This document shows, piece after piece, positions 1 through 64,000 of a DNA stretch of 64,000 nt. The notes beneath the pieces were generated by a model that did not search any database, was not told where the DNA came from, and saw nothing but the letters and a program-made list of their open reading frames with translations. The stretch spans positions 1 through 64,000 of the forward strand of contig NZ_CAMZFB010000003.1 of assembly GCF_947305955.1 (NCBI RefSeq), read 5' to 3'. Numbering within the stretch: position 1 is the stretch's first letter; every line of letters starts with the position of its first letter. Source of the stretch: an uncultured Brevundimonas sp. Lineage in GTDB: Bacteria > Pseudomonadota > Alphaproteobacteria > Caulobacterales > Caulobacteraceae. The position numbers and the translations under genes were made by a program.

Positions 1-1
1 G

Positions 2-718
2 CGCGGTAAGATGCAGTTGCCCGACGATGCTGGCGACTCGTGGTTCAGCAACTGGGTCGATCAGACGGTGAGCCGCCTGTCGAGCAACACTTGGGCCATC
101 ATTGCCATCGTCACTTTCCTGCTGTTCCTGGCAGGACTGGCAGCCTACTTGTTCATGGATAACGTGCTGATGCGCAAAATCGGCTTCTTTGGCGGCGCAT
201 TGATGATTGTGGCCACTATCCTGGCCAATCTAGCGGCATTTCACGTCTATCACAAGGCGACAAGTGGCAATGGTGCCATCATCATGCCCGAAACGGTCAC
301 GCTGAGCACTGCGCCTCGCGAGCCGCGTGACAAGGACGAAGAAGCCTTCCAGCAGTTCGAGCGTCCGCAGTCCCTGTCGGTCTGGGCCCTGCCCGCCCAA
401 ACCAGCCGGATCGAGAATGCGGGCTTTGCTTCGACCGCCTATCGCCTGCGCTTCCAACAGCTGTTGGCGACGCCGCTGATGTTTGCCGCCATGTCCATTC
501 TGGCCGCCGCCTTCTCGCTGCGACTCATGCGACTAGGCGATATGGCGCGTATGGCCGTGTCGGCTGTGGTGCTGGGCTTTGCCTTCTTCTTTGTGAACCA
601 GTTTTCCGCAGCGATGGGATCGGCAGAGGTCATTCCGCCGTTTATCGCCGCATGGTTGCCAGCGATTTTAACCGCACTCGCCGCACTTACCTTGCTGTTC
701 TATACCGAAGACGGCTAA
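2..718 (+). CDS. Chimeric ORF: BatE-like segment joined to C-terminal half of LptG (partial at left edge)
   Basis: The frame is open to the window edge; the first ATG is at 11. Residues about 1-100 hold two membrane segments and the motifs MRKIGFFGG and AIIM followed by an ETVTL stretch, which I recognise from Bacteroidetes BatE/TPR aerotolerance proteins. From about residue 112 (FERPQSLSVWALP) to the end (LLFYTEDG) the protein matches the C-terminal permease part of alphaproteobacterial LptG, the inner-membrane LPS export permease that pairs with LptF and LptB. The normal LptG N-terminus is absent. Lines counted at 61-300 are about 54% GC, and the line at 421-480 is 63%. The following lptD fits the usual lptF-lptG-lptD order. 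I infer that the last ~370 bases are true lptG and that the upstream part comes from elsewhere, by misassembly or recombination. Confidence 0.6.
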   Translation, partial: RGKMQLPDDAGDSWFSNWVDQTVSRLSSNTWAIIAIVTFLLFLAGLAAYLFMDNVLMRKIGFFGGALMIVATILANLAAFHVYHKATSGNGAIIMPETVTLSTAPREPRDKDEEAFQQFERPQSLSVWALPAQTSRIENAGFASTAYRLRFQQLLATPLMFAAMSILAAAFSLRLMRLGDMARMAVSAVVLGFAFFFVNQFSAAMGSAEVIPPFIAAWLPAILTALAALTLLFYTEDG

Positions 719-772
719 TCCTCGGACACAGGTTCACCGCCCTGACGTCGCTACCCCGTATTGGAAAACCGT

Positions 773-3235
773 ATGCGTGATCGCCATCAAGCCCCGACAG
801 GAGCCTCGCGCCTGAAGTTGATGGCCGGTGTGGCACTGTGTGCTCTGCCTGTCATGGCGATGGCCCCTGCTGCCGAGGCCCAATCCCAAGCCAGCGCCCA
901 ACCGGCTGCACCTGCCGTCGTCGTGCGCGGTGAGGATGGCCTGACGCCTGACGCCCTCTATGTCGAGGCCGATGCCGCCGAACGTCAGGGCGACGTCGTC
1001 AGCGCCCAGTCACAGCCCAATGGCGAGCGCGTCTTTGCCCGTTTCCGCGACCACAGCCTGCGCGCCGAAGACATCCGCTATGATCTGAAAACCGGCATCG
1101 CCGCGGCCAATGGCCGTGTCGAGCTGATTTCGCCGGATGGTACGGTTCTGCATGCCTCGCAGCTGGAACTGGACGAGGACCTGAAGACCGGTATCGCGGT
1201 CAATCTGGCCACCCGCACGCCGGAGGGCGCGACCCTGATGGCGGCGACCGCCGTGCGTCGTTCCGAGAACGTTTCGGAACTGAACCGCGTCCTGTTCCTG
1301 CCGTGCCCTGTCTGCGAGAACGATCCGAACTATTCGCCGTCCCTCACCTTCCAAGCAGAAAAGGCCGTTCAGGACGAGAAACTGAACGCCATCCTGTACA
1401 AGAATGTGGTGGTGCGTCTGGCGGGCGTTCCGATCTTCTACAGCCCCTATTTCGCCCACCCGGACCCGACGGTCGAACGGGCATCGGGCTTCCTGATCCC
1501 GCGCATCGACTATGCCGAGGATCGCGGCCTGTCCGCCGAAATCCCCTATCTGCACGTCGTCTCGCCATCCGAAGACTGGCTGTTCAGCCCGCGTGTGGCG
1601 ACCAATGTCGCCCCGCTGATGAATGTTCAGTGGCGCCGCCGCTTCCAGTCCGGGACGATTGTCGCGCGCGGTGGCTATACCTATGCCCGCAACTTCGGCG
1701 ACTTCGATCTGGACGGCGATGGTCGCGCCGAATCGAACGTCCACTTCGGCGACCATGATCACCGCTCCTATATTCTGGCGCATGGCGAGTTTGACCTTCA
1801 GGGCCCGTGGCGCTGGGGATTCACCGCCGAGCGCGTCTCTGACAAGACCCTGTTCGACCGCTATGAGGTCCGCGATCCCTATCAGGACAACGGCCTTTAC
1901 TACGGTGACCGTCGCCGCCTGATCTCGCAGATCTATGCCGAACGTCAGACCGAGCGGTCCTATCTGTCGGTCGCGGCCTTCAGCATGCAGAGTTTGCGCG
2001 TGTCGCGCTTCGACCCCGTCACGCCCGCGCTGAACGATTTCGAGGCTGACAACTCCCTGCCCATCGTCGGCCCCATCGTCGAGGCCCGCTGGGAACCGGA
2101 AAGCCCCGTTTTGGGCGGTCGCCTGCGTCTGCGCGGGACGGCTGTGGCCCTGACGCGTGATGCCTATGTCGGCTATCCGACGCTGCGTCCTGAAATCCTG
2201 CCGACGGGTTCGACTATTGGCCTGCCGGGTGTGGACAGCCGCCGTATCAGCGGCCACGTCGATTGGCGACGCGTCTTTATCACCACCAACGGCCTGCGCT
2301 GGGAGCCGTTCGTGGATGTCCGCGCCGACGTCTATTCGGTGGATGACCTGCCGCCCTTCCTCGGCGTCGATAACGAGATCATCACCCGCGCCCGTACCAG
2401 CGCCGGTGTGGATGTGTCCTATCCGCTGTACCGCCCGATGGGGAATGGGGGCAGCATCGTGCTGGAGCCGATGGCCCAGCTGTCGGTCTCCAACAATGTC
2501 GATCAGAATGTCCTGATCCCCATCGAGGACACCCAGACCGTCGAGCTGGACCACATCTCGCTGTTCCGTATGGACCGCTTCCCCGGTTACGACCTGTTGG
2601 AAGGCGGCGTGCGCTTCACCGCCGGTGGCCGCGCCACCTTCAACTGGGACGGCGTGCGCTCGGCCAGCGTGTTTGTGGGCCGCTCAATCCGTGCCGACCA
2701 CGAAAACGCCTTCCTGACCCCGATTCCGGACGACAACTCGCGCCTGTACGACCCGTCGGGTCTGGCCCGCCGCACGTCGGACTGGGTGGTTCAAGGCACT
2801 TTTGATCCGTCGGACCGTATCCGTGGCTGGTTCCACGCCGTGCTGGACGACAGCGGGGCCATGCGCCGCGCCGAAGCCACCATCAGCGGTGACTGGGGCC
2901 GTCGCAACTCTGCGGCGCTCAGCTATATCGTTGACCGCTCCAACCCGCTGGCCGGCCCGAACAACCGTAACTACGAGTTCGTCCAGCTGGCCGCGCAGCA
3001 GTTCGTCTATCGCAACTGGGGCGTTGCCGCCCGCGGCATCGGCGACATGGAACGCGACGTCATCACCCGCTCGGAAGTGGGTATCCTTTATGACGACGAC
3101 TGCTTCCGTCTCGAAGTCGGCTGGCGCCGGGATAACACCCGCGTTCGCCCGACCGGCCCCTCCGAAGGCATTTATATCCGCCTCAACCTCGCCACCTTTG
3201 GCGGTAACGGATATGATGACACTGAATTACGGTAA
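773..3235 (+). CDS. lptD: LPS-assembly protein LptD
   Basis: LptD is the outer-membrane beta-barrel that inserts lipopolysaccharide into the outer leaflet with LptE. The protein (~820 aa) has a signal peptide ending near residue 37 (AEA-Q), an OstA-type periplasmic domain (about 60-200) and a long barrel of alternating aromatic strands to the C-terminus. Cysteines at about 178 and 181 (CPVC) and near 777 could form the inter-domain disulfide; this is fewer than the four in E. coli. I chose ATG 773 rather than TTG 761 because GGAAAA lies six bases upstream. It follows lptG sequence and precedes surA, the chaperone that delivers LptD, so the run is functionally coherent. Confidence 0.95.
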   Translation: MRDRHQAPTGASRLKLMAGVALCALPVMAMAPAAEAQSQASAQPAAPAVVVRGEDGLTPDALYVEADAAERQGDVVSAQSQPNGERVFARFRDHSLRAEDIRYDLKTGIAAANGRVELISPDGTVLHASQLELDEDLKTGIAVNLATRTPEGATLMAATAVRRSENVSELNRVLFLPCPVCENDPNYSPSLTFQAEKAVQDEKLNAILYKNVVVRLAGVPIFYSPYFAHPDPTVERASGFLIPRIDYAEDRGLSAEIPYLHVVSPSEDWLFSPRVATNVAPLMNVQWRRRFQSGTIVARGGYTYARNFGDFDLDGDGRAESNVHFGDHDHRSYILAHGEFDLQGPWRWGFTAERVSDKTLFDRYEVRDPYQDNGLYYGDRRRLISQIYAERQTERSYLSVAAFSMQSLRVSRFDPVTPALNDFEADNSLPIVGPIVEARWEPESPVLGGRLRLRGTAVALTRDAYVGYPTLRPEILPTGSTIGLPGVDSRRISGHVDWRRVFITTNGLRWEPFVDVRADVYSVDDLPPFLGVDNEIITRARTSAGVDVSYPLYRPMGNGGSIVLEPMAQLSVSNNVDQNVLIPIEDTQTVELDHISLFRMDRFPGYDLLEGGVRFTAGGRATFNWDGVRSASVFVGRSIRADHENAFLTPIPDDNSRLYDPSGLARRTSDWVVQGTFDPSDRIRGWFHAVLDDSGAMRRAEATISGDWGRRNSAALSYIVDRSNPLAGPNNRNYEFVQLAAQQFVYRNWGVAARGIGDMERDVITRSEVGILYDDDCFRLEVGWRRDNTRVRPTGPSEGIYIRLNLATFGGNGYDDTELR

Positions 3236-3330
3236 TGATATCGCCTGACCGTAAGGCATGCGATAAACACCCCCGATGTCTGTAGCTTACGCTAGAGACA
3301 ACCGACCGCTTAAGGGAATCAGGACTCACT

Positions 3331-4683
3331 ATGGGTTTCAAGCGTTTCACCACGGGAACGGCAATTGCCGCCCTTCTGACGTCCGCCACCTTGGCACCGG
3401 CTGTCGCGCAAACCGCACCGGCCCAAACGCCACAGGCAGCAGGCACGCTTAATCCCGCCGCCGAGGACGCGCCGGTACGCGCGGCCCCTCAGACGCGTTT
3501 CCAGATGACCGAAGGCGTTGTCGCCACGGTGAACGACCGCATCATCACGGGCTGGGACCTGCGTCAGCGCATGCTGACCACCATCCTGATGTCGCAGGTT
3601 CAGCCGACGCCGGAAACCCTTCCGGCCCTGCAGCAGCAGGCTCTGAACGATCTGATCGACGAGCGTCTGCAAGCGCAGGAACTGGCCAAGTTCGAACAGC
3701 TCAAGATTTCCGATGAAGAAGTCGACCGCGAAATGGCCCAGCTGGCCCGCGAAATCGGCGTCTCCACCGAAGACTATCTGCGCATCCTGCAGGAAGCCGG
3801 CATCCAACTGGCCCCTTATCGTGAGAGCATCCGGACCCGTCTGGGCTGGAGCGATCTGACGGTGGGCCGCTTCCGCGATCGCGCCAAGGTCAGCCGCTCG
3901 CAAGTCGATCAGGCCATGCGCCAGATCACCGAATCGGCCACCAAGCCCCAGTATCTGATCGGCGAAATCTACCTCGACGCTACCCGCGTCGGCGGCATGC
4001 AGGAAGCCGTCAACGGTGCCCGCCAGCTGATCTCCCAGATGGTTCAGGGCGCGCCGTTCCAAGCCGTTGCCCGCCAGTTCTCCTCGGCCCCGACCGCTGC
4101 CCGTAACGGCGATGCCGGTTGGGTGGTCCAAGGCACCGTCCACCCTGCCCTGCAATCGGCGATGGATGTGCTGGAAGTCGGCCAGCTGTCGAACCCGATC
4201 GTCGTCGAGAACGGCGTCTACATCATCTACATGCGTGACAAGCGCGCCGGTGCCGCCACCAGCCACGTCTCGATGAAGCAGGTGATGATCGAACTGCCGG
4301 AAACCGCAACCGAGGCTCAGGTGACCGCGGCTGCGGCCCGTCTGAACGCCCTGCGTTCCGGCCTGACCTGCGACAACATTCTGGAACGTGCCCGCGCTGA
4401 ACAAGGCGTGCTGGGCTCGGATCTGGGTGAAGCCGAGATCTCGAACCTGCTGCCGCAGTTCCAGCAAGTGGCCCGTTCGGCCACCGTCGGTTCGGTCAGC
4501 GATCCGGTGCGCTCGCCGCTGGGTCTGCACCTGCTCGCCGTCTGCGACCGCCGCGTCGGCGGTCCGGAAGTGCCGTCGCGCCAACAGATCGAAAACCGCA
4601 TGCAGGGTCAGAACTTCGCCATGCTGGGCCGCCGCTATCTGCACGACCTGCGTGAAGACGCTCTGATCGAAATCAAACAATGA
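3331..4683 (+). CDS. surA: Periplasmic chaperone / peptidyl-prolyl isomerase SurA
   Basis: This is a 450-residue protein with an N-terminal signal peptide (cleavage near AVA-Q, residue ~26). A SurA N-terminal helical domain spans about residues 60-190, and two parvulin-like segments follow (about 205-310 and 312-415, the latter ending in LGLHLLAVCDRR). SurA escorts unfolded beta-barrel proteins such as LptD across the periplasm to the BAM complex. It lies 95 bases after lptD. Its stop overlaps the pdxA start (ATGA at 4680), so the two are translationally coupled. Confidence 0.95.
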   Translation: MGFKRFTTGTAIAALLTSATLAPAVAQTAPAQTPQAAGTLNPAAEDAPVRAAPQTRFQMTEGVVATVNDRIITGWDLRQRMLTTILMSQVQPTPETLPALQQQALNDLIDERLQAQELAKFEQLKISDEEVDREMAQLAREIGVSTEDYLRILQEAGIQLAPYRESIRTRLGWSDLTVGRFRDRAKVSRSQVDQAMRQITESATKPQYLIGEIYLDATRVGGMQEAVNGARQLISQMVQGAPFQAVARQFSSAPTAARNGDAGWVVQGTVHPALQSAMDVLEVGQLSNPIVVENGVYIIYMRDKRAGAATSHVSMKQVMIELPETATEAQVTAAAARLNALRSGLTCDNILERARAEQGVLGSDLGEAEISNLLPQFQQVARSATVGSVSDPVRSPLGLHLLAVCDRRVGGPEVPSRQQIENRMQGQNFAMLGRRYLHDLREDALIEIKQ

Positions 4684-5717
4684 TCGAGGGGCCGACCGGA
4701 CCGCGCCCATTGGTCGTGACCATGGGCGACCCCGCTGGCGTCGGCCCTGAAATCATCGCCAAAGGCTGGGAAGCGCTGAAAACACAGCGCCAATCCGTCC
4801 TTGCGCCCGCCCCCCTGCCGTTCGCGGTTCTGGGGGATGCGGCCACCTTGGCCAAGCAAGGCATGCCAGTCGAGGCCGTCTATTCGGCCTCCGAGGCCTT
4901 TCAGGTTTTCAACCGGGCCATTCCGGTCATCGACCAGCCCGTGCCCCGCCCCGTCACGGCGGGCCAGCCCGATCCGGCCAATGCGCCGATGGTCGCCGAC
5001 TGGATCGAGCGCGCCGTCGATATGATCCTGTCGGGCGAAGCTGCGGGCATGGTCACAGCCCCTATCGCCAAGGCCCCCATGTATGCCGCGGGCTTCCGCT
5101 TTCCCGGCCACACCGAATTTATTGCCGAACTGACCTCCGACATGCCCTTCATCGGCACGCGCGGTCCGGTGATGATGCTGACAGCGCAGGACCTGCGGGC
5201 CTGTCTGGTCACCATCCATGTGCCCATCGACCAACTGCCCGAACTGATCACCGCCGAGCGTGTGACCCGCATCGCCCGCGTAGTGCATGAGTCGATGAAG
5301 CGCGATTTCGGCATCGCCAAGCCGCGTCTGGCCATGGCGGGCCTGAACCCCCATGCGGGCGAAGGTGGCTCGATCGGCCTTCAGGAAACCACCATCCTGC
5401 GTCCCGCCGCCGAACAGCTGCGCGGGGAAGGCATCGACATCACCGATCCCCTGCCCGCCGATACCCTGTTCCACGAAGAGGCCCGCAAGCGTTACGACGC
5501 CCACATCTGCCTCTATCACGATCAAGCGCTTATCCCAGTGAAAACGCTGGACTTCTGGGGCGGCGTCAATGCCACGCTGGGCCTGCCTATCGTGCGGACC
5601 TCGCCCGATCACGGCACGGGGTTCGATATCGCAGGCAAGGGCGTCGCCCGCGCCGACAGCTTTATTGCGGCGGTAAAACTGGCTTCAGACATGGCGGCCA
5701 AGCGCGCAACGCGCTAA
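4680..5717 (+). CDS. pdxA: 4-hydroxythreonine-4-phosphate dehydrogenase PdxA
   Basis: PdxA performs the NAD-dependent oxidation of 4-phosphohydroxy-L-threonine in the DXP-dependent pathway to pyridoxal phosphate. The 345-aa length is normal. The start motif TMGDPAGVGPEI and the three metal-binding histidine contexts (PGHTEF, NPHAGEGG, YHDQALIP) are all present. It overlaps surA by four bases and is 10 bases before rsmA. The surA-pdxA-rsmA order is a widely conserved proteobacterial cluster. Confidence 0.96.
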   Translation: MIEGPTGPRPLVVTMGDPAGVGPEIIAKGWEALKTQRQSVLAPAPLPFAVLGDAATLAKQGMPVEAVYSASEAFQVFNRAIPVIDQPVPRPVTAGQPDPANAPMVADWIERAVDMILSGEAAGMVTAPIAKAPMYAAGFRFPGHTEFIAELTSDMPFIGTRGPVMMLTAQDLRACLVTIHVPIDQLPELITAERVTRIARVVHESMKRDFGIAKPRLAMAGLNPHAGEGGSIGLQETTILRPAAEQLRGEGIDITDPLPADTLFHEEARKRYDAHICLYHDQALIPVKTLDFWGGVNATLGLPIVRTSPDHGTGFDIAGKGVARADSFIAAVKLASDMAAKRATR

Positions 5718-5727
5718 CACCCCTGCT

Positions 5728-6537
5728 GTGACCGACCACCTGCCCTCCCTCCGCGAAACGCTCGACGCCCACGGCCTGTCGGCGAAGAAGAGCTTTGGCC
5801 AGCATTTCCTGCTGGACCTGAATGTTACCCGCAAGATCGTGCGCTATGCCGGCCCGTTCGAAGGCCGCAACGTCATCGAGGTCGGCCCCGGCCCCGGTGG
5901 CCTGACCCGCGCCCTGATCGAAAGCGATGCGGGCAAGGTCATTCTGGTCGAGAAAGACCCGCGCTTTATCCCGCTTCTGTCGGAACTGGACGACGGCTCT
6001 GGCCGCCTGACCATCCACGATGCTGACGCCCTCAAGGTCAAGGAAGCCGAACTGTCGGATGGCCCAACCCATCTGGTGTCGAACCTGCCGTACAATGTCG
6101 GCACGCCGCTGCTGATCAAATGGCTGACCGGCCCGTGGCTACCGCACGCCCTGACGCTGATGTTCCAAAAGGAAGTCGCCGAGCGCGTGGTGGCCCAGCC
6201 AGACGACGACGCCTATGGCCGCTTGGCCGTGATCTCCCAAGCCGTGTGCGAGGCGCGCATCGTCATGCACCTGCCCGCCGCCGCCTTTACGCCGCCGCCC
6301 AAGGTGGCCTCGGCTGTTGTGCATCTGGTGCCGCTGGCCGAGCGCCCAAGCCCTGAGCGCCTCAAGAAGCTCGAGCGTGTGACGGCGGCCGCCTTTGGCC
6401 AGCGTCGCAAGATGCTTCGTTCCTCCCTCAAACAACTCGGTGGTGCCGCCCTGTGCGAAGCCGCCGGAATTTCCCCCGAAGCCCGCGCCGAAACGATCGA
6501 CGTTGCCGGCTTCCTGCGTTTGGCTGATGCCCTGTAA
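5728..6537 (+). CDS. rsmA: 16S rRNA (adenine1518/1519-N6)-dimethyltransferase RsmA/KsgA
   Basis: RsmA dimethylates two adjacent adenines in helix 45 of 16S rRNA late in 30S assembly; its loss gives kasugamycin resistance. The 269-aa protein starts at GTG 5728 and shows KKSFGQHFLLD, the SAM-binding loop EVGPGPGGLT and the catalytic NLPYNVGTPL motif near residue 119. The C-terminal helical domain is complete (FGQRRKMLRSSLK). It ends immediately before the aminotransferase ATG at 6538. Confidence 0.96.
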   Translation: MTDHLPSLRETLDAHGLSAKKSFGQHFLLDLNVTRKIVRYAGPFEGRNVIEVGPGPGGLTRALIESDAGKVILVEKDPRFIPLLSELDDGSGRLTIHDADALKVKEAELSDGPTHLVSNLPYNVGTPLLIKWLTGPWLPHALTLMFQKEVAERVVAQPDDDAYGRLAVISQAVCEARIVMHLPAAAFTPPPKVASAVVHLVPLAERPSPERLKKLERVTAAAFGQRRKMLRSSLKQLGGAALCEAAGISPEARAETIDVAGFLRLADAL

Positions 6538-7662
6538 ATGACCGTCCAGATCGATCCCTTCCGCGCCATCAACATCTCCCGCATCGCCCACGAGCTGAAG
6601 GCTCAGGGCCGTTCGGTGATCCACATGGAGTTCGGCCAACCGTCTACGGGCGCCCCGCCCAAGGCGATTGCCGAAGCTCACGCGCGACTGGATTCCGAGG
6701 CGGGCGGCTATTGGGAAGACCCCAAACTGCGCGAGCGCATCGCCAAGCTTTACGCCGACCGTTACGGCGTGACGGTCGATCCTTGGTGCATCATCCTGAC
6801 AGCGGGGGCCTCGCCCGCGCTGGTGGTGGCGCTGTCGGTCATGTTCAATCCGGGTGACCGGATTGCGACCGCCCGTCCCGGCTATGTCGCCTATCGCAAC
6901 ACGCTGAAAGCGATGCACATGGAGTGCATCGAGATCGAGTGCGGCCCCGAGGCCAGCTATCAGATGACCGCTGCGGCGCTGGATGCCATCGAGCCCGCCC
7001 CGCAGGGCGTCATTCTGGCCAGCCCCGCCAACCCGACCGGCTCGCTGATCCCCGAGGCCGAGCTCAAGGCCATCGCCGAGGTCTGCGCCCGCAAGAATAT
7101 CCAGATCATCTCGGACGAGATCTATCACGGCCTGATCTATGAAGGCCGCGCCCCGTCCATGCTGGAATACGCCCCGCAGGCTACGGTGGTGAACAGCTTC
7201 TCCAAATACTGGTCCATGCCGGGCTGGCGTTTGGGCTGGGTGATCCTGCCGTCCGAACAGGTCGAACAGGCCCGCGCCCGCATGGGCAACATGTTCCTAA
7301 CGCCCGCGACGCTCAGCCAACGCGCCGCGCTGGTAGCGATGGACTGTGACGACGTGCTGGAAAGCTATGTCGGTGTGTACCGCGAGAACCGTCGTCTGAT
7401 GCTGGAAGCCCTGCCTGAGCTCGGCTTGGCGACCATCGCCCCGCCGGACGGTGCCTTCTACATCTATGCCGATATCAGCCACCTCACGAATGATAGTATT
7501 CTGTTTTGTGAGGAACTTTTGCGCGCCACGGGCGTAGCAACAGCACCCGGCGTGGACTTTGACCCAATCAACGGCCACAAATTCATGCGCTTCAGCTTTG
7601 CTGTATCGACGGCCGAAGTCAAAGACGCGCTGGCGCGCATTAAACCATTCTTCAAGCCTTGA
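6538..7662 (+). CDS. Class I/II pyridoxal-phosphate aminotransferase
   Basis: This is a fold-type I aminotransferase (374 aa) of the aspartate/aromatic family. Visible motifs are SPANPTGSLIP near residue 160, SDEIYHGLIYEG near 193, and the PLP-lysine context SFSKYWSMPGWRLGW near 220. The family arginine that binds the substrate carboxylate is expected in the C-terminal segment FMRFSFA. The ATG follows the rsmA stop with no gap, so it is probably cotranscribed. The substrate cannot be fixed from sequence; amino acids such as aspartate or aromatic residues are likely. Confidence 0.85.
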   Translation: MTVQIDPFRAINISRIAHELKAQGRSVIHMEFGQPSTGAPPKAIAEAHARLDSEAGGYWEDPKLRERIAKLYADRYGVTVDPWCIILTAGASPALVVALSVMFNPGDRIATARPGYVAYRNTLKAMHMECIEIECGPEASYQMTAAALDAIEPAPQGVILASPANPTGSLIPEAELKAIAEVCARKNIQIISDEIYHGLIYEGRAPSMLEYAPQATVVNSFSKYWSMPGWRLGWVILPSEQVEQARARMGNMFLTPATLSQRAALVAMDCDDVLESYVGVYRENRRLMLEALPELGLATIAPPDGAFYIYADISHLTNDSILFCEELLRATGVATAPGVDFDPINGHKFMRFSFAVSTAEVKDALARIKPFFKP

Positions 7663-7690
7663 TATATCAATAATATGCCAAAGCTTGAGT

Positions 7691-7711
7691 ACTACCGCCC
7701 CCTTCGGTAGT
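7691..7711 (+). promoter_or_regulatory. Hairpin in leader of the MHYT kinase gene
   Basis: A perfect 7-bp inverted repeat (ACTACCG / CGGTAGT, loop CCCCCTT) lies between the aminotransferase stop and the kinase start. It is not followed by a T-run, so it is a weak terminator at best and may be a leader structure. Confidence 0.4.
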
Positions 7712-7730
7712 CCCGCGAACGGAGGCACAT

Positions 7731-9425
7731 TTGGGCCACAGTCACGATACCCTTTTCGTTTTGATGTCGTTTGGCATCGCGATACTGGCGTCGTGGACGG
7801 CTCTGGGCTTGCTGGAACGGGTTCGGTCCAGTCTGGAACTGCGCCGCATCATGTGGCTGCTGGCGACGGCCGTGGCCATGGGCGGCGGCATCTGGGCGAT
7901 GCATTTCATCGCCATGCTGGGGTTCAAGCCGGGGCCGGAGGTTACCTATGACATCGGCCTGACGGCCCTGTCCTTCCTGCTTGCCGTTGTCGGTACCGCA
8001 GGGGCCTTCTGGATGGCCGCCAAGCCCAAGACACCCGTGATCCAGCTTCTGGGGTCCGGTGCGCTGATGGGCGTGGCGATTGCCGCCATGCACTATCTCG
8101 GCATGGCCGCCATCCGGTCCAGCGCCATCCTCAGCTATGACCGACTGTATATCGTTGCGTCTCTGGCCATCGCGCTTGTCGCATCGTTCAGCGCCATGGT
8201 TCTGGTGCGCGAGGAGTTGTCCAACCGGATGAAGGCGCTGGGCGCGCTGTTCCTCGCCATTGCCGTCTCGGCCATGCACTACACTGCCATGGCAGGTGTG
8301 TCGGTGACTCTCCCCGAAGGGGGCCTGCACGACCATCCGCAAGCCGAGGCGAGCGCTCTGGCACTGGCGATAGCGATTGCGGTCATCAGCGCGGGCTTGC
8401 TGATCCTGTCGGGTGTCATCGCCTTTCTGGACCGCCGTATCAAGCTGCTGTCGGTGCTGGATGCGGGCGACATCGGCTATTGGGAAGTCCGCCTGCCCAG
8501 CCGCCAGCTTTGGCTATCGCACCACGCCAAGAAGCTTCTGGTCCGCAACGTGGGCGGCGAGGTCCGCGACCATAGTCAGGACCTCGTGGACGCAGCCATC
8601 GCCATGGCCAAACTGGCCATCCGCAGAGGCACGAACAACAGCAAGGAAATGGAACTCCACATCGGCGAGCGATGGATCGCCGTGCGGGGGCGTATGCTTC
8701 ATCAGCGTAATGGCCATCACATCAAGATGGCGGGCATCCTGATCGACATCACCGATGCCCACAGTGTTCGCACCGCTCTGGAGGTCAGTGACGCCCGTCA
8801 GAAGCTGCTGCTGAACGAGCTGAACCACCGCCTGAAGAACAACTTTGCCAGCATCCAGTCGATTGCCGCCCTGACCGCGCGCGGCAGTCCGGATCTGCCG
8901 ACCTTTATCGAGACCTTCCAGTCTCGCATTCTGGCGCTATCGAACACCCAAACCCTGCTGACCAATACGGGCTGGGAAAGCGCCGATCTGGCCGAAATCT
9001 TCCAACAGGAACTGCACCCCTACACCCAACAGGCGGTGATCGAGGGGCCGTCGATCCTGCTGGATCCCAACCGTGCCCTGTCCATGGGTCTGATCGCCCA
9101 CGAACTGACGACCAATGCGGCCAAGCACGGCGCTCTGAGCCGTGTTTCCGGCACGATCCGCGTGCGCTGGACCGTGCCTGACCGTCAGGGCCGCGTGCGT
9201 TTGGAGTGGATTGAATCGGGTGGTCCGACGGTCAAGCCGCCGTCGCGTCGTGGCTTTGGCTCGCGCCTGATCAAGAACAGTATCGAAGGCCCGCTGGCCG
9301 GTACGGCGGAATACAACTATCCGCCGTCCGGCCTGAACGTGATCTTCCAGTTCAGCACGATTGACGAGGCCAGGCCCAAGACCACGACCGCCTCGCGCAT
9401 CAAGGTGATTACGCCGGTCGAATGA
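7731..9425 (+). CDS. MHYT-domain HWE-family sensor histidine kinase
   Basis: This is a membrane sensor kinase of 564 aa. The N-terminal ~240 residues carry seven hydrophobic segments with three MHYT-type motifs (MHFIAM, MHYLGM, MHYTAM); this domain is predicted to bind a metal and sense a diatomic gas. A PAS-like region follows (about 245-345). The kinase core starts with the phospho-acceptor motif LNELNHRLKNN (His ~366) and has the ATPase motif HELTTNAAKHGAL and the W-x-E signature (WIE), which place it in the HWE family typical of Alphaproteobacteria. The start is TTG 7731 with GGAGG five bases upstream. No response regulator is adjacent. It is convergent with gmk, six bases apart. Confidence 0.9.
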   Translation: MGHSHDTLFVLMSFGIAILASWTALGLLERVRSSLELRRIMWLLATAVAMGGGIWAMHFIAMLGFKPGPEVTYDIGLTALSFLLAVVGTAGAFWMAAKPKTPVIQLLGSGALMGVAIAAMHYLGMAAIRSSAILSYDRLYIVASLAIALVASFSAMVLVREELSNRMKALGALFLAIAVSAMHYTAMAGVSVTLPEGGLHDHPQAEASALALAIAIAVISAGLLILSGVIAFLDRRIKLLSVLDAGDIGYWEVRLPSRQLWLSHHAKKLLVRNVGGEVRDHSQDLVDAAIAMAKLAIRRGTNNSKEMELHIGERWIAVRGRMLHQRNGHHIKMAGILIDITDAHSVRTALEVSDARQKLLLNELNHRLKNNFASIQSIAALTARGSPDLPTFIETFQSRILALSNTQTLLTNTGWESADLAEIFQQELHPYTQQAVIEGPSILLDPNRALSMGLIAHELTTNAAKHGALSRVSGTIRVRWTVPDRQGRVRLEWIESGGPTVKPPSRRGFGSRLIKNSIEGPLAGTAEYNYPPSGLNVIFQFSTIDEARPKTTTASRIKVITPVE

Positions 9426-9431
9426 CCGCGC

Positions 9432-10073
9432 TTAAACCACTTCGTTCAGAAGGGCCTGCTTATAGCTCTCGACCCACAGGTTGCGGGCGCGGCTGCTACG
9501 TTCCGCGTGATAGATGTGGGCCAGTTCGGCGTAGGAACGGTCAAAGTCCTGATTGACGAGGACATAGTCGAACTCGTCACAATGGACGATCTCGCCCTTG
9601 GCGTTGGCGACGCGGCGCTCGATGACCTCGTCGGAGTCCTGCGAACGGGTCACCAGACGGCGGCGCAGTTCCTCAAGGCTCGGCGGCAGGATGAAGACAC
9701 GGACGGCATCGCCCGGGCATTTCTCGGCCACGTCGCGGGCCCCTTGCCAGTCGATGTCGAACAGAACATCGCGGCCCTCGGCCAGAGCGCGTTCGACCGG
9801 CGCGCGCGGGGTTCCGTACAGGTTCCCGTGAACATCGGCCCACTCGAGGAAGGCATCGGCGGCGATCAGTCGCTCAAACTCGTCGCGGGTCACGAAATTA
9901 TAGTCGCGACCATCAACCTCGCCCGGACGGATGCCGCGGGTGGTCATGGAAACAGACAGTTCCAACCCCTTGTGGTCCGACATCAGGCGGCGGCACAGGC
10001 TGGTTTTGCCTGCGCCCGAAGGGCTGGCGACGATGAGGAGAACACCCCGACGAGGGGTACGCGCGTTCGTCAT
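9432..10073 (-). CDS. gmk: Guanylate kinase
   Basis: Gmk phosphorylates GMP to GDP with ATP. The 213-aa protein shows the P-loop SPSGAGKTSL near the N-terminus, the GMP-binding region TTRGIRPGEVDGRDYNFV and FLEWADVHGNLYGT, all at expected spacings. It is the last gene of the minus-strand fab-mltG-yicC-gmk run and is separated from yicC by about 105 bases. Confidence 0.96.
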   Translation of the reverse strand: MTNARTPRRGVLLIVASPSGAGKTSLCRRLMSDHKGLELSVSMTTRGIRPGEVDGRDYNFVTRDEFERLIAADAFLEWADVHGNLYGTPRAPVERALAEGRDVLFDIDWQGARDVAEKCPGDAVRVFILPPSLEELRRRLVTRSQDSDEVIERRVANAKGEIVHCDEFDYVLVNQDFDRSYAELAHIYHAERSSRARNLWVESYKQALLNEVV

Positions 10074-10178
10074 GACTGGCTTTCAACGACTCGATAGGAA
10101 GCGTGGGTGCATAAAACTGCCTGCCCCCCACCGCAAGGTTTCTGGCCGTTTTAGACCACTCTCCATTCGTCGTGTGAC

Positions 10179-11060
10179 TTATTCGACGTTCTGGACCTGC
10201 TCGCGCAGCTGCTCGATCACGGCCTTCAGCTCAAGCCCGATGGCGGTCAGTTCGGTCGTAGCCGACTTGGAGCACAGGGTATTCGCCTCGCGCATGAACT
10301 CCTGCATCAGGAAGTCCAGCTTGCGGCCTGCGGGCGAAAGGCCCAGCAGCTGTCGCGCCGAGGCAATGTGTGCGGCCAGACGATCCAGCTCCTCGCGGAC
10401 ATCGGCCTTGGTCGCCAGTGCGGCAGCCTCAAGAAAGATGCGCTCCTCAAGGCCCTCGGCCTCGGGGGCCAGTTCGGTGATCCGGCGGGTGAAGCGTTCG
10501 CGGATGGCCTTGACCTGACCCTCAGCCTCGCCCTCGGCCTTGGCCACGAGGGTTTCGATCTGGTCCACAAAGCCGGAGACGACAGGGAACAGCTGATCGC
10601 CTTCCTGTTGGCGCGACGCCTTCAGGGCATCGAGCGCGACCGCAATGCTCTGCTCCATGGCGGCCTCGACGGCGGCGCGATCGTCGGCATTATCCCCCTC
10701 TTCGCTCGGCTCAATGACACCGCGCAGTGCCAGAATGCCGTCAGCAGAGGCAGGAGCCATGCCCTGAGCCATAAGGTCCTTGGCCAGCTCGGTATATCGA
10801 CCAAGCAGATCGGCGTTGATCTTGATCGTGCCCTCGCCCGCGTCACGGCGGGCCTGTACGCCCAGCGACACCTGCCCACGCTGAAAGCGGGCTTGAGCGG
10901 CCGCCTTGGCCGCACGTTCCAGCGTCTCGAAGCCGTTCGGGCCGCGATAGCGTACCTCAAGGCTGCGGCCATTGACCGAGCGGGCCTCGACCGTCCAGCT
11001 CCAGCCGTTGAGCGCGCCGTCCGCACGTCCAAAGCCGGTCATTCCAGAAATGGCAGCCAT
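10179..11060 (-). CDS. yicC: YicC-family endoribonuclease-like protein
   Basis: This is a YicC/YloC family protein of 293 aa beginning SGMTGFGRA and carrying the conserved GRSLEVRYR motif and the C-terminal LDFLMQEFMREANTLCSKS motif. E. coli YicC and its relatives are reported as endoribonucleases. The frame remains open upstream, but ATG 11060 is chosen because the family begins here and the mltG stop overlaps it (TGATG). The mltG-yicC-gmk order is common in Alphaproteobacteria. Confidence 0.9.
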   Translation of the reverse strand: MAAISGMTGFGRADGALNGWSWTVEARSVNGRSLEVRYRGPNGFETLERAAKAAAQARFQRGQVSLGVQARRDAGEGTIKINADLLGRYTELAKDLMAQGMAPASADGILALRGVIEPSEEGDNADDRAAVEAAMEQSIAVALDALKASRQQEGDQLFPVVSGFVDQIETLVAKAEGEAEGQVKAIRERFTRRITELAPEAEGLEERIFLEAAALATKADVREELDRLAAHIASARQLLGLSPAGRKLDFLMQEFMREANTLCSKSATTELTAIGLELKAVIEQLREQVQNVE

Positions 11061-12247
11061 CAGCGCGTCTCCTCCGGCACGCGAATGACCTGCGCGCCTG
11101 CGGGGATTTGATCCGGCGTCAGGACGCGCGGCGCATCCGCAGCCGTCGCTTGGGTCGGCTCCAGCTCTTCCAGCGGCTGTCCAGAGGCCACTGCGGCACG
11201 GCGACGTTCGACCTCGCGCCAGCGGGCCACGTTCAGCAGGTGCTCCTGATAGGTGGAGGCAAAGACGTGGCCGCCCGTGCCATCGGCCACAAAGAACAGA
11301 TAGTTGGACTTGGGCGGATTCAGCACCGCGCGGATCGACGCCTCGCCCGGATTGGCAATCGGCGTCGGCGGCAGGCCGTTGATTACATAGGTGTTCCACG
11401 GCGTAGCAGCGCGGATTTCCGACACCTTCAGGCCACGGCCCAGCGGGCGGCCCTTGGTGATGCCGTAAATGATGGTCGGATCACTCTCCAGACGCATGCC
11501 AAGGCGCAGACGGTTCGAGAACACGGCTGCCACCTGCGGGCGCTCGGACGCGACGCCGGTTTCTTTTTCAACGATGGAGGCCAGCACCAAGGCTTCATGC
11601 GGGGTACGCACCACCGTCGACGGGCTGCGCTCGGCCCACAGCACTTCCATCTTCTGCTTGGCCATGCGCTGCATGCGGGCGATCACGGCCTGACGGGTTT
11701 CGCCGCGCGTGACCTCATAGGTCTCGGGCCACAGGGAGCCTTCCTCGGGCACCTCGGTGATCTCGCCCACCAGCACCGGTTGGCGCATCAGGATTTCGAC
11801 GGCTTGAGCCGAGGATCGGCCTTCCGGCAGGGTCACGAAATGGCGCACGCCTTTGCCATTCGCCAGCATGTGCACAATCTTGGACAGGGAGGCACCGGAC
11901 GGCACCTCATATTCGCCTGCCCTCACCTTGCGGTCGGCCCCGCTCAGGCTCATGGCGGCCTTAAACAGGTCGGTCGAGCGGATCACGCCCTCGCGTTTCA
12001 GCGTGGCGGCGATGGCCGGTACACCCGTCCCGTTCTGGACAGTAACGATGGTATATTCGCCGTTCTGAGCCTTGGGACCGGGGCCCCAGTAAACCGCCCA
12101 GAAGGCGATCAGGGCGGCAATCAGGAACAGTCCCAATGTGCCGCCAGCGGTCAAAAGACCAATACCAAGGCTCGAACGCGCCCCCTTCGGGCCGTTTGAG
12201 CGTGAGGGCTTTTTAGCCGCTGGGCGGCGCGTCGGAGCCTTGGCCAA
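11060..12247 (-). CDS. mltG: Endolytic murein transglycosylase MltG
   Basis: MltG cleaves nascent peptidoglycan strands at the inner membrane and is thought to set glycan chain length. The 395-aa protein has a basic N-terminus, one membrane segment at about 28-50, a LysM-like region and the YceG catalytic domain with the glutamate in ASIVEKETG near residue 225 and the LESDPTIIYG motif. The C-terminal ~45 residues are a proline/alanine-rich tail. It begins two bases after fabF ends and overlaps yicC by one base. Confidence 0.94.
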   Translation of the reverse strand: MAKAPTRRPAAKKPSRSNGPKGARSSLGIGLLTAGGTLGLFLIAALIAFWAVYWGPGPKAQNGEYTIVTVQNGTGVPAIAATLKREGVIRSTDLFKAAMSLSGADRKVRAGEYEVPSGASLSKIVHMLANGKGVRHFVTLPEGRSSAQAVEILMRQPVLVGEITEVPEEGSLWPETYEVTRGETRQAVIARMQRMAKQKMEVLWAERSPSTVVRTPHEALVLASIVEKETGVASERPQVAAVFSNRLRLGMRLESDPTIIYGITKGRPLGRGLKVSEIRAATPWNTYVINGLPPTPIANPGEASIRAVLNPPKSNYLFFVADGTGGHVFASTYQEHLLNVARWREVERRRAAVASGQPLEELEPTQATAADAPRVLTPDQIPAGAQVIRVPEETR

Positions 12248-12248
12248 G

Positions 12249-13529
12249 TCAGTCGACCTTCTTGAAGATCACGGCAGCATTGGTGCCGCCAAAGCCGAAC
12301 GAGTTCGACATGGCGACATCGACCTTCTTGTCCTTGCCCTTGTGCGGGACAAGGTCGATCGGGGTTTCGTGCTCCGGATCGTCGAGGTTGATCGTCGGCG
12401 GCACCTTCTGGTCACGGATGGCCAGAACAGAGAAGACGGCCTCGATCGCACCGGCGGCACCCAGCAGGTGGCCCGTCATCGACTTGGTGGACGACACGGC
12501 CACATCCTTGGCGTGGTCACCGACCAGACGCTCGATGGCCTTCAGTTCGATCCAGTCGGCCATAGTCGACGTGCCGTGGGCGTTCACGTAGTCGATGTCC
12601 GACGGCTGCAGACCCGCACGCTTCAGCGCGGCCTTCATGGCGCGCAGACCACCGTCGCCGTCTTCCGAAGGGGCGGTGATGTGATAGGCGTCGCCGCTCA
12701 TGCCGTAGCCAACGACCTCGGCATAGATTTTCGCGCCGCGGGCCTTGGCGTGTTCGTATTCTTCCAGAACCATGATGCCCGCGCCCTCGCCCATGATGAA
12801 GCCGGCGTGGCCACGGTCATACGGACGCGATGCCTTTTCGGGCGTATCGTTATAGGCGGTGCACAGCGCCTTGCAGGCGAGGAAGCCCGCGATGCCGATC
12901 GGCACGATCGAGCTTTCGGCACCACCGGCCACCATGACCTCGGCATCGCCCAGCGCAATCATGCGGGCCGCGTCACCGATGGCGTGTGCGCCGGTGGCGC
13001 AGGCGGTAACGACCGAGTGGTTCGGGCCTTTCAGGCCGTGGCGGATCGAAATCTGGCCCGACGCCAGATTGATCAGGGCCGACGGGATGAAGAAGGGGCT
13101 GATGCGACGCGGGCCCTGTTCCTTCAGGGTGATGGCCGTGTCGGCGATGGGGCCAAGGCCCCCGATACCCGCACCGACCATCACGCCGGTATATTCTTTT
13201 TCTTCGTCGGTTTCCGGCTTCCAGTTCGCATCGGCCAGCGCTTCGTCGGCAGCAGCCATGGCGAAGACGATGAAGTCGTCAACGCGCTTGCGTTCCTTGG
13301 GCGAGAGAACCTTGTCGAAATCAAAAACGCCCGGTTGGTCCGGTGCACCACCGCCACGGCCATCAACCGCAGGGACTTCGCCCGCGATGGTGCAGCCATA
13401 GCCTTCGGTATCGAAGGTGGTGATCGGACCGATGCCGGACTTGCCGTCCAGGATATTGCTCCAGACGTGCTCGACGCCAGTGCCCAACGGAGTGACTAGG
13501 CCGAGGCCCGTGATAACAACGCGGCGCAT
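12249..13529 (-). CDS. fabF: Beta-ketoacyl-ACP synthase II
   Basis: FabF condenses malonyl-ACP with acyl-ACP in fatty-acid elongation. The 426-aa protein shows the active-site Cys in VTACATGAHAIGD, the catalytic histidines in NAHGTST and KSMTGHLLGAAG, and the C-terminal NSFGFGGTNAA. An acidic insertion rich in Gly near residues 55-65 is seen. It lies downstream of acpP, behind a strong hairpin (13642-13685), and is closely followed by mltG. Confidence 0.96.
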   Translation of the reverse strand: MRRVVITGLGLVTPLGTGVEHVWSNILDGKSGIGPITTFDTEGYGCTIAGEVPAVDGRGGGAPDQPGVFDFDKVLSPKERKRVDDFIVFAMAAADEALADANWKPETDEEKEYTGVMVGAGIGGLGPIADTAITLKEQGPRRISPFFIPSALINLASGQISIRHGLKGPNHSVVTACATGAHAIGDAARMIALGDAEVMVAGGAESSIVPIGIAGFLACKALCTAYNDTPEKASRPYDRGHAGFIMGEGAGIMVLEEYEHAKARGAKIYAEVVGYGMSGDAYHITAPSEDGDGGLRAMKAALKRAGLQPSDIDYVNAHGTSTMADWIELKAIERLVGDHAKDVAVSSTKSMTGHLLGAAGAIEAVFSVLAIRDQKVPPTINLDDPEHETPIDLVPHKGKDKKVDVAMSNSFGFGGTNAAVIFKKVD

Positions 13530-13641
13530 GGTTCGCGCTCCTTAATCTGACAGTGCAATGGCTTCGACAGCCTGTCGTGCGCCCGCTCGGACACCCGACA
13601 AATTCGGAAGTGAATCAGACGATTCAGATCCAGAAACACTA

Positions 13642-13685
13642 ATGGCCGCCGGACGGTCCCGCTAGGGGTCCGTCACGGCGGCCAT
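13642..13685 (-). terminator. Very strong hairpin between acpP and fabF (candidate attenuator)
   Basis: A ten-pair perfect lower stem (ATGGCCGCCG / CGGCGGCCAT) continues into a G-C rich upper stem with one bulge and one mismatch, closing on a five-base loop. On the minus strand it lies about 38 bases after the acpP stop and 112 bases before fabF. No long T-run follows, so full termination is uncertain. It may reduce read-through into fabF or protect the abundant acpP mRNA 3' end. Confidence 0.55.
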
Positions 13686-13722
13686 CAGCTTGAAGTCTGC
13701 GACAAAAACGCAGGGGCCGATA

Positions 13723-13962
13723 TTAGGCGCCCAGCTTCTCGTTGATGAACTTCACGGCGTCGCCGACGGTTTGGATGTGCTCAGCAGCATCGTCCGGGAT
13801 TTCGACGTCGAATTCTTCTTCGAAGGCCATGACCAGCTCGACGGTGTCGAGCGAGTCAGCGCCCAGATCGTCGATGAAGGAAGCCTTTTCGGTGACCTTG
13901 TCCGGGTCGGCGTCCAGTTGTTCGATGACGATCTTGCGGACGCGTTCGAGGGTATCGGACAT
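13723..13962 (-). CDS. acpP: Acyl carrier protein
   Basis: AcpP carries growing acyl chains on a 4'-phosphopantetheine arm. The 79-aa acidic protein has the attachment serine in [12 protein letters not shown] (Ser ~37) and the standard four-helix sequence pattern. It lies between fabG and fabF in the fatty-acid run. Confidence 0.97.
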
Positions 13963-14120
13963 GAGTGTCTCTCTTGCCTGTTTCGTTGTCGCCGTGATGG
14001 CGGGGTTTAAGTAGTCGCCGGTTCACGGCAGCCTATGATGCCCGAGTCCGAGGACTCAAAACACCGCGAGCGTTTCCGCCCTTTAGCACAGCATCGGGGT
14101 TAGGAAACAGTTTGTTGCGC

Positions 14121-14145
14121 GCTGTGATCGGATTGTGATCACAGC
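14121..14145. repeat. Inverted repeat downstream of fabG
   Basis: An 8-bp perfect inverted repeat (GCTGTGAT / ATCACAGC, 9-base loop) lies 10-34 bases beyond the fabG stop and upstream of acpP. It could be a processing hairpin or an operator. There is no T-run. Confidence 0.4.
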
Positions 14146-14154
14146 ACGAGGGGG

Positions 14155-14895
14155 TCAGATCATCGCCATACCACCATTTACGTGCAGGGTCTGGCCCGTC
14201 ACGTAAGCGGCTTCATTCGACGAAAGATAGACAGCAGCGGCGGCGATTTCATCGCCCGAGCCGAGGCGACCAGCCGGAATGCGGCCCAGAATCGCTTCGC
14301 GTTGCTGGTCGTTCAGCACATCCGTCATCGGCGAGGCGATGAAGCCCGGCGCGATGCAGTTCACGGTGATGCCGCGCGAACCGACTTCCTGGGCCAGCGA
14401 CTTGGAGAAGCCGATCATGCCCGCCTTGGACGCCGAATAGTTGGTCTGGCCCGGATTGCCGGTGACGCCGACAACCGAGGTCACGCCGATGATGCGGCCC
14501 GAACGGCGCTTCATCATGCCCTTCACCGCGGCGCGGGTCAGGCGGAAGTAGGACTCAAGGTTGATCTGGATAACCGACTGGAAATCCTCGTCCTTCATAC
14601 GCATCAGCAGGCCATCCTTGGTGATGCCCGCATTGGCGACCAGAATGTCCAGTGGATTGCCGGCAGCCGCCTCGGCTGCGGCGACCAGACCGTCAACCGA
14701 GTCCGGATCGGACAGGTTGGCCACGGCAAAGGATGCACGCTCGCCCAGCTCGGCCTGCAGTTCGGCCAGAACCGCTTCACGCGTACCGGACAGAACCACG
14801 TGTGCGCCTTGCGCGTGCAGAGCGCGTGCGATTGCGCCGCCGATGCCACCGGTCGCGCCGGTGACCAGCGCGGTCTTGCCTTCGAGGTTGAACAT
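14155..14895 (-). CDS. fabG: 3-oxoacyl-ACP reductase FabG
   Basis: FabG is the NADPH-dependent reductase of the beta-keto group in fatty-acid elongation. The 246-aa SDR has the cofactor motif TGATGGIGGAIA, the NNAG-like VANAG motif, and the catalytic Ser (ITSV-type GVTSVVG), Tyr and Lys in YSASKAG. I chose ATG 14895 (MFNLEGKTALVTG) over an upstream in-frame ATG at 14922 because family members start here. It is separated from its usual partner fabD by a gene on the opposite strand. Confidence 0.95.
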   Translation of the reverse strand: MFNLEGKTALVTGATGGIGGAIARALHAQGAHVVLSGTREAVLAELQAELGERASFAVANLSDPDSVDGLVAAAEAAAGNPLDILVANAGITKDGLLMRMKDEDFQSVIQINLESYFRLTRAAVKGMMKRRSGRIIGVTSVVGVTGNPGQTNYSASKAGMIGFSKSLAQEVGSRGITVNCIAPGFIASPMTDVLNDQQREAILGRIPAGRLGSGDEIAAAAVYLSSNEAAYVTGQTLHVNGGMAMI

Positions 14896-14982
14896 TAAGC
14901 TTAGCTCCGCCAAATCTTTCACCCGCTCCTATCCGATGCGAAGCCGCTTCGCCAGAGGAAGGTGCCGCAACGGAAAGTTTCC

Positions 14983-16269
14983 ATGATCATTGAACGTTCC
15001 CATTTGGACCGCCGCGCCCTTCTGTTCGGGATGGGAGCCTTGTCGCTGCCGCTCGGCCTAAGTGCTTGTGCGAGCGAAGGTTCTTTGGTCGAGGTCGCGC
15101 CGCGCGGGCTGGATCGCCTGCCGATGACGCAGGATGTTCTGAACCGTTTTGTGGCGGCGGGTCGCCTTCCCGGTCTGGCCGTAGGCGTGGCCCTGCCGGA
15201 AGGTGGAAAGGCCTTTGTTCAGGCCGGAACCCTCGATTTCGGCAGCTTTACCCGCGTGGATCGGGACAGTTTGTTCCGAATCTATTCGATGACCAAGCTG
15301 ATCACCGGAGCCGCCGCCGCCATCCTGATGGAGGAAGGCAAGTTCGGGCTGGATACGCCCGTCGCCGACTTCATCCCTGAATTTGCCAGTATGAAGGTCG
15401 CCACCAACCCTGCGCGTGGCCTGTCGGCCCGTCCGGCGCAGAATGTGATGACGATCCGCCACCTGCTGACCCACACCTCGGGCTTTACCTATGCCCACGC
15501 GGGCGACAGCGCCGTGCAGCGTGAATATGCGCGCCAAGGTATCTTTATGGCCGCCAGTTCGCGTGGGGGTGTTCCCCTGCCCTCGAACTATGACGAACTG
15601 GTCGCGCGTCTGGCCGACATCCCCCTGATGTTCGAGCCGGGGACCAAATACGAGTACGGCATTTCCATCGACGTACTGGCCGTCGTGATCGAACGCGCAG
15701 CGGGCGTTCCATTTGCCGACTTCGTCCAACAGCGCATCCTTGATCCGCTGGCCATGCAGGACACCGTCTGGCGTCTACGCGAGGGCAATGCCGAGCGATT
15801 GGCCGCCATCTACAACTATGGCCCCACCGGAACGGGCCAACGCGCAGCCGTGCCGAATACCTCGGCTGCGGACCTGTCGCGTCCCGTGCCCATGCCGTTC
15901 GCCGGATCGGGGCTGTTGTCCACGGCGTCCGACTATATCGATTTCCTCGCCATGCTTCTGAATGACGGCGCAGCGGGCCGTCGCCGCATCATGAAGCCGG
16001 AGACGGCGCGACTGATGCGCTCGGATATTCTGCCTGCGGGTCTGTCGGCCAATGATGGCGGTCACGGCTTTGGCGGCTGGGTCGCCCGCGAAGGCCATAA
16101 ACGCGCCGGAGAGTTCGGCTGGAGCGGCAACGCCTCGACCCAAGCGTGGATCGACCCCGCCCACAACTTTGCCGCCGTCCTGATGATGCAGGCCCTGCCC
16201 TATCGCTCGGTCAATGTGCTGAGCGAGCTACGCGTGGCACTGGATGCCGATCTGGGGATCAGCCGATAA
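14983..16269 (+). CDS. Serine beta-lactamase-family hydrolase (probable lipoprotein)
   Basis: This is a secreted serine hydrolase of the class C beta-lactamase/penicillin-binding fold. It has ~428 aa. The N-terminus has twin arginines (DRRALLFGMG) and a lipobox-like LSAC, so it is probably exported and lipid-anchored. The nucleophile motif is SMTK (S-x-x-K, residue ~105), the tyrosine motif is probably YEYG near 225, and HGFGGW serves in place of K-T-G. Such proteins are often esterases or peptidases rather than true beta-lactamases. The start is ATG 14983 with a GGAAAG box; GTG 14962 is possible. It sits on the opposite strand between fabD and fabG. Confidence 0.85.
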   Translation: MIIERSHLDRRALLFGMGALSLPLGLSACASEGSLVEVAPRGLDRLPMTQDVLNRFVAAGRLPGLAVGVALPEGGKAFVQAGTLDFGSFTRVDRDSLFRIYSMTKLITGAAAAILMEEGKFGLDTPVADFIPEFASMKVATNPARGLSARPAQNVMTIRHLLTHTSGFTYAHAGDSAVQREYARQGIFMAASSRGGVPLPSNYDELVARLADIPLMFEPGTKYEYGISIDVLAVVIERAAGVPFADFVQQRILDPLAMQDTVWRLREGNAERLAAIYNYGPTGTGQRAAVPNTSAADLSRPVPMPFAGSGLLSTASDYIDFLAMLLNDGAAGRRRIMKPETARLMRSDILPAGLSANDGGHGFGGWVAREGHKRAGEFGWSGNASTQAWIDPAHNFAAVLMMQALPYRSVNVLSELRVALDADLGISR

Positions 16270-16273
16270 GAAA

Positions 16274-16312
16274 AGGGCGGGAGATTTGATCTCCCGCCCT
16301 ATCATTTTTTAG
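16274..16312. terminator. Bidirectional intrinsic terminator
   Basis: A perfect 12-bp stem (AGGGCGGGAGAT / ATCTCCCGCCCT) with a three-base loop is followed on + by ATCATTTTTT and on - by TTTTCTT. It serves the convergent serine hydrolase (+) and fabD (-) genes. Confidence 0.9.
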
Positions 16313-16364
16313 CGATGCCGGTCGCTCAGAGCGACCTTCTTTCTTGGCCGCTCAAGCGCTTCGC

Positions 16365-17309
16365 TCAGAGCGACTTGGCGAAGGCTTCCAGCTCTTCCGG
16401 CGTGTTGAGGGCCAGAGCCTCGGCGTCGGCGGCGATGCGCTTGGCCATACCGGTCAGCACCTTGCCCGAGCCGACTTCGACGAAGCGGGTCACGCCGCCC
16501 TCGGTCGCCATCCACTCCATGCTCTCGCGCCAGCGGACACGGCCCGTGACCTGTTCGACAAGCAGGCGGCGGATGGTTTCCGGATCGGTTTCCGGACGGG
16601 CGGTGATGTTGGCAACCACCGGCGCCGACGGAGCCACGATCCTGGCATCAGCCAGAGCGGCGGCCATCTCGTCCGCAGCCGGAGCCATCAGCGGGCAGTG
16701 GAACGGAGCGGACACGTTCAGCGGAATGGCGCGTGCGCCCAGTTCCTTGGCCTTTTCGATAGCCAGATCGACTGCAGCCTTGTCGCCCGAGATGACGACA
16801 TTGCCCTTGTTGTTGTCATTGGCAACGACGCAGACGCCCGCAGCCGAACCGGCCTTGGCAGCTTCCTCGGCCAGATCCAGATCGGTCTTCGGACCGATCA
16901 GCGAAGCCATCGCGCCCTTGCCCACCGGCACGGCGCGTTGCATCGCCTGACCGCGCAGCTTCAGCAGGCGGGCGGTGTCGGCCAGCGAGATGGCACCGGC
17001 AGCGGCCAGAGCCGAATATTCACCCAGCGAGTGACCGGCCACGAAGGCGGCGCTGGACACATCGATGCCGAATTCGGCCTTCAGGGCGCGGGCGGTGGCG
17101 ACCGACACGGCCATCAGCGCAGGCTGGGCGTTTTCCGTCAGGGTCAGATCGGCTTCCGGACCGTCCTTCATCAGAGCCGACAGCTTCTGGTTCAGGGCGT
17201 CATCGACCTCGGCAAAGACTTCGCGTGCGCTGGCAAAAGCTTCGGCCAGGGCCACGCCCATGCCGACCGACTGGCTGCCCTGACCGGGGAAAAGAAGCGC
17301 AAGGCTCAT
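16365..17309 (-). CDS. fabD: Malonyl-CoA:ACP transacylase
   Basis: FabD loads malonyl groups onto ACP. The 314-aa protein starts MSLALLFPGQGSQ and has the nucleophile elbow GHSLGEYSALAAAG (Ser ~93), a conserved arginine region and FVEVGSGKVLTGM near the C-terminus. I use ATG 17309; a longer frame upstream is not family-like. A second GTCGCTCAGAGCGAC hairpin (16321-16335) lies just past its stop, followed by the bidirectional terminator. Confidence 0.95.
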   Translation of the reverse strand: MSLALLFPGQGSQSVGMGVALAEAFASAREVFAEVDDALNQKLSALMKDGPEADLTLTENAQPALMAVSVATARALKAEFGIDVSSAAFVAGHSLGEYSALAAAGAISLADTARLLKLRGQAMQRAVPVGKGAMASLIGPKTDLDLAEEAAKAGSAAGVCVVANDNNKGNVVISGDKAAVDLAIEKAKELGARAIPLNVSAPFHCPLMAPAADEMAAALADARIVAPSAPVVANITARPETDPETIRRLLVEQVTGRVRWRESMEWMATEGGVTRFVEVGSGKVLTGMAKRIAADAEALALNTPEELEAFAKSL

Positions 17310-17397
17310 CAGCGTTTCGTCCGTTTTTCTCGTTGAACTCAAGCCGCGAGGCGTAGGCCAAACCTGCCCTCGCGGCAAGAGAAACGCGTGTCAGCGG

Positions 17398-18705
17398 CTA
17401 TTGGAGCAGTTTGGCGATCTGTGCCCAGATCTCGTTGATGGCCAACGAGGCGAACAGGATGGTCGCCGCCGTCAGCATCAGGTTCGACAGCCAGCCGTTG
17501 CGCCATTCCTTGGGCACGCGGTCCGAGTTCAGCAGCCACAGCAACGTCCCTGCGAGGAACGGCATGAACAGGCTACCCAGCACCCCATAGGCCACGATCA
17601 AACCGAACGGACGGTCGATAAACAGCAGCGCGATCGGCGGAAAGGTCAGCCACAAGGCAAAGGCGCGGAACGACCACGACTTTTGCGTCTCGGCCATCTC
17701 CTTCTTGGGCTTGCCACGCACATGGGTGACGAAGTCCGAGAACATCAGGCTGACACCATTCCAAACGCCCAGCAGGGACGAAAAGCTGGTCGCCCAGAAG
17801 CCGACAAGGAACATGGTGGCGATAAACGGATTGAACCGCTCGCGCAGCACACCGGCCAGATCAAGCAGGCCACGGTCGCCGCCCTGAAGCGCGATCCCCG
17901 CCGAATACAGCAGCTCTGCGCCCACAATCAGCATGGCAATCACGAACACGCCGGTGACGATATAGCCGACCTGATTGTCCAGCCGCATGACCTTGATCCA
18001 CGACGGACCGTGCCAGCCCTTGGCATTCAGCCAATAGCCATAGGCCGCCATGGTGATGGTGCCGCCCACCCCGCCGATCAGGCCGAGCGTATAGAAAACC
18101 GAACCCTGCGGCAGCGTCGGCCACAGGCCCGTCAGCAGGTTCGGGATATCCGGTGCCACGATCACGGCCAGACCGATGACGGTGACGAACATCACGCCGA
18201 CGGCGAAGGTCATCACCTTTTCAAAGAGGCCGTATCCACCGAACCAGACGAAGGCCAAGCCCGCGATACCTGCGATCACGCCCCACGTCTTCAGGTCAAA
18301 TACGGGGAACAGCGCCGCCATCGGCAGAGCCGTCGAGGTCATGGCTGCGGCCCCGTAAACAAAGCCCCAGATCACGACATAGATGCCGAAATAAAGGCCC
18401 GCCCAGTTGATGCGCGAGCCAAAGAAGCCTTTGCCCAGCGAGCTCCAGCCTTCAAAAATCGTCTTCTCGCCCGCCAGCGTGTAGCGGCCCGTCGCCTCGG
18501 CCAGCGCAATCTTCAGGATCGTCCCAACAATCGCCGCCCACAGCAGCGCATAGCCGAACTTCGAGCCCGCAATCAGCGTCGCGACAAGATCCCCTGCCCC
18601 CACACCCGTCGCTGCCACCACAATACCCGGCCCGATCAGCGACCATTTGTTTTTGGCCACATTGCCCTGAGTATGGGGCCCATCATTGGGTGTGATGTCG
18701 GACAT
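17398..18705 (-). CDS. Nramp-family divalent metal transporter
   Basis: This is an inner-membrane protein of 435 aa with about 11 hydrophobic segments. The N-terminal region GPGIVVAATGVGAGDLVATLIAG aligns with TM1 of Nramp transporters. The canonical DPGN metal motif is replaced by GAGD, so the usual Asp and Asn ligands are changed. The protein therefore belongs to a divergent clade of the family, and the transported ion (manganese, iron, magnesium or other) cannot be stated. It is divergent from the gene at 18868 and lies between fabD and rpsF. Confidence 0.75.
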   Translation of the reverse strand: MSDITPNDGPHTQGNVAKNKWSLIGPGIVVAATGVGAGDLVATLIAGSKFGYALLWAAIVGTILKIALAEATGRYTLAGEKTIFEGWSSLGKGFFGSRINWAGLYFGIYVVIWGFVYGAAAMTSTALPMAALFPVFDLKTWGVIAGIAGLAFVWFGGYGLFEKVMTFAVGVMFVTVIGLAVIVAPDIPNLLTGLWPTLPQGSVFYTLGLIGGVGGTITMAAYGYWLNAKGWHGPSWIKVMRLDNQVGYIVTGVFVIAMLIVGAELLYSAGIALQGGDRGLLDLAGVLRERFNPFIATMFLVGFWATSFSSLLGVWNGVSLMFSDFVTHVRGKPKKEMAETQKSWSFRAFALWLTFPPIALLFIDRPFGLIVAYGVLGSLFMPFLAGTLLWLLNSDRVPKEWRNGWLSNLMLTAATILFASLAINEIWAQIAKLLQ

Positions 18706-18867
18706 GAAGCCTCCCGCTCCGATAAGAATACGCCGCGGACTTTGCGGGCATTCTGTACGAACACCAACCCCGTTATTAAGGATGCACGGATTAGCCGCAG
18801 CCGATGGTGATACATCGGCTTAAAGCGACCCCAAGACACATCTCGATTTTCATGTCAGTGTCTGGTT

Positions 18868-19944
18868 ATGCGCTATATGCCCTTCATTATTACGGCGGCG
18901 ATATTCTCGGCTTCACCTGCCGTTTCACAGTCGGAATACACGCCCGATGTTGTGACGCCGGGGTCCTGGCAAGAAGGCCACTGGCGCGACGAAGATCTCG
19001 GCCGCGCGATCTTTGAAGGCTATGCTGACCGCAGCTTCATTTGGCTGCGGGGCGAGAGCAACAAGGTCGTAAAGTTCAATCGCGCCGACGGATCGCGAAC
19101 AGTTGTGGCCGAAAATGCCGTGGACCTCCTGCACGATGGCGCACATCTGTGGGTAGTGACAGATACTCCCGGACATGAGCCGCACATCCGTGACCTCCGT
19201 TCCGAGCAGGCTCAACCCATCCGTTTAGTCACGCACGAACGCTCCTATCAAAGTCTGTTCGCAACCGGACAAAAACGACCGGGAGTGCTGACCAGCCTAG
19301 CCGCCTACACACCAAACGAGGACGGCTGGAAGCGTAGAGAACTACCGGCAAGTGTGATCACCCAAACAGTGGCGCCTGACGGCCAAACGCATCTCTATTT
19401 CGGATTAAATCGCGGGGAGTTCGGAGGCGGCTTGCGCCGCATAGATTTGGAGACCGGAACGATCTCCATTGTTTACCGCCCCAATGAGGGAAGCGGCGAA
19501 AGATTACCCAGCCCGAGCGATCGCCCTGTCGTCGGCCTCTTTACCTCACCGGACCAACCAGGCTGCGTCCACGTCGGCATAGGACTTGCCCACCTCACCA
19601 CGAGCATTGGCCACGTCTATCAGGTCTGCGGAGATAACATTTCCACAGTCTTCGATACGCCGAAACCACTGCTGCGAGATCGCTGGATGATGGTGCCCGT
19701 CCCTTGGCCACTAGATAACCTCATCCCCCTTAACGATGGCTGGATAGCAACCAGTCGAGGTCGCTACTTCCGCAGTCGCAACGGTCTAATAGAGGAGCAT
19801 GAGTACGCCCCTTTTCGTAACTGGTCTGGCCTACGGCTCTCGGACGAACAGCAAGGCGTATTGTTCGTTGTGTCTTCGTGCTGCTGGGGTGGCGGCGACC
19901 ATCTCACCCTATACCGTGCTATGCCTATCCCTGTGATGGACTGA
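18868..19944 (+). CDS. Secreted protein of unknown function, lower GC than neighbours
   Basis: I do not recognise the family. The 358-aa protein has a signal peptide (about 1-20, SPAVS-QS). The body is rich in short beta-like segments with repeated aromatic/acid patterns (FIWLRGESNKVVKFN, LWVVTDTPGHEPHI, FGGGLRRIDLETG), which suggests a beta-propeller-like fold. Two adjacent cysteines near the end are in SSCCWGGGDHLTLYR. The counted line at 19201-19260 is about 53% GC and codon use is less biased than in neighbours, which suggests recent acquisition or relaxed selection. Confidence 0.65.
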   Translation: MRYMPFIITAAIFSASPAVSQSEYTPDVVTPGSWQEGHWRDEDLGRAIFEGYADRSFIWLRGESNKVVKFNRADGSRTVVAENAVDLLHDGAHLWVVTDTPGHEPHIRDLRSEQAQPIRLVTHERSYQSLFATGQKRPGVLTSLAAYTPNEDGWKRRELPASVITQTVAPDGQTHLYFGLNRGEFGGGLRRIDLETGTISIVYRPNEGSGERLPSPSDRPVVGLFTSPDQPGCVHVGIGLAHLTTSIGHVYQVCGDNISTVFDTPKPLLRDRWMMVPVPWPLDNLIPLNDGWIATSRGRYFRSRNGLIEEHEYAPFRNWSGLRLSDEQQGVLFVVSSCCWGGGDHLTLYRAMPIPVMD

Positions 19945-20099
19945 AAATCCGCCTCTCGCCCTGTACGCGGCAAGAGAAACGGCACCGCCTGCCAAAGCTA
20001 GAACGATTGGTGCCCCTCATCCCGCCGCCAAGCGCCACCCCTTGCTCTTTTGGCGGTTTTCGCCTATAGGCCCCACCTTTCCAGGGCTTCGGTCCTGCT

Positions 20100-20204
20100 G
20101 TGGAACGTCAAAGGGTCGGGAAACTCCCGTCCGCCACATCAGGAGCCATCGTAGGTAAACTACCCGGTTTGCCTGCGCCGATGTCCGCCAAGGGAGAATA
20201 CCGC
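20100..20204 (+). promoter_or_regulatory. rpsF leader with hairpins
   Basis: The ~105 bases before rpsF contain CGGGA-AAC-TCCCG-type and GGTA-AAC-TACC hairpins and a GGGAGA ribosome-binding site nine bases before the ATG. Many bacteria autoregulate rpsF through an S6:S18-binding leader. I cannot confirm that motif here. Confidence 0.3.
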
Positions 20205-20579
20205 ATGGCTCTTTACGAGCACACGGTCATGACGCGCCAAGATATCTCGGCGCAACAGGCCGAAGCGCTGAACGACACCATCAAGTCTCTGATCGAAGAA
20301 AACGGCGGCTCGGTCGCCAAGATCGAGTACTGGGGTCTGCGCAACCTGACCTACCGCGTGAAGAAGAACCGCAAGGCTCACTACTCGCTGCTCGCCATCG
20401 ATGCACCGGCTGCTGCTATGGCAGAAGTCGAGCGTCAGCTGTCGATCAACGAAGACGTGCTGCGCTGGCTGACCATCCGCGTCGAAGAGCTCGACCTGGA
20501 ACTGTCGCCGCTGCTGGCTCGCCGCGAACGCGAACGCGATCGCAGCAACCGCAACGACGATGCTGCGGCTTCGGAATAA
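20205..20579 (+). CDS. rpsF: 30S ribosomal protein S6
   Basis: S6 forms a heterodimer with S18 on the 30S platform. The 124-aa protein begins MALYEHTVM and carries [21 protein letters not shown], typical of S6. The C-terminal ~25 residues are charged (RREREREDRS-like run). ATG 20205 is supported by GGGAGA upstream. It is first in the rpsF-rpsR-rplI operon. Confidence 0.97.
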
Positions 20580-20591
20580 GGAACCGGATTG

Positions 20592-20867
20592 ATGACCGAT
20601 ACCACCGCTCCGATCCCGGGCGCTCCGGCTGGCACTGGCCCGGCCCGTCGTCCGTTCTACCGTCGTCGTAAGGTTTGCCCGTTCTCGGGCGCCAACGCAC
20701 CGAAGATCGACTACAAGGACGTGAAGCTGCTGCAGCGTTACGTCTCCGAACGCGGCAAGATCGTGCCTTCGCGCATCACCGCCGTCTCTGCCAAGAAGCA
20801 ACGCGAACTGGCCAAGGCCATCAAGCGCGCTCGCTACCTGGCTCTGCTGCCGTACGTGGTGAAGTAA
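20592..20867 (+). CDS. rpsR: 30S ribosomal protein S18
   Basis: This 91-aa S18 has the basic [15 protein letters not shown] segment and [24 protein letters not shown], which are diagnostic. The N-terminal ~18 residues are an Ala/Pro/Gly-rich extension. It is 12 bases after rpsF and one base before rplI. Confidence 0.97.
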
Positions 20868-20868
20868 G

Positions 20869-21453
20869 ATGAAGGTCGTTCTGCTGGAACGCGTCGACAA
20901 CCTCGGCGCCATCGGCGACGTCGTCACTGTTAAGGACGGCTTCGCTCGTAACTTCCTGCTGCCGCGCGACAAGGCTCGTCGTGCTACGGAAGCCAACCTG
21001 AAGGCCTTCGAAATCGAACGTGCAGCTATCGTTGCCCGTAACGAGAAGAACAAGGCTGACGCACAGGTCATCGCCGACAAGATCGACGGTCAAACCTACG
21101 TCATGATCCGTCAGGCCGGTGAAACCGGCCAACTGTACGGTTCGGTTGCAGGCCGCGACGTCGCTGAAGCCATCAAGGCTGAAGGCGGCAACGTGACCCG
21201 TTCGCAGGTCGTTTTGAACACCGCCATCAAGACCCTGGGCGTTCACGAAGTGCTGGTTCGCCTGCACGCTGAAGTGTCGGCCACCGTCAAGATGAACATC
21301 GCGCGTTCGGCTGAAGAAGCCGAGCGTCAAGCGAAAGGCGAAGACGTCATCGCCGCTCGCTTCGACGACGAACGCGCTGCCGCTGAAGAAGCTGCCCAAG
21401 AACTCATCGAAGGCGGCGCTGGCCAGCAAGAAGGCTTCGGCGAAGAAGCCTAA
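20869..21453 (+). CDS. rplI: 50S ribosomal protein L9
   Basis: L9 (194 aa) shows the N-terminal RNA-binding motif MKVVLLERVDNLGAIGDVV with VKDGFARNFLLP, the linker helix and a C-terminal domain. The last ~45 residues form an acidic, Glu/Ala-rich tail beyond the ~150-residue E. coli protein, typical of Caulobacterales L9. It is followed by a strong terminator. Confidence 0.97.
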   Translation: MKVVLLERVDNLGAIGDVVTVKDGFARNFLLPRDKARRATEANLKAFEIERAAIVARNEKNKADAQVIADKIDGQTYVMIRQAGETGQLYGSVAGRDVAEAIKAEGGNVTRSQVVLNTAIKTLGVHEVLVRLHAEVSATVKMNIARSAEEAERQAKGEDVIAARFDDERAAAEEAAQELIEGGAGQQEGFGEEA

Positions 21454-21494
21454 GGCTTTCGAACCGTCCTTCGCTGACCAAGCGGACAAGGATC

Positions 21495-21527
21495 AGGGCA
21501 TCACCTTCGGGTGGTGCCCTTTTTCTT
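21495..21527 (+). terminator. Intrinsic terminator after rplI
   Basis: An eleven-pair stem (AGGGCATCACC / GGTGGTGCCCT, one G-T pair) with a TTCG loop is followed by TTTTCTTT. It ends the ribosomal operon. Confidence 0.93.
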
Positions 21528-21953
21528 TGCCCGATTATCAAGCTGAGCAATTTTCATGCACCGATTGCGCCGATATCCGGCGTTCGCAGAATTTAGTTTT
21601 CCTTCACGTTATTTCAGATAATCTCGATATCGCTTTCAAATAAAGCGCCGCAGTCTGCTGCGGTTCAGTCTGTGGGGCGGGCGTAAAACATGCCGGTTCC
21701 ATGTACCGTTCGGTTTGACCCTGCTTCTCCCTTCCAAGCACGATCGGGCCGGATGGCTCTTCATGTTGGGGGAAACCATGCCTGTCACAAAGGCCAAGAC
21801 ATTCGTGATGCCCGCGCCATCGCGCGCACGACTGTGTTGTCCGGCACAGCCTCCACATTGCTGATGAAAACTCTCGTCTGCGCCTGACGCGCGGACATCG
21901 TCGAAGACCCGCAGATCCGTCGGGCCCGACATCCAACTGAAAGCCTCCTCGAG
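21528..21953. other. Intergenic leader of the TonB receptor
   Basis: About 425 bases have no supported gene. The part around 21528-21660 is AT-richer than the surroundings and likely holds the promoter. A CCGCAG-TCTG-CTGCGG hairpin lies at 21648-21663. A 65-codon frame at 21690-21887 has no ribosome-binding site or recognisable sequence, and I do not call it a gene. Confidence 0.4.
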
Positions 21954-24395
21954 ATGATCCGTACTATCGCCTACAGAACTGCACTGTTCGCAGCCGCTTC
22001 CGGCTCGGCCCTGCTGATCGCCGGTGCCGCCAGCGCGCAAGACACCGACCAAACCACCAGCGTTGACGACATCGTCGTCACCGGTACCCGCGTGGCCAAC
22101 CGCTCGCGCCTCGACACGGTCGCCCCGGTCGATGTCGTGACCGCCGAAACCCTCGAACAGCGCGGCTCGACCGAGCTGGCCACCCAGCTGGCCGCCAGCG
22201 TCCCTGCCCTGAACTTCCCGCGCCCGTCGGCCACCGACGGCACCGACTCCATCCGTCCGGCCACCCTGCGCGGTCAGGGCCCTGACCAGACGCTGGTTCT
22301 GGTCAACGGCGTGCGTCGCCACCAGACCGCCCTTGTGAACCTGAACGGCTCTGTCGGTCGCGGCTCGTCGGCGGTTGACCTGAACGCTATTCCTTCCTCG
22401 GCCATCGAGCGCATCGAAGTGCTGCGTGACGGCGCGGCGGCCCAATACGGTTCGGACGCCATCGCCGGTGTTCTGAACCTGCGTCTGCGCGAAGCCCGCG
22501 AAGGCGGCGGTGCTACCCTCACCTATGGCCAATACGTCACCGACTACACCGGCTTCTATGGCCGCGCCGACGATATCCGCGATGGCGACACCCTCACCGT
22601 GTCGGCATGGCAGGGCTTTGCCATCGGCGACGAAGGCTTCCTGACCGCTTCGGTTGAATACCGCGACCGCGACCGCACCAACCGCTCGGACATCAACCCG
22701 ACGCTGGGCCGCATCACCGGCGGTCAGGGCGACGCCCAGACCGAAGACCTGTCGGTTTACCTGAATGCGGGCGTGCCGCTGTCGGCAGGGTGGGAAGCCT
22801 ATGGCTGGGTCGGCTATCAGCAGCGTGACGGCTCTGCCGCCGCCTTCTACCGCACCCCGACCGACAACACCCAGAACCCGGACTATGGCTCGGGCCGCAA
22901 ATATCCGGATGGCTATCTGCCGTTCATCCTGACCGACACCACCGACTGGACCGCGGCTGGCGGCGTGCGCGGCAATGTCGGCGAATGGGGCGTGGACATC
23001 AATCTGGGCTACGGCTCGAACAAGATCGAGTTCGGTGCCGAGAACACCATGAACCCGACCTATGGCATCAACGGCCCGACCGAATTCTATGCCGGTTCGC
23101 TGGAATACAGCCAGCTGGTTCTGGGTATCGACGCCAGCCGCGGCTATGATCTGGGCTGGTACGGCCCGCTGAACGTGGCCTTCGGCCTCGAAGCCCGCCG
23201 CGAAAACTACAAGATCGGCGCGGGTGAGGAAGCCTCCTATGCACGTGGCCCGATCCTGACCGCCGGTGGCAACACCCTCACATTCGGCTCGCGCGGCTTC
23301 ACCGGCTTTACGCCTGCCAACGAGGTCGACGAAGACCGCAGCAACGTCGGCGTCTATCTGGATCTGGAAGGCGAAGTCGTCGAGGGCCTGACCCTGTCGG
23401 GTGCCGTCCGCTACGAGAACTATTCGGACTTTGGCGACAACGTCTCGGGCAAGTTCGCGGCGCGTTACGACTTCAACCCGAACTTCGCCATCCGTGGTGC
23501 GATCTCGACCGGCTTCCGCGCCCCGAGCCTGCAACAGCAGTACTACACCCAGACCTCGATCCTCTACATCAACAACATCGCCTATGAGACGGGCACCTAT
23601 CCGTCGGTGAGCGAGGTTGGCGAGGCCCTGGGCGGTACCCCGCTGGAAGCCGAAGAGTCGGTCAACTACTCGCTGGGCTTCGTCCTGCGTAAGGGTCCAT
23701 TCGAGCTGACCGCCGATGCCTATCGCATCGACATCAAGGACCGCATCATCCTGTCGGAAACCCTGACGGGCAGCGCGACCGAGCCGGTCGGCACCAATGC
23801 CCGCACCCACGTCGACCTGCTGGCCCCGTATGGCGCATCAGCCGCCCGGTTCTTGATCAACGGCGTGGACCCCGAGACCACCGGTCTGGACGTTGTCGCC
23901 CGCGACCGTGCCGAAGTGGCTAACGGCAACCGTCTGGACTTCACACTGGCCGGTAACGTCAACGACTTCAAGGTCACCAAGACTCCGGTCACCGAAAGCG
24001 GCATCCTGCCGACCCAAACCACCCTGTTCGGTCGTCAGGCTGTCTACCGCTTCGAAGAAGGTACCCCGCCGTGGAAGGTGGTGTTCCAGACCGACTGGGA
24101 AGCCCAAAAGCTGGGCGGCACCTTCCGTCTGACGGGCTATGGCGATGTGCTGGCTGCCGGTGCATCGGCCGCGACCGACCTGCAACTGGGCGACGCCCTG
24201 ATCGCGGACGTCGAGGCCCGCTACCGCTTCACCGACAATGTCACCCTGTCGATCGGTGCGGACAACGTGCTTGACCAGTACCCGCGTCAAAGCCTGCGCG
24301 AGAACAACACCACGGGCGCTTTCCCGTTCTCGAACTTCTCGCCGTACGGCTTCAACGGCCGCTACGTCTATGGCCGCCTCAGCCTGAAGTGGTAA
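21954..24395 (+). CDS. TonB-dependent outer-membrane receptor
   Basis: This is an outer-membrane active transporter of 813 aa. After a signal peptide (about 1-28, ASA-Q) come the IVVTGTRV motif, the plug domain with RPATLRGQGPDQTLVLVNGVRRH and IERIEVLRDGAAAQYGSDAIAGVLN, and a 22-strand-type barrel ending in the aromatic YVYGRLSLKW. Substrate is unknown; there is no neighbouring iron or sugar operon. The long leader suggests its own promoter, and it ends in a strong terminator. Confidence 0.93.
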   Translation: MIRTIAYRTALFAAASGSALLIAGAASAQDTDQTTSVDDIVVTGTRVANRSRLDTVAPVDVVTAETLEQRGSTELATQLAASVPALNFPRPSATDGTDSIRPATLRGQGPDQTLVLVNGVRRHQTALVNLNGSVGRGSSAVDLNAIPSSAIERIEVLRDGAAAQYGSDAIAGVLNLRLREAREGGGATLTYGQYVTDYTGFYGRADDIRDGDTLTVSAWQGFAIGDEGFLTASVEYRDRDRTNRSDINPTLGRITGGQGDAQTEDLSVYLNAGVPLSAGWEAYGWVGYQQRDGSAAAFYRTPTDNTQNPDYGSGRKYPDGYLPFILTDTTDWTAAGGVRGNVGEWGVDINLGYGSNKIEFGAENTMNPTYGINGPTEFYAGSLEYSQLVLGIDASRGYDLGWYGPLNVAFGLEARRENYKIGAGEEASYARGPILTAGGNTLTFGSRGFTGFTPANEVDEDRSNVGVYLDLEGEVVEGLTLSGAVRYENYSDFGDNVSGKFAARYDFNPNFAIRGAISTGFRAPSLQQQYYTQTSILYINNIAYETGTYPSVSEVGEALGGTPLEAEESVNYSLGFVLRKGPFELTADAYRIDIKDRIILSETLTGSATEPVGTNARTHVDLLAPYGASAARFLINGVDPETTGLDVVARDRAEVANGNRLDFTLAGNVNDFKVTKTPVTESGILPTQTTLFGRQAVYRFEEGTPPWKVVFQTDWEAQKLGGTFRLTGYGDVLAAGASAATDLQLGDALIADVEARYRFTDNVTLSIGADNVLDQYPRQSLRENNTTGAFPFSNFSPYGFNGRYVYGRLSLKW

Positions 24396-24416
24396 TCGCC
24401 ACAACTATCTGAAGCG

Positions 24417-24448
24417 AAAGGGCATCTGCACTGCAGATGCCCTTTTTT
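24417..24448 (+). terminator. Intrinsic terminator after TonB receptor
   Basis: A ten-pair stem (GGGCATCTGC / GCAGATGCCC) with a three-base loop is flanked by AAA and TTTTTT, giving a textbook rho-independent terminator. Confidence 0.95.
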
Positions 24449-24541
24449 GCATTCAGATAGGGTTCAGAATCTGGACCCTAATGAAACTATGGTTTCTATA
24501 TTCGCCTTGCGCCCGCATCGGGATCGGAGCATTTCAACGCC

Positions 24542-24940
24542 ATGACGAAAAGCATTGCTGTGAAAGCCATTGGCCTGTCGGCCGTCTTGGCCATTGCTGC
24601 CAGCAGCCTGCCGGCTTTTGCCCAGTCCCAGATGACCGTCGCGCAGTTTCTGGAAGCCGGTCGCGACATTCCGCGAAACCGCGCTGCTGCCATGTTGCGT
24701 TCCGATACCCGCCAGCTGATCCGCGTGGTTACAGGCTCGGTCAATCAGGTGAAGGCCGAACAGGCATCGGCTGAACGCGCAGGCCGTCGCCCGAACCACT
24801 GCATCCCCAGCAGCGGCACCGGAATCACCCCGGAATCGCTGGTGGCACGGTTCGAATCCATGCCTTCGGGACGCCGAAATGTGACGGTCACCCAAGCCAT
24901 CCGTGAATGGATGATTGAACGTTACCCCTGCCGCGGCTAA
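24542..24940 (+). CDS. Small secreted protein, Rap1a/Tai-like
   Basis: This is a 132-aa protein with a clear signal peptide (cleavage near AFA-Q, residue ~27). The mature part has two cysteines, in HCIPSSGTGIT and at the end in IERYPC, around an L-x-x-x-x-x-x-P and a helix. This cysteine-spaced pattern resembles the Rap1a/Tai immunity-protein fold, which protects cells from type VI amidase effectors, but no effector is adjacent. Similar orphan proteins are common in Caulobacterales, so the immunity role is only possible. Confidence 0.55.
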   Translation: MTKSIAVKAIGLSAVLAIAASSLPAFAQSQMTVAQFLEAGRDIPRNRAAAMLRSDTRQLIRVVTGSVNQVKAEQASAERAGRRPNHCIPSSGTGITPESLVARFESMPSGRRNVTVTQAIREWMIERYPCRG

Positions 24941-25060
24941 GCCGCTCTTCCACACATTCCCCATTCTTAACAGGCTGTGGACAACTGCTGTTGGGGATGG
25001 GCCTCTTTTGCCGGTTCGGGCGTGATGCGCGGGCCGGCTTACTCTGTTTGACTGGCGTTT

Positions 25061-26554
25061 ATGAATTACCTGGCTTCGGCACCGGACAGTGCGTCCATCT
25101 CCGTCACATCGCTGCCTCACAACCTCGAAGCTGAACAGGCGCTTCTCGGGGCGCTGATGTATGACAACGGGGTTTTCGAACGCCTCAGCGATCGCCTGCG
25201 TGACATCCACTTCTACGAGCCCTTCCACCAGCGCCTGTACAAGGCCATCGAAGAGCACATCCGTCAGGGCCTGCTGGCCGAGCCCACCATCCTGATGGGC
25301 CGCTTCAATCAGGACCCCGCCTTCACCGAGTTTGGCGGCCTGCGCTATCTGGCCGATCTGGTGGATCGCGCCCCGCCCGCCGCGAACGCCCCCGACTATG
25401 CCCGCGTCATCTATGATCTGGCCCTGCGCCGCGAGCTGATCCGCATCGGCGGCCAGATCGCCAAGGACGCGCCCGATCCCGAGCGCCCCGCCGAAGAACA
25501 GATCGAACAGGCCGAACAGACCCTCTATTCGCTGGCCGAAACCGGCAAGCCGTCGTCGGGCTTTGTGACCTTTTCCCACGCCCTCGCCGGTGCTGTGGAA
25601 ATGGCGGGCGAAGCCTATCAGCGCGAAGGCAAGCTGGCCGGTCTGGCCACGCGCCTCGACGACCTCGACCAGAAGCTCGGCGGCCTGCACCCGTCCGACT
25701 TGCTGATCCTCGCAGGGCGTCCGTCGATGGGTAAGACGGCGCTGGCGACCAACATCGCCTTCAACGTCGCCCGTAACTACAAATACGAAATCCAGCCGGA
25801 CGGCAGCCGCAAGACCGTCGATGGCGGCGTTGTTGCCTTCTACTCGCTGGAAATGAGCGCCGAACAGCTGGCCATGCGTATGCTGGCCGATGCGTCCGGC
25901 GTGTCCTCGGACAAGCTGCGTAAGGGCGAGATCGACGCCAGCGACTTCGCCAAGCTGCGCGAGGCCGCCATCGAGATCGGCGAAAGCCCGCTCTATATCG
26001 ACGCCACCGGCGGTATCTCGATCTCCAAACTGGCCGCCCGTGCCCGCCGACTGGCCCGCATGGAACACGGCCTCGATCTGATCGTGGTCGACTACCTCCA
26101 GCTCGTCACCGTCGGCGAAGGCAGCACCAAGAACCGCGTGCAGGAAGTGGCCGAGATCACCGGTGGTCTGAAGGCGCTGGCCAAGGAATTGAACGTTCCG
26201 ATCATCGCCCTGTCACAGCTGTCGCGTCAGGTGGAACAGCGCGACGACAAACGCCCGCAGCTGTCCGACCTTCGTGAATCGGGCTCGATCGAGCAGGACG
26301 CCGACTGCGTGATGTTCGTGTACCGCGAAAGCTACTACCTCGGCCGTGCCGAGCCGCGTGAAGGCACCGAAGAACATCTGAAGTGGCAGGAAGACATGGA
26401 CCGCCTGCAGCATCAGGCCGAAGTCGTCATCGGCAAGCAGCGTCACGGCCCCATCGGCATCGTGAAGCTGGCGTTCGACGCCAACACCACGCGCTTTGGC
26501 AATCTGGCCCACGATGGCCGTTACGGTGCCGCCTTCTCGGATATTCCGGAATAA
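25061..26554 (+). CDS. dnaB: Replicative DNA helicase DnaB
   Basis: DnaB is the hexameric replication-fork helicase. The 497-aa protein has the N-terminal primase-interacting domain (PHNLEAEQALLGALMYDN), a linker, and the RecA-like core with Walker A GRPSMGKTALATNIA (residue ~222), VVDYLQLV Walker B-type motif and SRQVEQRDDKRPQLSDLRESG. No intein is seen. It follows an unrelated small gene and precedes alr. Confidence 0.97.
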   Translation: MNYLASAPDSASISVTSLPHNLEAEQALLGALMYDNGVFERLSDRLRDIHFYEPFHQRLYKAIEEHIRQGLLAEPTILMGRFNQDPAFTEFGGLRYLADLVDRAPPAANAPDYARVIYDLALRRELIRIGGQIAKDAPDPERPAEEQIEQAEQTLYSLAETGKPSSGFVTFSHALAGAVEMAGEAYQREGKLAGLATRLDDLDQKLGGLHPSDLLILAGRPSMGKTALATNIAFNVARNYKYEIQPDGSRKTVDGGVVAFYSLEMSAEQLAMRMLADASGVSSDKLRKGEIDASDFAKLREAAIEIGESPLYIDATGGISISKLAARARRLARMEHGLDLIVVDYLQLVTVGEGSTKNRVQEVAEITGGLKALAKELNVPIIALSQLSRQVEQRDDKRPQLSDLRESGSIEQDADCVMFVYRESYYLGRAEPREGTEEHLKWQEDMDRLQHQAEVVIGKQRHGPIGIVKLAFDANTTRFGNLAHDGRYGAAFSDIPE

Positions 26555-26615
26555 GGGATTTTCTTGCCCTGAACGGGGTGGAAGTCGGGGGGATGGGGGC
26601 GTAAACATTCAGCCC

Positions 26616-27656
26616 ATGTCCTCCCTGCCCGCTTCCCTTACCGTCGATCTGGCCGCTCTGGCCCGCAACTATCACACGCTGAAAACCCTGACGGGCCGCC
26701 CCGTCAATCCGGTGGTCAAAGCCGATGGCTATGGCCTCGGCGCGGTGGCGGTGGCGCATCGCCTGATGGCCGAGGGTGCGCGTACCTTCTTCGTCGCCCG
26801 CGCGGCAGAGGGTGTGATCCTGCGCGAGGGACTGGGTGCCGAACCGACCATCTATGTGCTGGACGGTGCCCACGGCGAAAACATCCATCTGATCCGTCAG
26901 GCGAACTTGCGCCCCGTGCTGAACCAGCCCGCGCAGGTGCAAGGCTGGCTGTCATCGGGCGGTGGCGACTGCGGCCTGCAAATCGACACGGCCATGAACC
27001 GCCTCGGTTACCGCGTCGAGAACGCCCCCGAGCCGTTCGAAGGGCTGAAGCTGGTGATGACCCACCTCGCCTGCGCAGACGAGCCCACCAACCCGCTGAA
27101 CCGCCAGCAGCGTGACGCCTTTGATGCCGTCTCGCAGAAATATACGGGCGTGACCCGCAGCTTCGCCAACTCCGGCGGCTGCTTCCTTGGCGAAGACTTT
27201 GGCTTTGACGTCGTGCGCCCCGGCATCTGCCTTTACGGCGGTGGCCCCGAGGGCAAGCCACACGACAAGATCGCCCCTGTCGCCACTCTGAACGCCCAGA
27301 TCATGCAGGTGCGCGACGTTCCGGTCGGCGAAACCGTCGGCTATTCCCAAGGATATAAGGTCGAAAAGCCCGTCACCGTCGCCACCTGCGGCGCGGGTTA
27401 TGCCGACGGCGTCCTGCGTTCCTATAGCCCCAAGGGTCAGGTCTGGGTCGCGGGCGAACTGCGCCCCATCATTGGCCGCGTTTCGATGGACGTACTGGCC
27501 GTCGATGTCACCGGCCTTAGCGTCAAGGCAGGCGACACGGTCGAAATCTTCGGTGCCAACCGCATGATCGATGACGCCGCCGCCGCTGCGGGTACCATCA
27601 GCTATGAGCTGCTGACGTCGATCACGCCCCGCGTACCCCGCATCTACGTAGGCTAA
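26616..27656 (+). CDS. alr: Alanine racemase
   Basis: Alr interconverts L- and D-alanine for peptidoglycan synthesis. The 346-aa protein has the PLP-lysine motif VVKADGYGLG (Lys ~33) and the catalytic tyrosine region GYADGVLR in the second half. The start ATG 26616 gives the family N-terminus (LTVDLAALARNYHTLK). The frame stays open upstream into dnaB's end but lacks family similarity there. A bidirectional terminator follows. Confidence 0.94.
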   Translation: MSSLPASLTVDLAALARNYHTLKTLTGRPVNPVVKADGYGLGAVAVAHRLMAEGARTFFVARAAEGVILREGLGAEPTIYVLDGAHGENIHLIRQANLRPVLNQPAQVQGWLSSGGGDCGLQIDTAMNRLGYRVENAPEPFEGLKLVMTHLACADEPTNPLNRQQRDAFDAVSQKYTGVTRSFANSGGCFLGEDFGFDVVRPGICLYGGGPEGKPHDKIAPVATLNAQIMQVRDVPVGETVGYSQGYKVEKPVTVATCGAGYADGVLRSYSPKGQVWVAGELRPIIGRVSMDVLAVDVTGLSVKAGDTVEIFGANRMIDDAAAAAGTISYELLTSITPRVPRIYVG

Positions 27657-27663
27657 GCCAACA

Positions 27664-27696
27664 AAAAAGGGGCATCCGATGGATGCCCCTTCTTCG
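27664..27696. terminator. Bidirectional terminator between alr and Yip1 gene
   Basis: An 11-bp perfect stem (AAGGGGCATCC / GGATGCCCCTT, loop GAT) has an A-run on the left, which is a T-run for the minus strand, and TTCTTCG on the right. It separates convergent genes. Confidence 0.9.
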
Positions 27697-27713
27697 TATT
27701 TGCCATCAAAAGC

Positions 27714-28319
27714 TTAGCCAGCGACGGCGGCGGCAATGATGAACGGTGCCATGGCCAGACCGACGATCATGGCGGCGATAACCTGCAGCACGATGGCGAT
27801 CAGGATGGTGACGACCGTATAGGGCAGCTTCTTGTCTTCCGGCGTGTTCTTCACCGGACCAAAGCCCAGATACATCACATAGACGCCGTACAGTGCCGCG
27901 ATGAAGGCCAAGCCGGCGATCAAGGGCACGAGATTCAGTACGCCAGCGACCCAGGCGGGAGTCATCGAATAGACAGCGAGCTTCATCGACTGGACCATGT
28001 TCTTTTCAGAACCGAAGCTGGGGGCCAGCGCATCGATGATGATGCCCACGATATAAACCGCCACGAGCGCCAGCACATAGCCGACGACAGTGGTGATGAT
28101 GGCCGCGAGCACGCCCATCGGGAAGCCGAACAGGGCCGAACCGATCAGGCTGCACACCGGACCGATGGCGGCGAGGATCATGGCATAGCCGGTAAATAGC
28201 CCCTTCACCGAAGCCGACTCGGCGGCAATCACGGGCCACTCCAGCTTGGGCTGCAGGATGATGCCCTTAATGCGACTAATCAGGTTGGGATTAATCGCTG
28301 GCGAGTTCTCGGCGGTCAT
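27714..28319 (-). CDS. Yip1-family multi-pass membrane protein
   Basis: This is a 201-aa protein with five hydrophobic segments after a soluble N-terminus containing LISRIKGIILQPKLEWPVIAAE, a sequence typical of bacterial Yip1-domain proteins. Its role is unknown in bacteria. I use ATG 28319 (MTAENSPAINP) rather than upstream ATG 28379. It is divergent from radA. Confidence 0.82.
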   Translation of the reverse strand: MTAENSPAINPNLISRIKGIILQPKLEWPVIAAESASVKGLFTGYAMILAAIGPVCSLIGSALFGFPMGVLAAIITTVVGYVLALVAVYIVGIIIDALAPSFGSEKNMVQSMKLAVYSMTPAWVAGVLNLVPLIAGLAFIAALYGVYVMYLGFGPVKNTPEDKKLPYTVVTILIAIVLQVIAAMIVGLAMAPFIIAAAVAG

Positions 28320-28485
28320 TAGGGGTCTCCAGACAATGTTCGGCGTAATGATTACGGCGAATTGCCAAAATGCGAACAACTTTCAGATGAAACGGTGACC
28401 ACAACTGTGTGATCGTCCGTCAAACGCGGTCGTAGGGATTTCGCTCCCCGCTATCGCCCACGAATTCCTCTGCTAGTCTCGGCAC

Positions 28486-29853
28486 ATGGCTCGTGACTCG
28501 TCTCTCTTCGTCTGCAAATCCTGTGGTGCCGTCCATGGCAAGTGGTCGGGGCAATGCTCCGGCTGCGGGGAATGGAACACGCTGGTGGAGGAATCCAAGG
28601 CGGCTCCCCCCGGGGCGATGAAGCCCACGGCCACCGCACGCGGTCGCGGTCTGACGTTCGAGACGCTGGCGTCCGAAACGCCCGATCCGGCCCGTATCAT
28701 CACCGGCGTGACGGAGTTCGACCGCGTGTGCGGCGGCGGCGTCGTGCCGTCCTCGGCTATCCTGCTGGGCGGTGATCCGGGCGTCGGCAAGTCCACCCTT
28801 CTGCTGGAAGTGACGGCAAAGGCCGCCCGTGGCGGTGCCCGCGTCGCCTATATCTCGGGCGAAGAGGCCATCGAGCAGATCCGCGCCCGCGCCAAACGCA
28901 TGGGCGTGGCCGATGCCCCCGTGGCGCTGGCCTCGGCCACTTCTCTGCGCGACATCCTGACGACGTTGAAGCGCGACAAGTTCGACATCGTCATCATCGA
29001 CTCCATCCAGACCCTGTGGTCCGACGTGCACGAGGCCGGCCCCGGCTCCATCACGCAGGTCCGCGCCTGTGCCGCCGAGCTGGTCCGCATGGCCAAGAAC
29101 GACGGCCCCGCCATCATCCTTGTCGGCCACGTCACCAAGGACGGCCAGATCGCAGGCCCCCGCGTGGTCGAGCACATGGTCGATGCCGTCCTCAGTTTCG
29201 AGGGCGAGCGCGGCTATCCCTTCCGCATCCTGCGCGCGGGCAAGAACCGCTTTGGCGCGACCGACGAGATCGGCGTGTTCGAGATGGGCGACACCGGCCT
29301 GCGCGAAGTCTCCAACCCCTCCGCCCTCTTCCTCGGCGAAGGCAAGGAAGGCGCGCCGGGGGCGGCTGTTTTCGCCGGTATCGAAGGCTCTCGCCCCGTG
29401 CTGGTCGAGATACAGGCTCTGGTCGCGCCGTCCGCCTATGGCACACCGCGCCGTGCCGTCGTGGGCTGGGACTCGGGCCGTCTCGCCATGCTTCTGGCCG
29501 TTCTGGAGGCCCGCTGCGGCATCACCTTCGGCGACAAGGACGTCTATCTGAACGTCGCGGGCGGCATGCGGATCAACGAGCCCGCTGCCGACCTCGCCGC
29601 CGCGGCCGCGCTGATCTCCTCCGCGCTGGACAAGCCGCTGCCGAAGAGCTGCGTCGTGTTCGGGGAAATCGGCCTGTCGGGCGAGGTCCGCGCCGTGGGC
29701 CGCGCCGAAGCCCGCCTGCGCGAAGCCGCCAAACTGGGCTTCGAGCGCGCCATCGCCCCCGCCTTGGGCAAGGGCAAGAAGAGCGACGTCAAACTGACGG
29801 CGGTCGAGCGTCTGGCCGAGGCCGTGGACCGCATCGCCCAGAACCGCTTTTAA
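28486..29853 (+). CDS. radA: DNA repair protein RadA
   Basis: RadA/Sms is a RecA-like helicase that promotes branch migration in homologous recombination. The 455-aa protein has the C4 zinc finger (CKSCGAVHGKWSGQCSGCGEWN, positions ~8-29), Walker A GGDPGVGKSTLLLEV near 96, the KNRFG motif (AGKNRFGATDEIGVFEM) and a C-terminal Lon-protease-like domain. It is followed 40 bases later by cvpA. Confidence 0.96.
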   Translation: MARDSSLFVCKSCGAVHGKWSGQCSGCGEWNTLVEESKAAPPGAMKPTATARGRGLTFETLASETPDPARIITGVTEFDRVCGGGVVPSSAILLGGDPGVGKSTLLLEVTAKAARGGARVAYISGEEAIEQIRARAKRMGVADAPVALASATSLRDILTTLKRDKFDIVIIDSIQTLWSDVHEAGPGSITQVRACAAELVRMAKNDGPAIILVGHVTKDGQIAGPRVVEHMVDAVLSFEGERGYPFRILRAGKNRFGATDEIGVFEMGDTGLREVSNPSALFLGEGKEGAPGAAVFAGIEGSRPVLVEIQALVAPSAYGTPRRAVVGWDSGRLAMLLAVLEARCGITFGDKDVYLNVAGGMRINEPAADLAAAAALISSALDKPLPKSCVVFGEIGLSGEVRAVGRAEARLREAAKLGFERAIAPALGKGKKSDVKLTAVERLAEAVDRIAQNRF

Positions 29854-29893
29854 GGCCTCGGAAAAGCCGCCCTTCCCGTGTTAGCCAAGACGA

Positions 29894-30439
29894 ATGACCG
29901 GCTTTGATGTCTTTGTCATTCTGGCGATCCTGCTGTCGGCGGCGGCGGGATGGTTTCGTGGTGCCCTGCGCGAACTGACGTCCTTGTTCAGCTTCCTGCT
30001 GGCGGGGCTTGTTTCGCTGATCACCCTGCCGTGGACAGCACCGTTCGGGCGCAGTCTGGTTGATCCCGATTGGGCCGGATCGATCCTCGCCGTGGGCGTG
30101 GTGTTCGTGGTCCTCTACTTCCTGATCCGCTTTACCGCAGGTAGCCTGTCCAAGGGTTTGCGCGGCCATACTCTGGGGGCCATCGACCAGTTTACCGGGG
30201 CATTCATCGGTGTGATCCGCGCCCTCGCTTTCGTCGGCTCGGTCCACCTGATTCTCATGAGTGTGGTCGGCGACAACCCGCCGCGATGGTTCGCCGATGC
30301 CAAATCCCTGCCCGTCAGCATCGCCTCGGCCTCGGCCATCCAGAAAATACTGCCCATGATGGCAAAAGGGGCCGATGCCCTGACGCCCGTCGTAAAAAGG
30401 TCCGTACAGGAAGGCTTTTCGGACGAAACCGAACAATGA
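29894..30439 (+). CDS. cvpA: CvpA-family membrane protein
   Basis: This is a 181-aa inner-membrane protein with four hydrophobic segments and the family start FDVFVILAILLSAAAGWFRGALRELTSL. CvpA is linked to colicin V export and envelope stress in enterobacteria, and it is usually adjacent to purF, as here (73 bases upstream). Confidence 0.9.
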   Translation: MTGFDVFVILAILLSAAAGWFRGALRELTSLFSFLLAGLVSLITLPWTAPFGRSLVDPDWAGSILAVGVVFVVLYFLIRFTAGSLSKGLRGHTLGAIDQFTGAFIGVIRALAFVGSVHLILMSVVGDNPPRWFADAKSLPVSIASASAIQKILPMMAKGADALTPVVKRSVQEGFSDETEQ

Positions 30440-30512
30440 GCCTTGAACTTGGAGGCGGTCGGGACTAGGTGCGGGCCATCCCGACTTAACCCTCGGTCAT
30501 CGGAGTTCCACG

Positions 30513-32024
30513 ATGCGCCACCATATCGCCGATCCCGTCGTTCACCGTGAACATTGGCGCGAACCGGACGATGACCAGCTGCGTCTCGAATGCGGCGTCT
30601 GTGGTGTGTGGGGTTCGCCCGACAACGAAGCGTCTTCGATTGTGGCCCTTGGCCTGCATGCGCTTCAACACCGTGGTCAGGAAGCCTGCGGTATCGCCAG
30701 CGTCCTCGACTCCGAGCGTTTCTTCACCGAACGACACATGGGCCTTGTGGGTGAGGCCTTCGGCAATGCCGACCTGACCACCCGCCTTCCGGGTTCCGCC
30801 GCCGTAGGCCACACCCGCTATTCCACCGCCGGTGGCAGCTTCATCCGCAACGTCCAGCCGATGTTCGCCGATCTGGACCAGGGCGGTATCGCCATCGCCC
30901 ACAACGGCAACCTGACAAACTTCAAGCACCTTCACGCCCAACTGGTTTCCGAAGGCGCTATCTTCCAGTCCACCTCCGACTCCGAAGCCATCCTCCACCT
31001 GATCGCCCGCAGCCGTAAGGCCAAGATCGTGGACCGCTTCATCGACGCGCTGGGCCGTATCGAAGGCGGTTACGCCCTCGTTGCACAGACCCGTTACAAG
31101 ATGATCGGTGCCCGCGACCCGCTGGGCATCCGCCCGCTGGTGCTGGGCAAGCTGGGCGAGGCATGGGTTCTGGCCTCGGAAACCTGCGCGCTGGATACGA
31201 TGGGCGCGACCTTCATCCGTGACGTCGAACACGGCGAAGTCGTCGTCATCGACGAGGACGGCCTGACCTCGATCAAGCCGTTCGCCGATCAGGGTGCCCG
31301 CCCCTGCCTGTTTGAATACGTCTATTTCGCCCGTCCCGACTCCATCGTGAACGGCCGTTCGGTCTATGAGGTCCGCAAGGAAATGGGCCGCCGTCTGGCC
31401 CGCGAGTTCCAGATCGACGCCGACATCGTGGTTCCGGTGCCGGACTCGGGCGTCCCTGCGGCTCTGGGCTATGCCCAAGAAGCTGGAATCCCGTTCGAGA
31501 TGGGCATCATCCGCAGCCACTATCTGGGCCGCACCTTCATCCAGCCGTCTCAGGCCTCGCGCCAGAAGGGCGTGCGTATGAAGCACAGCCCGAACAAGGC
31601 CGTGCTGGAAGGCAAGCGCGTCGTCCTGATCGACGATTCGATCGTGCGCGGTACCACCTCTCTGAAGCTGGTGCGCGCCGTCCGCGCCGCCGGTGCCAAG
31701 GAAGTCCACCTGCGCTCGGCCAGCCCGCAGATCCTGTATCCGGACTTCTACGGCATCGACATGCCCGAGCGGTCGCAGCTGATGGCCGCTACTCATACGA
31801 TGGAAGAAATGCGCGCCATCCTTGAGGTCGATTCGTTGGGCTTCCTGTCGATCGACGGGCTGTACGAGGCCACCGGCGTCGGCCCGCGCAACCCGAACCG
31901 TCCGCAGTTCACCGACCACTATTTTACCGGCGACTACCCCACTCGCCTGCTGGATCGCGAGGCCGAAGAAGGCGGTCGCGAGCTGGGCGGCAAGAAGGTT
32001 TCCATCCTCACCGTGAATGCCTGA
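30513..32024 (+). CDS. purF: Amidophosphoribosyltransferase
   Basis: PurF makes 5-phosphoribosylamine from PRPP and glutamine, the first purine step. The 503-aa protein has an N-terminal propeptide of about 27 residues that ends at the catalytic cysteine in LECGVCGVWG (self-cleavage is expected), the Ntn glutaminase domain, and the PRPP loop VVLIDDSIVRGTTS near 370. In Bacillus-type PurF an Fe4S4 cluster uses cysteines; here the FYGID region reads YPDFYGID and the C-terminus reads HYFTGDYP, so most cluster cysteines are absent. It is followed by a strong terminator. Confidence 0.95.
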   Translation: MRHHIADPVVHREHWREPDDDQLRLECGVCGVWGSPDNEASSIVALGLHALQHRGQEACGIASVLDSERFFTERHMGLVGEAFGNADLTTRLPGSAAVGHTRYSTAGGSFIRNVQPMFADLDQGGIAIAHNGNLTNFKHLHAQLVSEGAIFQSTSDSEAILHLIARSRKAKIVDRFIDALGRIEGGYALVAQTRYKMIGARDPLGIRPLVLGKLGEAWVLASETCALDTMGATFIRDVEHGEVVVIDEDGLTSIKPFADQGARPCLFEYVYFARPDSIVNGRSVYEVRKEMGRRLAREFQIDADIVVPVPDSGVPAALGYAQEAGIPFEMGIIRSHYLGRTFIQPSQASRQKGVRMKHSPNKAVLEGKRVVLIDDSIVRGTTSLKLVRAVRAAGAKEVHLRSASPQILYPDFYGIDMPERSQLMAATHTMEEMRAILEVDSLGFLSIDGLYEATGVGPRNPNRPQFTDHYFTGDYPTRLLDREAEEGGRELGGKKVSILTVNA

Positions 32025-32027
32025 TCA

Positions 32028-32060
32028 AAAGGGCCGCCGGATCATCCGGCGGCCCTTTCT
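32028..32060 (+). terminator. Intrinsic terminator after purF
   Basis: A 14-bp perfect stem (AAAGGGCCGCCGGA / TCCGGCGGCCCTTT) with a three-base loop is followed by CTTAT. It ends the purF transcript. Confidence 0.92.
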
Positions 32061-32090
32061 TATAGCGGCGCTCCGCGCTATCAGCGGCAT

Positions 32091-32840
32091 ATGTCCGATA
32101 CCGCTTCTCTTCCGCTCGCAGACCGTATTGCACTGGTTGTTGGTGCTTCGCGTGGCATTGGCCGCGAAACCGCACTGGCGCTGGCCAAGGCCGGTGCCCA
32201 CGTCGTTGCCGCCGCCCGCACCCAAGGCGGTCTGGAGGAGCTGGACGACGAGATTTTCGCCGCCACCGGCAAGCATGCGACCCTGATCCCGTTCGACATC
32301 ATCGACGGCGGTTCGATCGACCGACTGGGCGGCGCGCTCTATGAGCGTTTCGGCAAGCTGGACATCTGGGTTCAGGCCGCCGCCACCATGGGTGCCGAAG
32401 GCCTGACCCCCGTCAGCCACGCCGACCCGCGCGGCTTTGCCAAGATCGAGAAGGTCAACTTCACCGGCGTCTATCGCCTTATCCGCTCGCTGGAGCCGCT
32501 GCTGAAGGCCTCCACCGCCGCACGTGTCATCCACCTGACCACCAGCGTCGCCTCCGAGCCGCGTGCCTTCTGGGGGGCCTATGCCGCCACCAAGGCCGGT
32601 GCCGAGAACCTGATGCGTTGCTGGGCCGATGAAGTGGAATCTATGCCGATCCGTGTCGCCATCGTCGATCCGGGCCGGATGCGTACGGGCCTGCGCGCCC
32701 AAGCCTTCCCCGGCGAAGACCCGCTGATCCTGCCCCACCCGCAGGAAATCACCCCCCTGATGGTCGAACTGGCCCGCGGCGACAAGGAGCCGCCGCTGTT
32801 TACGAGTTTCAAGGAATGGAAGGCCGCACAGGCCGCCTGA
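32091..32840 (+). CDS. SDR-family oxidoreductase
   Basis: This is a 249-aa short-chain dehydrogenase with the cofactor loop GASRGIGRETALALAKAG near 16 and the catalytic YAATK (Y-x-x-x-K). The substrate is unknown. The gene is downstream of purF after a terminator and so is probably transcribed alone. It is also conserved near purF in related Caulobacterales. Confidence 0.85.
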   Translation: MSDTASLPLADRIALVVGASRGIGRETALALAKAGAHVVAAARTQGGLEELDDEIFAATGKHATLIPFDIIDGGSIDRLGGALYERFGKLDIWVQAAATMGAEGLTPVSHADPRGFAKIEKVNFTGVYRLIRSLEPLLKASTAARVIHLTTSVASEPRAFWGAYAATKAGAENLMRCWADEVESMPIRVAIVDPGRMRTGLRAQAFPGEDPLILPHPQEITPLMVELARGDKEPPLFTSFKEWKAAQAA

Positions 32841-32845
32841 CTGTC

Positions 32846-32877
32846 AAAGGCCGCTTCCATAGGGAGGCGGCCTTTTT
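32846..32877 (+). terminator. Intrinsic terminator after SDR gene
   Basis: A stem AAAGGCCGC(TTCC) / (GGAG)GCGGCCTTT is followed by TTTTTGAT on the + strand. Confidence 0.88.
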
Positions 32878-32894
32878 GATGAGTGGAAACAAAT

Positions 32895-32928
32895 AAGGGC
32901 GACCCGCATTGCGGATCGCCCTTTTTAT
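32895..32928. terminator. Terminator serving der (minus) and/or SDR (plus)
   Basis: A 12-pair stem (AAGGGCGACCCGC / GCGGATCGCCCTT, one mismatch) with an ATT loop has TTTTTATT on + and TTATTTG on -, so it can act in both directions between the convergent genes. Confidence 0.85.
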
Positions 32929-32947
32929 TGTCTGCCACAGGCTGGGC

Positions 32948-34573
32948 TTAACGCTTTGCGCCGCCCTTTTGGCCGGTACGGATACGGCCCGAGCGGGACA
33001 CCTGACGGGCACCGCCACGTGCGCCCTTGCCGACGATGGCATTGGTGCCGGCCTTCTTGGAAGCCGAAGCCTTCAGGCCGCCCAGAGGTTTGACCTTGGG
33101 CTTGATGCCCGCCTTGGCCTTTTGCTCCAGAGCCTTGCCCGGAAGGTTCGAGTATTTCTCTTCCTTCTCGGCCTTGATGACCTTGCGCGGGGCGGTCTTG
33201 GCCGCGCCCTTGAAGCGTTCCGGTCCCGACTTGGCACCACCCTCGGCATAGGGGTTGGCCCCCGAGGACTTGACGTTCAGGCGCATCGGAACGCCCTGAA
33301 GGTCGAAGGACTCGCGGATCGAGTTCACCAGATAGCGCTTGTAGTGGTCCGGCATCGAAGCCGCACGCGTCGCCATAAGGACGAACGTCGGCGGGCGGGC
33401 TTTGATCTGGGCGATGTATTTCGGCTTGATACGCTTGCCATCGACGGCGGGCGGCGGGTGACGTTGCACCGCCAGCGCCAGCCAATCGTTCAGATCCTTG
33501 GTCTTCACCTTGGCGGACCAGGTGTCATAGGCCTTCATGATGGCGGGCATCAGACGGTCTACGCCACGGCCATTGAACGACGACAGGGCCACAAACTCCG
33601 AGCCTTTCAGCTGCGGAAGCTTGTCGTCGGCCATCTGCTTCAGCTTGGCCAGACGAGCCTGCGGTTCCTCTTCGAGGTCCCACTTGGAGGCCACGTAGAC
33701 CAGCGCACGCCCTTCCCGCTCGACCAGATCTGCCAGCTGCAGGTCCTGCGTATCGAAGGCGTCGTCCTTGTCCATGACCAGAACGACCACCTCGGCAAAG
33801 GTAATGGCGCGGATGGTGTCAGCGACCGACAGCTTTTCCAGCTTCTCCTGCACGCGGGCCTTGCGGCGCATGCCGGCGGTGTCGATCAGACGGATGTTCT
33901 GACCTTCCCACTGCCAGTCCACCGAGATGGAGTCGCGCGTGATGCCTGCCTCGGGGCCGGTCAGCAGACGGTCGTCGCCGATCAGACGGTTGATCAGGGT
34001 GGACTTGCCCGCGTTCGGACGACCGATCACGGCGATGCGGATCGGCTTTTCAGGCTCGTCGACCTCTTCGATGAAGACGTCTTCGGAAGCGCGCAGCAGG
34101 GCTTGGTACAGGTCAGCCATGCCCTCGCCGTGCTCGGCAGAGATGGCAACCGGCTCACCGAAGCCAAGGCCATAGGCCTCGCCCACGCCGCCCGTGCTTT
34201 CACGGCTTTCGGACTTATTGGCCAGCAGGATGACCGGCTTGTGCACGCCCCGCAGGCGGTCCGCGAAGATGCGGTCCAGCTGGGTCACGCCCTCGCGGGC
34301 ATCCATGGTGAACAGGATGACGTCGGCGTCCTCGATAGCGGCCTCGGTCTGCTCGCGCATGCGAGCTTCGAGGCTTTCGTCGGTGACGTCCTCATAACCT
34401 GCCGTGTCGATCAGGGTCAGGTCCATGTCGCCGATATTGCCGTCGGCATAGCGACGGTCACGGGTCACACCCGGGCGATCATCGACCAGCGCAAGGCGCT
34501 TGCCGACGAGACGGTTGAACAGTGTCGACTTGCCCACATTGGGCCGGCCGACGATGGCGATCTTCAGAGCCAT
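32948..34573 (-). CDS. der: Ribosome-assembly GTPase Der (EngA)
   Basis: Der is a tandem GTPase needed for 50S subunit assembly. The 541-aa protein has two G1 loops, GRPNVGKSTLFNRL (near 8) and GRPNAGKSTLINRL (near 185), with NKSE and SKWD-type base-recognition motifs and a KH-like C-terminal domain ending near residue 450. A C-terminal extension of about 85 residues is very rich in Lys, Arg, Ala and Gly and lies beyond the ~490-aa E. coli length. It is cotranscribed after bamB. Confidence 0.95.
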   Translation of the reverse strand: MALKIAIVGRPNVGKSTLFNRLVGKRLALVDDRPGVTRDRRYADGNIGDMDLTLIDTAGYEDVTDESLEARMREQTEAAIEDADVILFTMDAREGVTQLDRIFADRLRGVHKPVILLANKSESRESTGGVGEAYGLGFGEPVAISAEHGEGMADLYQALLRASEDVFIEEVDEPEKPIRIAVIGRPNAGKSTLINRLIGDDRLLTGPEAGITRDSISVDWQWEGQNIRLIDTAGMRRKARVQEKLEKLSVADTIRAITFAEVVVLVMDKDDAFDTQDLQLADLVEREGRALVYVASKWDLEEEPQARLAKLKQMADDKLPQLKGSEFVALSSFNGRGVDRLMPAIMKAYDTWSAKVKTKDLNDWLALAVQRHPPPAVDGKRIKPKYIAQIKARPPTFVLMATRAASMPDHYKRYLVNSIRESFDLQGVPMRLNVKSSGANPYAEGGAKSGPERFKGAAKTAPRKVIKAEKEEKYSNLPGKALEQKAKAGIKPKVKPLGGLKASASKKAGTNAIVGKGARGGARQVSRSGRIRTGQKGGAKR

Positions 34574-34604
34574 GTCGGCCTTCTAACGCAATTTGAAATC
34601 AAGG

Positions 34605-36026
34605 TCAGCGGATGCTGATGAGGCGGGCGTCGTCGGTCAGAACATAGAGCGCACCGTTGTAGGCGGTGGGCGCAATATAGGCCGGAGCCCCCAGGTTGAT
34701 GGTAGCGGTCTGAGCGCCGGTCTTCGGATCAAAGGCCACCAGTTGGCCCTCCGAGTTTACCAGCACCAGACGGTTCGAGGCGAGCACAGGACCCGACCAC
34801 GTTGGGCGGATAGTACGCTTACCCATGCCAAAGAACCAGCCGCCTTCTTCACGGACTCGACCTTCGTTGAGGTCGCGGGTCCAATAAATCTGGCCGGACT
34901 CGCGGTTGATGACGGTCAGTTCGCCGGTCTTGGACACGACATAGACCACATCGCCCACCGGCAGAGGCGCGTTCACGCCACCGATCGGCAGTTCCCACTT
35001 GGGCGCGCCGGTACGCAGGTCGAGCGACTGCATCACGCCCGACTGGCTGACGGCATAGACAAAGCCACGGCTGATGACCGGACGGCCCGCGATGTCACGC
35101 AGTTCCGACAGGGCGTTGGTGCGGCTGGTGCGCGACAGCACCTCTTCCCAAACCGGCTGGCCGTTGATGGCACGCAGGGCCACGACCTGACCCGACGAGA
35201 ACGGCGCGATGACCGTGTCGCCGCTGACGGCGGGGCTGGAGGCGCGCATGATGCGGGCCGGTTCCGTGATGCCACGGTAGCTCCAGCTTTGGGCACCGGT
35301 ATTGATGTCCAGAGCGATCAGCTGGTTGTCGACGTCCACGGCAAACAGGCGGCCACCCGAGACGGTCGGCGCGCCGTGGATCGGCAGGTCGGCTTCATAC
35401 TGCCAGGCCACCTCGCCCGAGGCGGCGTCCAGAGCCGTCACATGACGATAGCCCGAGGTCACGAAAACCTTGCCGCCGGTGACAGCCACGCCGCCACCGA
35501 AGCCGCCGCCCGACGAACCACCGCCCAGCGAGATACCAAAGCGACGGCGACCGGAGTCGCGCTCGTCGGTGCCAAGGTTCTTACGCCAAACCACCGAACC
35601 GGTGCCCGCATCGATGGCCGAAACGGTGGCTTCACCGTCCAGCACATAGATACGGCCGTCGGCGGCGACCGGCGGAGCCATGACCTGAGCCAGACGATCC
35701 GACGAGGCACCGATGTCGCGCTTCCACGCGATGGCGAACTCGGGCGCAGCGATGACGTGGCCGATCTCGTTCTCGGCATTGCGGCCCGGCTGCTGCCAGG
35801 CGCTGACCGATTGCGGACCCGGCACGAAGAAGTCACGACCCGACAGAGCCGGCGACGGAGCCAGCTGCTGTTCAAACTCGAGGATCGAGATGCGTTCGCC
35901 TTGGCTGGCGACGGCCTTGGGGCCATCGCCCTTGTCCAGGAACGGGATTGCGCGTTTCACCGTACCGCACGAAGCGACGGTTGCGGCCAATCCGCACATC
36001 AGGGCGATTTTCAGCGAACGATTCAT
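34605..36026 (-). CDS. bamB: Outer-membrane assembly lipoprotein BamB
   Basis: BamB is the beta-propeller lipoprotein of the BAM complex that inserts outer-membrane proteins. The ~473-aa protein begins with a lipoprotein signal (ATVASC, Cys ~20) and carries repeated PQQ/propeller motifs such as GRIYVLDGEATVSAIDAGTGSVVW and TALDAASGEVAWQ. I start at ATG 36026 (MNRSLKIAL) instead of ATG 36044. It follows the YfgM-like gene, the usual yfgM-bamB-der order. Confidence 0.93.
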   Translation of the reverse strand: MNRSLKIALMCGLAATVASCGTVKRAIPFLDKGDGPKAVASQGERISILEFEQQLAPSPALSGRDFFVPGPQSVSAWQQPGRNAENEIGHVIAAPEFAIAWKRDIGASSDRLAQVMAPPVAADGRIYVLDGEATVSAIDAGTGSVVWRKNLGTDERDSGRRRFGISLGGGSSGGGFGGGVAVTGGKVFVTSGYRHVTALDAASGEVAWQYEADLPIHGAPTVSGGRLFAVDVDNQLIALDINTGAQSWSYRGITEPARIMRASSPAVSGDTVIAPFSSGQVVALRAINGQPVWEEVLSRTSRTNALSELRDIAGRPVISRGFVYAVSQSGVMQSLDLRTGAPKWELPIGGVNAPLPVGDVVYVVSKTGELTVINRESGQIYWTRDLNEGRVREEGGWFFGMGKRTIRPTWSGPVLASNRLVLVNSEGQLVAFDPKTGAQTATINLGAPAYIAPTAYNGALYVLTDDARLISIR

Positions 36027-36046
36027 CTCGGACTTCTCGTGCAAGA

Positions 36047-36847
36047 TTACTGGGCAGTAGCGGATTGAGCGGGAGCGTTTTGAGCCGCAGCAGGTGCCGC
36101 AGCCGCCGGAGCCGGAACCGGCGTGTCAGGCAGCTTGGCCGCTTCCGTCACGATCTGGCGCACAGCACCCGAGGTGCCGGCGTCAATCAGGCGGACTGCA
36201 GCGTTGGAGCGTTCACGCACCATATCCGGCACGTCCTGCCCCAGTTGCAGCAGCACGTAGATTTCGCGAGCCTCAGCCGGCTTGTTGTTCAGCAGCAGAA
36301 CGGTCGCCAGAGCTTCCTGAGCCAGGGCGCGGTACGGGCGCTTTTCTTCGGCCAGCGGCTCGAGGCGCTTCTTCAGGTCGTCCAGCGAACCCTTGTCCAC
36401 CAGCAGGTAAGCCGCCTTCAGAGCAGCAGCGTCGCTGATGACCGGATCGCGCGAAACCTTGGCGGCCTCGTCGAACAGACGCAGGGCGTCGTCCGTCTTG
36501 TTCTGTTCCAGAGCGACGGCGGCCTGTTGCATCAGGGCCAGCGCCTTATAGCCACGCGAGCCGGTGTCAGCCGCTTCGCCAAAGGCGGTCGCCGCCTGAT
36601 CCATATTGCCCGCCGCAGCGGCCTCAAGGCCACGCTGGTAGGCTGCCGACGCCTTGTCAGCTTCACTGGTTTGCCAGCTCTGGTAACCCCACCAGCCCAG
36701 CGCACCAATCAGCGCAACCGCCCCTACACCGGCGCCGATCGGCAGCCATGTGCGTGCGATACGCTTATAACGTTCGGAGCGAAGCTCCTCTTCGACCTGT
36801 TCGAAGACATCAACCAATTCAGTCGCCCCAAAAGCCGTTGAAAACAC
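36047..36847 (-). CDS. YfgM/TPR-like membrane-anchored protein
   Basis: This is a periplasm-facing anchored protein with a cytoplasmic start containing LVDVFEQVEEELRSERY, one membrane segment (WLPIGAGVGAVALIGALGWWGY) and tetratricopeptide-like helices. The C-terminus is a Pro/Ala-rich tail. YfgM is a SecYEG-associated ancillary protein upstream of bamB in proteobacteria. The start is uncertain: GTG 36847 or TTG near 36817 are likely, whereas ATG 36910 lies in a GC-rich hairpin region (GCCCGCGTTGCGGGC). Confidence 0.8.
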   Translation of the reverse strand: MFSTAFGATELVDVFEQVEEELRSERYKRIARTWLPIGAGVGAVALIGALGWWGYQSWQTSEADKASAAYQRGLEAAAAGNMDQAATAFGEAADTGSRGYKALALMQQAAVALEQNKTDDALRLFDEAAKVSRDPVISDAAALKAAYLLVDKGSLDDLKKRLEPLAEEKRPYRALAQEALATVLLLNNKPAEAREIYVLLQLGQDVPDMVRERSNAAVRLIDAGTSGAVRQIVTEAAKLPDTPVPAPAAAAPAAAQNAPAQSATAQ

Positions 36848-36963
36848 GGGTGGCAAGTTCGTCGCGACCCTAAAGTGTCCGAACGCCGCCCGCAACGCGG
36901 GCATTGCCATAGACCGGTTCTTTTTCGTGATTATCGACGGATCAAGGCGGGAAAACGACGCTC

Positions 36964-37365
36964 TTACAGCGCTTTTGACCAGTGTACGGCGGCTACAATG
37001 AGAAGAATCGTCGTCGCGGCGGCAAACGTCATCAATAGTGAAGGGCCGGACAAAACACCCAGATGGATGTGATCAAAGCCGATCTGCTCGGACAAACTGG
37101 CCACATAACCCTTCAATTGGGTGACTTCTTCGGACTTGGAGATCGTCAGGCCACCGGTCGACAGGTCATCAAACCGCACCTTCACGAACTGGCGGATGAT
37201 CACAAAGGCCGTCGCCAGCCCCAGCAACGACAGGATACGCCGACGCCAGCGCCAGCGATTCTCCAGCCGCACCTCGACCTCTGCGTCGAACAAGGCCGAA
37301 TCGGCGAATTCGGGTGGCACGCGATAGCTCTTCTGGATGGCGGGATCGAAATCAGGTTCAGACAT
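36964..37365 (-). CDS. Two-TM membrane protein coupled to ECF sigma gene
   Basis: This is a 133-aa protein with an acidic N-terminus (MSEPDFDPAIQ), a very basic segment before a first membrane helix (about 46-65), a ~45-residue loop, and a second hydrophobic helix near the C-terminus. Its ATG overlaps the sigma gene end by 8 bases, so it is translationally coupled. It has no zinc-binding H-x3-C-x2-C motif typical of ZAS anti-sigma factors. I infer a possible regulator of the sigma factor, but I do not recognise the family. Confidence 0.7.
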   Translation of the reverse strand: MSEPDFDPAIQKSYRVPPEFADSALFDAEVEVRLENRWRWRRRILSLLGLATAFVIIRQFVKVRFDDLSTGGLTISKSEEVTQLKGYVASLSEQIGFDHIHLGVLSGPSLLMTFAAATTILLIVAAVHWSKAL

Positions 37366-37927
37366 GATCCAAACGGGCCTCCTGTTCCAAACTGGGCGAC
37401 AACCGAAGCCGCAGCTTCGCCAGCCCGCGTTTGACATGGGATTTCACTGTCCCCAGCGGAAGGTTCAGCGAAGCCCCGATTTCCTCGTGCGTCAGCCCTG
37501 CCCCATGGCACAGCGACACACACAGCCGTTCTGACTCGCTCAGCGCACGCAGCGCCTTGTCCAGATCAAAGCGGCCAATCGGATCGATTTCCAGACTTTG
37601 CCAGTCTTCGTCCGACATGGCTTCCAGATCGGTATAGCGGGCTTCGTGCTTGATCTGGCGCAGGTAAAGACGGGCGGCGATTCGACCGACCCACGATCCG
37701 AAATTCCCCTGCCCGCGATAATCGATGCACTTCTCATAGGCGCGCATGAAGGCATCTTGGGCGATGTCGTCAGCGACCTCGTAGGGCGCGCCCATGCGGC
37801 GCAGCAAGGCCCGCACGAACGGCGAATGACGCCGGACCAGTTCACCGAACTCACGACGGCCGCCGGCAGCCGAAAGGGCTGCCAGCTCCACGTCGTGCAT
37901 CGTTGTCAGGGGTTGTTTAGGCGCCAT
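37358..37927 (-). CDS. ECF sigma-70 factor
   Basis: This is a 189-aa RNA polymerase sigma factor with region 2 (GELVRRHSPFVRALLRRM, DDIAQDAFMRAYEKCI) and region 4 helix-turn-helix (LTHEEIGASLNLPLGTVKSHVKRGLAKL). Regions 1 and 3 are absent, as in ECF sigmas. It is 10 bases after the DUF6249 gene and overlaps the downstream two-TM protein by 8 bases. Its promoter target and signal are unknown. Confidence 0.93.
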   Translation of the reverse strand: MAPKQPLTTMHDVELAALSAAGGRREFGELVRRHSPFVRALLRRMGAPYEVADDIAQDAFMRAYEKCIDYRGQGNFGSWVGRIAARLYLRQIKHEARYTDLEAMSDEDWQSLEIDPIGRFDLDKALRALSESERLCVSLCHGAGLTHEEIGASLNLPLGTVKSHVKRGLAKLRLRLSPSLEQEARLDHV

Positions 37928-37937
37928 CCCGGACCGA

Positions 37938-38333
37938 TCAGCTCTCGAGCTTGTTGAAGCGCGACAGTATCAGATATGCGATACCGAAAACCAACGGTAT
38001 GCAGGCTACACCAAAGGTTCCGGTGCCGACCCAGCGCGTGTCACCCACTTCGATATCGGTGAACATGCCCAGCAGGCCGATGCCGATACCGGCGGCGATC
38101 CACAGAACACCACGGCGGATATCGCGGGCCTTGGACGGCAGACCCTTGCGGATATCGTGGGTCATCACATCGATCAGTTCCACCGGCAGGTTTTGGCCTT
38201 CGGAGATCGCGGCGCGAACCGACTTCTGCATTTCCTTCTGGTTGCGGTGCTTGAAGTAGGACGGCAACACAATGACGGCGGTGATCGTGCCGAATACGGA
38301 CAGGATCGCGATAATGCCGATTAGGTCTTCCAT
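37938..38333 (-). CDS. DUF6249-type small membrane protein
   Basis: This is a 131-aa protein with an N-terminal hydrophobic helix (about 3-27), a cytoplasmic segment SYFKHRNQKEMQKSVRAAIS, and two more hydrophobic segments. The layout matches the DUF6249 family, often found next to ECF sigma factors. It is first in the three-gene unit here. Confidence 0.75.
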   Translation of the reverse strand: MEDLIGIIAILSVFGTITAVIVLPSYFKHRNQKEMQKSVRAAISEGQNLPVELIDVMTHDIRKGLPSKARDIRRGVLWIAAGIGIGLLGMFTDIEVGDTRWVGTGTFGVACIPLVFGIAYLILSRFNKLES

Positions 38334-38496
38334 GGGTCACCCCTTTCGTTAGAGCCCGATCATCGGGCCTTTCGAAGTTATGAGGCACTCACCTAGCGCC
38401 ACAGATGCGCGGCGACGCATGAAATCTTCGTAAGACTTTGCGAAGCCCGAAAGGACTTCACGCGTTCCCCTCACTGCACCACCAGAGGAGTTCGCT

Positions 38497-38736
38497 ATGA
38501 AGATGGTTACCTATCGCATTCAGGAGCACGACGGCGGCTGGGCCTATCGACTGGGCGACACATGGTCCGAGACCTATCCCACCCACGATGCGGCCCATGC
38601 CGCCGCCATCCACGCCGCGCGCGAGCAAAAGGTCCCTGACGAAGATGCCTGCATCGAATTCCAGAACGCCGACGGGGAATGGATCACCCAAGGGGCCGAC
38701 GGTCAGGACCGTCCGATGACGCAGGTCGAGGGCTGA
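38497..38736 (+). CDS. DUF2188-like small protein
   Basis: This is a 79-aa protein with the pattern VTYRIQEHDGGWAYRLGDTWSETYPTHDAAHAAA and a C-terminal EFQNADGEW that resembles the DUF2188/YjbA-type fold. The function is unknown. GAGGAG lies seven bases before the ATG. Its stop codon abuts the stop of the next gene on the other strand. Confidence 0.7.
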   Translation: MKMVTYRIQEHDGGWAYRLGDTWSETYPTHDAAHAAAIHAAREQKVPDEDACIEFQNADGEWITQGADGQDRPMTQVEG

Positions 38737-38744
38737 TCAGCCCT
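38729..38744. terminator. 16-bp palindrome containing both stop codons
   Basis: AGGGCTGATCAGCCCT is a perfect palindrome. Its centre TGATCA supplies TGA for the + gene and TGA for the - gene. It can form a short bidirectional hairpin. Confidence 0.6.
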
Positions 38745-39090
38745 TGAGCGCGGCCTGATAGATTTCAGGTTTGAAGCCCAGAACCGTCTTGCCATTGCCC
38801 AGATCTAGCACCGGACGTTTGATCATCGACGGCTGCTCCATCATCAGGGCAATGGCCTTGGCGGCATCGATGTCGGCCTTGGCCTCGTCCGGCAGCTTGC
38901 GGAAGGTGGTACCCGCCTTGTTCAGCACCTTCTCCCAGCCATGCTCGGCCACCCACTTCTCCAGCTCGGTCTTGTCCGCACCCTGCACCTTATAGTCGTG
39001 AAAGTCATAGGACACGCCGTTCTCATCCAGCCAAACACGCGCCTTCTTCATCGTGTCACAGGCCTTGATGCCGTAAATCGTGATGGACAT
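38737..39090 (-). CDS. ArsC/Spx-family reductase-like protein
   Basis: This is a 117-aa thioredoxin-fold protein related to YffB/ArsC, beginning MSITIYGIKACDTMKKARVWL with a single redox Cys ~11 and a conserved lysine. The C-terminal motif MIKRPVLDLGNGKTVLGFKPE matches the family. It may be a glutathione-dependent reductase rather than a true arsenate reductase. ATG 39090 is used instead of upstream ATG 39114. Confidence 0.88.
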   Translation of the reverse strand: MSITIYGIKACDTMKKARVWLDENGVSYDFHDYKVQGADKTELEKWVAEHGWEKVLNKAGTTFRKLPDEAKADIDAAKAIALMMEQPSMIKRPVLDLGNGKTVLGFKPEIYQAALKG

Positions 39091-39245
39091 GTGCTGCTCC
39101 CGAACTGTGCGCAAAGTCGTGTGCGGGCGGCTGTGGCATTGATAGTCGGAAGGGTCAATTCCGCTCCAGAAATCGGTAGCTAATGGTTTCGGAAATGCTG
39201 TGATAGCGTTGGTATGAATTGCACTACCGCAACCCGAGCATTGGC

Positions 39246-39485
39246 ATGAATGAACCGATCGCGTTTCGCATTCTGAGGGGCATTCTGGCCTTTTGGCTGA
39301 TTTCGCTGGTGTTTGCGGTGCTGACCTTCGTTTCGGTGGCGCTGCTGGTTGGCTATACCCATGGCGATCTGAGCCTGCGTGCCGACATGATGTTCTGGGG
39401 GCTGGCGGCGCTTTTGCTGGGCAGCTATGCGGCCAGCCTGTTCTTCGGGATGCGCTTTGCCATCAAGGACTGGACACGCCGATGA
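39246..39485 (+). CDS. Small two-TM membrane protein
   Basis: This is a 79-aa protein with two hydrophobic helices (about 11-35 and 48-70) and a basic C-terminus (IKDWTRR). The family is unrecognised. Its stop overlaps a tiny downstream frame (ATGA at 39482). Confidence 0.55.
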   Translation: MNEPIAFRILRGILAFWLISLVFAVLTFVSVALLVGYTHGDLSLRADMMFWGLAALLLGSYAASLFFGMRFAIKDWTRR

Positions 39486-39538
39486 AATATCGCTGCGCGC
39501 GCAAGTCGCACTGGCACTGTGGGGAGCCTAAGGGCTAA
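39482..39538 (+). CDS. Candidate 18-aa micro-ORF coupled to preceding gene
   Basis: ATG 39482 overlaps the previous stop (ATGA) and opens an 18-residue frame, MKYRCARKSHWHCGEPKG, with two Cys and two His. It could be a chance frame; coupling and the Cys/His content are the only support. Confidence 0.2.
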   Translation: MKYRCARKSHWHCGEPKG

Positions 39539-39579
39539 CTGAACCGTTAGACGACCATCGGTCATTGACGGGGCACATC

Positions 39580-41217
39580 ATGCACATCAGTCGGTTCACG
39601 GTTCTGGCGCTCTGCCTTGTGTTGGCGGTCGTGTTTGCGGCGGCGCTCGTCTGGAATGTGCATCTATGGCCGCTGGCGGTGGTCTTCGTCGCCCTGTCCG
39701 TACTGGGTCTTTACGACCTGACCCAGCCGCGTCATTCGGTCAGGCGCAACTATCCCATCATCGGGAATTTTCGCTGGCTTTTCGAAGCCTTGCGGCCGGA
39801 ACTTCGACAATACCTTTTTGAGGCCGACAACGAGGCCGCGCCCTTTTCGCGCAGCCAGCGCTCGCTGGTCTACGCCCGCGCCAAGGGCGAAAGCAGCGAG
39901 CGCCCCTTTGGCACCCTGCTGGACGTCTATAACGACCGTTACGAGTTCATCGCCCCGTCCATCCGCCCCGCGCCCGTCGCGGCACCCGAGACCCTGCGCG
40001 TCACCATTGGCGGGCCACAGTGCAGCCAGCCGTACTCCGCCTCGCTGTTCAACATCTCGGCCATGAGCTTTGGCTCGCTCAGCGCCAATGCCATTCGCGC
40101 CCTGAACAAGGGAGCCAAGGCAGGCGGCTTCTATCACGACACCGGCGAAGGCGGCCTCAGCCCCTATCACCGCGAGGGTGACGGCGACATCGTCTGGGAA
40201 ATCGGCAGCGGCTATTTCGGATGCCGCACTCTGGACGGCCAGTTCGACCCCGACCGTTTTGTCCAGAACGCCACCCTGCCCCAGGTGAAGATGATCGAGA
40301 TCAAGATCAGCCAAGGGGCCAAGCCGGGCCACGGCGGCATCCTGCCCGGCCCCAAGGTCACGCCCGAGATTGCCGAAATCCGTGGCGTTGCCGTAGGCGT
40401 GGACTGCATCTCGCCGCCCTATCACACCGCCTTCAGTACGCCGGTCGAGATGATGCATTTCATCGCCCGCCTGCGTGAGCTGTCGGGCGGCAAGCCGGTC
40501 GGCTTCAAACTGTGCATCGGCCACCCGTGGGAGTTCATGGGCATCGTCAAGGCCATGCTGGAGACCGGCATCCTGCCCGACTTCATCGTGGTGGACGGGG
40601 CTGAAGGCGGCACGGGCGCAGCCCCGCTGGAGTTTGCCAACCACATCGGCACGCCGCTGCGCGAAGGGCTGCTGCTGGTGCACAACACGCTGGTGGGGGC
40701 AAACCTGCGCCAGCACATCCGCATCGGCGCGGCAGGCAAGGTCATCAGCGCCTTTGATATCGCCAGCCTCTTGGCGATGGGCGCGGACTATACCAATGCG
40801 GGGCGGGGCTTCATGTTCGCGCTGGGCTGTATCCAGTCCCTGTCGTGCAACACCAACAAATGCCCGACCGGCGTCGCCACCCAAGACCCGTCACGCCAAC
40901 GCGCCCTTGTGGTACCGGACAAGGCCGAGCGCGTCGCCACCTATCACCGCAGCACGATGCACGCTCTGGCCGAGATGCTGGCCGCCGCCGGCATCGCCAA
41001 GCCAGAGGACCTCGGCCCGCAGCATCTGGTACGCCGCATCAGCCAGTCGGAAATCCGGCTCTATTCCCAGATCCACACCTTCCTGAAGCCGGGCGAGCTG
41101 CTGGAACAGGGCGATCAGCACCCCTTCTATGGCCTGTCATGGAAATTGGCCGACGCCCACAGCTTCAGCGCCGAGGAAGGCTATTCGGCCTATAACGCGC
41201 TTGAGTTTAGGCCGTAA
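39580..41217 (+). CDS. FMN-binding glutamate-synthase-family protein
   Basis: This is a 545-aa protein with one or two N-terminal membrane segments and a glutamate-synthase central domain: FNISAMSFGSLSANAIRALNKGA, GAKPGHGGILPGPKVTPEIA, FIVVDGAEGGTGAAP (FMN loop) and CNTNKCPTGVATQ (cysteines that in GltB bind a 3Fe-4S cluster). It lacks the amidotransferase domain, so it is not a complete glutamate synthase. The reaction is unknown. I start at ATG 39580 (GACGGGG upstream). Confidence 0.88.
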   Translation: MHISRFTVLALCLVLAVVFAAALVWNVHLWPLAVVFVALSVLGLYDLTQPRHSVRRNYPIIGNFRWLFEALRPELRQYLFEADNEAAPFSRSQRSLVYARAKGESSERPFGTLLDVYNDRYEFIAPSIRPAPVAAPETLRVTIGGPQCSQPYSASLFNISAMSFGSLSANAIRALNKGAKAGGFYHDTGEGGLSPYHREGDGDIVWEIGSGYFGCRTLDGQFDPDRFVQNATLPQVKMIEIKISQGAKPGHGGILPGPKVTPEIAEIRGVAVGVDCISPPYHTAFSTPVEMMHFIARLRELSGGKPVGFKLCIGHPWEFMGIVKAMLETGILPDFIVVDGAEGGTGAAPLEFANHIGTPLREGLLLVHNTLVGANLRQHIRIGAAGKVISAFDIASLLAMGADYTNAGRGFMFALGCIQSLSCNTNKCPTGVATQDPSRQRALVVPDKAERVATYHRSTMHALAEMLAAAGIAKPEDLGPQHLVRRISQSEIRLYSQIHTFLKPGELLEQGDQHPFYGLSWKLADAHSFSAEEGYSAYNALEFRP

Positions 41218-41280
41218 AAACCTGTTCAGACAGGCTGCGTAGCTCGGATGACCAGCGTGTCCAAACATCGACACCTAAGG

Positions 41281-41293
41281 ATAACAATGTTAT
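41281..41293. repeat. Short AT-rich inverted repeat before lipoprotein gene
   Basis: ATAAC-AAT-GTTAT lies in an AT-rich stretch upstream of the lipoprotein at 41361, possibly within its promoter region. Confidence 0.3.
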
Positions 41294-41360
41294 ATAAATA
41301 ACCACTGCGCCCGCCCGATTTTGCCGGTGCGCATGAAAAATCTTAGCGACAGGACCCGTC

Positions 41361-41813
41361 ATGCCCATGAAACCCGGTCTGCACAGTCTGCTAGTTCCCG
41401 CATTTTGCACCCTACTGGGCCTCACCGCCTGCTCGCCCGCTACGGACGGCAATAAGGAGGGCAACAGCGCCACGCCCACATCCGATAACGAACGGCCCCT
41501 TCCTCCGCCGTGGCATGAGGTCGAGGGTCGCAAGCTGACCGTGAACCTCCCCTATCGTGCCAGCAGTTGGTATTTGTGGGCCGCCGATGACGAGAACGAA
41601 GGCCCCTTCACCTTCAAATCCCTCGACAACCTCCCCGGTGCCGGCCCTCAGGGCACGGATCTGGCCGTCTTCATCTACGAGGCCGATGGACCAGGATCCG
41701 CCAGCATCAAGTTCGGCCTGAACACCGTCACGAGAGATGGCCCCACCCCGCCCGAGCAAATGCGCTCGGGTCAATCCAAGGCCTATTATGTCGCCAATGT
41801 GGAGGTCGAATAG
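41361..41813 (+). CDS. Lipoprotein, possible I42/chagasin-like protease inhibitor
   Basis: This is a 150-aa protein with a lipobox (LLGLTAC, Cys ~24). The mature region has LTVNLPYRASSWYLWAADD, then GPQGTDLAVFIYEADGPGSASIKFGL. This layout (N-P-like loop, W, then a G-x-G-x-x-L-x-x-F loop and a hydrophobic strand) resembles the bacterial chagasin/I42 family of cysteine-protease inhibitors, but the core NPTTGY motif is not exact. The next gene also looks like a protease inhibitor. They overlap in context by one base-pair spacing (TAG-G-ATG). Confidence 0.45.
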   Translation: MPMKPGLHSLLVPAFCTLLGLTACSPATDGNKEGNSATPTSDNERPLPPPWHEVEGRKLTVNLPYRASSWYLWAADDENEGPFTFKSLDNLPGAGPQGTDLAVFIYEADGPGSASIKFGLNTVTRDGPTPPEQMRSGQSKAYYVANVEVE

Positions 41814-41814
41814 G

Positions 41815-42288
41815 ATGAGATGGATCCCTTGCCTCGCCCTTGTGACCTCCGCCGTCCTGATCACCTGTTCACCGTCCGGTGCCGAAGAGGCCGTGCCCGC
41901 GACGCCCTACGCTCAAGACACGATGAGCCAATCGACCGACGACCCCGGTGATCTGATCGGCACCCGCGATATGGAGCTGGAACCCACAGGCCGCTTTGCC
42001 TTGTGGGAGGACTATGAAGGCGGCACGGTCTGCATTGTCGATCTCACGGCCAACCGCACCATTGGCGGCTATGATATCGGCTATGACGACAAATGCCTCG
42101 CCCAGTTGGAACTCGGCGGAGACGTGGCCGCATGGTTCCCCGCCGATGACGGCACCCTCGTTATGATCGATGCCACCCGCAAGGTCCTCCTGCGCATGCG
42201 TAAGGACGGCGTGGACGATTACTATGCCGTGCGTCAGCCCGAGGGTAAGGCGAACCTGAACCTGACCCGCGAGACCATCAGTCACTAG
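41815..42288 (+). CDS. AprI/Inh-like metalloprotease-inhibitor lipoprotein
   Basis: This is a 157-aa protein with a probable lipoprotein signal (LITC, Cys ~18). The domain shows a two-cysteine, eight-strand-type pattern: FALWEDYEGGTVCIVDL, DDKCLAQLELGGDVAAWFP, DDGTLVMIDATRKVLLRM. This matches the AprI/Inh family (Omp19-like) that inhibits secreted serralysin-type metalloproteases. No serralysin is in the window. The gene starts one base after the previous stop, so the pair is coexpressed. Confidence 0.6.
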   Translation: MRWIPCLALVTSAVLITCSPSGAEEAVPATPYAQDTMSQSTDDPGDLIGTRDMELEPTGRFALWEDYEGGTVCIVDLTANRTIGGYDIGYDDKCLAQLELGGDVAAWFPADDGTLVMIDATRKVLLRMRKDGVDDYYAVRQPEGKANLNLTRETISH

Positions 42289-42342
42289 GTTGACTGGGGC
42301 TTACTCTCTAAAAGCAGCTGCCTCAGACCAACATCGGTTACG

Positions 42343-43194
42343 TCAAAGCGTGTCGTTTCTGGCCGTGATCAGTCGACCGCCAGCGATCACCAAAAGTAGG
42401 CACAGCGTCCACAGTCCTGCAAACGCCCAGATACGCACATCGCCGACTTCCCACAGGCCGGCGCTGCACAGGCCCGACCGACAGGCCGCCATAAAAGGCC
42501 CGACGGACATGACGCCTAGCGCGCAACCGCCGATCAACAGCCCCCATCCCAGACCCTTTCCGGCACCCGTATCGCCATTCAAGATGGGCATTTGCGGCTT
42601 GGGCTCCGCCGGTGCTTTCGAGCTGGCATAGGTCACGCCGGAACGGGCGGATACGGCCACGCCACCACTCTGCACGGGCTTGGTGGTCCGGGGCTTGGCG
42701 GGCGTGTTGCCGGAAGATGCTTGCGCCGTGCGAGGCAGGGTCCGTTGGGTGGCAGACTGTCGCCGCTCGCCAATCCAGCGCATAACCTTGTCGCTGGAGG
42801 CGTACCACAGACCGCTGTCCGGCAAGGCCCAGAACTCGCCCAGTTTAAGCTTCTTCACCGCGCTACTGGCCGCGTCGCGGTATTCGCAGACCAGCACCTT
42901 GTTCTTCTTGCCCGCCAGCGAAAAGGCCGAGACATCGCCCCAATCCACGCGGGTACTGGTGCCGAAGGTCGGGCGATAGGTGAAACCAGCACTGTCCAGT
43001 TCAAGCTCGCGCGGCTTGATGACCTCGGCGACATAATAGAGGAAGAACAGCGCAAACACGCCGCCAACGACCATGGGCATGAGGGACAGCTCTCCACTGC
43101 CAAGCGTCCGCAGCAGCACAAGCGCGGCAAAAGCCGGACCAAGAGCCGTCACCAGCACACCCAGCCGCGAATATCGGATCACCTCGGATTGCAC
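42343..43194 (-). CDS. Membrane protein with PH-like domain (paralogue 1)
   Basis: This is a 283-aa protein with two N-terminal hydrophobic helices, a PH-like segment (IKPRELELDSAGFTYRP, WGDVSAFSLAGKKNKVLVCEYRD), a Ser/Thr/Pro-rich linker and two more C-terminal hydrophobic helices. It starts at GTG 43194 behind AGGAGGGG. Its core is similar to the next gene (43280-43807). Confidence 0.7.
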   Translation of the reverse strand: MQSEVIRYSRLGVLVTALGPAFAALVLLRTLGSGELSLMPMVVGGVFALFFLYYVAEVIKPRELELDSAGFTYRPTFGTSTRVDWGDVSAFSLAGKKNKVLVCEYRDAASSAVKKLKLGEFWALPDSGLWYASSDKVMRWIGERRQSATQRTLPRTAQASSGNTPAKPRTTKPVQSGGVAVSARSGVTYASSKAPAEPKPQMPILNGDTGAGKGLGWGLLIGGCALGVMSVGPFMAACRSGLCSAGLWEVGDVRIWAFAGLWTLCLLLVIAGGRLITARNDTL

Positions 43195-43279
43195 CGCTTC
43201 CCCTCCTAACCAGTTCGGTCGCACCTAATACGCGTACAGGCCGATAAGGGTCCGCGCACCATGCAAAGCAAGTTACGGC

Positions 43280-43807
43280 CTAACGACCCGCATCCTTCGT
43301 TCTCCGCATATATTCGTTAGCATAGGCTGCGATGTCCTTCGCCGGAGACATCCATCCCCTTTTGCCCGGCAGTTTGAGATGTCTGCCGAGGGCGCGCTTG
43401 CGAAGCTTTCCGGCATGGGGGTCGCGGTAATGCACCTCCAGCCAAACGAGCGTGCGCGCGCTTCCCAAACGGAACTCCTCCACCCTGTCCCACGGCACGG
43501 GGCCGACAACGGGTCCGATTACCGGTCTATAGATCCATCCCGACGATGAAAGCTCCACCACGCGTGGCCGGATGATCTCGATCAGGGAAAAGGCCACCAG
43601 CGCGAACCACATACCGATGAACAGGCCCGCGATGACCAGATACGGCACACTGCCGTGGATAGGTAAACGCCCGTAGATAACCCATCCCCTGACTAACCAT
43701 ACGCCATAAATGCCCGCCATGACCGCATAGGGGATGGACGCCACCGCGACGGTCGTCCGCGAAGACGTAAGGACTGCTGACTGCTTGGAAATGTCGGCTT
43801 GGGGCAA
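43280..43807 (-). CDS. Membrane protein with PH-like domain (paralogue 2)
   Basis: This is a 175-aa protein with two hydrophobic helices and a PH-like core (IRPRVVELSSSGWIYRP, WDRVEEFRLGSARTLVWLEVHYRD) that aligns with paralogue 1. It begins at TTG 43807 with AGGAC upstream, eight bases after the Lrp gene stop, and so may be cotranscribed with it. The function is unknown. Confidence 0.7.
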   Translation of the reverse strand: MPQADISKQSAVLTSSRTTVAVASIPYAVMAGIYGVWLVRGWVIYGRLPIHGSVPYLVIAGLFIGMWFALVAFSLIEIIRPRVVELSSSGWIYRPVIGPVVGPVPWDRVEEFRLGSARTLVWLEVHYRDPHAGKLRKRALGRHLKLPGKRGWMSPAKDIAAYANEYMRRTKDAGR

Positions 43808-43815
43808 TGTTCGTC

Positions 43816-44283
43816 CTAGACCGGCAAGGCCGTCGTGTACTTCACCTGACTGAGGGCAAAGTGCGAGGCCGCTGTCGCGACGTTGGCATGGTTCAGCAGG
43901 TCGCGCATCAGGAACCGCTCATATCCCGCCACATCCTCTGCCACGATGCGCAGCAGGTAATCCCATTCGCCGGACATGGAGTGCGCCTCCATCACCTCGG
44001 GCTTGGTGTTCAAAAAGGCCTCGAACGACTGTCGGTCATTGGGCGAGTGGGACTTCATCCGCACCTGACACATGACGTTCACCCCGCGCCCCACGCGCTC
44101 GGCGTCCACAAGGCGGACCTGTGCCTTCAGCACCCCCGCCTCCTCCATGGCCTTGATCCGTCGCCAGCACGATGCCGGAGACGATCTCGCCATTTCCGCC
44201 AAGGCCGCGTGACTCAGCGAGGAATCCGTCTGAAGCAAGCGTAACAGACGGCGATCCACCTCATCGAGATCATATCGTTTCAT
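43816..44283 (-). CDS. Lrp/AsnC-family transcriptional regulator
   Basis: This is a 155-aa regulator with the N-terminal helix-turn-helix (LSHAALAEMARSSPASCWRRIKAMEEAGVL) and a RAM/ligand-binding domain. It is divergent from phhA, which suggests control of aromatic amino-acid catabolism. The shared 185-base intergenic region carries repeats listed below. Confidence 0.9.
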   Translation of the reverse strand: MKRYDLDEVDRRLLRLLQTDSSLSHAALAEMARSSPASCWRRIKAMEEAGVLKAQVRLVDAERVGRGVNVMCQVRMKSHSPNDRQSFEAFLNTKPEVMEAHSMSGEWDYLLRIVAEDVAGYERFLMRDLLNHANVATAASHFALSQVKYTTALPV

Positions 44284-44423
44284 TATTCTGCCAATAGTGA
44301 ACCAGCTTCATCATCCAGTGTCATTTCATGCCCTGTTTTGAAAGGCAACGCGCAGAATGTGATGGCAAACTGTCGTAACAATGATTTCGGGCTTACGATC
44401 CCCGTTCAAGGGGGCACCCGACA

Positions 44424-44458
44424 GGTTTCAGGCCTGGTTTTCAGGCCAGGTTTCAGGG
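44424..44458 (+). promoter_or_regulatory. Three direct repeats overlapping inverted repeats before phhA
   Basis: TTTCAGG occurs at 44426, 44439 and 44451 (12-13 base spacing), and GGCCTGG...TCAGGCC within it is palindromic. It lies just before the GGGAGGAA ribosome site. It could be an operator or an mRNA structure. The factor is unknown; the divergent Lrp gene is a candidate. Confidence 0.5.
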
Positions 44459-44468
44459 AGGAACCGCC

Positions 44469-45335
44469 ATGGGCAGCCACGCTCTACAATCGCCGCCGGA
44501 AGGCGCCGCCAGCGACTGGACCATCCCGCAGAACTGGTCGGCCTATACGCGCGAAGAGCACGCCCTGTGGGACACGCTGTATGCGCGCCAGACGGCGCTG
44601 CTGCCCTCGCGCGTGACGCCCGCTTTCATGGAAGGTCTGGATATTCTGAAACTGTCGGATGGCGGCATCCCGAACTTCGAGGACCTGTCCGAACGCCTGC
44701 ACAAGCTGACCGGCTGGCAGGTCGTGGCCGTGCCGGGCCTTGTGCCGGACGACGTGTTCTTCGAGCATCTGGCCAACCGCCGCTTCGTGGCAGGCAACTT
44801 CATCAGAACGCCGGAACAGATTGATTATCTTCAGGAACCCGACGTGTTCCATGACGTGTTCGGTCACGTTCCCCTGCTCGCCCACCCCGTCTTTGCCGAC
44901 TATATGCAGGCCTATGGTCAGGGTGGCATGAAGGCGATGAAGCACAACGCCATTCATAACCTGTCGCGCCTTTATTGGTACACGGTCGAGTTCGGCCTGA
45001 TCAAAGACGGCGACGACATGAAGCTGTACGGCGCGGGCATCGTCTCCAGCCGCACGGAGTCGATCTTCGCACTGGACGATGCCTCGCCCAACCGCATCGG
45101 CTTCGACATGAAGCGCGTGATGCAGACCCGCTATCGCATCGACGACTTCCAACAGACCTATTTCGTCATCGACAGTTTCGAGGACCTGCTGAAGCAGACC
45201 ATCGAGACCGACTTCGCGCCCATCTACGCCGAACTGGCCAAGGAGGCCGAGTTCGAACCCGCCGACATCCTGCCGAGCGACCGCGTTTACACCACGGGCA
45301 CACAGGCCTGGGCCAACCGCGTCACGGACAACTGA
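44469..45335 (+). CDS. phhA: Phenylalanine 4-monooxygenase
   Basis: PhhA hydroxylates phenylalanine to tyrosine with tetrahydropterin and iron. The 288-aa protein has the iron-binding histidines in FHDVFGHVPLL (near residues 130-140) and the glutamate in the helix YWYTVEFGLI, typical of bacterial monomeric PheOH. GGGAGGAA is the ribosome site. It is followed by hppD 60 bases later; together they take phenylalanine to homogentisate with the aminotransferase step elsewhere. Confidence 0.96.
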   Translation: MGSHALQSPPEGAASDWTIPQNWSAYTREEHALWDTLYARQTALLPSRVTPAFMEGLDILKLSDGGIPNFEDLSERLHKLTGWQVVAVPGLVPDDVFFEHLANRRFVAGNFIRTPEQIDYLQEPDVFHDVFGHVPLLAHPVFADYMQAYGQGGMKAMKHNAIHNLSRLYWYTVEFGLIKDGDDMKLYGAGIVSSRTESIFALDDASPNRIGFDMKRVMQTRYRIDDFQQTYFVIDSFEDLLKQTIETDFAPIYAELAKEAEFEPADILPSDRVYTTGTQAWANRVTDN

Positions 45336-45395
45336 TTTCACCAGCATTTCCGCATCCCTTATTGCGGGTGCTGACACAGCAAGGAGACCATTCCC

Positions 45396-46466
45396 ATGGC
45401 CATTACCGCTGAGAACCCCATCGGCCTCGACGGCTTCGAGTTTGTCGAGTTCACCAGCCCCGATCCCGCCGCCATGAAGGGCCTGATCGAACAGCTGGGC
45501 TTTGTGGCGACCCACACCCACCCGACCAAGAAGATCACCCGCTACAAGCAGGGCCAGACCAACCTGCTGGTCAACGAGGAAGCCACCGGCCAGGCCGCCG
45601 ACTTCCGCGCCGAGCACGGCCCGTCGGCTTCGGGCATGGCCTTCCGCGTGGCGGACGCCCAGCAGGCCTATGACCTCGCCATCTCGCGCGGTGCCCACGC
45701 CGTTGACGCCTCGGTCGGCGCTCTGGGTGCCGACGCCAAGGTGCTGCAGGGCATCGGCGGATCGTACCTGTACCTGATCGACCAGTACGGCGAAAAAGGC
45801 AGCATCTACGATAGCTGGAACGAGATCGAAGGGTGGCAACAGGCCGAAGCCGAAAACTCGGTCGGTCTGGATATCCTCGACCACCTGACCCACAACGTCC
45901 GTCGCGGCCAGATGCGGACCTGGTCGACCTTCTACAACCAGATTTTCGGCTTCGAAGAGCAGAAGTATTTCGATATCAAGGGCAAGGCCACCGGCCTGTT
46001 CTCGCAGGCGATGATCGCGCCGGACAAGGCGATCCGCATCCCGCTGAACGAAAGCCAAGACGAAAACTCGCAGATCGAAGAGTTTATCCGTCAGTACAAC
46101 GGCGAAGGCATCCAGCACCTCGCCATGACCACCGACAACATCTACGAAACCGTCGAGAAGTTGCGCGCCCGTGGCGTGAAGCTGCAGGACACGATCGAGA
46201 CCTATTATGAACTGGTGGACAAGCGTGTCCCCGGCCACGGCGAGGACCTCGAGCGCCTGAAGAAGAACCGCATCCTCATCGACGGCAACGTCGGCGAAGA
46301 AGGCCTGCTGCTGCAGATCTTCACCGAAAACCTGTTCGGCCCGATCTTCTTCGAGATCATCCAGCGCAAGGGCAACGAAGGCTTCGGCAACGGCAACTTC
46401 CAGGCCCTGTTCGAGTCCATCGAACTGGACCAAATCCGTCGCGGCGTCATCAAGGTCGACGCCTAA
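45396..46466 (+). CDS. hppD: 4-hydroxyphenylpyruvate dioxygenase
   Basis: HppD converts 4-hydroxyphenylpyruvate to homogentisate. The 356-aa vicinal-oxygen-chelate protein shows the iron ligands in LDHLTHNV, IQHLAM and FFEIIQRKG. It lies behind phhA and ends in a terminator. The homogentisate oxidase genes (hmgA) are not in the window. Confidence 0.97.
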   Translation: MAITAENPIGLDGFEFVEFTSPDPAAMKGLIEQLGFVATHTHPTKKITRYKQGQTNLLVNEEATGQAADFRAEHGPSASGMAFRVADAQQAYDLAISRGAHAVDASVGALGADAKVLQGIGGSYLYLIDQYGEKGSIYDSWNEIEGWQQAEAENSVGLDILDHLTHNVRRGQMRTWSTFYNQIFGFEEQKYFDIKGKATGLFSQAMIAPDKAIRIPLNESQDENSQIEEFIRQYNGEGIQHLAMTTDNIYETVEKLRARGVKLQDTIETYYELVDKRVPGHGEDLERLKKNRILIDGNVGEEGLLLQIFTENLFGPIFFEIIQRKGNEGFGNGNFQALFESIELDQIRRGVIKVDA

Positions 46467-46473
46467 AACGATC

Positions 46474-46503
46474 AAAGGGCGGGGCCACAGGCTCCGCCCT
46501 TTT
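46474..46503 (+). terminator. Intrinsic terminator after hppD
   Basis: An 11-pair stem (AGGGCGGGGCC / GGCTCCGCCCT, one G-T pair) with loop ACA is followed by TTTTC. Confidence 0.88.
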
Positions 46504-46558
46504 CAATTCCCTGCCGTCCTATACCGTGGCGCGGATAACCCTGTTCATAAGTACGCCC

Positions 46559-46903
46559 ATGTCCCTCCGCGCTATCCTGATCTCGACCGCTGTCCTTTTG
46601 GCGGCTTGCTCGACACAGCCCCAAGTCTCAACGGAAACGGCAGCAGCGGATGCCTGTGCGGCACGCGGCGGCACCATGACCCCTGTGGGTCGCGCCCAGA
46701 CCCTGCAATGCGTGGTCCGCTTTAGCGACGGCGGCAAGACCTGTTTCGACAACGCCAACTGTCAGGGCAAATGCTATTCGACCGGTCGCCAGCTTGAGGG
46801 CTCCGGCAAGCCCTATGGCCAGTGCGCTGTCGACAGCAATCCCTTCGGCTGTCGTTCAGAAATGAACCAAGGCGTGGCTAGCCCCACTCTCTGCCGGGAC
46901 TGA
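46559..46903 (+). CDS. Cysteine-rich lipoprotein of unknown function
   Basis: This is a 114-aa protein with a lipobox (LLAAC, Cys ~19) and seven further cysteines in a compact mature domain (C-A-A-R-G-G..., GKTCFDNANCQGKCYSTG). Disulfide-rich small lipoproteins of this type occur in Caulobacteraceae. Its role is unknown. Confidence 0.7.
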   Translation: MSLRAILISTAVLLAACSTQPQVSTETAAADACAARGGTMTPVGRAQTLQCVVRFSDGGKTCFDNANCQGKCYSTGRQLEGSGKPYGQCAVDSNPFGCRSEMNQGVASPTLCRD

Positions 46904-47110
46904 CATCTGAAAGGTCGGCGCGGACCGTTAGGAGGAGAGGGATATCGATCCGCGCCAAAGGTTCATAAGGGGAAGAAACGCCGTCAAGAGACTGCCCCTT
47001 CCCTATGCGCCTTTCGTGAACAGCGAACTATGCAGATTTTCTAAATCGAACATTAGTATCGCACTGTAGTCGCGCCATTTTTAAGGCAGGGCCATGAGAA
47101 GCTCTAAACC
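46904..47110. other. Non-coding gap between lipoprotein and ABC operon
   Basis: About 205 bases contain no supported gene and no strong hairpin; a GGAGGAGAGG run is at 46929-46940. Confidence 0.4.
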
Positions 47111-47812
47111 CTATGGCAAACGTCGCCCCGCCTCGTCGGCATCCAGCAGGCCGTCTTTCAGCACCAGACGCCGCGAGCATTTGGCGGCTATGCCCTGATC
47201 GTGGGTGCAGATCAGGAAGGTGGCCCCGTCCTCGCGGTTCACCTCGCGCATTAGCTCCAGAACCGTGTCGGCGGAGTCTGTGTCCAGATTGCCCGTCGGC
47301 TCGTCGGCGATGATCAGATCGGGCTTGTTCATCAGGGCGCGGGCAATCGCCACACGCTGTTTCTGGCCACCGGACAAACGGGTGGCCGGATAGTCGATCC
47401 GGTCCTCTAGACCTACCCTTCTGAGCAGTTCGGCGGCGCGGTCGCGCATCTCGCGGCTGATCCCGCCCGCAGGGGCCGCCGCCGGAAAGGCGACATTTTC
47501 CAGCGCCGTAAAGTCCGGCAGCAGGTGGTGGAACTGGAAAACAAAGCCCAGCCGCTCGTTTCGGAACAGGGCGCGTCTGCGTTCGGACAGACGGTCCACC
47601 CGCTCGCCCGCAATCTCCAGCTCGCCCGAGGTCGGACGCAGCAACAGGCCGATGATCGACAACAGGGTCGACTTGCCCGAGCCCGACTGACCAACCAAGG
47701 CGGTCAGCTCGCCCTTGTCCAGCGTGACGTCGATGCCCTTGAGCACCAGCGTGTCCTCGTCGCCGTTGCGGAAGGACTTCCTGATGTCTGTGGCTTTCAG
47801 CAGATGGCTCAT
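47111..47812 (-). CDS. ABC transporter ATP-binding protein (MacB/LolD-type)
   Basis: This is a 233-aa ATPase with Walker [12 protein letters not shown] (near 42), signature [15 protein letters not shown] and Walker [14 protein letters not shown]. It is the third gene of an exporter operon and overlaps the permease end by four bases (ATGA). LolD/MacB-type ATPases pair with FtsX-like permeases. Confidence 0.95.
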
Positions 47813-49011
47813 TGCTGGATCGCCTCCAACGGATCGACCTTGGCGGCATTACGCGCCGGAATGATGGACGCCACCACCGCGCCCAGCGTCGTCAGCACCA
47901 GAGCGGCGACATAGCCCCCCTGCTCCGGCGCGATGGGCAGGGCCGAGGTGCCGTCGGCCTTGGTGATCCCTTCCAGAAACACGCACAGACCATAGCCCAG
48001 ACCGCACCCCACCAAGGCCCCGACCAGTCCGATCAACAGCCCCTGCAGCAGGAAGACCCAGATGATGAAGCTGCCCGAAATGCCAAAGGCCCGCATGATC
48101 CCGACCTCGCTGCGACGGCGATAGGCCGACAGCACCAGCGCACTGGCGATACCGATGATGATGGAGATCAGGGAGAAGGCCTGAATCATGGTGCCCGTCT
48201 GGCCTTGGGCGTTCAGCGCGTCCTCAAGGCTTTCGTTCTTTTCTTGCCACGGGGTCACGCGCTGACCCGTCGCGCCCTTGAGGAACTCGGCCACGTCGCG
48301 GGCCTGCTGTGGGTCGGACAGCTTGACCTCGATATTGGTCACCCCTTCCGGCAGGGCGAACAGCGGGCGCGCCGTCTGGATCGACATGAAGGCCACCCGC
48401 TCATCAAGGCTTTGCAGGCCGGTGCGGAAGATCCCGCTGATGGTCAGTTGCCGCTCCACCCCGCGCTCGGTCCGCAGCAGGACGGCCTGCCCCGCCTCCA
48501 GTCCGAACTCCTCAGCCATCTTGCCCCCGATCAACAGGCCATCGGCCCGCAGCTGGCCAGAACCATCGACGATCTTGGGGGTGATCTGGCTGATGGCGTC
48601 CACGCCTTCCGGCTCGACGCCCAGCACCGAAAGCGGCGACACCGCCTCACCCTTCACCAGAAAGGCACTGCCTGAAATCTGCGGGCTGATGGCCGATACG
48701 CCCTCGGTCGAGCGCAACAGATCGACAATCATCGGCCAGTCGCGGATCTGCTTGCGTTGCAGGGTAGAGACCAGCGCAACACCTTCCACCGGCACATCGC
48801 CTTCGATCACGCGGGCCACCCGCGTCGGGGCCTCGATGCTGACGTGGGCGCTGTCGCCCGTGACCTGCTCGGTCAGGCGAACCTCCAGCCCCGCGATCAG
48901 GGCCGTGATGAAGACAAACACCGTCACCCCCAGCGCCACCCCTGCAATCAACAGCAGGGTCTGGCTGGGGTTGGACAACAGATAGCGGCGGGCGACCTTG
49001 AGAGCGAACAC
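47809..49011 (-). CDS. ABC transporter permease (MacB/FtsX-type)
   Basis: This is a 400-aa permease with a cytoplasm-proximal N-terminal membrane helix, a large periplasmic MacB-like domain (about 45-265), and three C-terminal membrane helices (FtsX domain). It is the partner of the ATPase downstream and the HlyD-type adaptor upstream. Confidence 0.93.
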   Translation of the reverse strand: MFALKVARRYLLSNPSQTLLLIAGVALGVTVFVFITALIAGLEVRLTEQVTGDSAHVSIEAPTRVARVIEGDVPVEGVALVSTLQRKQIRDWPMIVDLLRSTEGVSAISPQISGSAFLVKGEAVSPLSVLGVEPEGVDAISQITPKIVDGSGQLRADGLLIGGKMAEEFGLEAGQAVLLRTERGVERQLTISGIFRTGLQSLDERVAFMSIQTARPLFALPEGVTNIEVKLSDPQQARDVAEFLKGATGQRVTPWQEKNESLEDALNAQGQTGTMIQAFSLISIIIGIASALVLSAYRRRSEVGIMRAFGISGSFIIWVFLLQGLLIGLVGALVGCGLGYGLCVFLEGITKADGTSALPIAPEQGGYVAALVLTTLGAVVASIIPARNAAKVDPLEAIQQ

Positions 49012-49016
49012 GGCGC

Positions 49017-50090
49017 TTATTTCGCCTGTTCGACGACAGCGCGGATCGACTGTCCGGCCTCGATCCCCGAGGGATCAAGCACGATACGGTCACCGGCCTT
49101 CAGCCCCTCTGTGATGATGGCATTGGTCGTGGGCCAACGCTCGATGGTCACGGCCTGCTGGCGGACCTTGCCATCCGCCCCCACGACCAGAACCTTGGGC
49201 TGGGCCGTCGCGTCCAGCACGGCGCGGCGCGGAACGGCAATGGCGTTGTCACGACGCCCCACCACCACCGTCAGGTCAATCGAGCGACCCGGGGCAAGAC
49301 TGCTGCCCTCGGTCGGGACCAGCTTGATCAGACGCGCCCCCGTGGACGAGTTCACGCGCGGCGAAACCTCGGACACTCGGGCGGTAAACACCTTATCGGA
49401 CCCTGCCAGAGCAGCACGGGCCGTCATGCCAACGTGGATGGCGTCGGCATAGGATTCCTCGACCTCGGCCTGAATCTCGGTGCCGCTGTTGGAGCCCAGC
49501 TCGAACAGGGTCTCGCCCACTGTCACCACCTTGCCGTTATCGATGGGGCGCACCAGCACCACCCCATTCATGGGCGAGCGGATGGTGTATTCACGCGTGC
49601 GCTCGGCAGAGGCGCGAACCGAGGCATTGGCTGCTTCCAGATTGGCCTCTGCCGCCTGCAGGGTGGCGCGGGCGGAATCCAGCGCGGCCTTGGCGGCAAA
49701 TCCGCGGTCATAGAGGGTTTGGGTACGGCTGAAATTCAGGCGGGCCTCGGCGGCCTCGGCGCGGGCGGCGGTGGCGCGGGCGACCTCGGCATCGGTCTGG
49801 GCCTGTTCAACCGTAGCGCGGATCACGGCCAGCGCGGCCCCTTGGGTGACGGCATCGCCATCGTCCACAAACAGGCGGATCACCTGACCCGGATTGGGCG
49901 ATGATACTTCGACCAGATCACCGGGGCGAGCACGGCCCACCACCGACAATCCCATTTCAATCGTCTGCGGCTTGATCTCAAGCACGCTGACTTCAGGCGG
50001 GCGCTGCATCTTCCAGACAAGGAATGCGGCGGCGGCCACAGCGGCCACGCCCGCCACACCCCATACGATACGCTTGCGTCCGCTCTTCAT
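49017..50090 (-). CDS. HlyD-family periplasmic adaptor
   Basis: This is a 357-aa adaptor with an N-terminal membrane anchor (about 7-27), a lipoyl/barrel-sandwich half (VEVSSPNPGQVIRLFVDDGDAV), an alanine/arginine-rich coiled-coil hairpin (about 95-165), the second half (YTIRSPMNGVVLVRPIDNG) and a beta-barrel. It heads the operon with the permease and ATPase, forming a MacAB-like tripartite exporter. The outer-membrane TolC partner is not in the window. Confidence 0.92.
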   Translation of the reverse strand: MKSGRKRIVWGVAGVAAVAAAAFLVWKMQRPPEVSVLEIKPQTIEMGLSVVGRARPGDLVEVSSPNPGQVIRLFVDDGDAVTQGAALAVIRATVEQAQTDAEVARATAARAEAAEARLNFSRTQTLYDRGFAAKAALDSARATLQAAEANLEAANASVRASAERTREYTIRSPMNGVVLVRPIDNGKVVTVGETLFELGSNSGTEIQAEVEESYADAIHVGMTARAALAGSDKVFTARVSEVSPRVNSSTGARLIKLVPTEGSSLAPGRSIDLTVVVGRRDNAIAVPRRAVLDATAQPKVLVVGADGKVRQQAVTIERWPTTNAIITEGLKAGDRIVLDPSGIEAGQSIRAVVEQAK

Positions 50091-50214
50091 ACTGCCCCGC
50101 TCGACCTTGGTCCGCTTTCAAAGACACAACGTATATGGGAACAGCATAGGTTCCGATCCAACGGTAAATACTGAAAAAATCAGCACCGCCGGATCGGAAC
50201 TCTTCAAAGACGGA

Positions 50215-52281
50215 TTACCAGACCGGAACGCGCTGGCTCTTGTCCAGATACAGCTTCTGCTCGGGCTTCACGTCAAAGGCGCTGTACCACGCATCCAGAT
50301 TGCGAACCGTCTGGGCGCGATACGGACCCGGCGCGTGAACATCGGTCATCAGCTTGTTACGCAGCGCCGCATCACGGAACACCGCGCGATAGTTCTGTGC
50401 CCAGCCAAGGAAGAAGCGCTGATCGCCCGTAAAGCCGTCCAGAACCGGCGCTTCCTTGCCACCTAGCGATAGCTTCCAAGCATCGTAGGCGGCGGACAGG
50501 CCCGCCACATCGGCGATGTTCTCGCCCAGCGTCAGGCGACCGTTCACCGCGGCATCCTCGAACGGCTTATAGCCGTCGAACTGGGTGGCCAGCATGTCGG
50601 CGGCACGGTTGAACTGTGCCTTGTCCGACGCCGTCCACCAGTCACGCAGGCGGCCATGGGAGTCGAACTGCGAGCCCAGATTGTCAAAGCCGTGGCTGAT
50701 CTCGTGGCCGATCACGCCGCCGATGGCCCCATAGTTGACCGCCGGATCGGCATTCGGATCAAAGAAGGTCGGCTCCAGAATGGCCGCAGGGAAGATGATC
50801 GAGTTCTGGCTGGGCGCGAACAGGGCGTTCACTTCCTGCGGCACCATGAACCATTCGTCGCGGTCTACCGGCTGTCCCAGCTTGGCCAGTTGACGGCGGT
50901 ATTCCACCAGCGAGGCCCGCTCCAGATTGCCATAGGCATCATCCGCCGAAACCGTCAGCGCCGAATAGTCGCGCCACTTGTTCGGATAGCCCACGCCGAC
51001 GCGCATGGATTCCAGCTTGGCGTGCGCCTCGACCTTGGTTTCCGGCGTCATCCAGCTCAGCGCCTCGATGCGCTTGCCCATCGCGGCCTTGATGTTGACG
51101 ACCATTTCCTCGACCGCAGCCTTGGCTTCGGGCGGGAAGTATTTGGCCACATACATACGGCCCACGGCATCGCCCAGCGCACTGTTGGTCAGGGCAATGG
51201 CACGCTTCCAGCGCGGGGTCGGTTCGGGCTGGCCGCTCAGGGCCTTGCCATAGAATTCGAAATGCTGGTCGACAAAGGCCTTCGACAGGTTCGGCGCGCC
51301 ACGGTTGATAGCGTGGAAGGTCAGATAGTCCTTCCAGCTTTCCAGCGATTCCGAGCCGACAAGGCCCGCCAGACCGGTGACGGCACTGGCTTGCCAGACC
51401 TTGATCTTGTCCGCGCCCGACAGGCCCGATGCCTCGAAGAAGGCGTTCCAGTCCATGCCCGGTGCCTTGGTCGCGAACTCGGCACGGTCCCAGGTGTTGT
51501 TGGCCTTCTGAACGTCGCCCGTATCCAGCTGCGACCAGTGTGTGCGGGCAATGCGGGTTTCCAGCGCCATGATGCGCGCGGCGCGCTCTTCAGGCTTGTC
51601 GATGCCAGCCAGTTTCAGCGTGGCGACGATATGGGCCAGATACTGGGTCCGCAGGGTCGCAAAACGCGCCCCGTTATCCAGATAGAAGTCACGGTCCGGC
51701 ATGCCCAGACCGCCCTGCATCAGATAGGGCACATAGCGTTCCGGCTCGTCCAGATCCTGTGCCACCCACAGGCCCAGCGGACGGTCGGTGTAATAGTTGG
51801 TCGCGTTCAGCGGATCGACGTCCGCACGCATGATCGCGCCGATATAGGCCGAGATCGCCTTGCGATCGCTCAGGGCCGCAACCTTGGCCAGTTCGGGCCG
51901 CAGCGGCTCCATACCGCGCGCCTCGATGGCCGCTTCGTCCATCAACGCAGCATAGAAGTCGGCGACCTTACCCGCATCGGGGTCACGATTTTCACGGGCG
52001 TGGGTAATCAGGTCCTTGACCCGCTCGTTCGACTTTTCAGCCAGCACCGAGAAGGTGTTCCAGCTGGACTTGTCATTGGGGATGGGGGTCGACTTGACCC
52101 AGCCGCCGTTGGCGTAGCTGAAGAAATCGTCGCCCGCCGCGACATTCCGGTCCATGCCCACGGTGTCGAAGCCAAAGGTGCCGTACTCCGGCTTGCCGCC
52201 GTTGATCGCCCCGCCCGGGCCAGAGCACGCCACAAGAATACAGACGGCCGACGCCGCAACCATCAATGATTTGAGTGACAC
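50215..52281 (-). CDS. Secreted M13-family (neprilysin-like) metallopeptidase
   Basis: This is a 688-aa zinc endopeptidase. It starts at GTG 52281 with GGAGGAAAT upstream and a lipoprotein signal (ILVAC, Cys ~14). The zinc site is HEISH in GHEISHGFD (near 530), with the third ligand in ENIADVAG and the C-terminal CxxW-type end replaced by VPVW. The N-terminal region carries NGGWVKSTPIPNDKSSW, typical of bacterial PepO/M13. It is divergent from the TrmB gene. Confidence 0.93.
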   Translation of the reverse strand: MSLKSLMVAASAVCILVACSGPGGAINGGKPEYGTFGFDTVGMDRNVAAGDDFFSYANGGWVKSTPIPNDKSSWNTFSVLAEKSNERVKDLITHARENRDPDAGKVADFYAALMDEAAIEARGMEPLRPELAKVAALSDRKAISAYIGAIMRADVDPLNATNYYTDRPLGLWVAQDLDEPERYVPYLMQGGLGMPDRDFYLDNGARFATLRTQYLAHIVATLKLAGIDKPEERAARIMALETRIARTHWSQLDTGDVQKANNTWDRAEFATKAPGMDWNAFFEASGLSGADKIKVWQASAVTGLAGLVGSESLESWKDYLTFHAINRGAPNLSKAFVDQHFEFYGKALSGQPEPTPRWKRAIALTNSALGDAVGRMYVAKYFPPEAKAAVEEMVVNIKAAMGKRIEALSWMTPETKVEAHAKLESMRVGVGYPNKWRDYSALTVSADDAYGNLERASLVEYRRQLAKLGQPVDRDEWFMVPQEVNALFAPSQNSIIFPAAILEPTFFDPNADPAVNYGAIGGVIGHEISHGFDNLGSQFDSHGRLRDWWTASDKAQFNRAADMLATQFDGYKPFEDAAVNGRLTLGENIADVAGLSAAYDAWKLSLGGKEAPVLDGFTGDQRFFLGWAQNYRAVFRDAALRNKLMTDVHAPGPYRAQTVRNLDAWYSAFDVKPEQKLYLDKSQRVPVW

Positions 52282-52387
52282 ATTTCCTCCTTCGCGCCGC
52301 TTGTTCAAAGTCGGCGCATGCCCTGCATAACGGGTGACGGGCGCACAAAGCTGCGCGCGGATGCCGCACCCACGATGCTCAAGAAAG

Positions 52388-52407
52388 CTAGTAGCAGACA
52401 CTACTAG
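52388..52407. promoter_or_regulatory. Perfect 7-bp inverted repeat between M13 peptidase and TrmB genes
   Basis: CTAGTAG-CAGACA-CTACTAG lies in the divergent intergenic region. Short TACT/AGTA-type palindromes are known for some TrmB-family regulators. A shared operator is plausible but untested. Confidence 0.5.
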
Positions 52408-52500
52408 TCAAATGAGAAATGTGTAATCCTAATATCCTTGGGATTTCAGGCTCTGGCTGGCATCAGTTCGCCCGTTATCCGGAAGGACGAGGGGGTAAGC

Positions 52501-53322
52501 ATGTCACCGGAAGAAACGCTCATCGCGCTGGGGTTCACCGAAACCGAGGCCCTGACCTATTGCGAGCTTCTGCGGGCTGGCCCTTCGACCGGCTACAAGA
52601 TCGCCCAGGCCATCGGCAAGGCACAGGCCAACACCTATAAGACCCTTGCCACTCTGGTCCAGAAGGGCGCGGTCATCGACGACGGCGGCGAGCCGAGACT
52701 TTTTCGCGCCATCAGCCCCGATCCCCTGATCCGCTCACTGGAAGCCCGCCTGTCCGAACAGACGGCAACGGCCCGCGCGGCGCTCAGCACGCTGGAAACC
52801 CGCCTGCCGGAGGACCGCCTCTATCAACTGCGTTCGGTCGACCAGATCTGGGCGCGTTGCGAGGACATGATCGACAATGCCCGCGAGATCATCCTGTTCG
52901 ACTGTTTTCCGGCCATCGAGGACCGAATTGCCCCGGCCCTGACCCGCGCCGCCCAGCGCGGCGTCGCCGTTCACGGCGTGGTCTATGAGGACCGCCCCGA
53001 CCACAGCCGCGGCTACAACACCATCCGCTCGCGTGCGGCAGAGAGCATTCTGGCGCGCTGGCCGGGGGCGGAAATCCGTCTGGTTGTCGATGCCAGCCAG
53101 CACCTGATGGCCTTGGTCAGCCATGGCTCCGAAAAGATCCTGCACGGTCTGTGGAGCGAGAGCGTCTATCTGTCGGTGACCCAGCACTATGCGCTGTCCG
53201 CCGAGATCCGGCTGCACAACCTGCCGCAGGAAACGGCCTTCCCGCCGCAACTTTCGATTGCCGGAACCCATCCCCCCGGCCTACGTCAGCTTCTCAGCCA
53301 GTCGCCCGACGACAGCCAGTAA
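52501..53322 (+). CDS. TrmB-family transcriptional regulator
   Basis: This is a 273-aa regulator with an N-terminal winged-helix domain (TLIALGFTETEALTYCELLRAGPSTGYKIAQAIGKAQANTYKTLATLVQKGAV) and a C-terminal phospholipase-D-like/TrmB sensor domain (ILFDCFPAIEDRIAPALTRAAQRGVAVHGVVYED). It starts at ATG 52501 after GAGGGGG. It is upstream of an amino-acid permease and two oxidoreductases, its probable targets. Confidence 0.85.
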   Translation: MSPEETLIALGFTETEALTYCELLRAGPSTGYKIAQAIGKAQANTYKTLATLVQKGAVIDDGGEPRLFRAISPDPLIRSLEARLSEQTATARAALSTLETRLPEDRLYQLRSVDQIWARCEDMIDNAREIILFDCFPAIEDRIAPALTRAAQRGVAVHGVVYEDRPDHSRGYNTIRSRAAESILARWPGAEIRLVVDASQHLMALVSHGSEKILHGLWSESVYLSVTQHYALSAEIRLHNLPQETAFPPQLSIAGTHPPGLRQLLSQSPDDSQ

Positions 53323-53351
53323 ACTTAGTCACCCAGTATCCGGAGCCCAAC

Positions 53352-54719
53352 ATGGGCGCGTCCCCCTCCCCCGCATCCTCCCCACAACTCGCCCGCACAC
53401 TGGGCTGGCCGCATCTGATCGCACTCGGCGTCGGGGCCATTGTCGGCACCGGCATCCTGACCCTCATCGGCATCGGTGCGGACAAGGCGGGGCCAGCGGT
53501 CCTGATCTCCTTCCTGATTGCCGGATTTGTGTGCGCGTGCGGCGCGCTCTGCTACGCCGAGATGGCATCGACCATCACCGAGGCCGGCAGCGCCTATACC
53601 TATACGCGGGTGGTGATGGGTTCGCTGATGGCGTGGGTCATCGGCTGGGCGCTGATCCTTGAATATTCGCTGGTTGTCAGCGCCGTCGCGGTCAGCTGGG
53701 CGGGCTATGCCGCGCCCCTGCTGCACGACTGGCTGGGCCTGCCCATGGCCTTGATGCAGGGCCCGTCCGAGGGCGGAATCGCCAACCTGCCGGCGCTTTT
53801 GATTATCGTGCTGGTGGCGGGCGTCCTGCTGATCGGCACCGGCAAGAGCGCGGCGGCCAATATGGTGCTGGTGGTGGTCAAGCTGTCTGCGCTGGCCCTG
53901 TTCGTCTGGTTTGCCCTGCCCCATTTCGACGCCGCCAACCTCAAGCCCTTCAGCCCGTTCGGATTTGGCTCGACCATGAGCCCCGACGGGATCGAGCGCG
54001 GCATCATGGCCGCTGCCGCCATCATTTTCTCGGCCTTCTATGGCTTTGACGCCATCGCCACGGCGTCCGAGGAAGTCCGCAATCCCAAGCGCGATCTGGC
54101 CATTGGCATTGTCGGCTCCATGCTGGCGTGCGCCGCCATCTATGTCGTCATCGCGCTGGCAGCGCTGGGCAGCACGCCCTTCACCACCTTTGCTAACAGC
54201 CCCGAGCCGCTGGCCCTGATCCTTCGCCAGCTCAACCAGCCGTTTGCCGCCGGTTTCCTTGGCATTACCGCCGTCCTGACCCTACCGACGGTCATCCTCG
54301 CCTTCTTCTATGGCCAGAGCCGCATCTTCTTCGTGCTGGCGCGTGACGGCATGCTGCCGCGCGGTCTGGCCAAGGTTTCGGGCAAGGGTGCCCCCGTGCG
54401 GATCACCCTGTTCACGGTGGCTGTGGTCGGCGCGATTGCCCTTTTCCTGCCTCTGGGCGAGATCGTGGCCCTGGCCAATGCGGGGACGCTGATCGCCTTT
54501 ATGTCAGTGGCGGTCTGCCTGCTGATCCTGCGCGTCAAACAGCCAAGCCTGCCGCGCGGCTTCCGCACACCCATGGCATGGGTTGTCGGGCCCATCTCGA
54601 TCGCGGGCTGCCTCTATCTGTTGATCAGTCTGCCGCAGAAAACCCTTCTCGGCTTCGTGATCTGGAACATCATCGGTCTGGCCATATATTTCGCCTATAG
54701 CCGCCGAAACAGCAGATAG
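53352..54719 (+). CDS. APC-family amino-acid permease
   Basis: This is a 455-aa inner-membrane protein with 12 hydrophobic segments, starting at ATG 53352. The consensus GVGAIVGTGILTLIG (TM1) and GFDAIATASEEVRNPKRDLAIGI (TM6-7) fit the APC superfamily (cationic/neutral amino-acid permeases). It lies 29 bases after the TrmB gene, so it is likely in the same operon. Confidence 0.9.
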   Translation: MGASPSPASSPQLARTLGWPHLIALGVGAIVGTGILTLIGIGADKAGPAVLISFLIAGFVCACGALCYAEMASTITEAGSAYTYTRVVMGSLMAWVIGWALILEYSLVVSAVAVSWAGYAAPLLHDWLGLPMALMQGPSEGGIANLPALLIIVLVAGVLLIGTGKSAAANMVLVVVKLSALALFVWFALPHFDAANLKPFSPFGFGSTMSPDGIERGIMAAAAIIFSAFYGFDAIATASEEVRNPKRDLAIGIVGSMLACAAIYVVIALAALGSTPFTTFANSPEPLALILRQLNQPFAAGFLGITAVLTLPTVILAFFYGQSRIFFVLARDGMLPRGLAKVSGKGAPVRITLFTVAVVGAIALFLPLGEIVALANAGTLIAFMSVAVCLLILRVKQPSLPRGFRTPMAWVVGPISIAGCLYLLISLPQKTLLGFVIWNIIGLAIYFAYSRRNSR

Positions 54720-54732
54720 CGGAGTACCGTCC

Positions 54733-55737
54733 ATGAAGGCCGTGGGTTATCGCCAATCCGGAAGCATCGACCGTCCGGACGCCCTGATCGATATCGACCT
54801 GCCCGCGCCCGTACCCGGCCCGCGTGACCTGCTGGTCAGGATCAAGGCTGTCTCGGTCAATCCGGTGGACACCAAGATCCGCTCGACTGCCCAACCCGCT
54901 CATGGCGAGTTCAAGGTGCTGGGCTATGACGCGGCGGGCGTCGTCGAGGCTGTTGGCGAGGACGTCACCCTGTTTAACGTGGGCGACGAGGTCTTCTATT
55001 CCGGCACCAACACCCGCCAAGGCTCCAACGCCGAGCTTCAGGTGGTGGATGAACGCTTGGTTGGCATAAAACCCGCCAAGCTGAGCTGGGCGGAGGCCGC
55101 CGCCATGCCCCTGACCTCGGTCACGGCATGGGAGCTTTTGTTCGACCGACTGGGCGTCGAAAAGGGTGCCAAGGGCGAACTTCTGGTGATCAACGGTGCT
55201 GGCGGCGTGGGGTCGGTGCTGATCCAACTGGCCCGCCACCTGACCGAGATGACAGTGATTGCAACCGCATCACGCCCCGAGACCATAGAATGGGTCAAAC
55301 GCATGGGCGCGCATCAGGTGATCAACCACCGCCTGCCCCTGTCCGAAGAACTGGCACGCATCAGCATACCGGAAGTCAGCCACGTTGCGAGCCTCAGCGG
55401 CAGTCAGGACAATCAGGCCGAGTTCGCCAAGATCATCGCCCCCCAGGGGCATCTGGCCCTGATCGACTCTCCCGCCTCGTTCGACATCGCGCCGTTCAAG
55501 CCCAAGTCGATCACCGTGGCGTGGGAATATATGTTCACCCGCTCCATGTTCCAGACGCCGGACATGGACCGCCAGCACCAGATTCTGAACCGTGTCAGCG
55601 CCATGCTGGACCTTGGCCAGCTAACCTCGACGGCGACCGAAGAAGGTGGCCCCATCAACGCCGCCAATCTGATCGCCATGCACCGCAAGGCCGAGGCCGG
55701 CACCGCCATCGGCAAAATGGTCCTGACGGGTTTCTAG
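54733..55737 (+). CDS. MDR-family (quinone/alcohol) oxidoreductase
   Basis: This is a 334-aa medium-chain dehydrogenase with the NADPH motif INGAGGVGSVLIQLAR near 155. The N-terminal segment KAVSVNPVDTKIR is of the zinc-independent quinone-oxidoreductase type. It starts 13 bases after the permease stop. Confidence 0.88.
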   Translation: MKAVGYRQSGSIDRPDALIDIDLPAPVPGPRDLLVRIKAVSVNPVDTKIRSTAQPAHGEFKVLGYDAAGVVEAVGEDVTLFNVGDEVFYSGTNTRQGSNAELQVVDERLVGIKPAKLSWAEAAAMPLTSVTAWELLFDRLGVEKGAKGELLVINGAGGVGSVLIQLARHLTEMTVIATASRPETIEWVKRMGAHQVINHRLPLSEELARISIPEVSHVASLSGSQDNQAEFAKIIAPQGHLALIDSPASFDIAPFKPKSITVAWEYMFTRSMFQTPDMDRQHQILNRVSAMLDLGQLTSTATEEGGPINAANLIAMHRKAEAGTAIGKMVLTGF

Positions 55738-55876
55738 GCCCCCCTTCGCTGGATCGGTACCTGCACCCTTTTGCCCAGCCGACACCTTCGACCACCGTCG
55801 TACGGAACACCCCGCCCTATCAGGTATTACCCTCCTCATTATCTGCGCGCCGGAAAGGCGAGCATTGGAGCTTGAA

Positions 55877-57352
55877 ATGAATACGATTACTCGCGGTCTC
55901 ATCATCGGCGGCAAGGAAGTTTCCGCGTCGTCCAATGCCACGGCCGACGACATCTCGCCGTGGACCGGCGAAGTGTTCGCCAAGGTCGCTGCCGCAACCC
56001 CTGCCGATGTGACCGCCGCGATCGATGCCGCTTCCGCCGCCTTCCCTGCATGGTCGGCCATGCTGCCCTATGAGCGCCGGAAGATCTTCCTGCGCGCCGC
56101 CGACATTATGGAAGCCAAGGCCGAGGAAGCCGTCGCCACCATGGCGGCCGAGGTGGGCGGTGCCCGCCCGTGGGCCGCGTTCAACGTCGAACTGTGCATC
56201 GAAATCCTGCGCGAAGCCGCCGCCGCCGTCACCCAGCCGCGCGGTCAGGTGCTGCAAACCCAGATGCCGGGCGTCAGCTCCTATGCCAAGAAGGTGCCGT
56301 ATGGCGTCATCGCGGCCATCTCGCCGTGGAATGCGCCCTTCATCCTCGGCATCCGCGCCATCGCCATTCCACTGGCCGTCGGCAACACTGTGGTGATGAA
56401 GCCGTCGGAAGATGCGCCGATCTCATGCGGGCTGCTGCTGGCCGATGTGCTGATCGAGGCCGGCCTTCCGGCTGGTGTGTTGAACGTTGTGACCAACGAT
56501 GTGAAGGACGCTGCGGAAATCGTCGAGACCCTGATCGCCGATCCGCGCGTGCGTCTGGTGAACTTCACCGGATCGACCAATGTGGGCCGCATCATCGGCA
56601 CTACCGCCGCCAAATACCTCAAGCCCGCCATCCTTGAACTGGGCGGCAAGAACGCCCTTGTCGTGCTGAAGGATGCGGACATCGACTATGCAGTCAAAAC
56701 CGCCGTGTTCGGTTCGTTCATGAACTCGGGCCAGATCTGCATGTCGACCGACCGTGTAATCGTCCACCGCGCCATCGCCGACAAATTCACCAAGGCGTTC
56801 GCCGATGCCGTGAAGGCCATTCCGTCAGGCGATCCATCCGATCCGGCCACCTTCGTCGGCCCCGTGGTGAACAAGCGCGCCGCCCAGCGCGTCTCGGCCC
56901 TGATCAAGGATGCCATCGACAAGGGGGCCACCGTCCTGGCTGGTACCGGCGAGATTGAGGGCGACGAACAGACCCTGATCCGCCCCGTCCTGCTGACCGA
57001 CATCACCAAGGACATGGAAATCTACTACGGCGAGATCTTCGGTCCGGCGACCGTGATCCACGTGGTCGAAAACAACGACGAAGCCGTCGCGCTAGCCAAT
57101 GACACCGACTATGGCCTGACCGGCGGCGTCATCTCCGAAAATATGACCGAGGCATTGGATGTGGCCAACCGCATCGAAACCGGCATCATCCACGTCAACG
57201 ATCAAGGCATCGCCGACGAGCCCATGGCCCCGTTCGGCGGCGTGAAGAACACTGGCTATGGCCGCTTCGGCGGTGACGCCGGCGTCGACGCCTTCACCGT
57301 CACGCGCTGGTTCACGGTTCAGGAAACCGGCCGCCCGCCGCAATACAACTAA
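55877..57352 (+). CDS. NAD(P)-dependent aldehyde dehydrogenase
   Basis: This is a 491-aa aldehyde dehydrogenase with the cofactor region FTGSTNVGRIIG, the catalytic glutamate in LELGGKN and the nucleophile Cys in NSGQICMSTDR (near 295). It is closest by pattern to vanillin/benzaldehyde-type enzymes, but the substrate is uncertain. It starts at ATG 55877 with GGAG upstream; 139 bases separate it from the MDR gene. A very strong terminator follows. Confidence 0.92.
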   Translation: MNTITRGLIIGGKEVSASSNATADDISPWTGEVFAKVAAATPADVTAAIDAASAAFPAWSAMLPYERRKIFLRAADIMEAKAEEAVATMAAEVGGARPWAAFNVELCIEILREAAAAVTQPRGQVLQTQMPGVSSYAKKVPYGVIAAISPWNAPFILGIRAIAIPLAVGNTVVMKPSEDAPISCGLLLADVLIEAGLPAGVLNVVTNDVKDAAEIVETLIADPRVRLVNFTGSTNVGRIIGTTAAKYLKPAILELGGKNALVVLKDADIDYAVKTAVFGSFMNSGQICMSTDRVIVHRAIADKFTKAFADAVKAIPSGDPSDPATFVGPVVNKRAAQRVSALIKDAIDKGATVLAGTGEIEGDEQTLIRPVLLTDITKDMEIYYGEIFGPATVIHVVENNDEAVALANDTDYGLTGGVISENMTEALDVANRIETGIIHVNDQGIADEPMAPFGGVKNTGYGRFGGDAGVDAFTVTRWFTVQETGRPPQYN

Positions 57353-57360
57353 GCCCTGAA

Positions 57361-57399
57361 CAAAGACGCCCTCCGGAATGATCCGGAGGGCGTCTTTGT
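57361..57399 (+). terminator. Strong terminator after aldehyde dehydrogenase
   Basis: A 17-bp perfect stem begins CAAAGACGCCCTCCGGA and closes with a four-base loop ATGA, followed by TTTGTT. It is the strongest terminator stem in the window. Confidence 0.95.
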
Positions 57400-57421
57400 T
57401 ACCGCCTGCTGACGCGCGCTT

Positions 57422-57799
57422 ATGATTGACCCTACCCTGCTTGGCGTATTGAAGCTGTCGGCCCTTGTCGTTCTGTGGGGTCTGATGGCGGCGGCTGTCC
57501 TGCCGCTTGCCGCGCTCGGGATATATGTCGTCGCGGACAAACTGAAACTGCGCTGGCTTGCCGATCCGGTACAGAATGCGCTTGGACGCCTGCTTTCGCT
57601 CCAGCCACTGGCACGCATTGTCATGAACATTCAGGGCGGTGCTGCCCTGACGGTTCTGGGCCTGTGGTCCATTCTGGCCATGCAGGCAGGTGCCCCCATC
57701 GGCAAGGTGATCCTCGGCACTCCCCTTTTGATCCCCTTCGGACTTTGGCGCCTGTGGGTCGGCGTCGGCATGGCGCGACGGCTCAAAACCGACCGATAG
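57422..57799 (+). CDS. Three-TM membrane protein of unknown function
   Basis: This is a 125-aa protein with about three hydrophobic helices, a basic C-terminus (ARRLKTDR), and no recognised domain. It lies alone between two terminators. Confidence 0.65.
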   Translation: MIDPTLLGVLKLSALVVLWGLMAAAVLPLAALGIYVVADKLKLRWLADPVQNALGRLLSLQPLARIVMNIQGGAALTVLGLWSILAMQAGAPIGKVILGTPLLIPFGLWRLWVGVGMARRLKTDR

Positions 57800-57803
57800 G
57801 GTA

Positions 57804-57833
57804 CAAAAAAGCCCGCATCGCTGCGGGCCTTCC
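57804..57833 (-). terminator. Intrinsic terminator for guaA
   Basis: On the minus strand a stem AAGGCCCGCA / TGCGGGCTT is followed by TTTTTTG, about 15 bases past the guaA stop. Confidence 0.88.
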
Positions 57834-57847
57834 TGTCGGATCGTGGA

Positions 57848-59410
57848 TTATTCCCACTCGATGGTGCCGGGCGGCTTGGAGGTCACGTCGTAGACGACGC
57901 GGTTCACGCCGGGGACCTGATTGATGATGCGGGTGGCCGTGCGGGCCAGAACTTCCCACGGGAACTGGAAGAAGTCGGCGGTCATGCCGTCCGTCGAGGT
58001 GACCGCGCGCAGGGCCAGAACCTTTTCATAGGTACGGGCATCGCCCATCACGCCGACGGTCTTGACCGGCAGCAGGACGGCAAAGGCCTGCCAGATCTCG
58101 TCGTACAGACCGGCCTTGCGGATTTCGTCCAGATAGATGGCGTCGGCGTCCTGCAGGGTCGCTACGGCGTCCGGCGTGATCTCGCCCGGAATACGGATGG
58201 CCAGACCGGGCCCCGGGAAGGGGTGACGGCCCACGAAGGCGTCGGTCAGGCCCAGTTCGCGGCCAAGGGCACGGACCTCGTCCTTGAACAGCTCACGCAG
58301 CGGCTCGACCAGCTTCAGCTTCATATAGTCCGGCAGGCCACCCACATTGTGGTGCGACTTGATGACCTGCGACGGACCGCCCGAGGCCGACAGGCTTTCG
58401 ATCACGTCCGGATAAAGCGTGCCCTGGGCAAGGAATTCCGCGCCTTCGATCTTGGACGACTCTTCATCAAACACTTCGACGAACAGGCGGCCGATGGTCT
58501 TGCGCTTGGTCTCGGGGTCCGAGATGCCCGCCAGCGCGCCGAGGAATTTCTCCGAGGCGTCAACGTGAACCAGCGGGATGTTGTAGTGCTCGCGGAACAG
58601 GGTCGTGACCTGCTTGGCCTCGTCCTTTCGCAGCAGGCCGGTGTCCACGAACACGCACGTCAGCTGGTCGCCGATCGCCTCGTGAATCAGGACCGCCGCC
58701 ACCGACGAGTCCACGCCGCCCGACAGGCCGCAGATGACCTTGGCGTCGCCGACCTGTTCGCGGATCTTGGCGATCTGCTCGTCGCGATAGGCGGCCATGG
58801 TCCAGTCACCGGTCAGGCCAGCGATGTTGAACAGGAAGTTCTTCAGCAGTTGTGCGCCGTGCGGGGTGTGCGCCACCTCGGGGTGGAACTGCACGGCGTA
58901 GATTTTCTTCTCGGCGTTGGCGATGGCGGCATAGGGCGCGCCTTCCGAGGTAGCGATGACCTCGAAGCCTTCCGGAATGGCGGTCACGCGGTCGCCGTGC
59001 GACATCCACACCGGCTCTTGCTCGCCAGCGGCGGCGATGCCCTTGAACAGCGGGCTGTCCTTGACGATGCTGATGTCGGCGCGGCCGAACTCGCGGTGGT
59101 GGCCGCTTTCGACCTTGCCGCCCAGTTCGGCGCAGATCAGTTGCTCGCCATAGCAGATCCCGAAGATCGGCGCGCCGTATTCAAAGACCTTGTGGTCGAC
59201 GCGCGGGCTGTCCGCTTCGGTGGTCGAGGACGGACCGCCCGAGAAGATGATGGCCTGCGGCTGCATGGCCTCAAGCGCGGTCGTCGCCTTGGTGTAGGGG
59301 TGGATCTCGCAATAGACGTTCAGCTCGCGCAGGCGGCGAGCGATAAGCTGCGTCACCTGACTGCCGAAGTCGACGATGAGCACCTTCTGGTGTTGGGTCG
59401 GCTGGGTCAT
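57848..59410 (-). CDS. guaA: GMP synthase (glutamine-hydrolysing)
   Basis: GuaA aminates XMP to GMP. The 520-aa protein has the class I amidotransferase with nucleophile in [10 protein letters not shown] (Cys ~84) and H/E triad region FHPEV, the ATP pyrophosphatase P-loop [10 protein letters not shown] near 229 and the C-terminal dimerisation domain ending in KPPGTIEWE. It overlaps the upstream nucleosidase-like gene by four bases. Confidence 0.97.
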
Positions 59411-60120
59411 GAATGCGAATCCGTTACGGGCGTTGCGGCGGGGTCTAGGCCGGATACGGCCTGTTGTTCAAGTGCGGGCATGATGGCGTTCAGGCCGTCG
59501 CGCTCCAGCGCGGCCACCAGCACATCCCATGCGTCGGCGAGATTGGCGTCCACCTGATCTAGCGTAGAGGTCCAGTCCTCCAGCTTGGTCAGTTCGGCCT
59601 TGCCGTCCGACACCCCGCGCAGTGCCAGCAGCGGCACGCAGAAGGTCTGCGTCGCACGCAGGAAGGCATAGGTTTCCATGTCCACCATATCGGCATCCAG
59701 CGCCTGATAGGCCTCGCCCGACACCACATTGGCACCGGTGGACAGGGTCGCGGTCGGCACACCCTCCAGACGGCACGGCAGCGGCAGGATCGCGGGCATG
59801 TCCAGCAGCGGCGTGATCCCCTTGGGGAAGCCCAGCGGGCTGGCATCCATGTCGCGGTAATCGACGGAGGTGACCTGATAGACGGCGGCGTGATCCAGCG
59901 TCGGCGAACCGGAACTGCCCAGCACCACCACCAGATCGGGCATGTCGCCCGTGGCCTCGCGCCGCGCCAGTTCGGCGGTCAGGGACACCGCCCCTTCCAC
60001 CGGACCGATGCCTGTGATCAGCGGGCGGATACGCGCCTGAAGATTCTGGCCGTATTCGGCAGGTGCCGCCATCACCGGAAGGATGGCGACATCGCCGATG
60101 CGCTCGACCCGCGCCCTCAT
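59407..60120 (-). CDS. MTA/SAH nucleosidase-family protein
   Basis: This is a 237-aa phosphorylase-superfamily protein. The catalytic acid in VDMETYAF, the aspartate in RGVSDG and the MAAPAEYG N-terminal region correspond to MTAN family motifs. Its stop overlaps guaA, and its ATG overlaps the rsmB stop (ATGA), so the three genes are translationally linked. Substrate is probably methylthioadenosine or S-adenosylhomocysteine. Its core is shorter and more diverged than E. coli MtnN, so the name is not certain. Confidence 0.75.
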
Positions 60121-61388
60121 TCAGCGCGCTCGTACAGCGAGAAGAAGAAGCCGTCGGTATTGGTCGATGCGGGCGACAGGCGAAGCTGGTGGCCCTTGGC
60201 CTGCGCGGCGATGGCGTGGCCGGTCGTCTCGATAGCGACCGGCTTGAAGTTCGGATGAGCGGCCTCGAACACGGCGGCGGTGTCCTCGTTCTCACGGCTC
60301 AGCATCGAGCACGTGACATAGGCGATCCGGCCACCGACCTTCACCAGCTTGGCGGCCTGCGCCATGATGCGGGTTTGCAGGGCGTGCAGACGCTCGACCT
60401 CTTCCTCGGTCAGACGCCATGCGTCTTCCGGATGGCGACGCCACGTGCCCGTACCCGAGCAAGGCGCATCGACCAGAACCAGATCGGCCTCGTCGTTCAG
60501 GTCTTCCAGACCGCCGCCGTTCTGGCCGATCAGGACCAGTTCGGCCTCGACGCCCGCACGCTCCAGACGCGGACGGATGTTTTCCAGACGCTTGGCGACC
60601 ACGTCAGAGGCGACCAGACGCCCCTGCCCCATCATCGACTGAGCCAGACCCAGCGTCTTGCCGCCACCACCGGCGCAATAGTCAACGACGGTCGTACCCG
60701 GCTTGGCGTCGGCCAGCGCGCAGATGATCTGGCTGCCTTCGTCCTGAATCTCGAAACGGCCTTCCTTGAAGCCTTCCAGCGCCTGAATGTTGGGCGGCGG
60801 CTCGGACGCCAGACGCAGGCCCAGTTCCGACCACGGCGTTTCTTCCGGCGACAGTTCGGCGGCGCGAAGCTCGCCCTCGACGTCCTCGCGGGTGGCCTTC
60901 AGGCTGTTGACGCGCAGGTCGATCGGCGCGCGCGGGGCCATCAGATCGTGGGCCTCGGTCTTCCAGTTGTCGCCATAGACCTTCTGGAAGTCGGTCATCA
61001 CAAACTCGGGGATACCGGCGGCAACCCAGCCCGGCAGTTCGCCATCAGCGGCGGTGATGCGGCTGCGCTCCTGCTTGGACAGCGGACGCGGGCCATAGCC
61101 GTCACCGGTGTGCAGTGCCTCGATCTCTTCCAGCGACAGGTTGTCCAGCGCGTGCAGGCTGCCGATGACCAGAGCGCGGCCATCCTCGCGGCCACCCATG
61201 ATCCAGCTCAGGCGGCCACGGGCGCGCAGCACCTTATAGACGCGGTCGGCGATGGCGCGGCGGTCTTTCGATCCGGCATAGCGGTTTTGCTGACCCCATG
61301 CCTTCAGCACGACCTCGGCGGGCTGGCGGCCCTGCGCGATGGAGTCGAGGATGGAAGCGGCGGCGGCGAGACGGGCGGCTGGGGTCAA
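60117..61388 (-). CDS. RsmB/NOP-family RNA cytosine-C5 methyltransferase
   Basis: This is a 423-aa SAM-dependent methyltransferase with an N-terminal NusB-like helical domain, the SAM-binding DYCAGGGGKTLGLA motif near 235, the catalytic DAPCSGTGTWRRHPE and the CSM C-terminal cysteine. It modifies 16S rRNA cytosine-967-type positions or tRNA. It overlaps the MTAN-like gene. Confidence 0.92.
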   Translation of the reverse strand: MTPAARLAAAASILDSIAQGRQPAEVVLKAWGQQNRYAGSKDRRAIADRVYKVLRARGRLSWIMGGREDGRALVIGSLHALDNLSLEEIEALHTGDGYGPRPLSKQERSRITAADGELPGWVAAGIPEFVMTDFQKVYGDNWKTEAHDLMAPRAPIDLRVNSLKATREDVEGELRAAELSPEETPWSELGLRLASEPPPNIQALEGFKEGRFEIQDEGSQIICALADAKPGTTVVDYCAGGGGKTLGLAQSMMGQGRLVASDVVAKRLENIRPRLERAGVEAELVLIGQNGGGLEDLNDEADLVLVDAPCSGTGTWRRHPEDAWRLTEEEVERLHALQTRIMAQAAKLVKVGGRIAYVTCSMLSRENEDTAAVFEAAHPNFKPVAIETTGHAIAAQAKGHQLRLSPASTNTDGFFFSLYERAE

Positions 61389-61399
61389 TGGACTTCAGT

Positions 61400-61792
61400 T
61401 CAGATAAACGGGGCCGCCAGCACCATGACCAGTCCCGCAAGCGAGACCAGCCACACCAGCGACCGGATAAAGGGGATGCCCAAGGCATAGAGCGGCACAA
61501 ACACCACCCGCCCCCAGAAATAGAGCGCCGAGCCCCACGCTGTAAGTGCGCCATTGGCCGAAGCCACATGGGCGATCAGCACGGCACCGATAAACAGCGG
61601 CAGGGTCTCGAACAGATTGGACTGGGCCCGCTCGAGACGCCCCGTCAGAGGTTTCTCTGACTTGGGCGTCCCGTCACGCGGGCCCGCATTCCATTTCAGA
61701 CCGAACTCCGCCGTCCTTGCTCCGGCGGGCAGGAAAATCTGCACCAGCGCCAGAACCAGGGTCAGGCTGAGATAGGTGAGTTCGGTCGTCAT
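61400..61792 (-). CDS. MAPEG-family membrane protein
   Basis: This is a 130-aa protein with four hydrophobic helices (LTLVLALVQIFLPAG, LFIGAVLIAHVAS, etc.) and the RAQSNLFETLPLF motif of the MAPEG family of glutathione-linked membrane enzymes. Function in bacteria is unclear. It is located between guaB and rsmB. Confidence 0.85.
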   Translation of the reverse strand: MTTELTYLSLTLVLALVQIFLPAGARTAEFGLKWNAGPRDGTPKSEKPLTGRLERAQSNLFETLPLFIGAVLIAHVASANGALTAWGSALYFWGRVVFVPLYALGIPFIRSLVWLVSLAGLVMVLAAPFI

Positions 61793-61797
61793 GATGA

Positions 61798-63333
<1,536 letters not shown>

Positions 63334-63470
63334 TCATCTGGATCACCATTCGCTACAGCCCCTGTAACGCCGCGCGATCACTGCCATAAACCCAGACTCA
63401 AATTAGGGGTTATGCTGATAATAGAAATTTATGCTTTGCAACCGCTCGCGGGGCAAACCATTCTAAATCC

Positions 63471-64000
63471 ATGGTCGCCCTGATCCTCCAGACAGCCCGC
63501 AAACTGGCGCTCAAGATTGCCAGCTACGGCGTCATGCACCTGATCGTCGCCATCATCGTCGCCTTTGCCATCACCCGCGACATCCGACTGGCACTGGCGG
63601 TCGGCATGGTGGAGCCTTTCTTCCAAACCATCGCCTACACCATCCACGACCGTGTCTGGCACGTGATCGAGAAACGCCGCACGGCTTCCGGACTGGAAGA
63701 AACCGCAGAGGCGGTTTCCTCACGTCTGGGCATCATGTCACCGCAGGAGCAGATGCGCGTCCACGGCCATCACCACCATGGCCACAGCCACGCCCTACCG
63801 TCCTCGTTCAAACAGGTCGCGTTCAAAACGGTAACCTATGGGCTGATGCACTTTACGGTCGCTGTCTGCGTGGCCTTTGCCCTGACGCACAACCTCAGGG
63901 CCGCCCTGACCATCGGCATTGTTGAGCCGCTGGTCCAGACCGTCTTCTTCACCCTGCACGACCGTATCTGGATCCGCATCGACACGCGCAAGGCTACAGA
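63471..64000 (+). CDS. DUF2061-family membrane protein, duplicated, partial at right edge
   Basis: ATG 63471 opens a frame that runs through the window end (176 codons seen). Two DUF2061-type units, each a pair of helices with the motif GMVEPFFQTIAYTIHDRVW or GIVEPLVQTVFFTLHDRIW, are joined by a linker with a histidine-rich run, HGHHHHGHSH. Single-unit DUF2061 proteins are more usual. The role is unknown; metal binding by the linker is possible. Confidence 0.75.
   Translation, partial: MVALILQTARKLALKIASYGVMHLIVAIIVAFAITRDIRLALAVGMVEPFFQTIAYTIHDRVWHVIEKRRTASGLEETAEAVSSRLGIMSPQEQMRVHGHHHHGHSHALPSSFKQVAFKTVTYGLMHFTVAVCVAFALTHNLRAALTIGIVEPLVQTVFFTLHDRIWIRIDTRKAT

Follow-up and report, generated by a model that had tools for sequence, protein, structure and literature searches.

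A BatE-LptG reading frame at the tip of a Brevundimonas contig, almost certainly an artefact of assembly

When a reading frame at the edge of a contig joins parts of two proteins from different phyla, does it encode a real fusion or was it made by the assembly? The question is raised by the first 718 bases of the window, the stretch of 64,000 nucleotides analysed here (G000:C3:1-64000). A preliminary description of this DNA had pointed to BatE-like and LptG sequences joined in one frame at the left edge and had left two explanations standing, an assembly chimera and a cross-phylum fusion in which the N-terminal half of LptG had been replaced. Base 1 of the window is base 1 of contig C3 (109,704 bases), and the join lies ~340 bases from the physical end of that contig. 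Genome G000, which appears to be a metagenome assembly, consists of 90 contigs totaling 2.83 Mb, with an estimated completeness of 99.99% and an estimated contamination of 0.02%.

Two proteins in one reading frame

Bases 2 to 718 form a single open frame of 238 amino acids that is open at the left edge. Its residues 112 to 238 correspond to the C-terminal third of LptG, the permease of the lipopolysaccharide (LPS) export ABC transporter. Residues 113 to 232 matched positions 233 to 351 of the 353 positions of PF03739 (LptF_LptG) in a Pfam search (5e-22) and positions 234 to 349 of TIGR04408 (LptG) in an NCBIfam search (4.6e-28), and the LptG part of the frame showed 94.5% amino acid identity to residues 256 to 382 of LptG from a congener, G024. 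As those positions are all of the permease profile that it covers, the frame does not hold an intact LptG. The genuine 3' third of lptG (bases 335 to 718, plus strand; LptG residues ~240 to 366 plus the stop codon) is followed on the same strand by its normal downstream neighbours, lptD (761 to 3235; PF04453, 1.9e-46) and a surA-like peptidyl-prolyl isomerase gene (3331 to 4683; Rotamase and SurA_N domains), both of which are syntenic in G024.

The first 112 residues yielded no significant family in Pfam or NCBIfam; what identifies them as BatE is their near-identity to a gene located in a bat operon. When 84,980 species genomes were scanned, 50 relatives of this part were found, all of them Bacteroidales by record title; the best was L007, from a rumen Bacteroidales (MAG RUG373), with 99% protein identity. 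Because a BatD gene (PF13584) immediately precedes the L007 gene, along with a TPR gene and VWA/BatA-type genes, the piece can be assigned to BatE from the bat (aerotolerance) operon of Bacteroidales. Residues 1 to 111 correspond to codons 99 to 209 of the L007 gene, which has 257 codons and encodes TPR and SH3-like domains. The piece is thus an internal one, and it is not an intact BatE: it comes without the start, the TPR part, the C-terminal SH3-like part and the BatA, BatB and BatD neighbours. Thus, the preliminary reading of a BatE-like and an LptG part in one frame was confirmed by the family matches and by the Bacteroidales relatives.

At the DNA level, window bases 1 to 352 aligned in blastn with L007 bases 5000 to 5351 without a gap and with 95.7% identity overall, and we regard bases 1 to 334 (plus strand) as foreign Bacteroidales DNA. 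The identity was unevenly distributed, being 98.3% over bases 1 to 291, 79.6% over 292 to 340 and 100% over 341 to 352, with 5 differences in the 291 bases before base 292 and 10 in the 49 after it (Fisher p = 3e-6). The differences in 292 to 340 were nearly all synonymous. Other Bacteroidales were also more divergent over this segment, but less steeply than L007, and none of the loci fetched exceeded 82% identity to it. The exact donor strain was not found among the relatives compared. Judging by the pattern of identity, the batE tip may be mosaic, with sequence from two Bacteroidales strains; a consensus drawn from a mixed sample would fit this.

With L007 BatE as the query, the only significant match in G000 was C3:2-355 itself, the remaining match having an E value of 0.3. 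L007 BatD gave no matches in G000 or in seven congeners, whereas the same query recovered its own gene in the genome of L007. Neither a second BatE relative nor a BatD was detected in G000.

The remainder of lptG and the congeners

The preliminary description had proposed looking for an intact lptG and lptF elsewhere in the genome; lptF and the first part of lptG were found at the end of another contig, C77. A search of G000 with PF03739 returned a full LptF at C77:5438-6472, an LptG without its C-terminal part at C77:6571-7200, the C-terminal part at C3:338-697 and two further matches, both of which were under the cut-off. Within the window, a sub-threshold PF03739 match of 13.7 bits at 48013 to 48162 on the minus strand lies inside a 421-amino-acid frame and is probably due to chance.

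The LptG on C77 breaks off after profile position 205, and its frame runs off the 3' end of the contig (7261 bases, terminal sequence CTGGACCTGCCGTCCCACC) after codon 237. When the last 19 bases of C77 were aligned to the lptG genes of relatives, ~5 bases separated the end of C77 from window base 335, so that together the two pieces restore LptG to within a few bases. The resulting protein (237 + 2 + 127 = 366 residues) compares with 365 residues for G024 LptG when counting starts at the matching methionine. Unlike the frame at the edge of C3, then, the genome as a whole does contain the N-terminal two thirds of LptG.

G024 carries a pepA-like gene, lptF, lptG, lptD and surA in a row on one contig, with a normal LptG. 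This gene order joins C77 (pepA-like gene, lptF and the front of lptG) to the window (the back of lptG, lptD and surA). Once the tip of C3 is disregarded, the contig that truly belongs to the left of C3 is C77 (L072, 6550 to 7261), and the ~5-base gap between them falls inside lptG.

All 40 congeners matched the frame at 2 to 718 through its LptG part only, and a match to the whole frame, that is, a BatE-LptG fusion, was found in none of the 40. The congener alignments began at query residue 85 or later, with one exception at residue 60, and in the relatives inspected the stretch before residue 112 was near chance at the DNA level.

These results bear directly on the idea of a real fusion, in which batE DNA would have been transferred across phyla and would have taken the place of the N-terminal part of LptG. 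The uninterrupted frame of 238 amino acids is what such an event would give, and the batE part reads as natural coding sequence, since its differences from L007 are nearly all synonymous in effect (99% identity in protein, 95.7% in DNA). However, the N-terminal part that should have been replaced is present beside lptF right up to the join, the arrangement is absent from all 40 congeners, and the piece lacks the batE start in a genome in which the other bat genes were not found. Moreover, the close match to a Bacteroidales species from the rumen (98.3% identity over 291 bases), together with the position at a contig end, favours foreign reads, and an LptG deprived of its N-terminal part loses most of the permease. 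We therefore consider a cross-phylum replacement extremely improbable, and this part of the preliminary description did not survive. We give equally little credence to a genuine in-frame BatE-LptG fusion carried by a subpopulation alongside the normal lptG.

The join and the origin of the tip

The lptG homology of the congeners begins at window base 334/335; upstream of it, bases 311 to 334 matched congener lptG at chance level (3 to 7 of 24 bases). The join zone (335 to 352, plus strand) consists of an 18-base word, GACGAAGAAGCCTTCCAG, that lptG of congeners and batE of Bacteroidales have in common, exactly or nearly so. In L061 and L065, both congeners, lptG carries all 18 bases unchanged. 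On the batE side, bases 341 to 352 are identical in L007, L018 and L024, and 17 of the 18 bases are shared with L026; beyond the word, identity to L007 batE falls from 100% to 32% (353 to 420). The word encodes DEEAFQ in lptG and (D/Q/E)EEAFQ in batE, and because both proteins encode (D)EEAFQ there in the same phase, the frame stays open across the join. From these base comparisons, the join lies within this word, which the two genes share by chance (12 bases exact, 18 or more likely). It had been placed near 310 to 345, and the position found here coincides with that range or falls a little to its right. The shift in GC content that had been described (from about 54% to 63%) is real but weaker, from 57.1% for bases 2 to 334 to 60.6% for bases 335 to 715. 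Elsewhere in the window, 6% of segments of 333 bases have a GC content as low as that of 2 to 334, so GC alone does not suffice to reveal the join.

If Bacteroidales DNA had recently and genuinely inserted into lptG in some members of the population, splitting the gene over two contigs, lptG would likewise be interrupted, with bat DNA where it breaks off. Yet there is no bat sequence on the C77 side, no further part of a transferred segment turned up in G000, the junction falls inside a word common to both genes, and lptG is normally essential in LPS-making bacteria. Such an insertion is, in our judgment, very improbable indeed. We rejected both a real fusion and a real insertion, given that C77 carries lptF and the front portion of lptG as far as the join and that none of the 40 congeners shares the join.

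The frame at 2 to 718 is not a gene. On sequence comparison, it is almost certainly an artefact, the chimeric tip of a contig produced in metagenome assembly, with ~334 to 352 foreign bases joined to lptG. The join is close to a contig end, the true continuation of the gene sits on the end of another contig, and a word of 12 to 18 bases is shared at the join; of the two explanations first offered, the chimera is the one that held. A contig end that bears a little foreign sequence, attached through a short shared word, is also what interspecies misjoined metagenome contigs show, and we found no difference from them. A point on the other side is that batE and LptG share one frame here, which has a 1 in 3 probability by chance.

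We propose that the assembly broke inside lptG, such that C77 carries lptF and lptG codons 1 to 237 and C3 the remainder. The assembler would then have extended the broken left end of C3 leftwards via the short lptG/batE word, adding ~334 bases of batE. This would imply that Bacteroidales DNA was present in the sample, and the step responsible could have been a short k-mer, local assembly or tip extension.

The frame has no biological significance in itself, but it illustrates on a small scale how a false gene fusion between phyla can sit at the end of a contig even when estimated completeness is high and estimated contamination low. Tips of this kind could pass into protein databases, where they would appear as fusions and as false cases of horizontal transfer.
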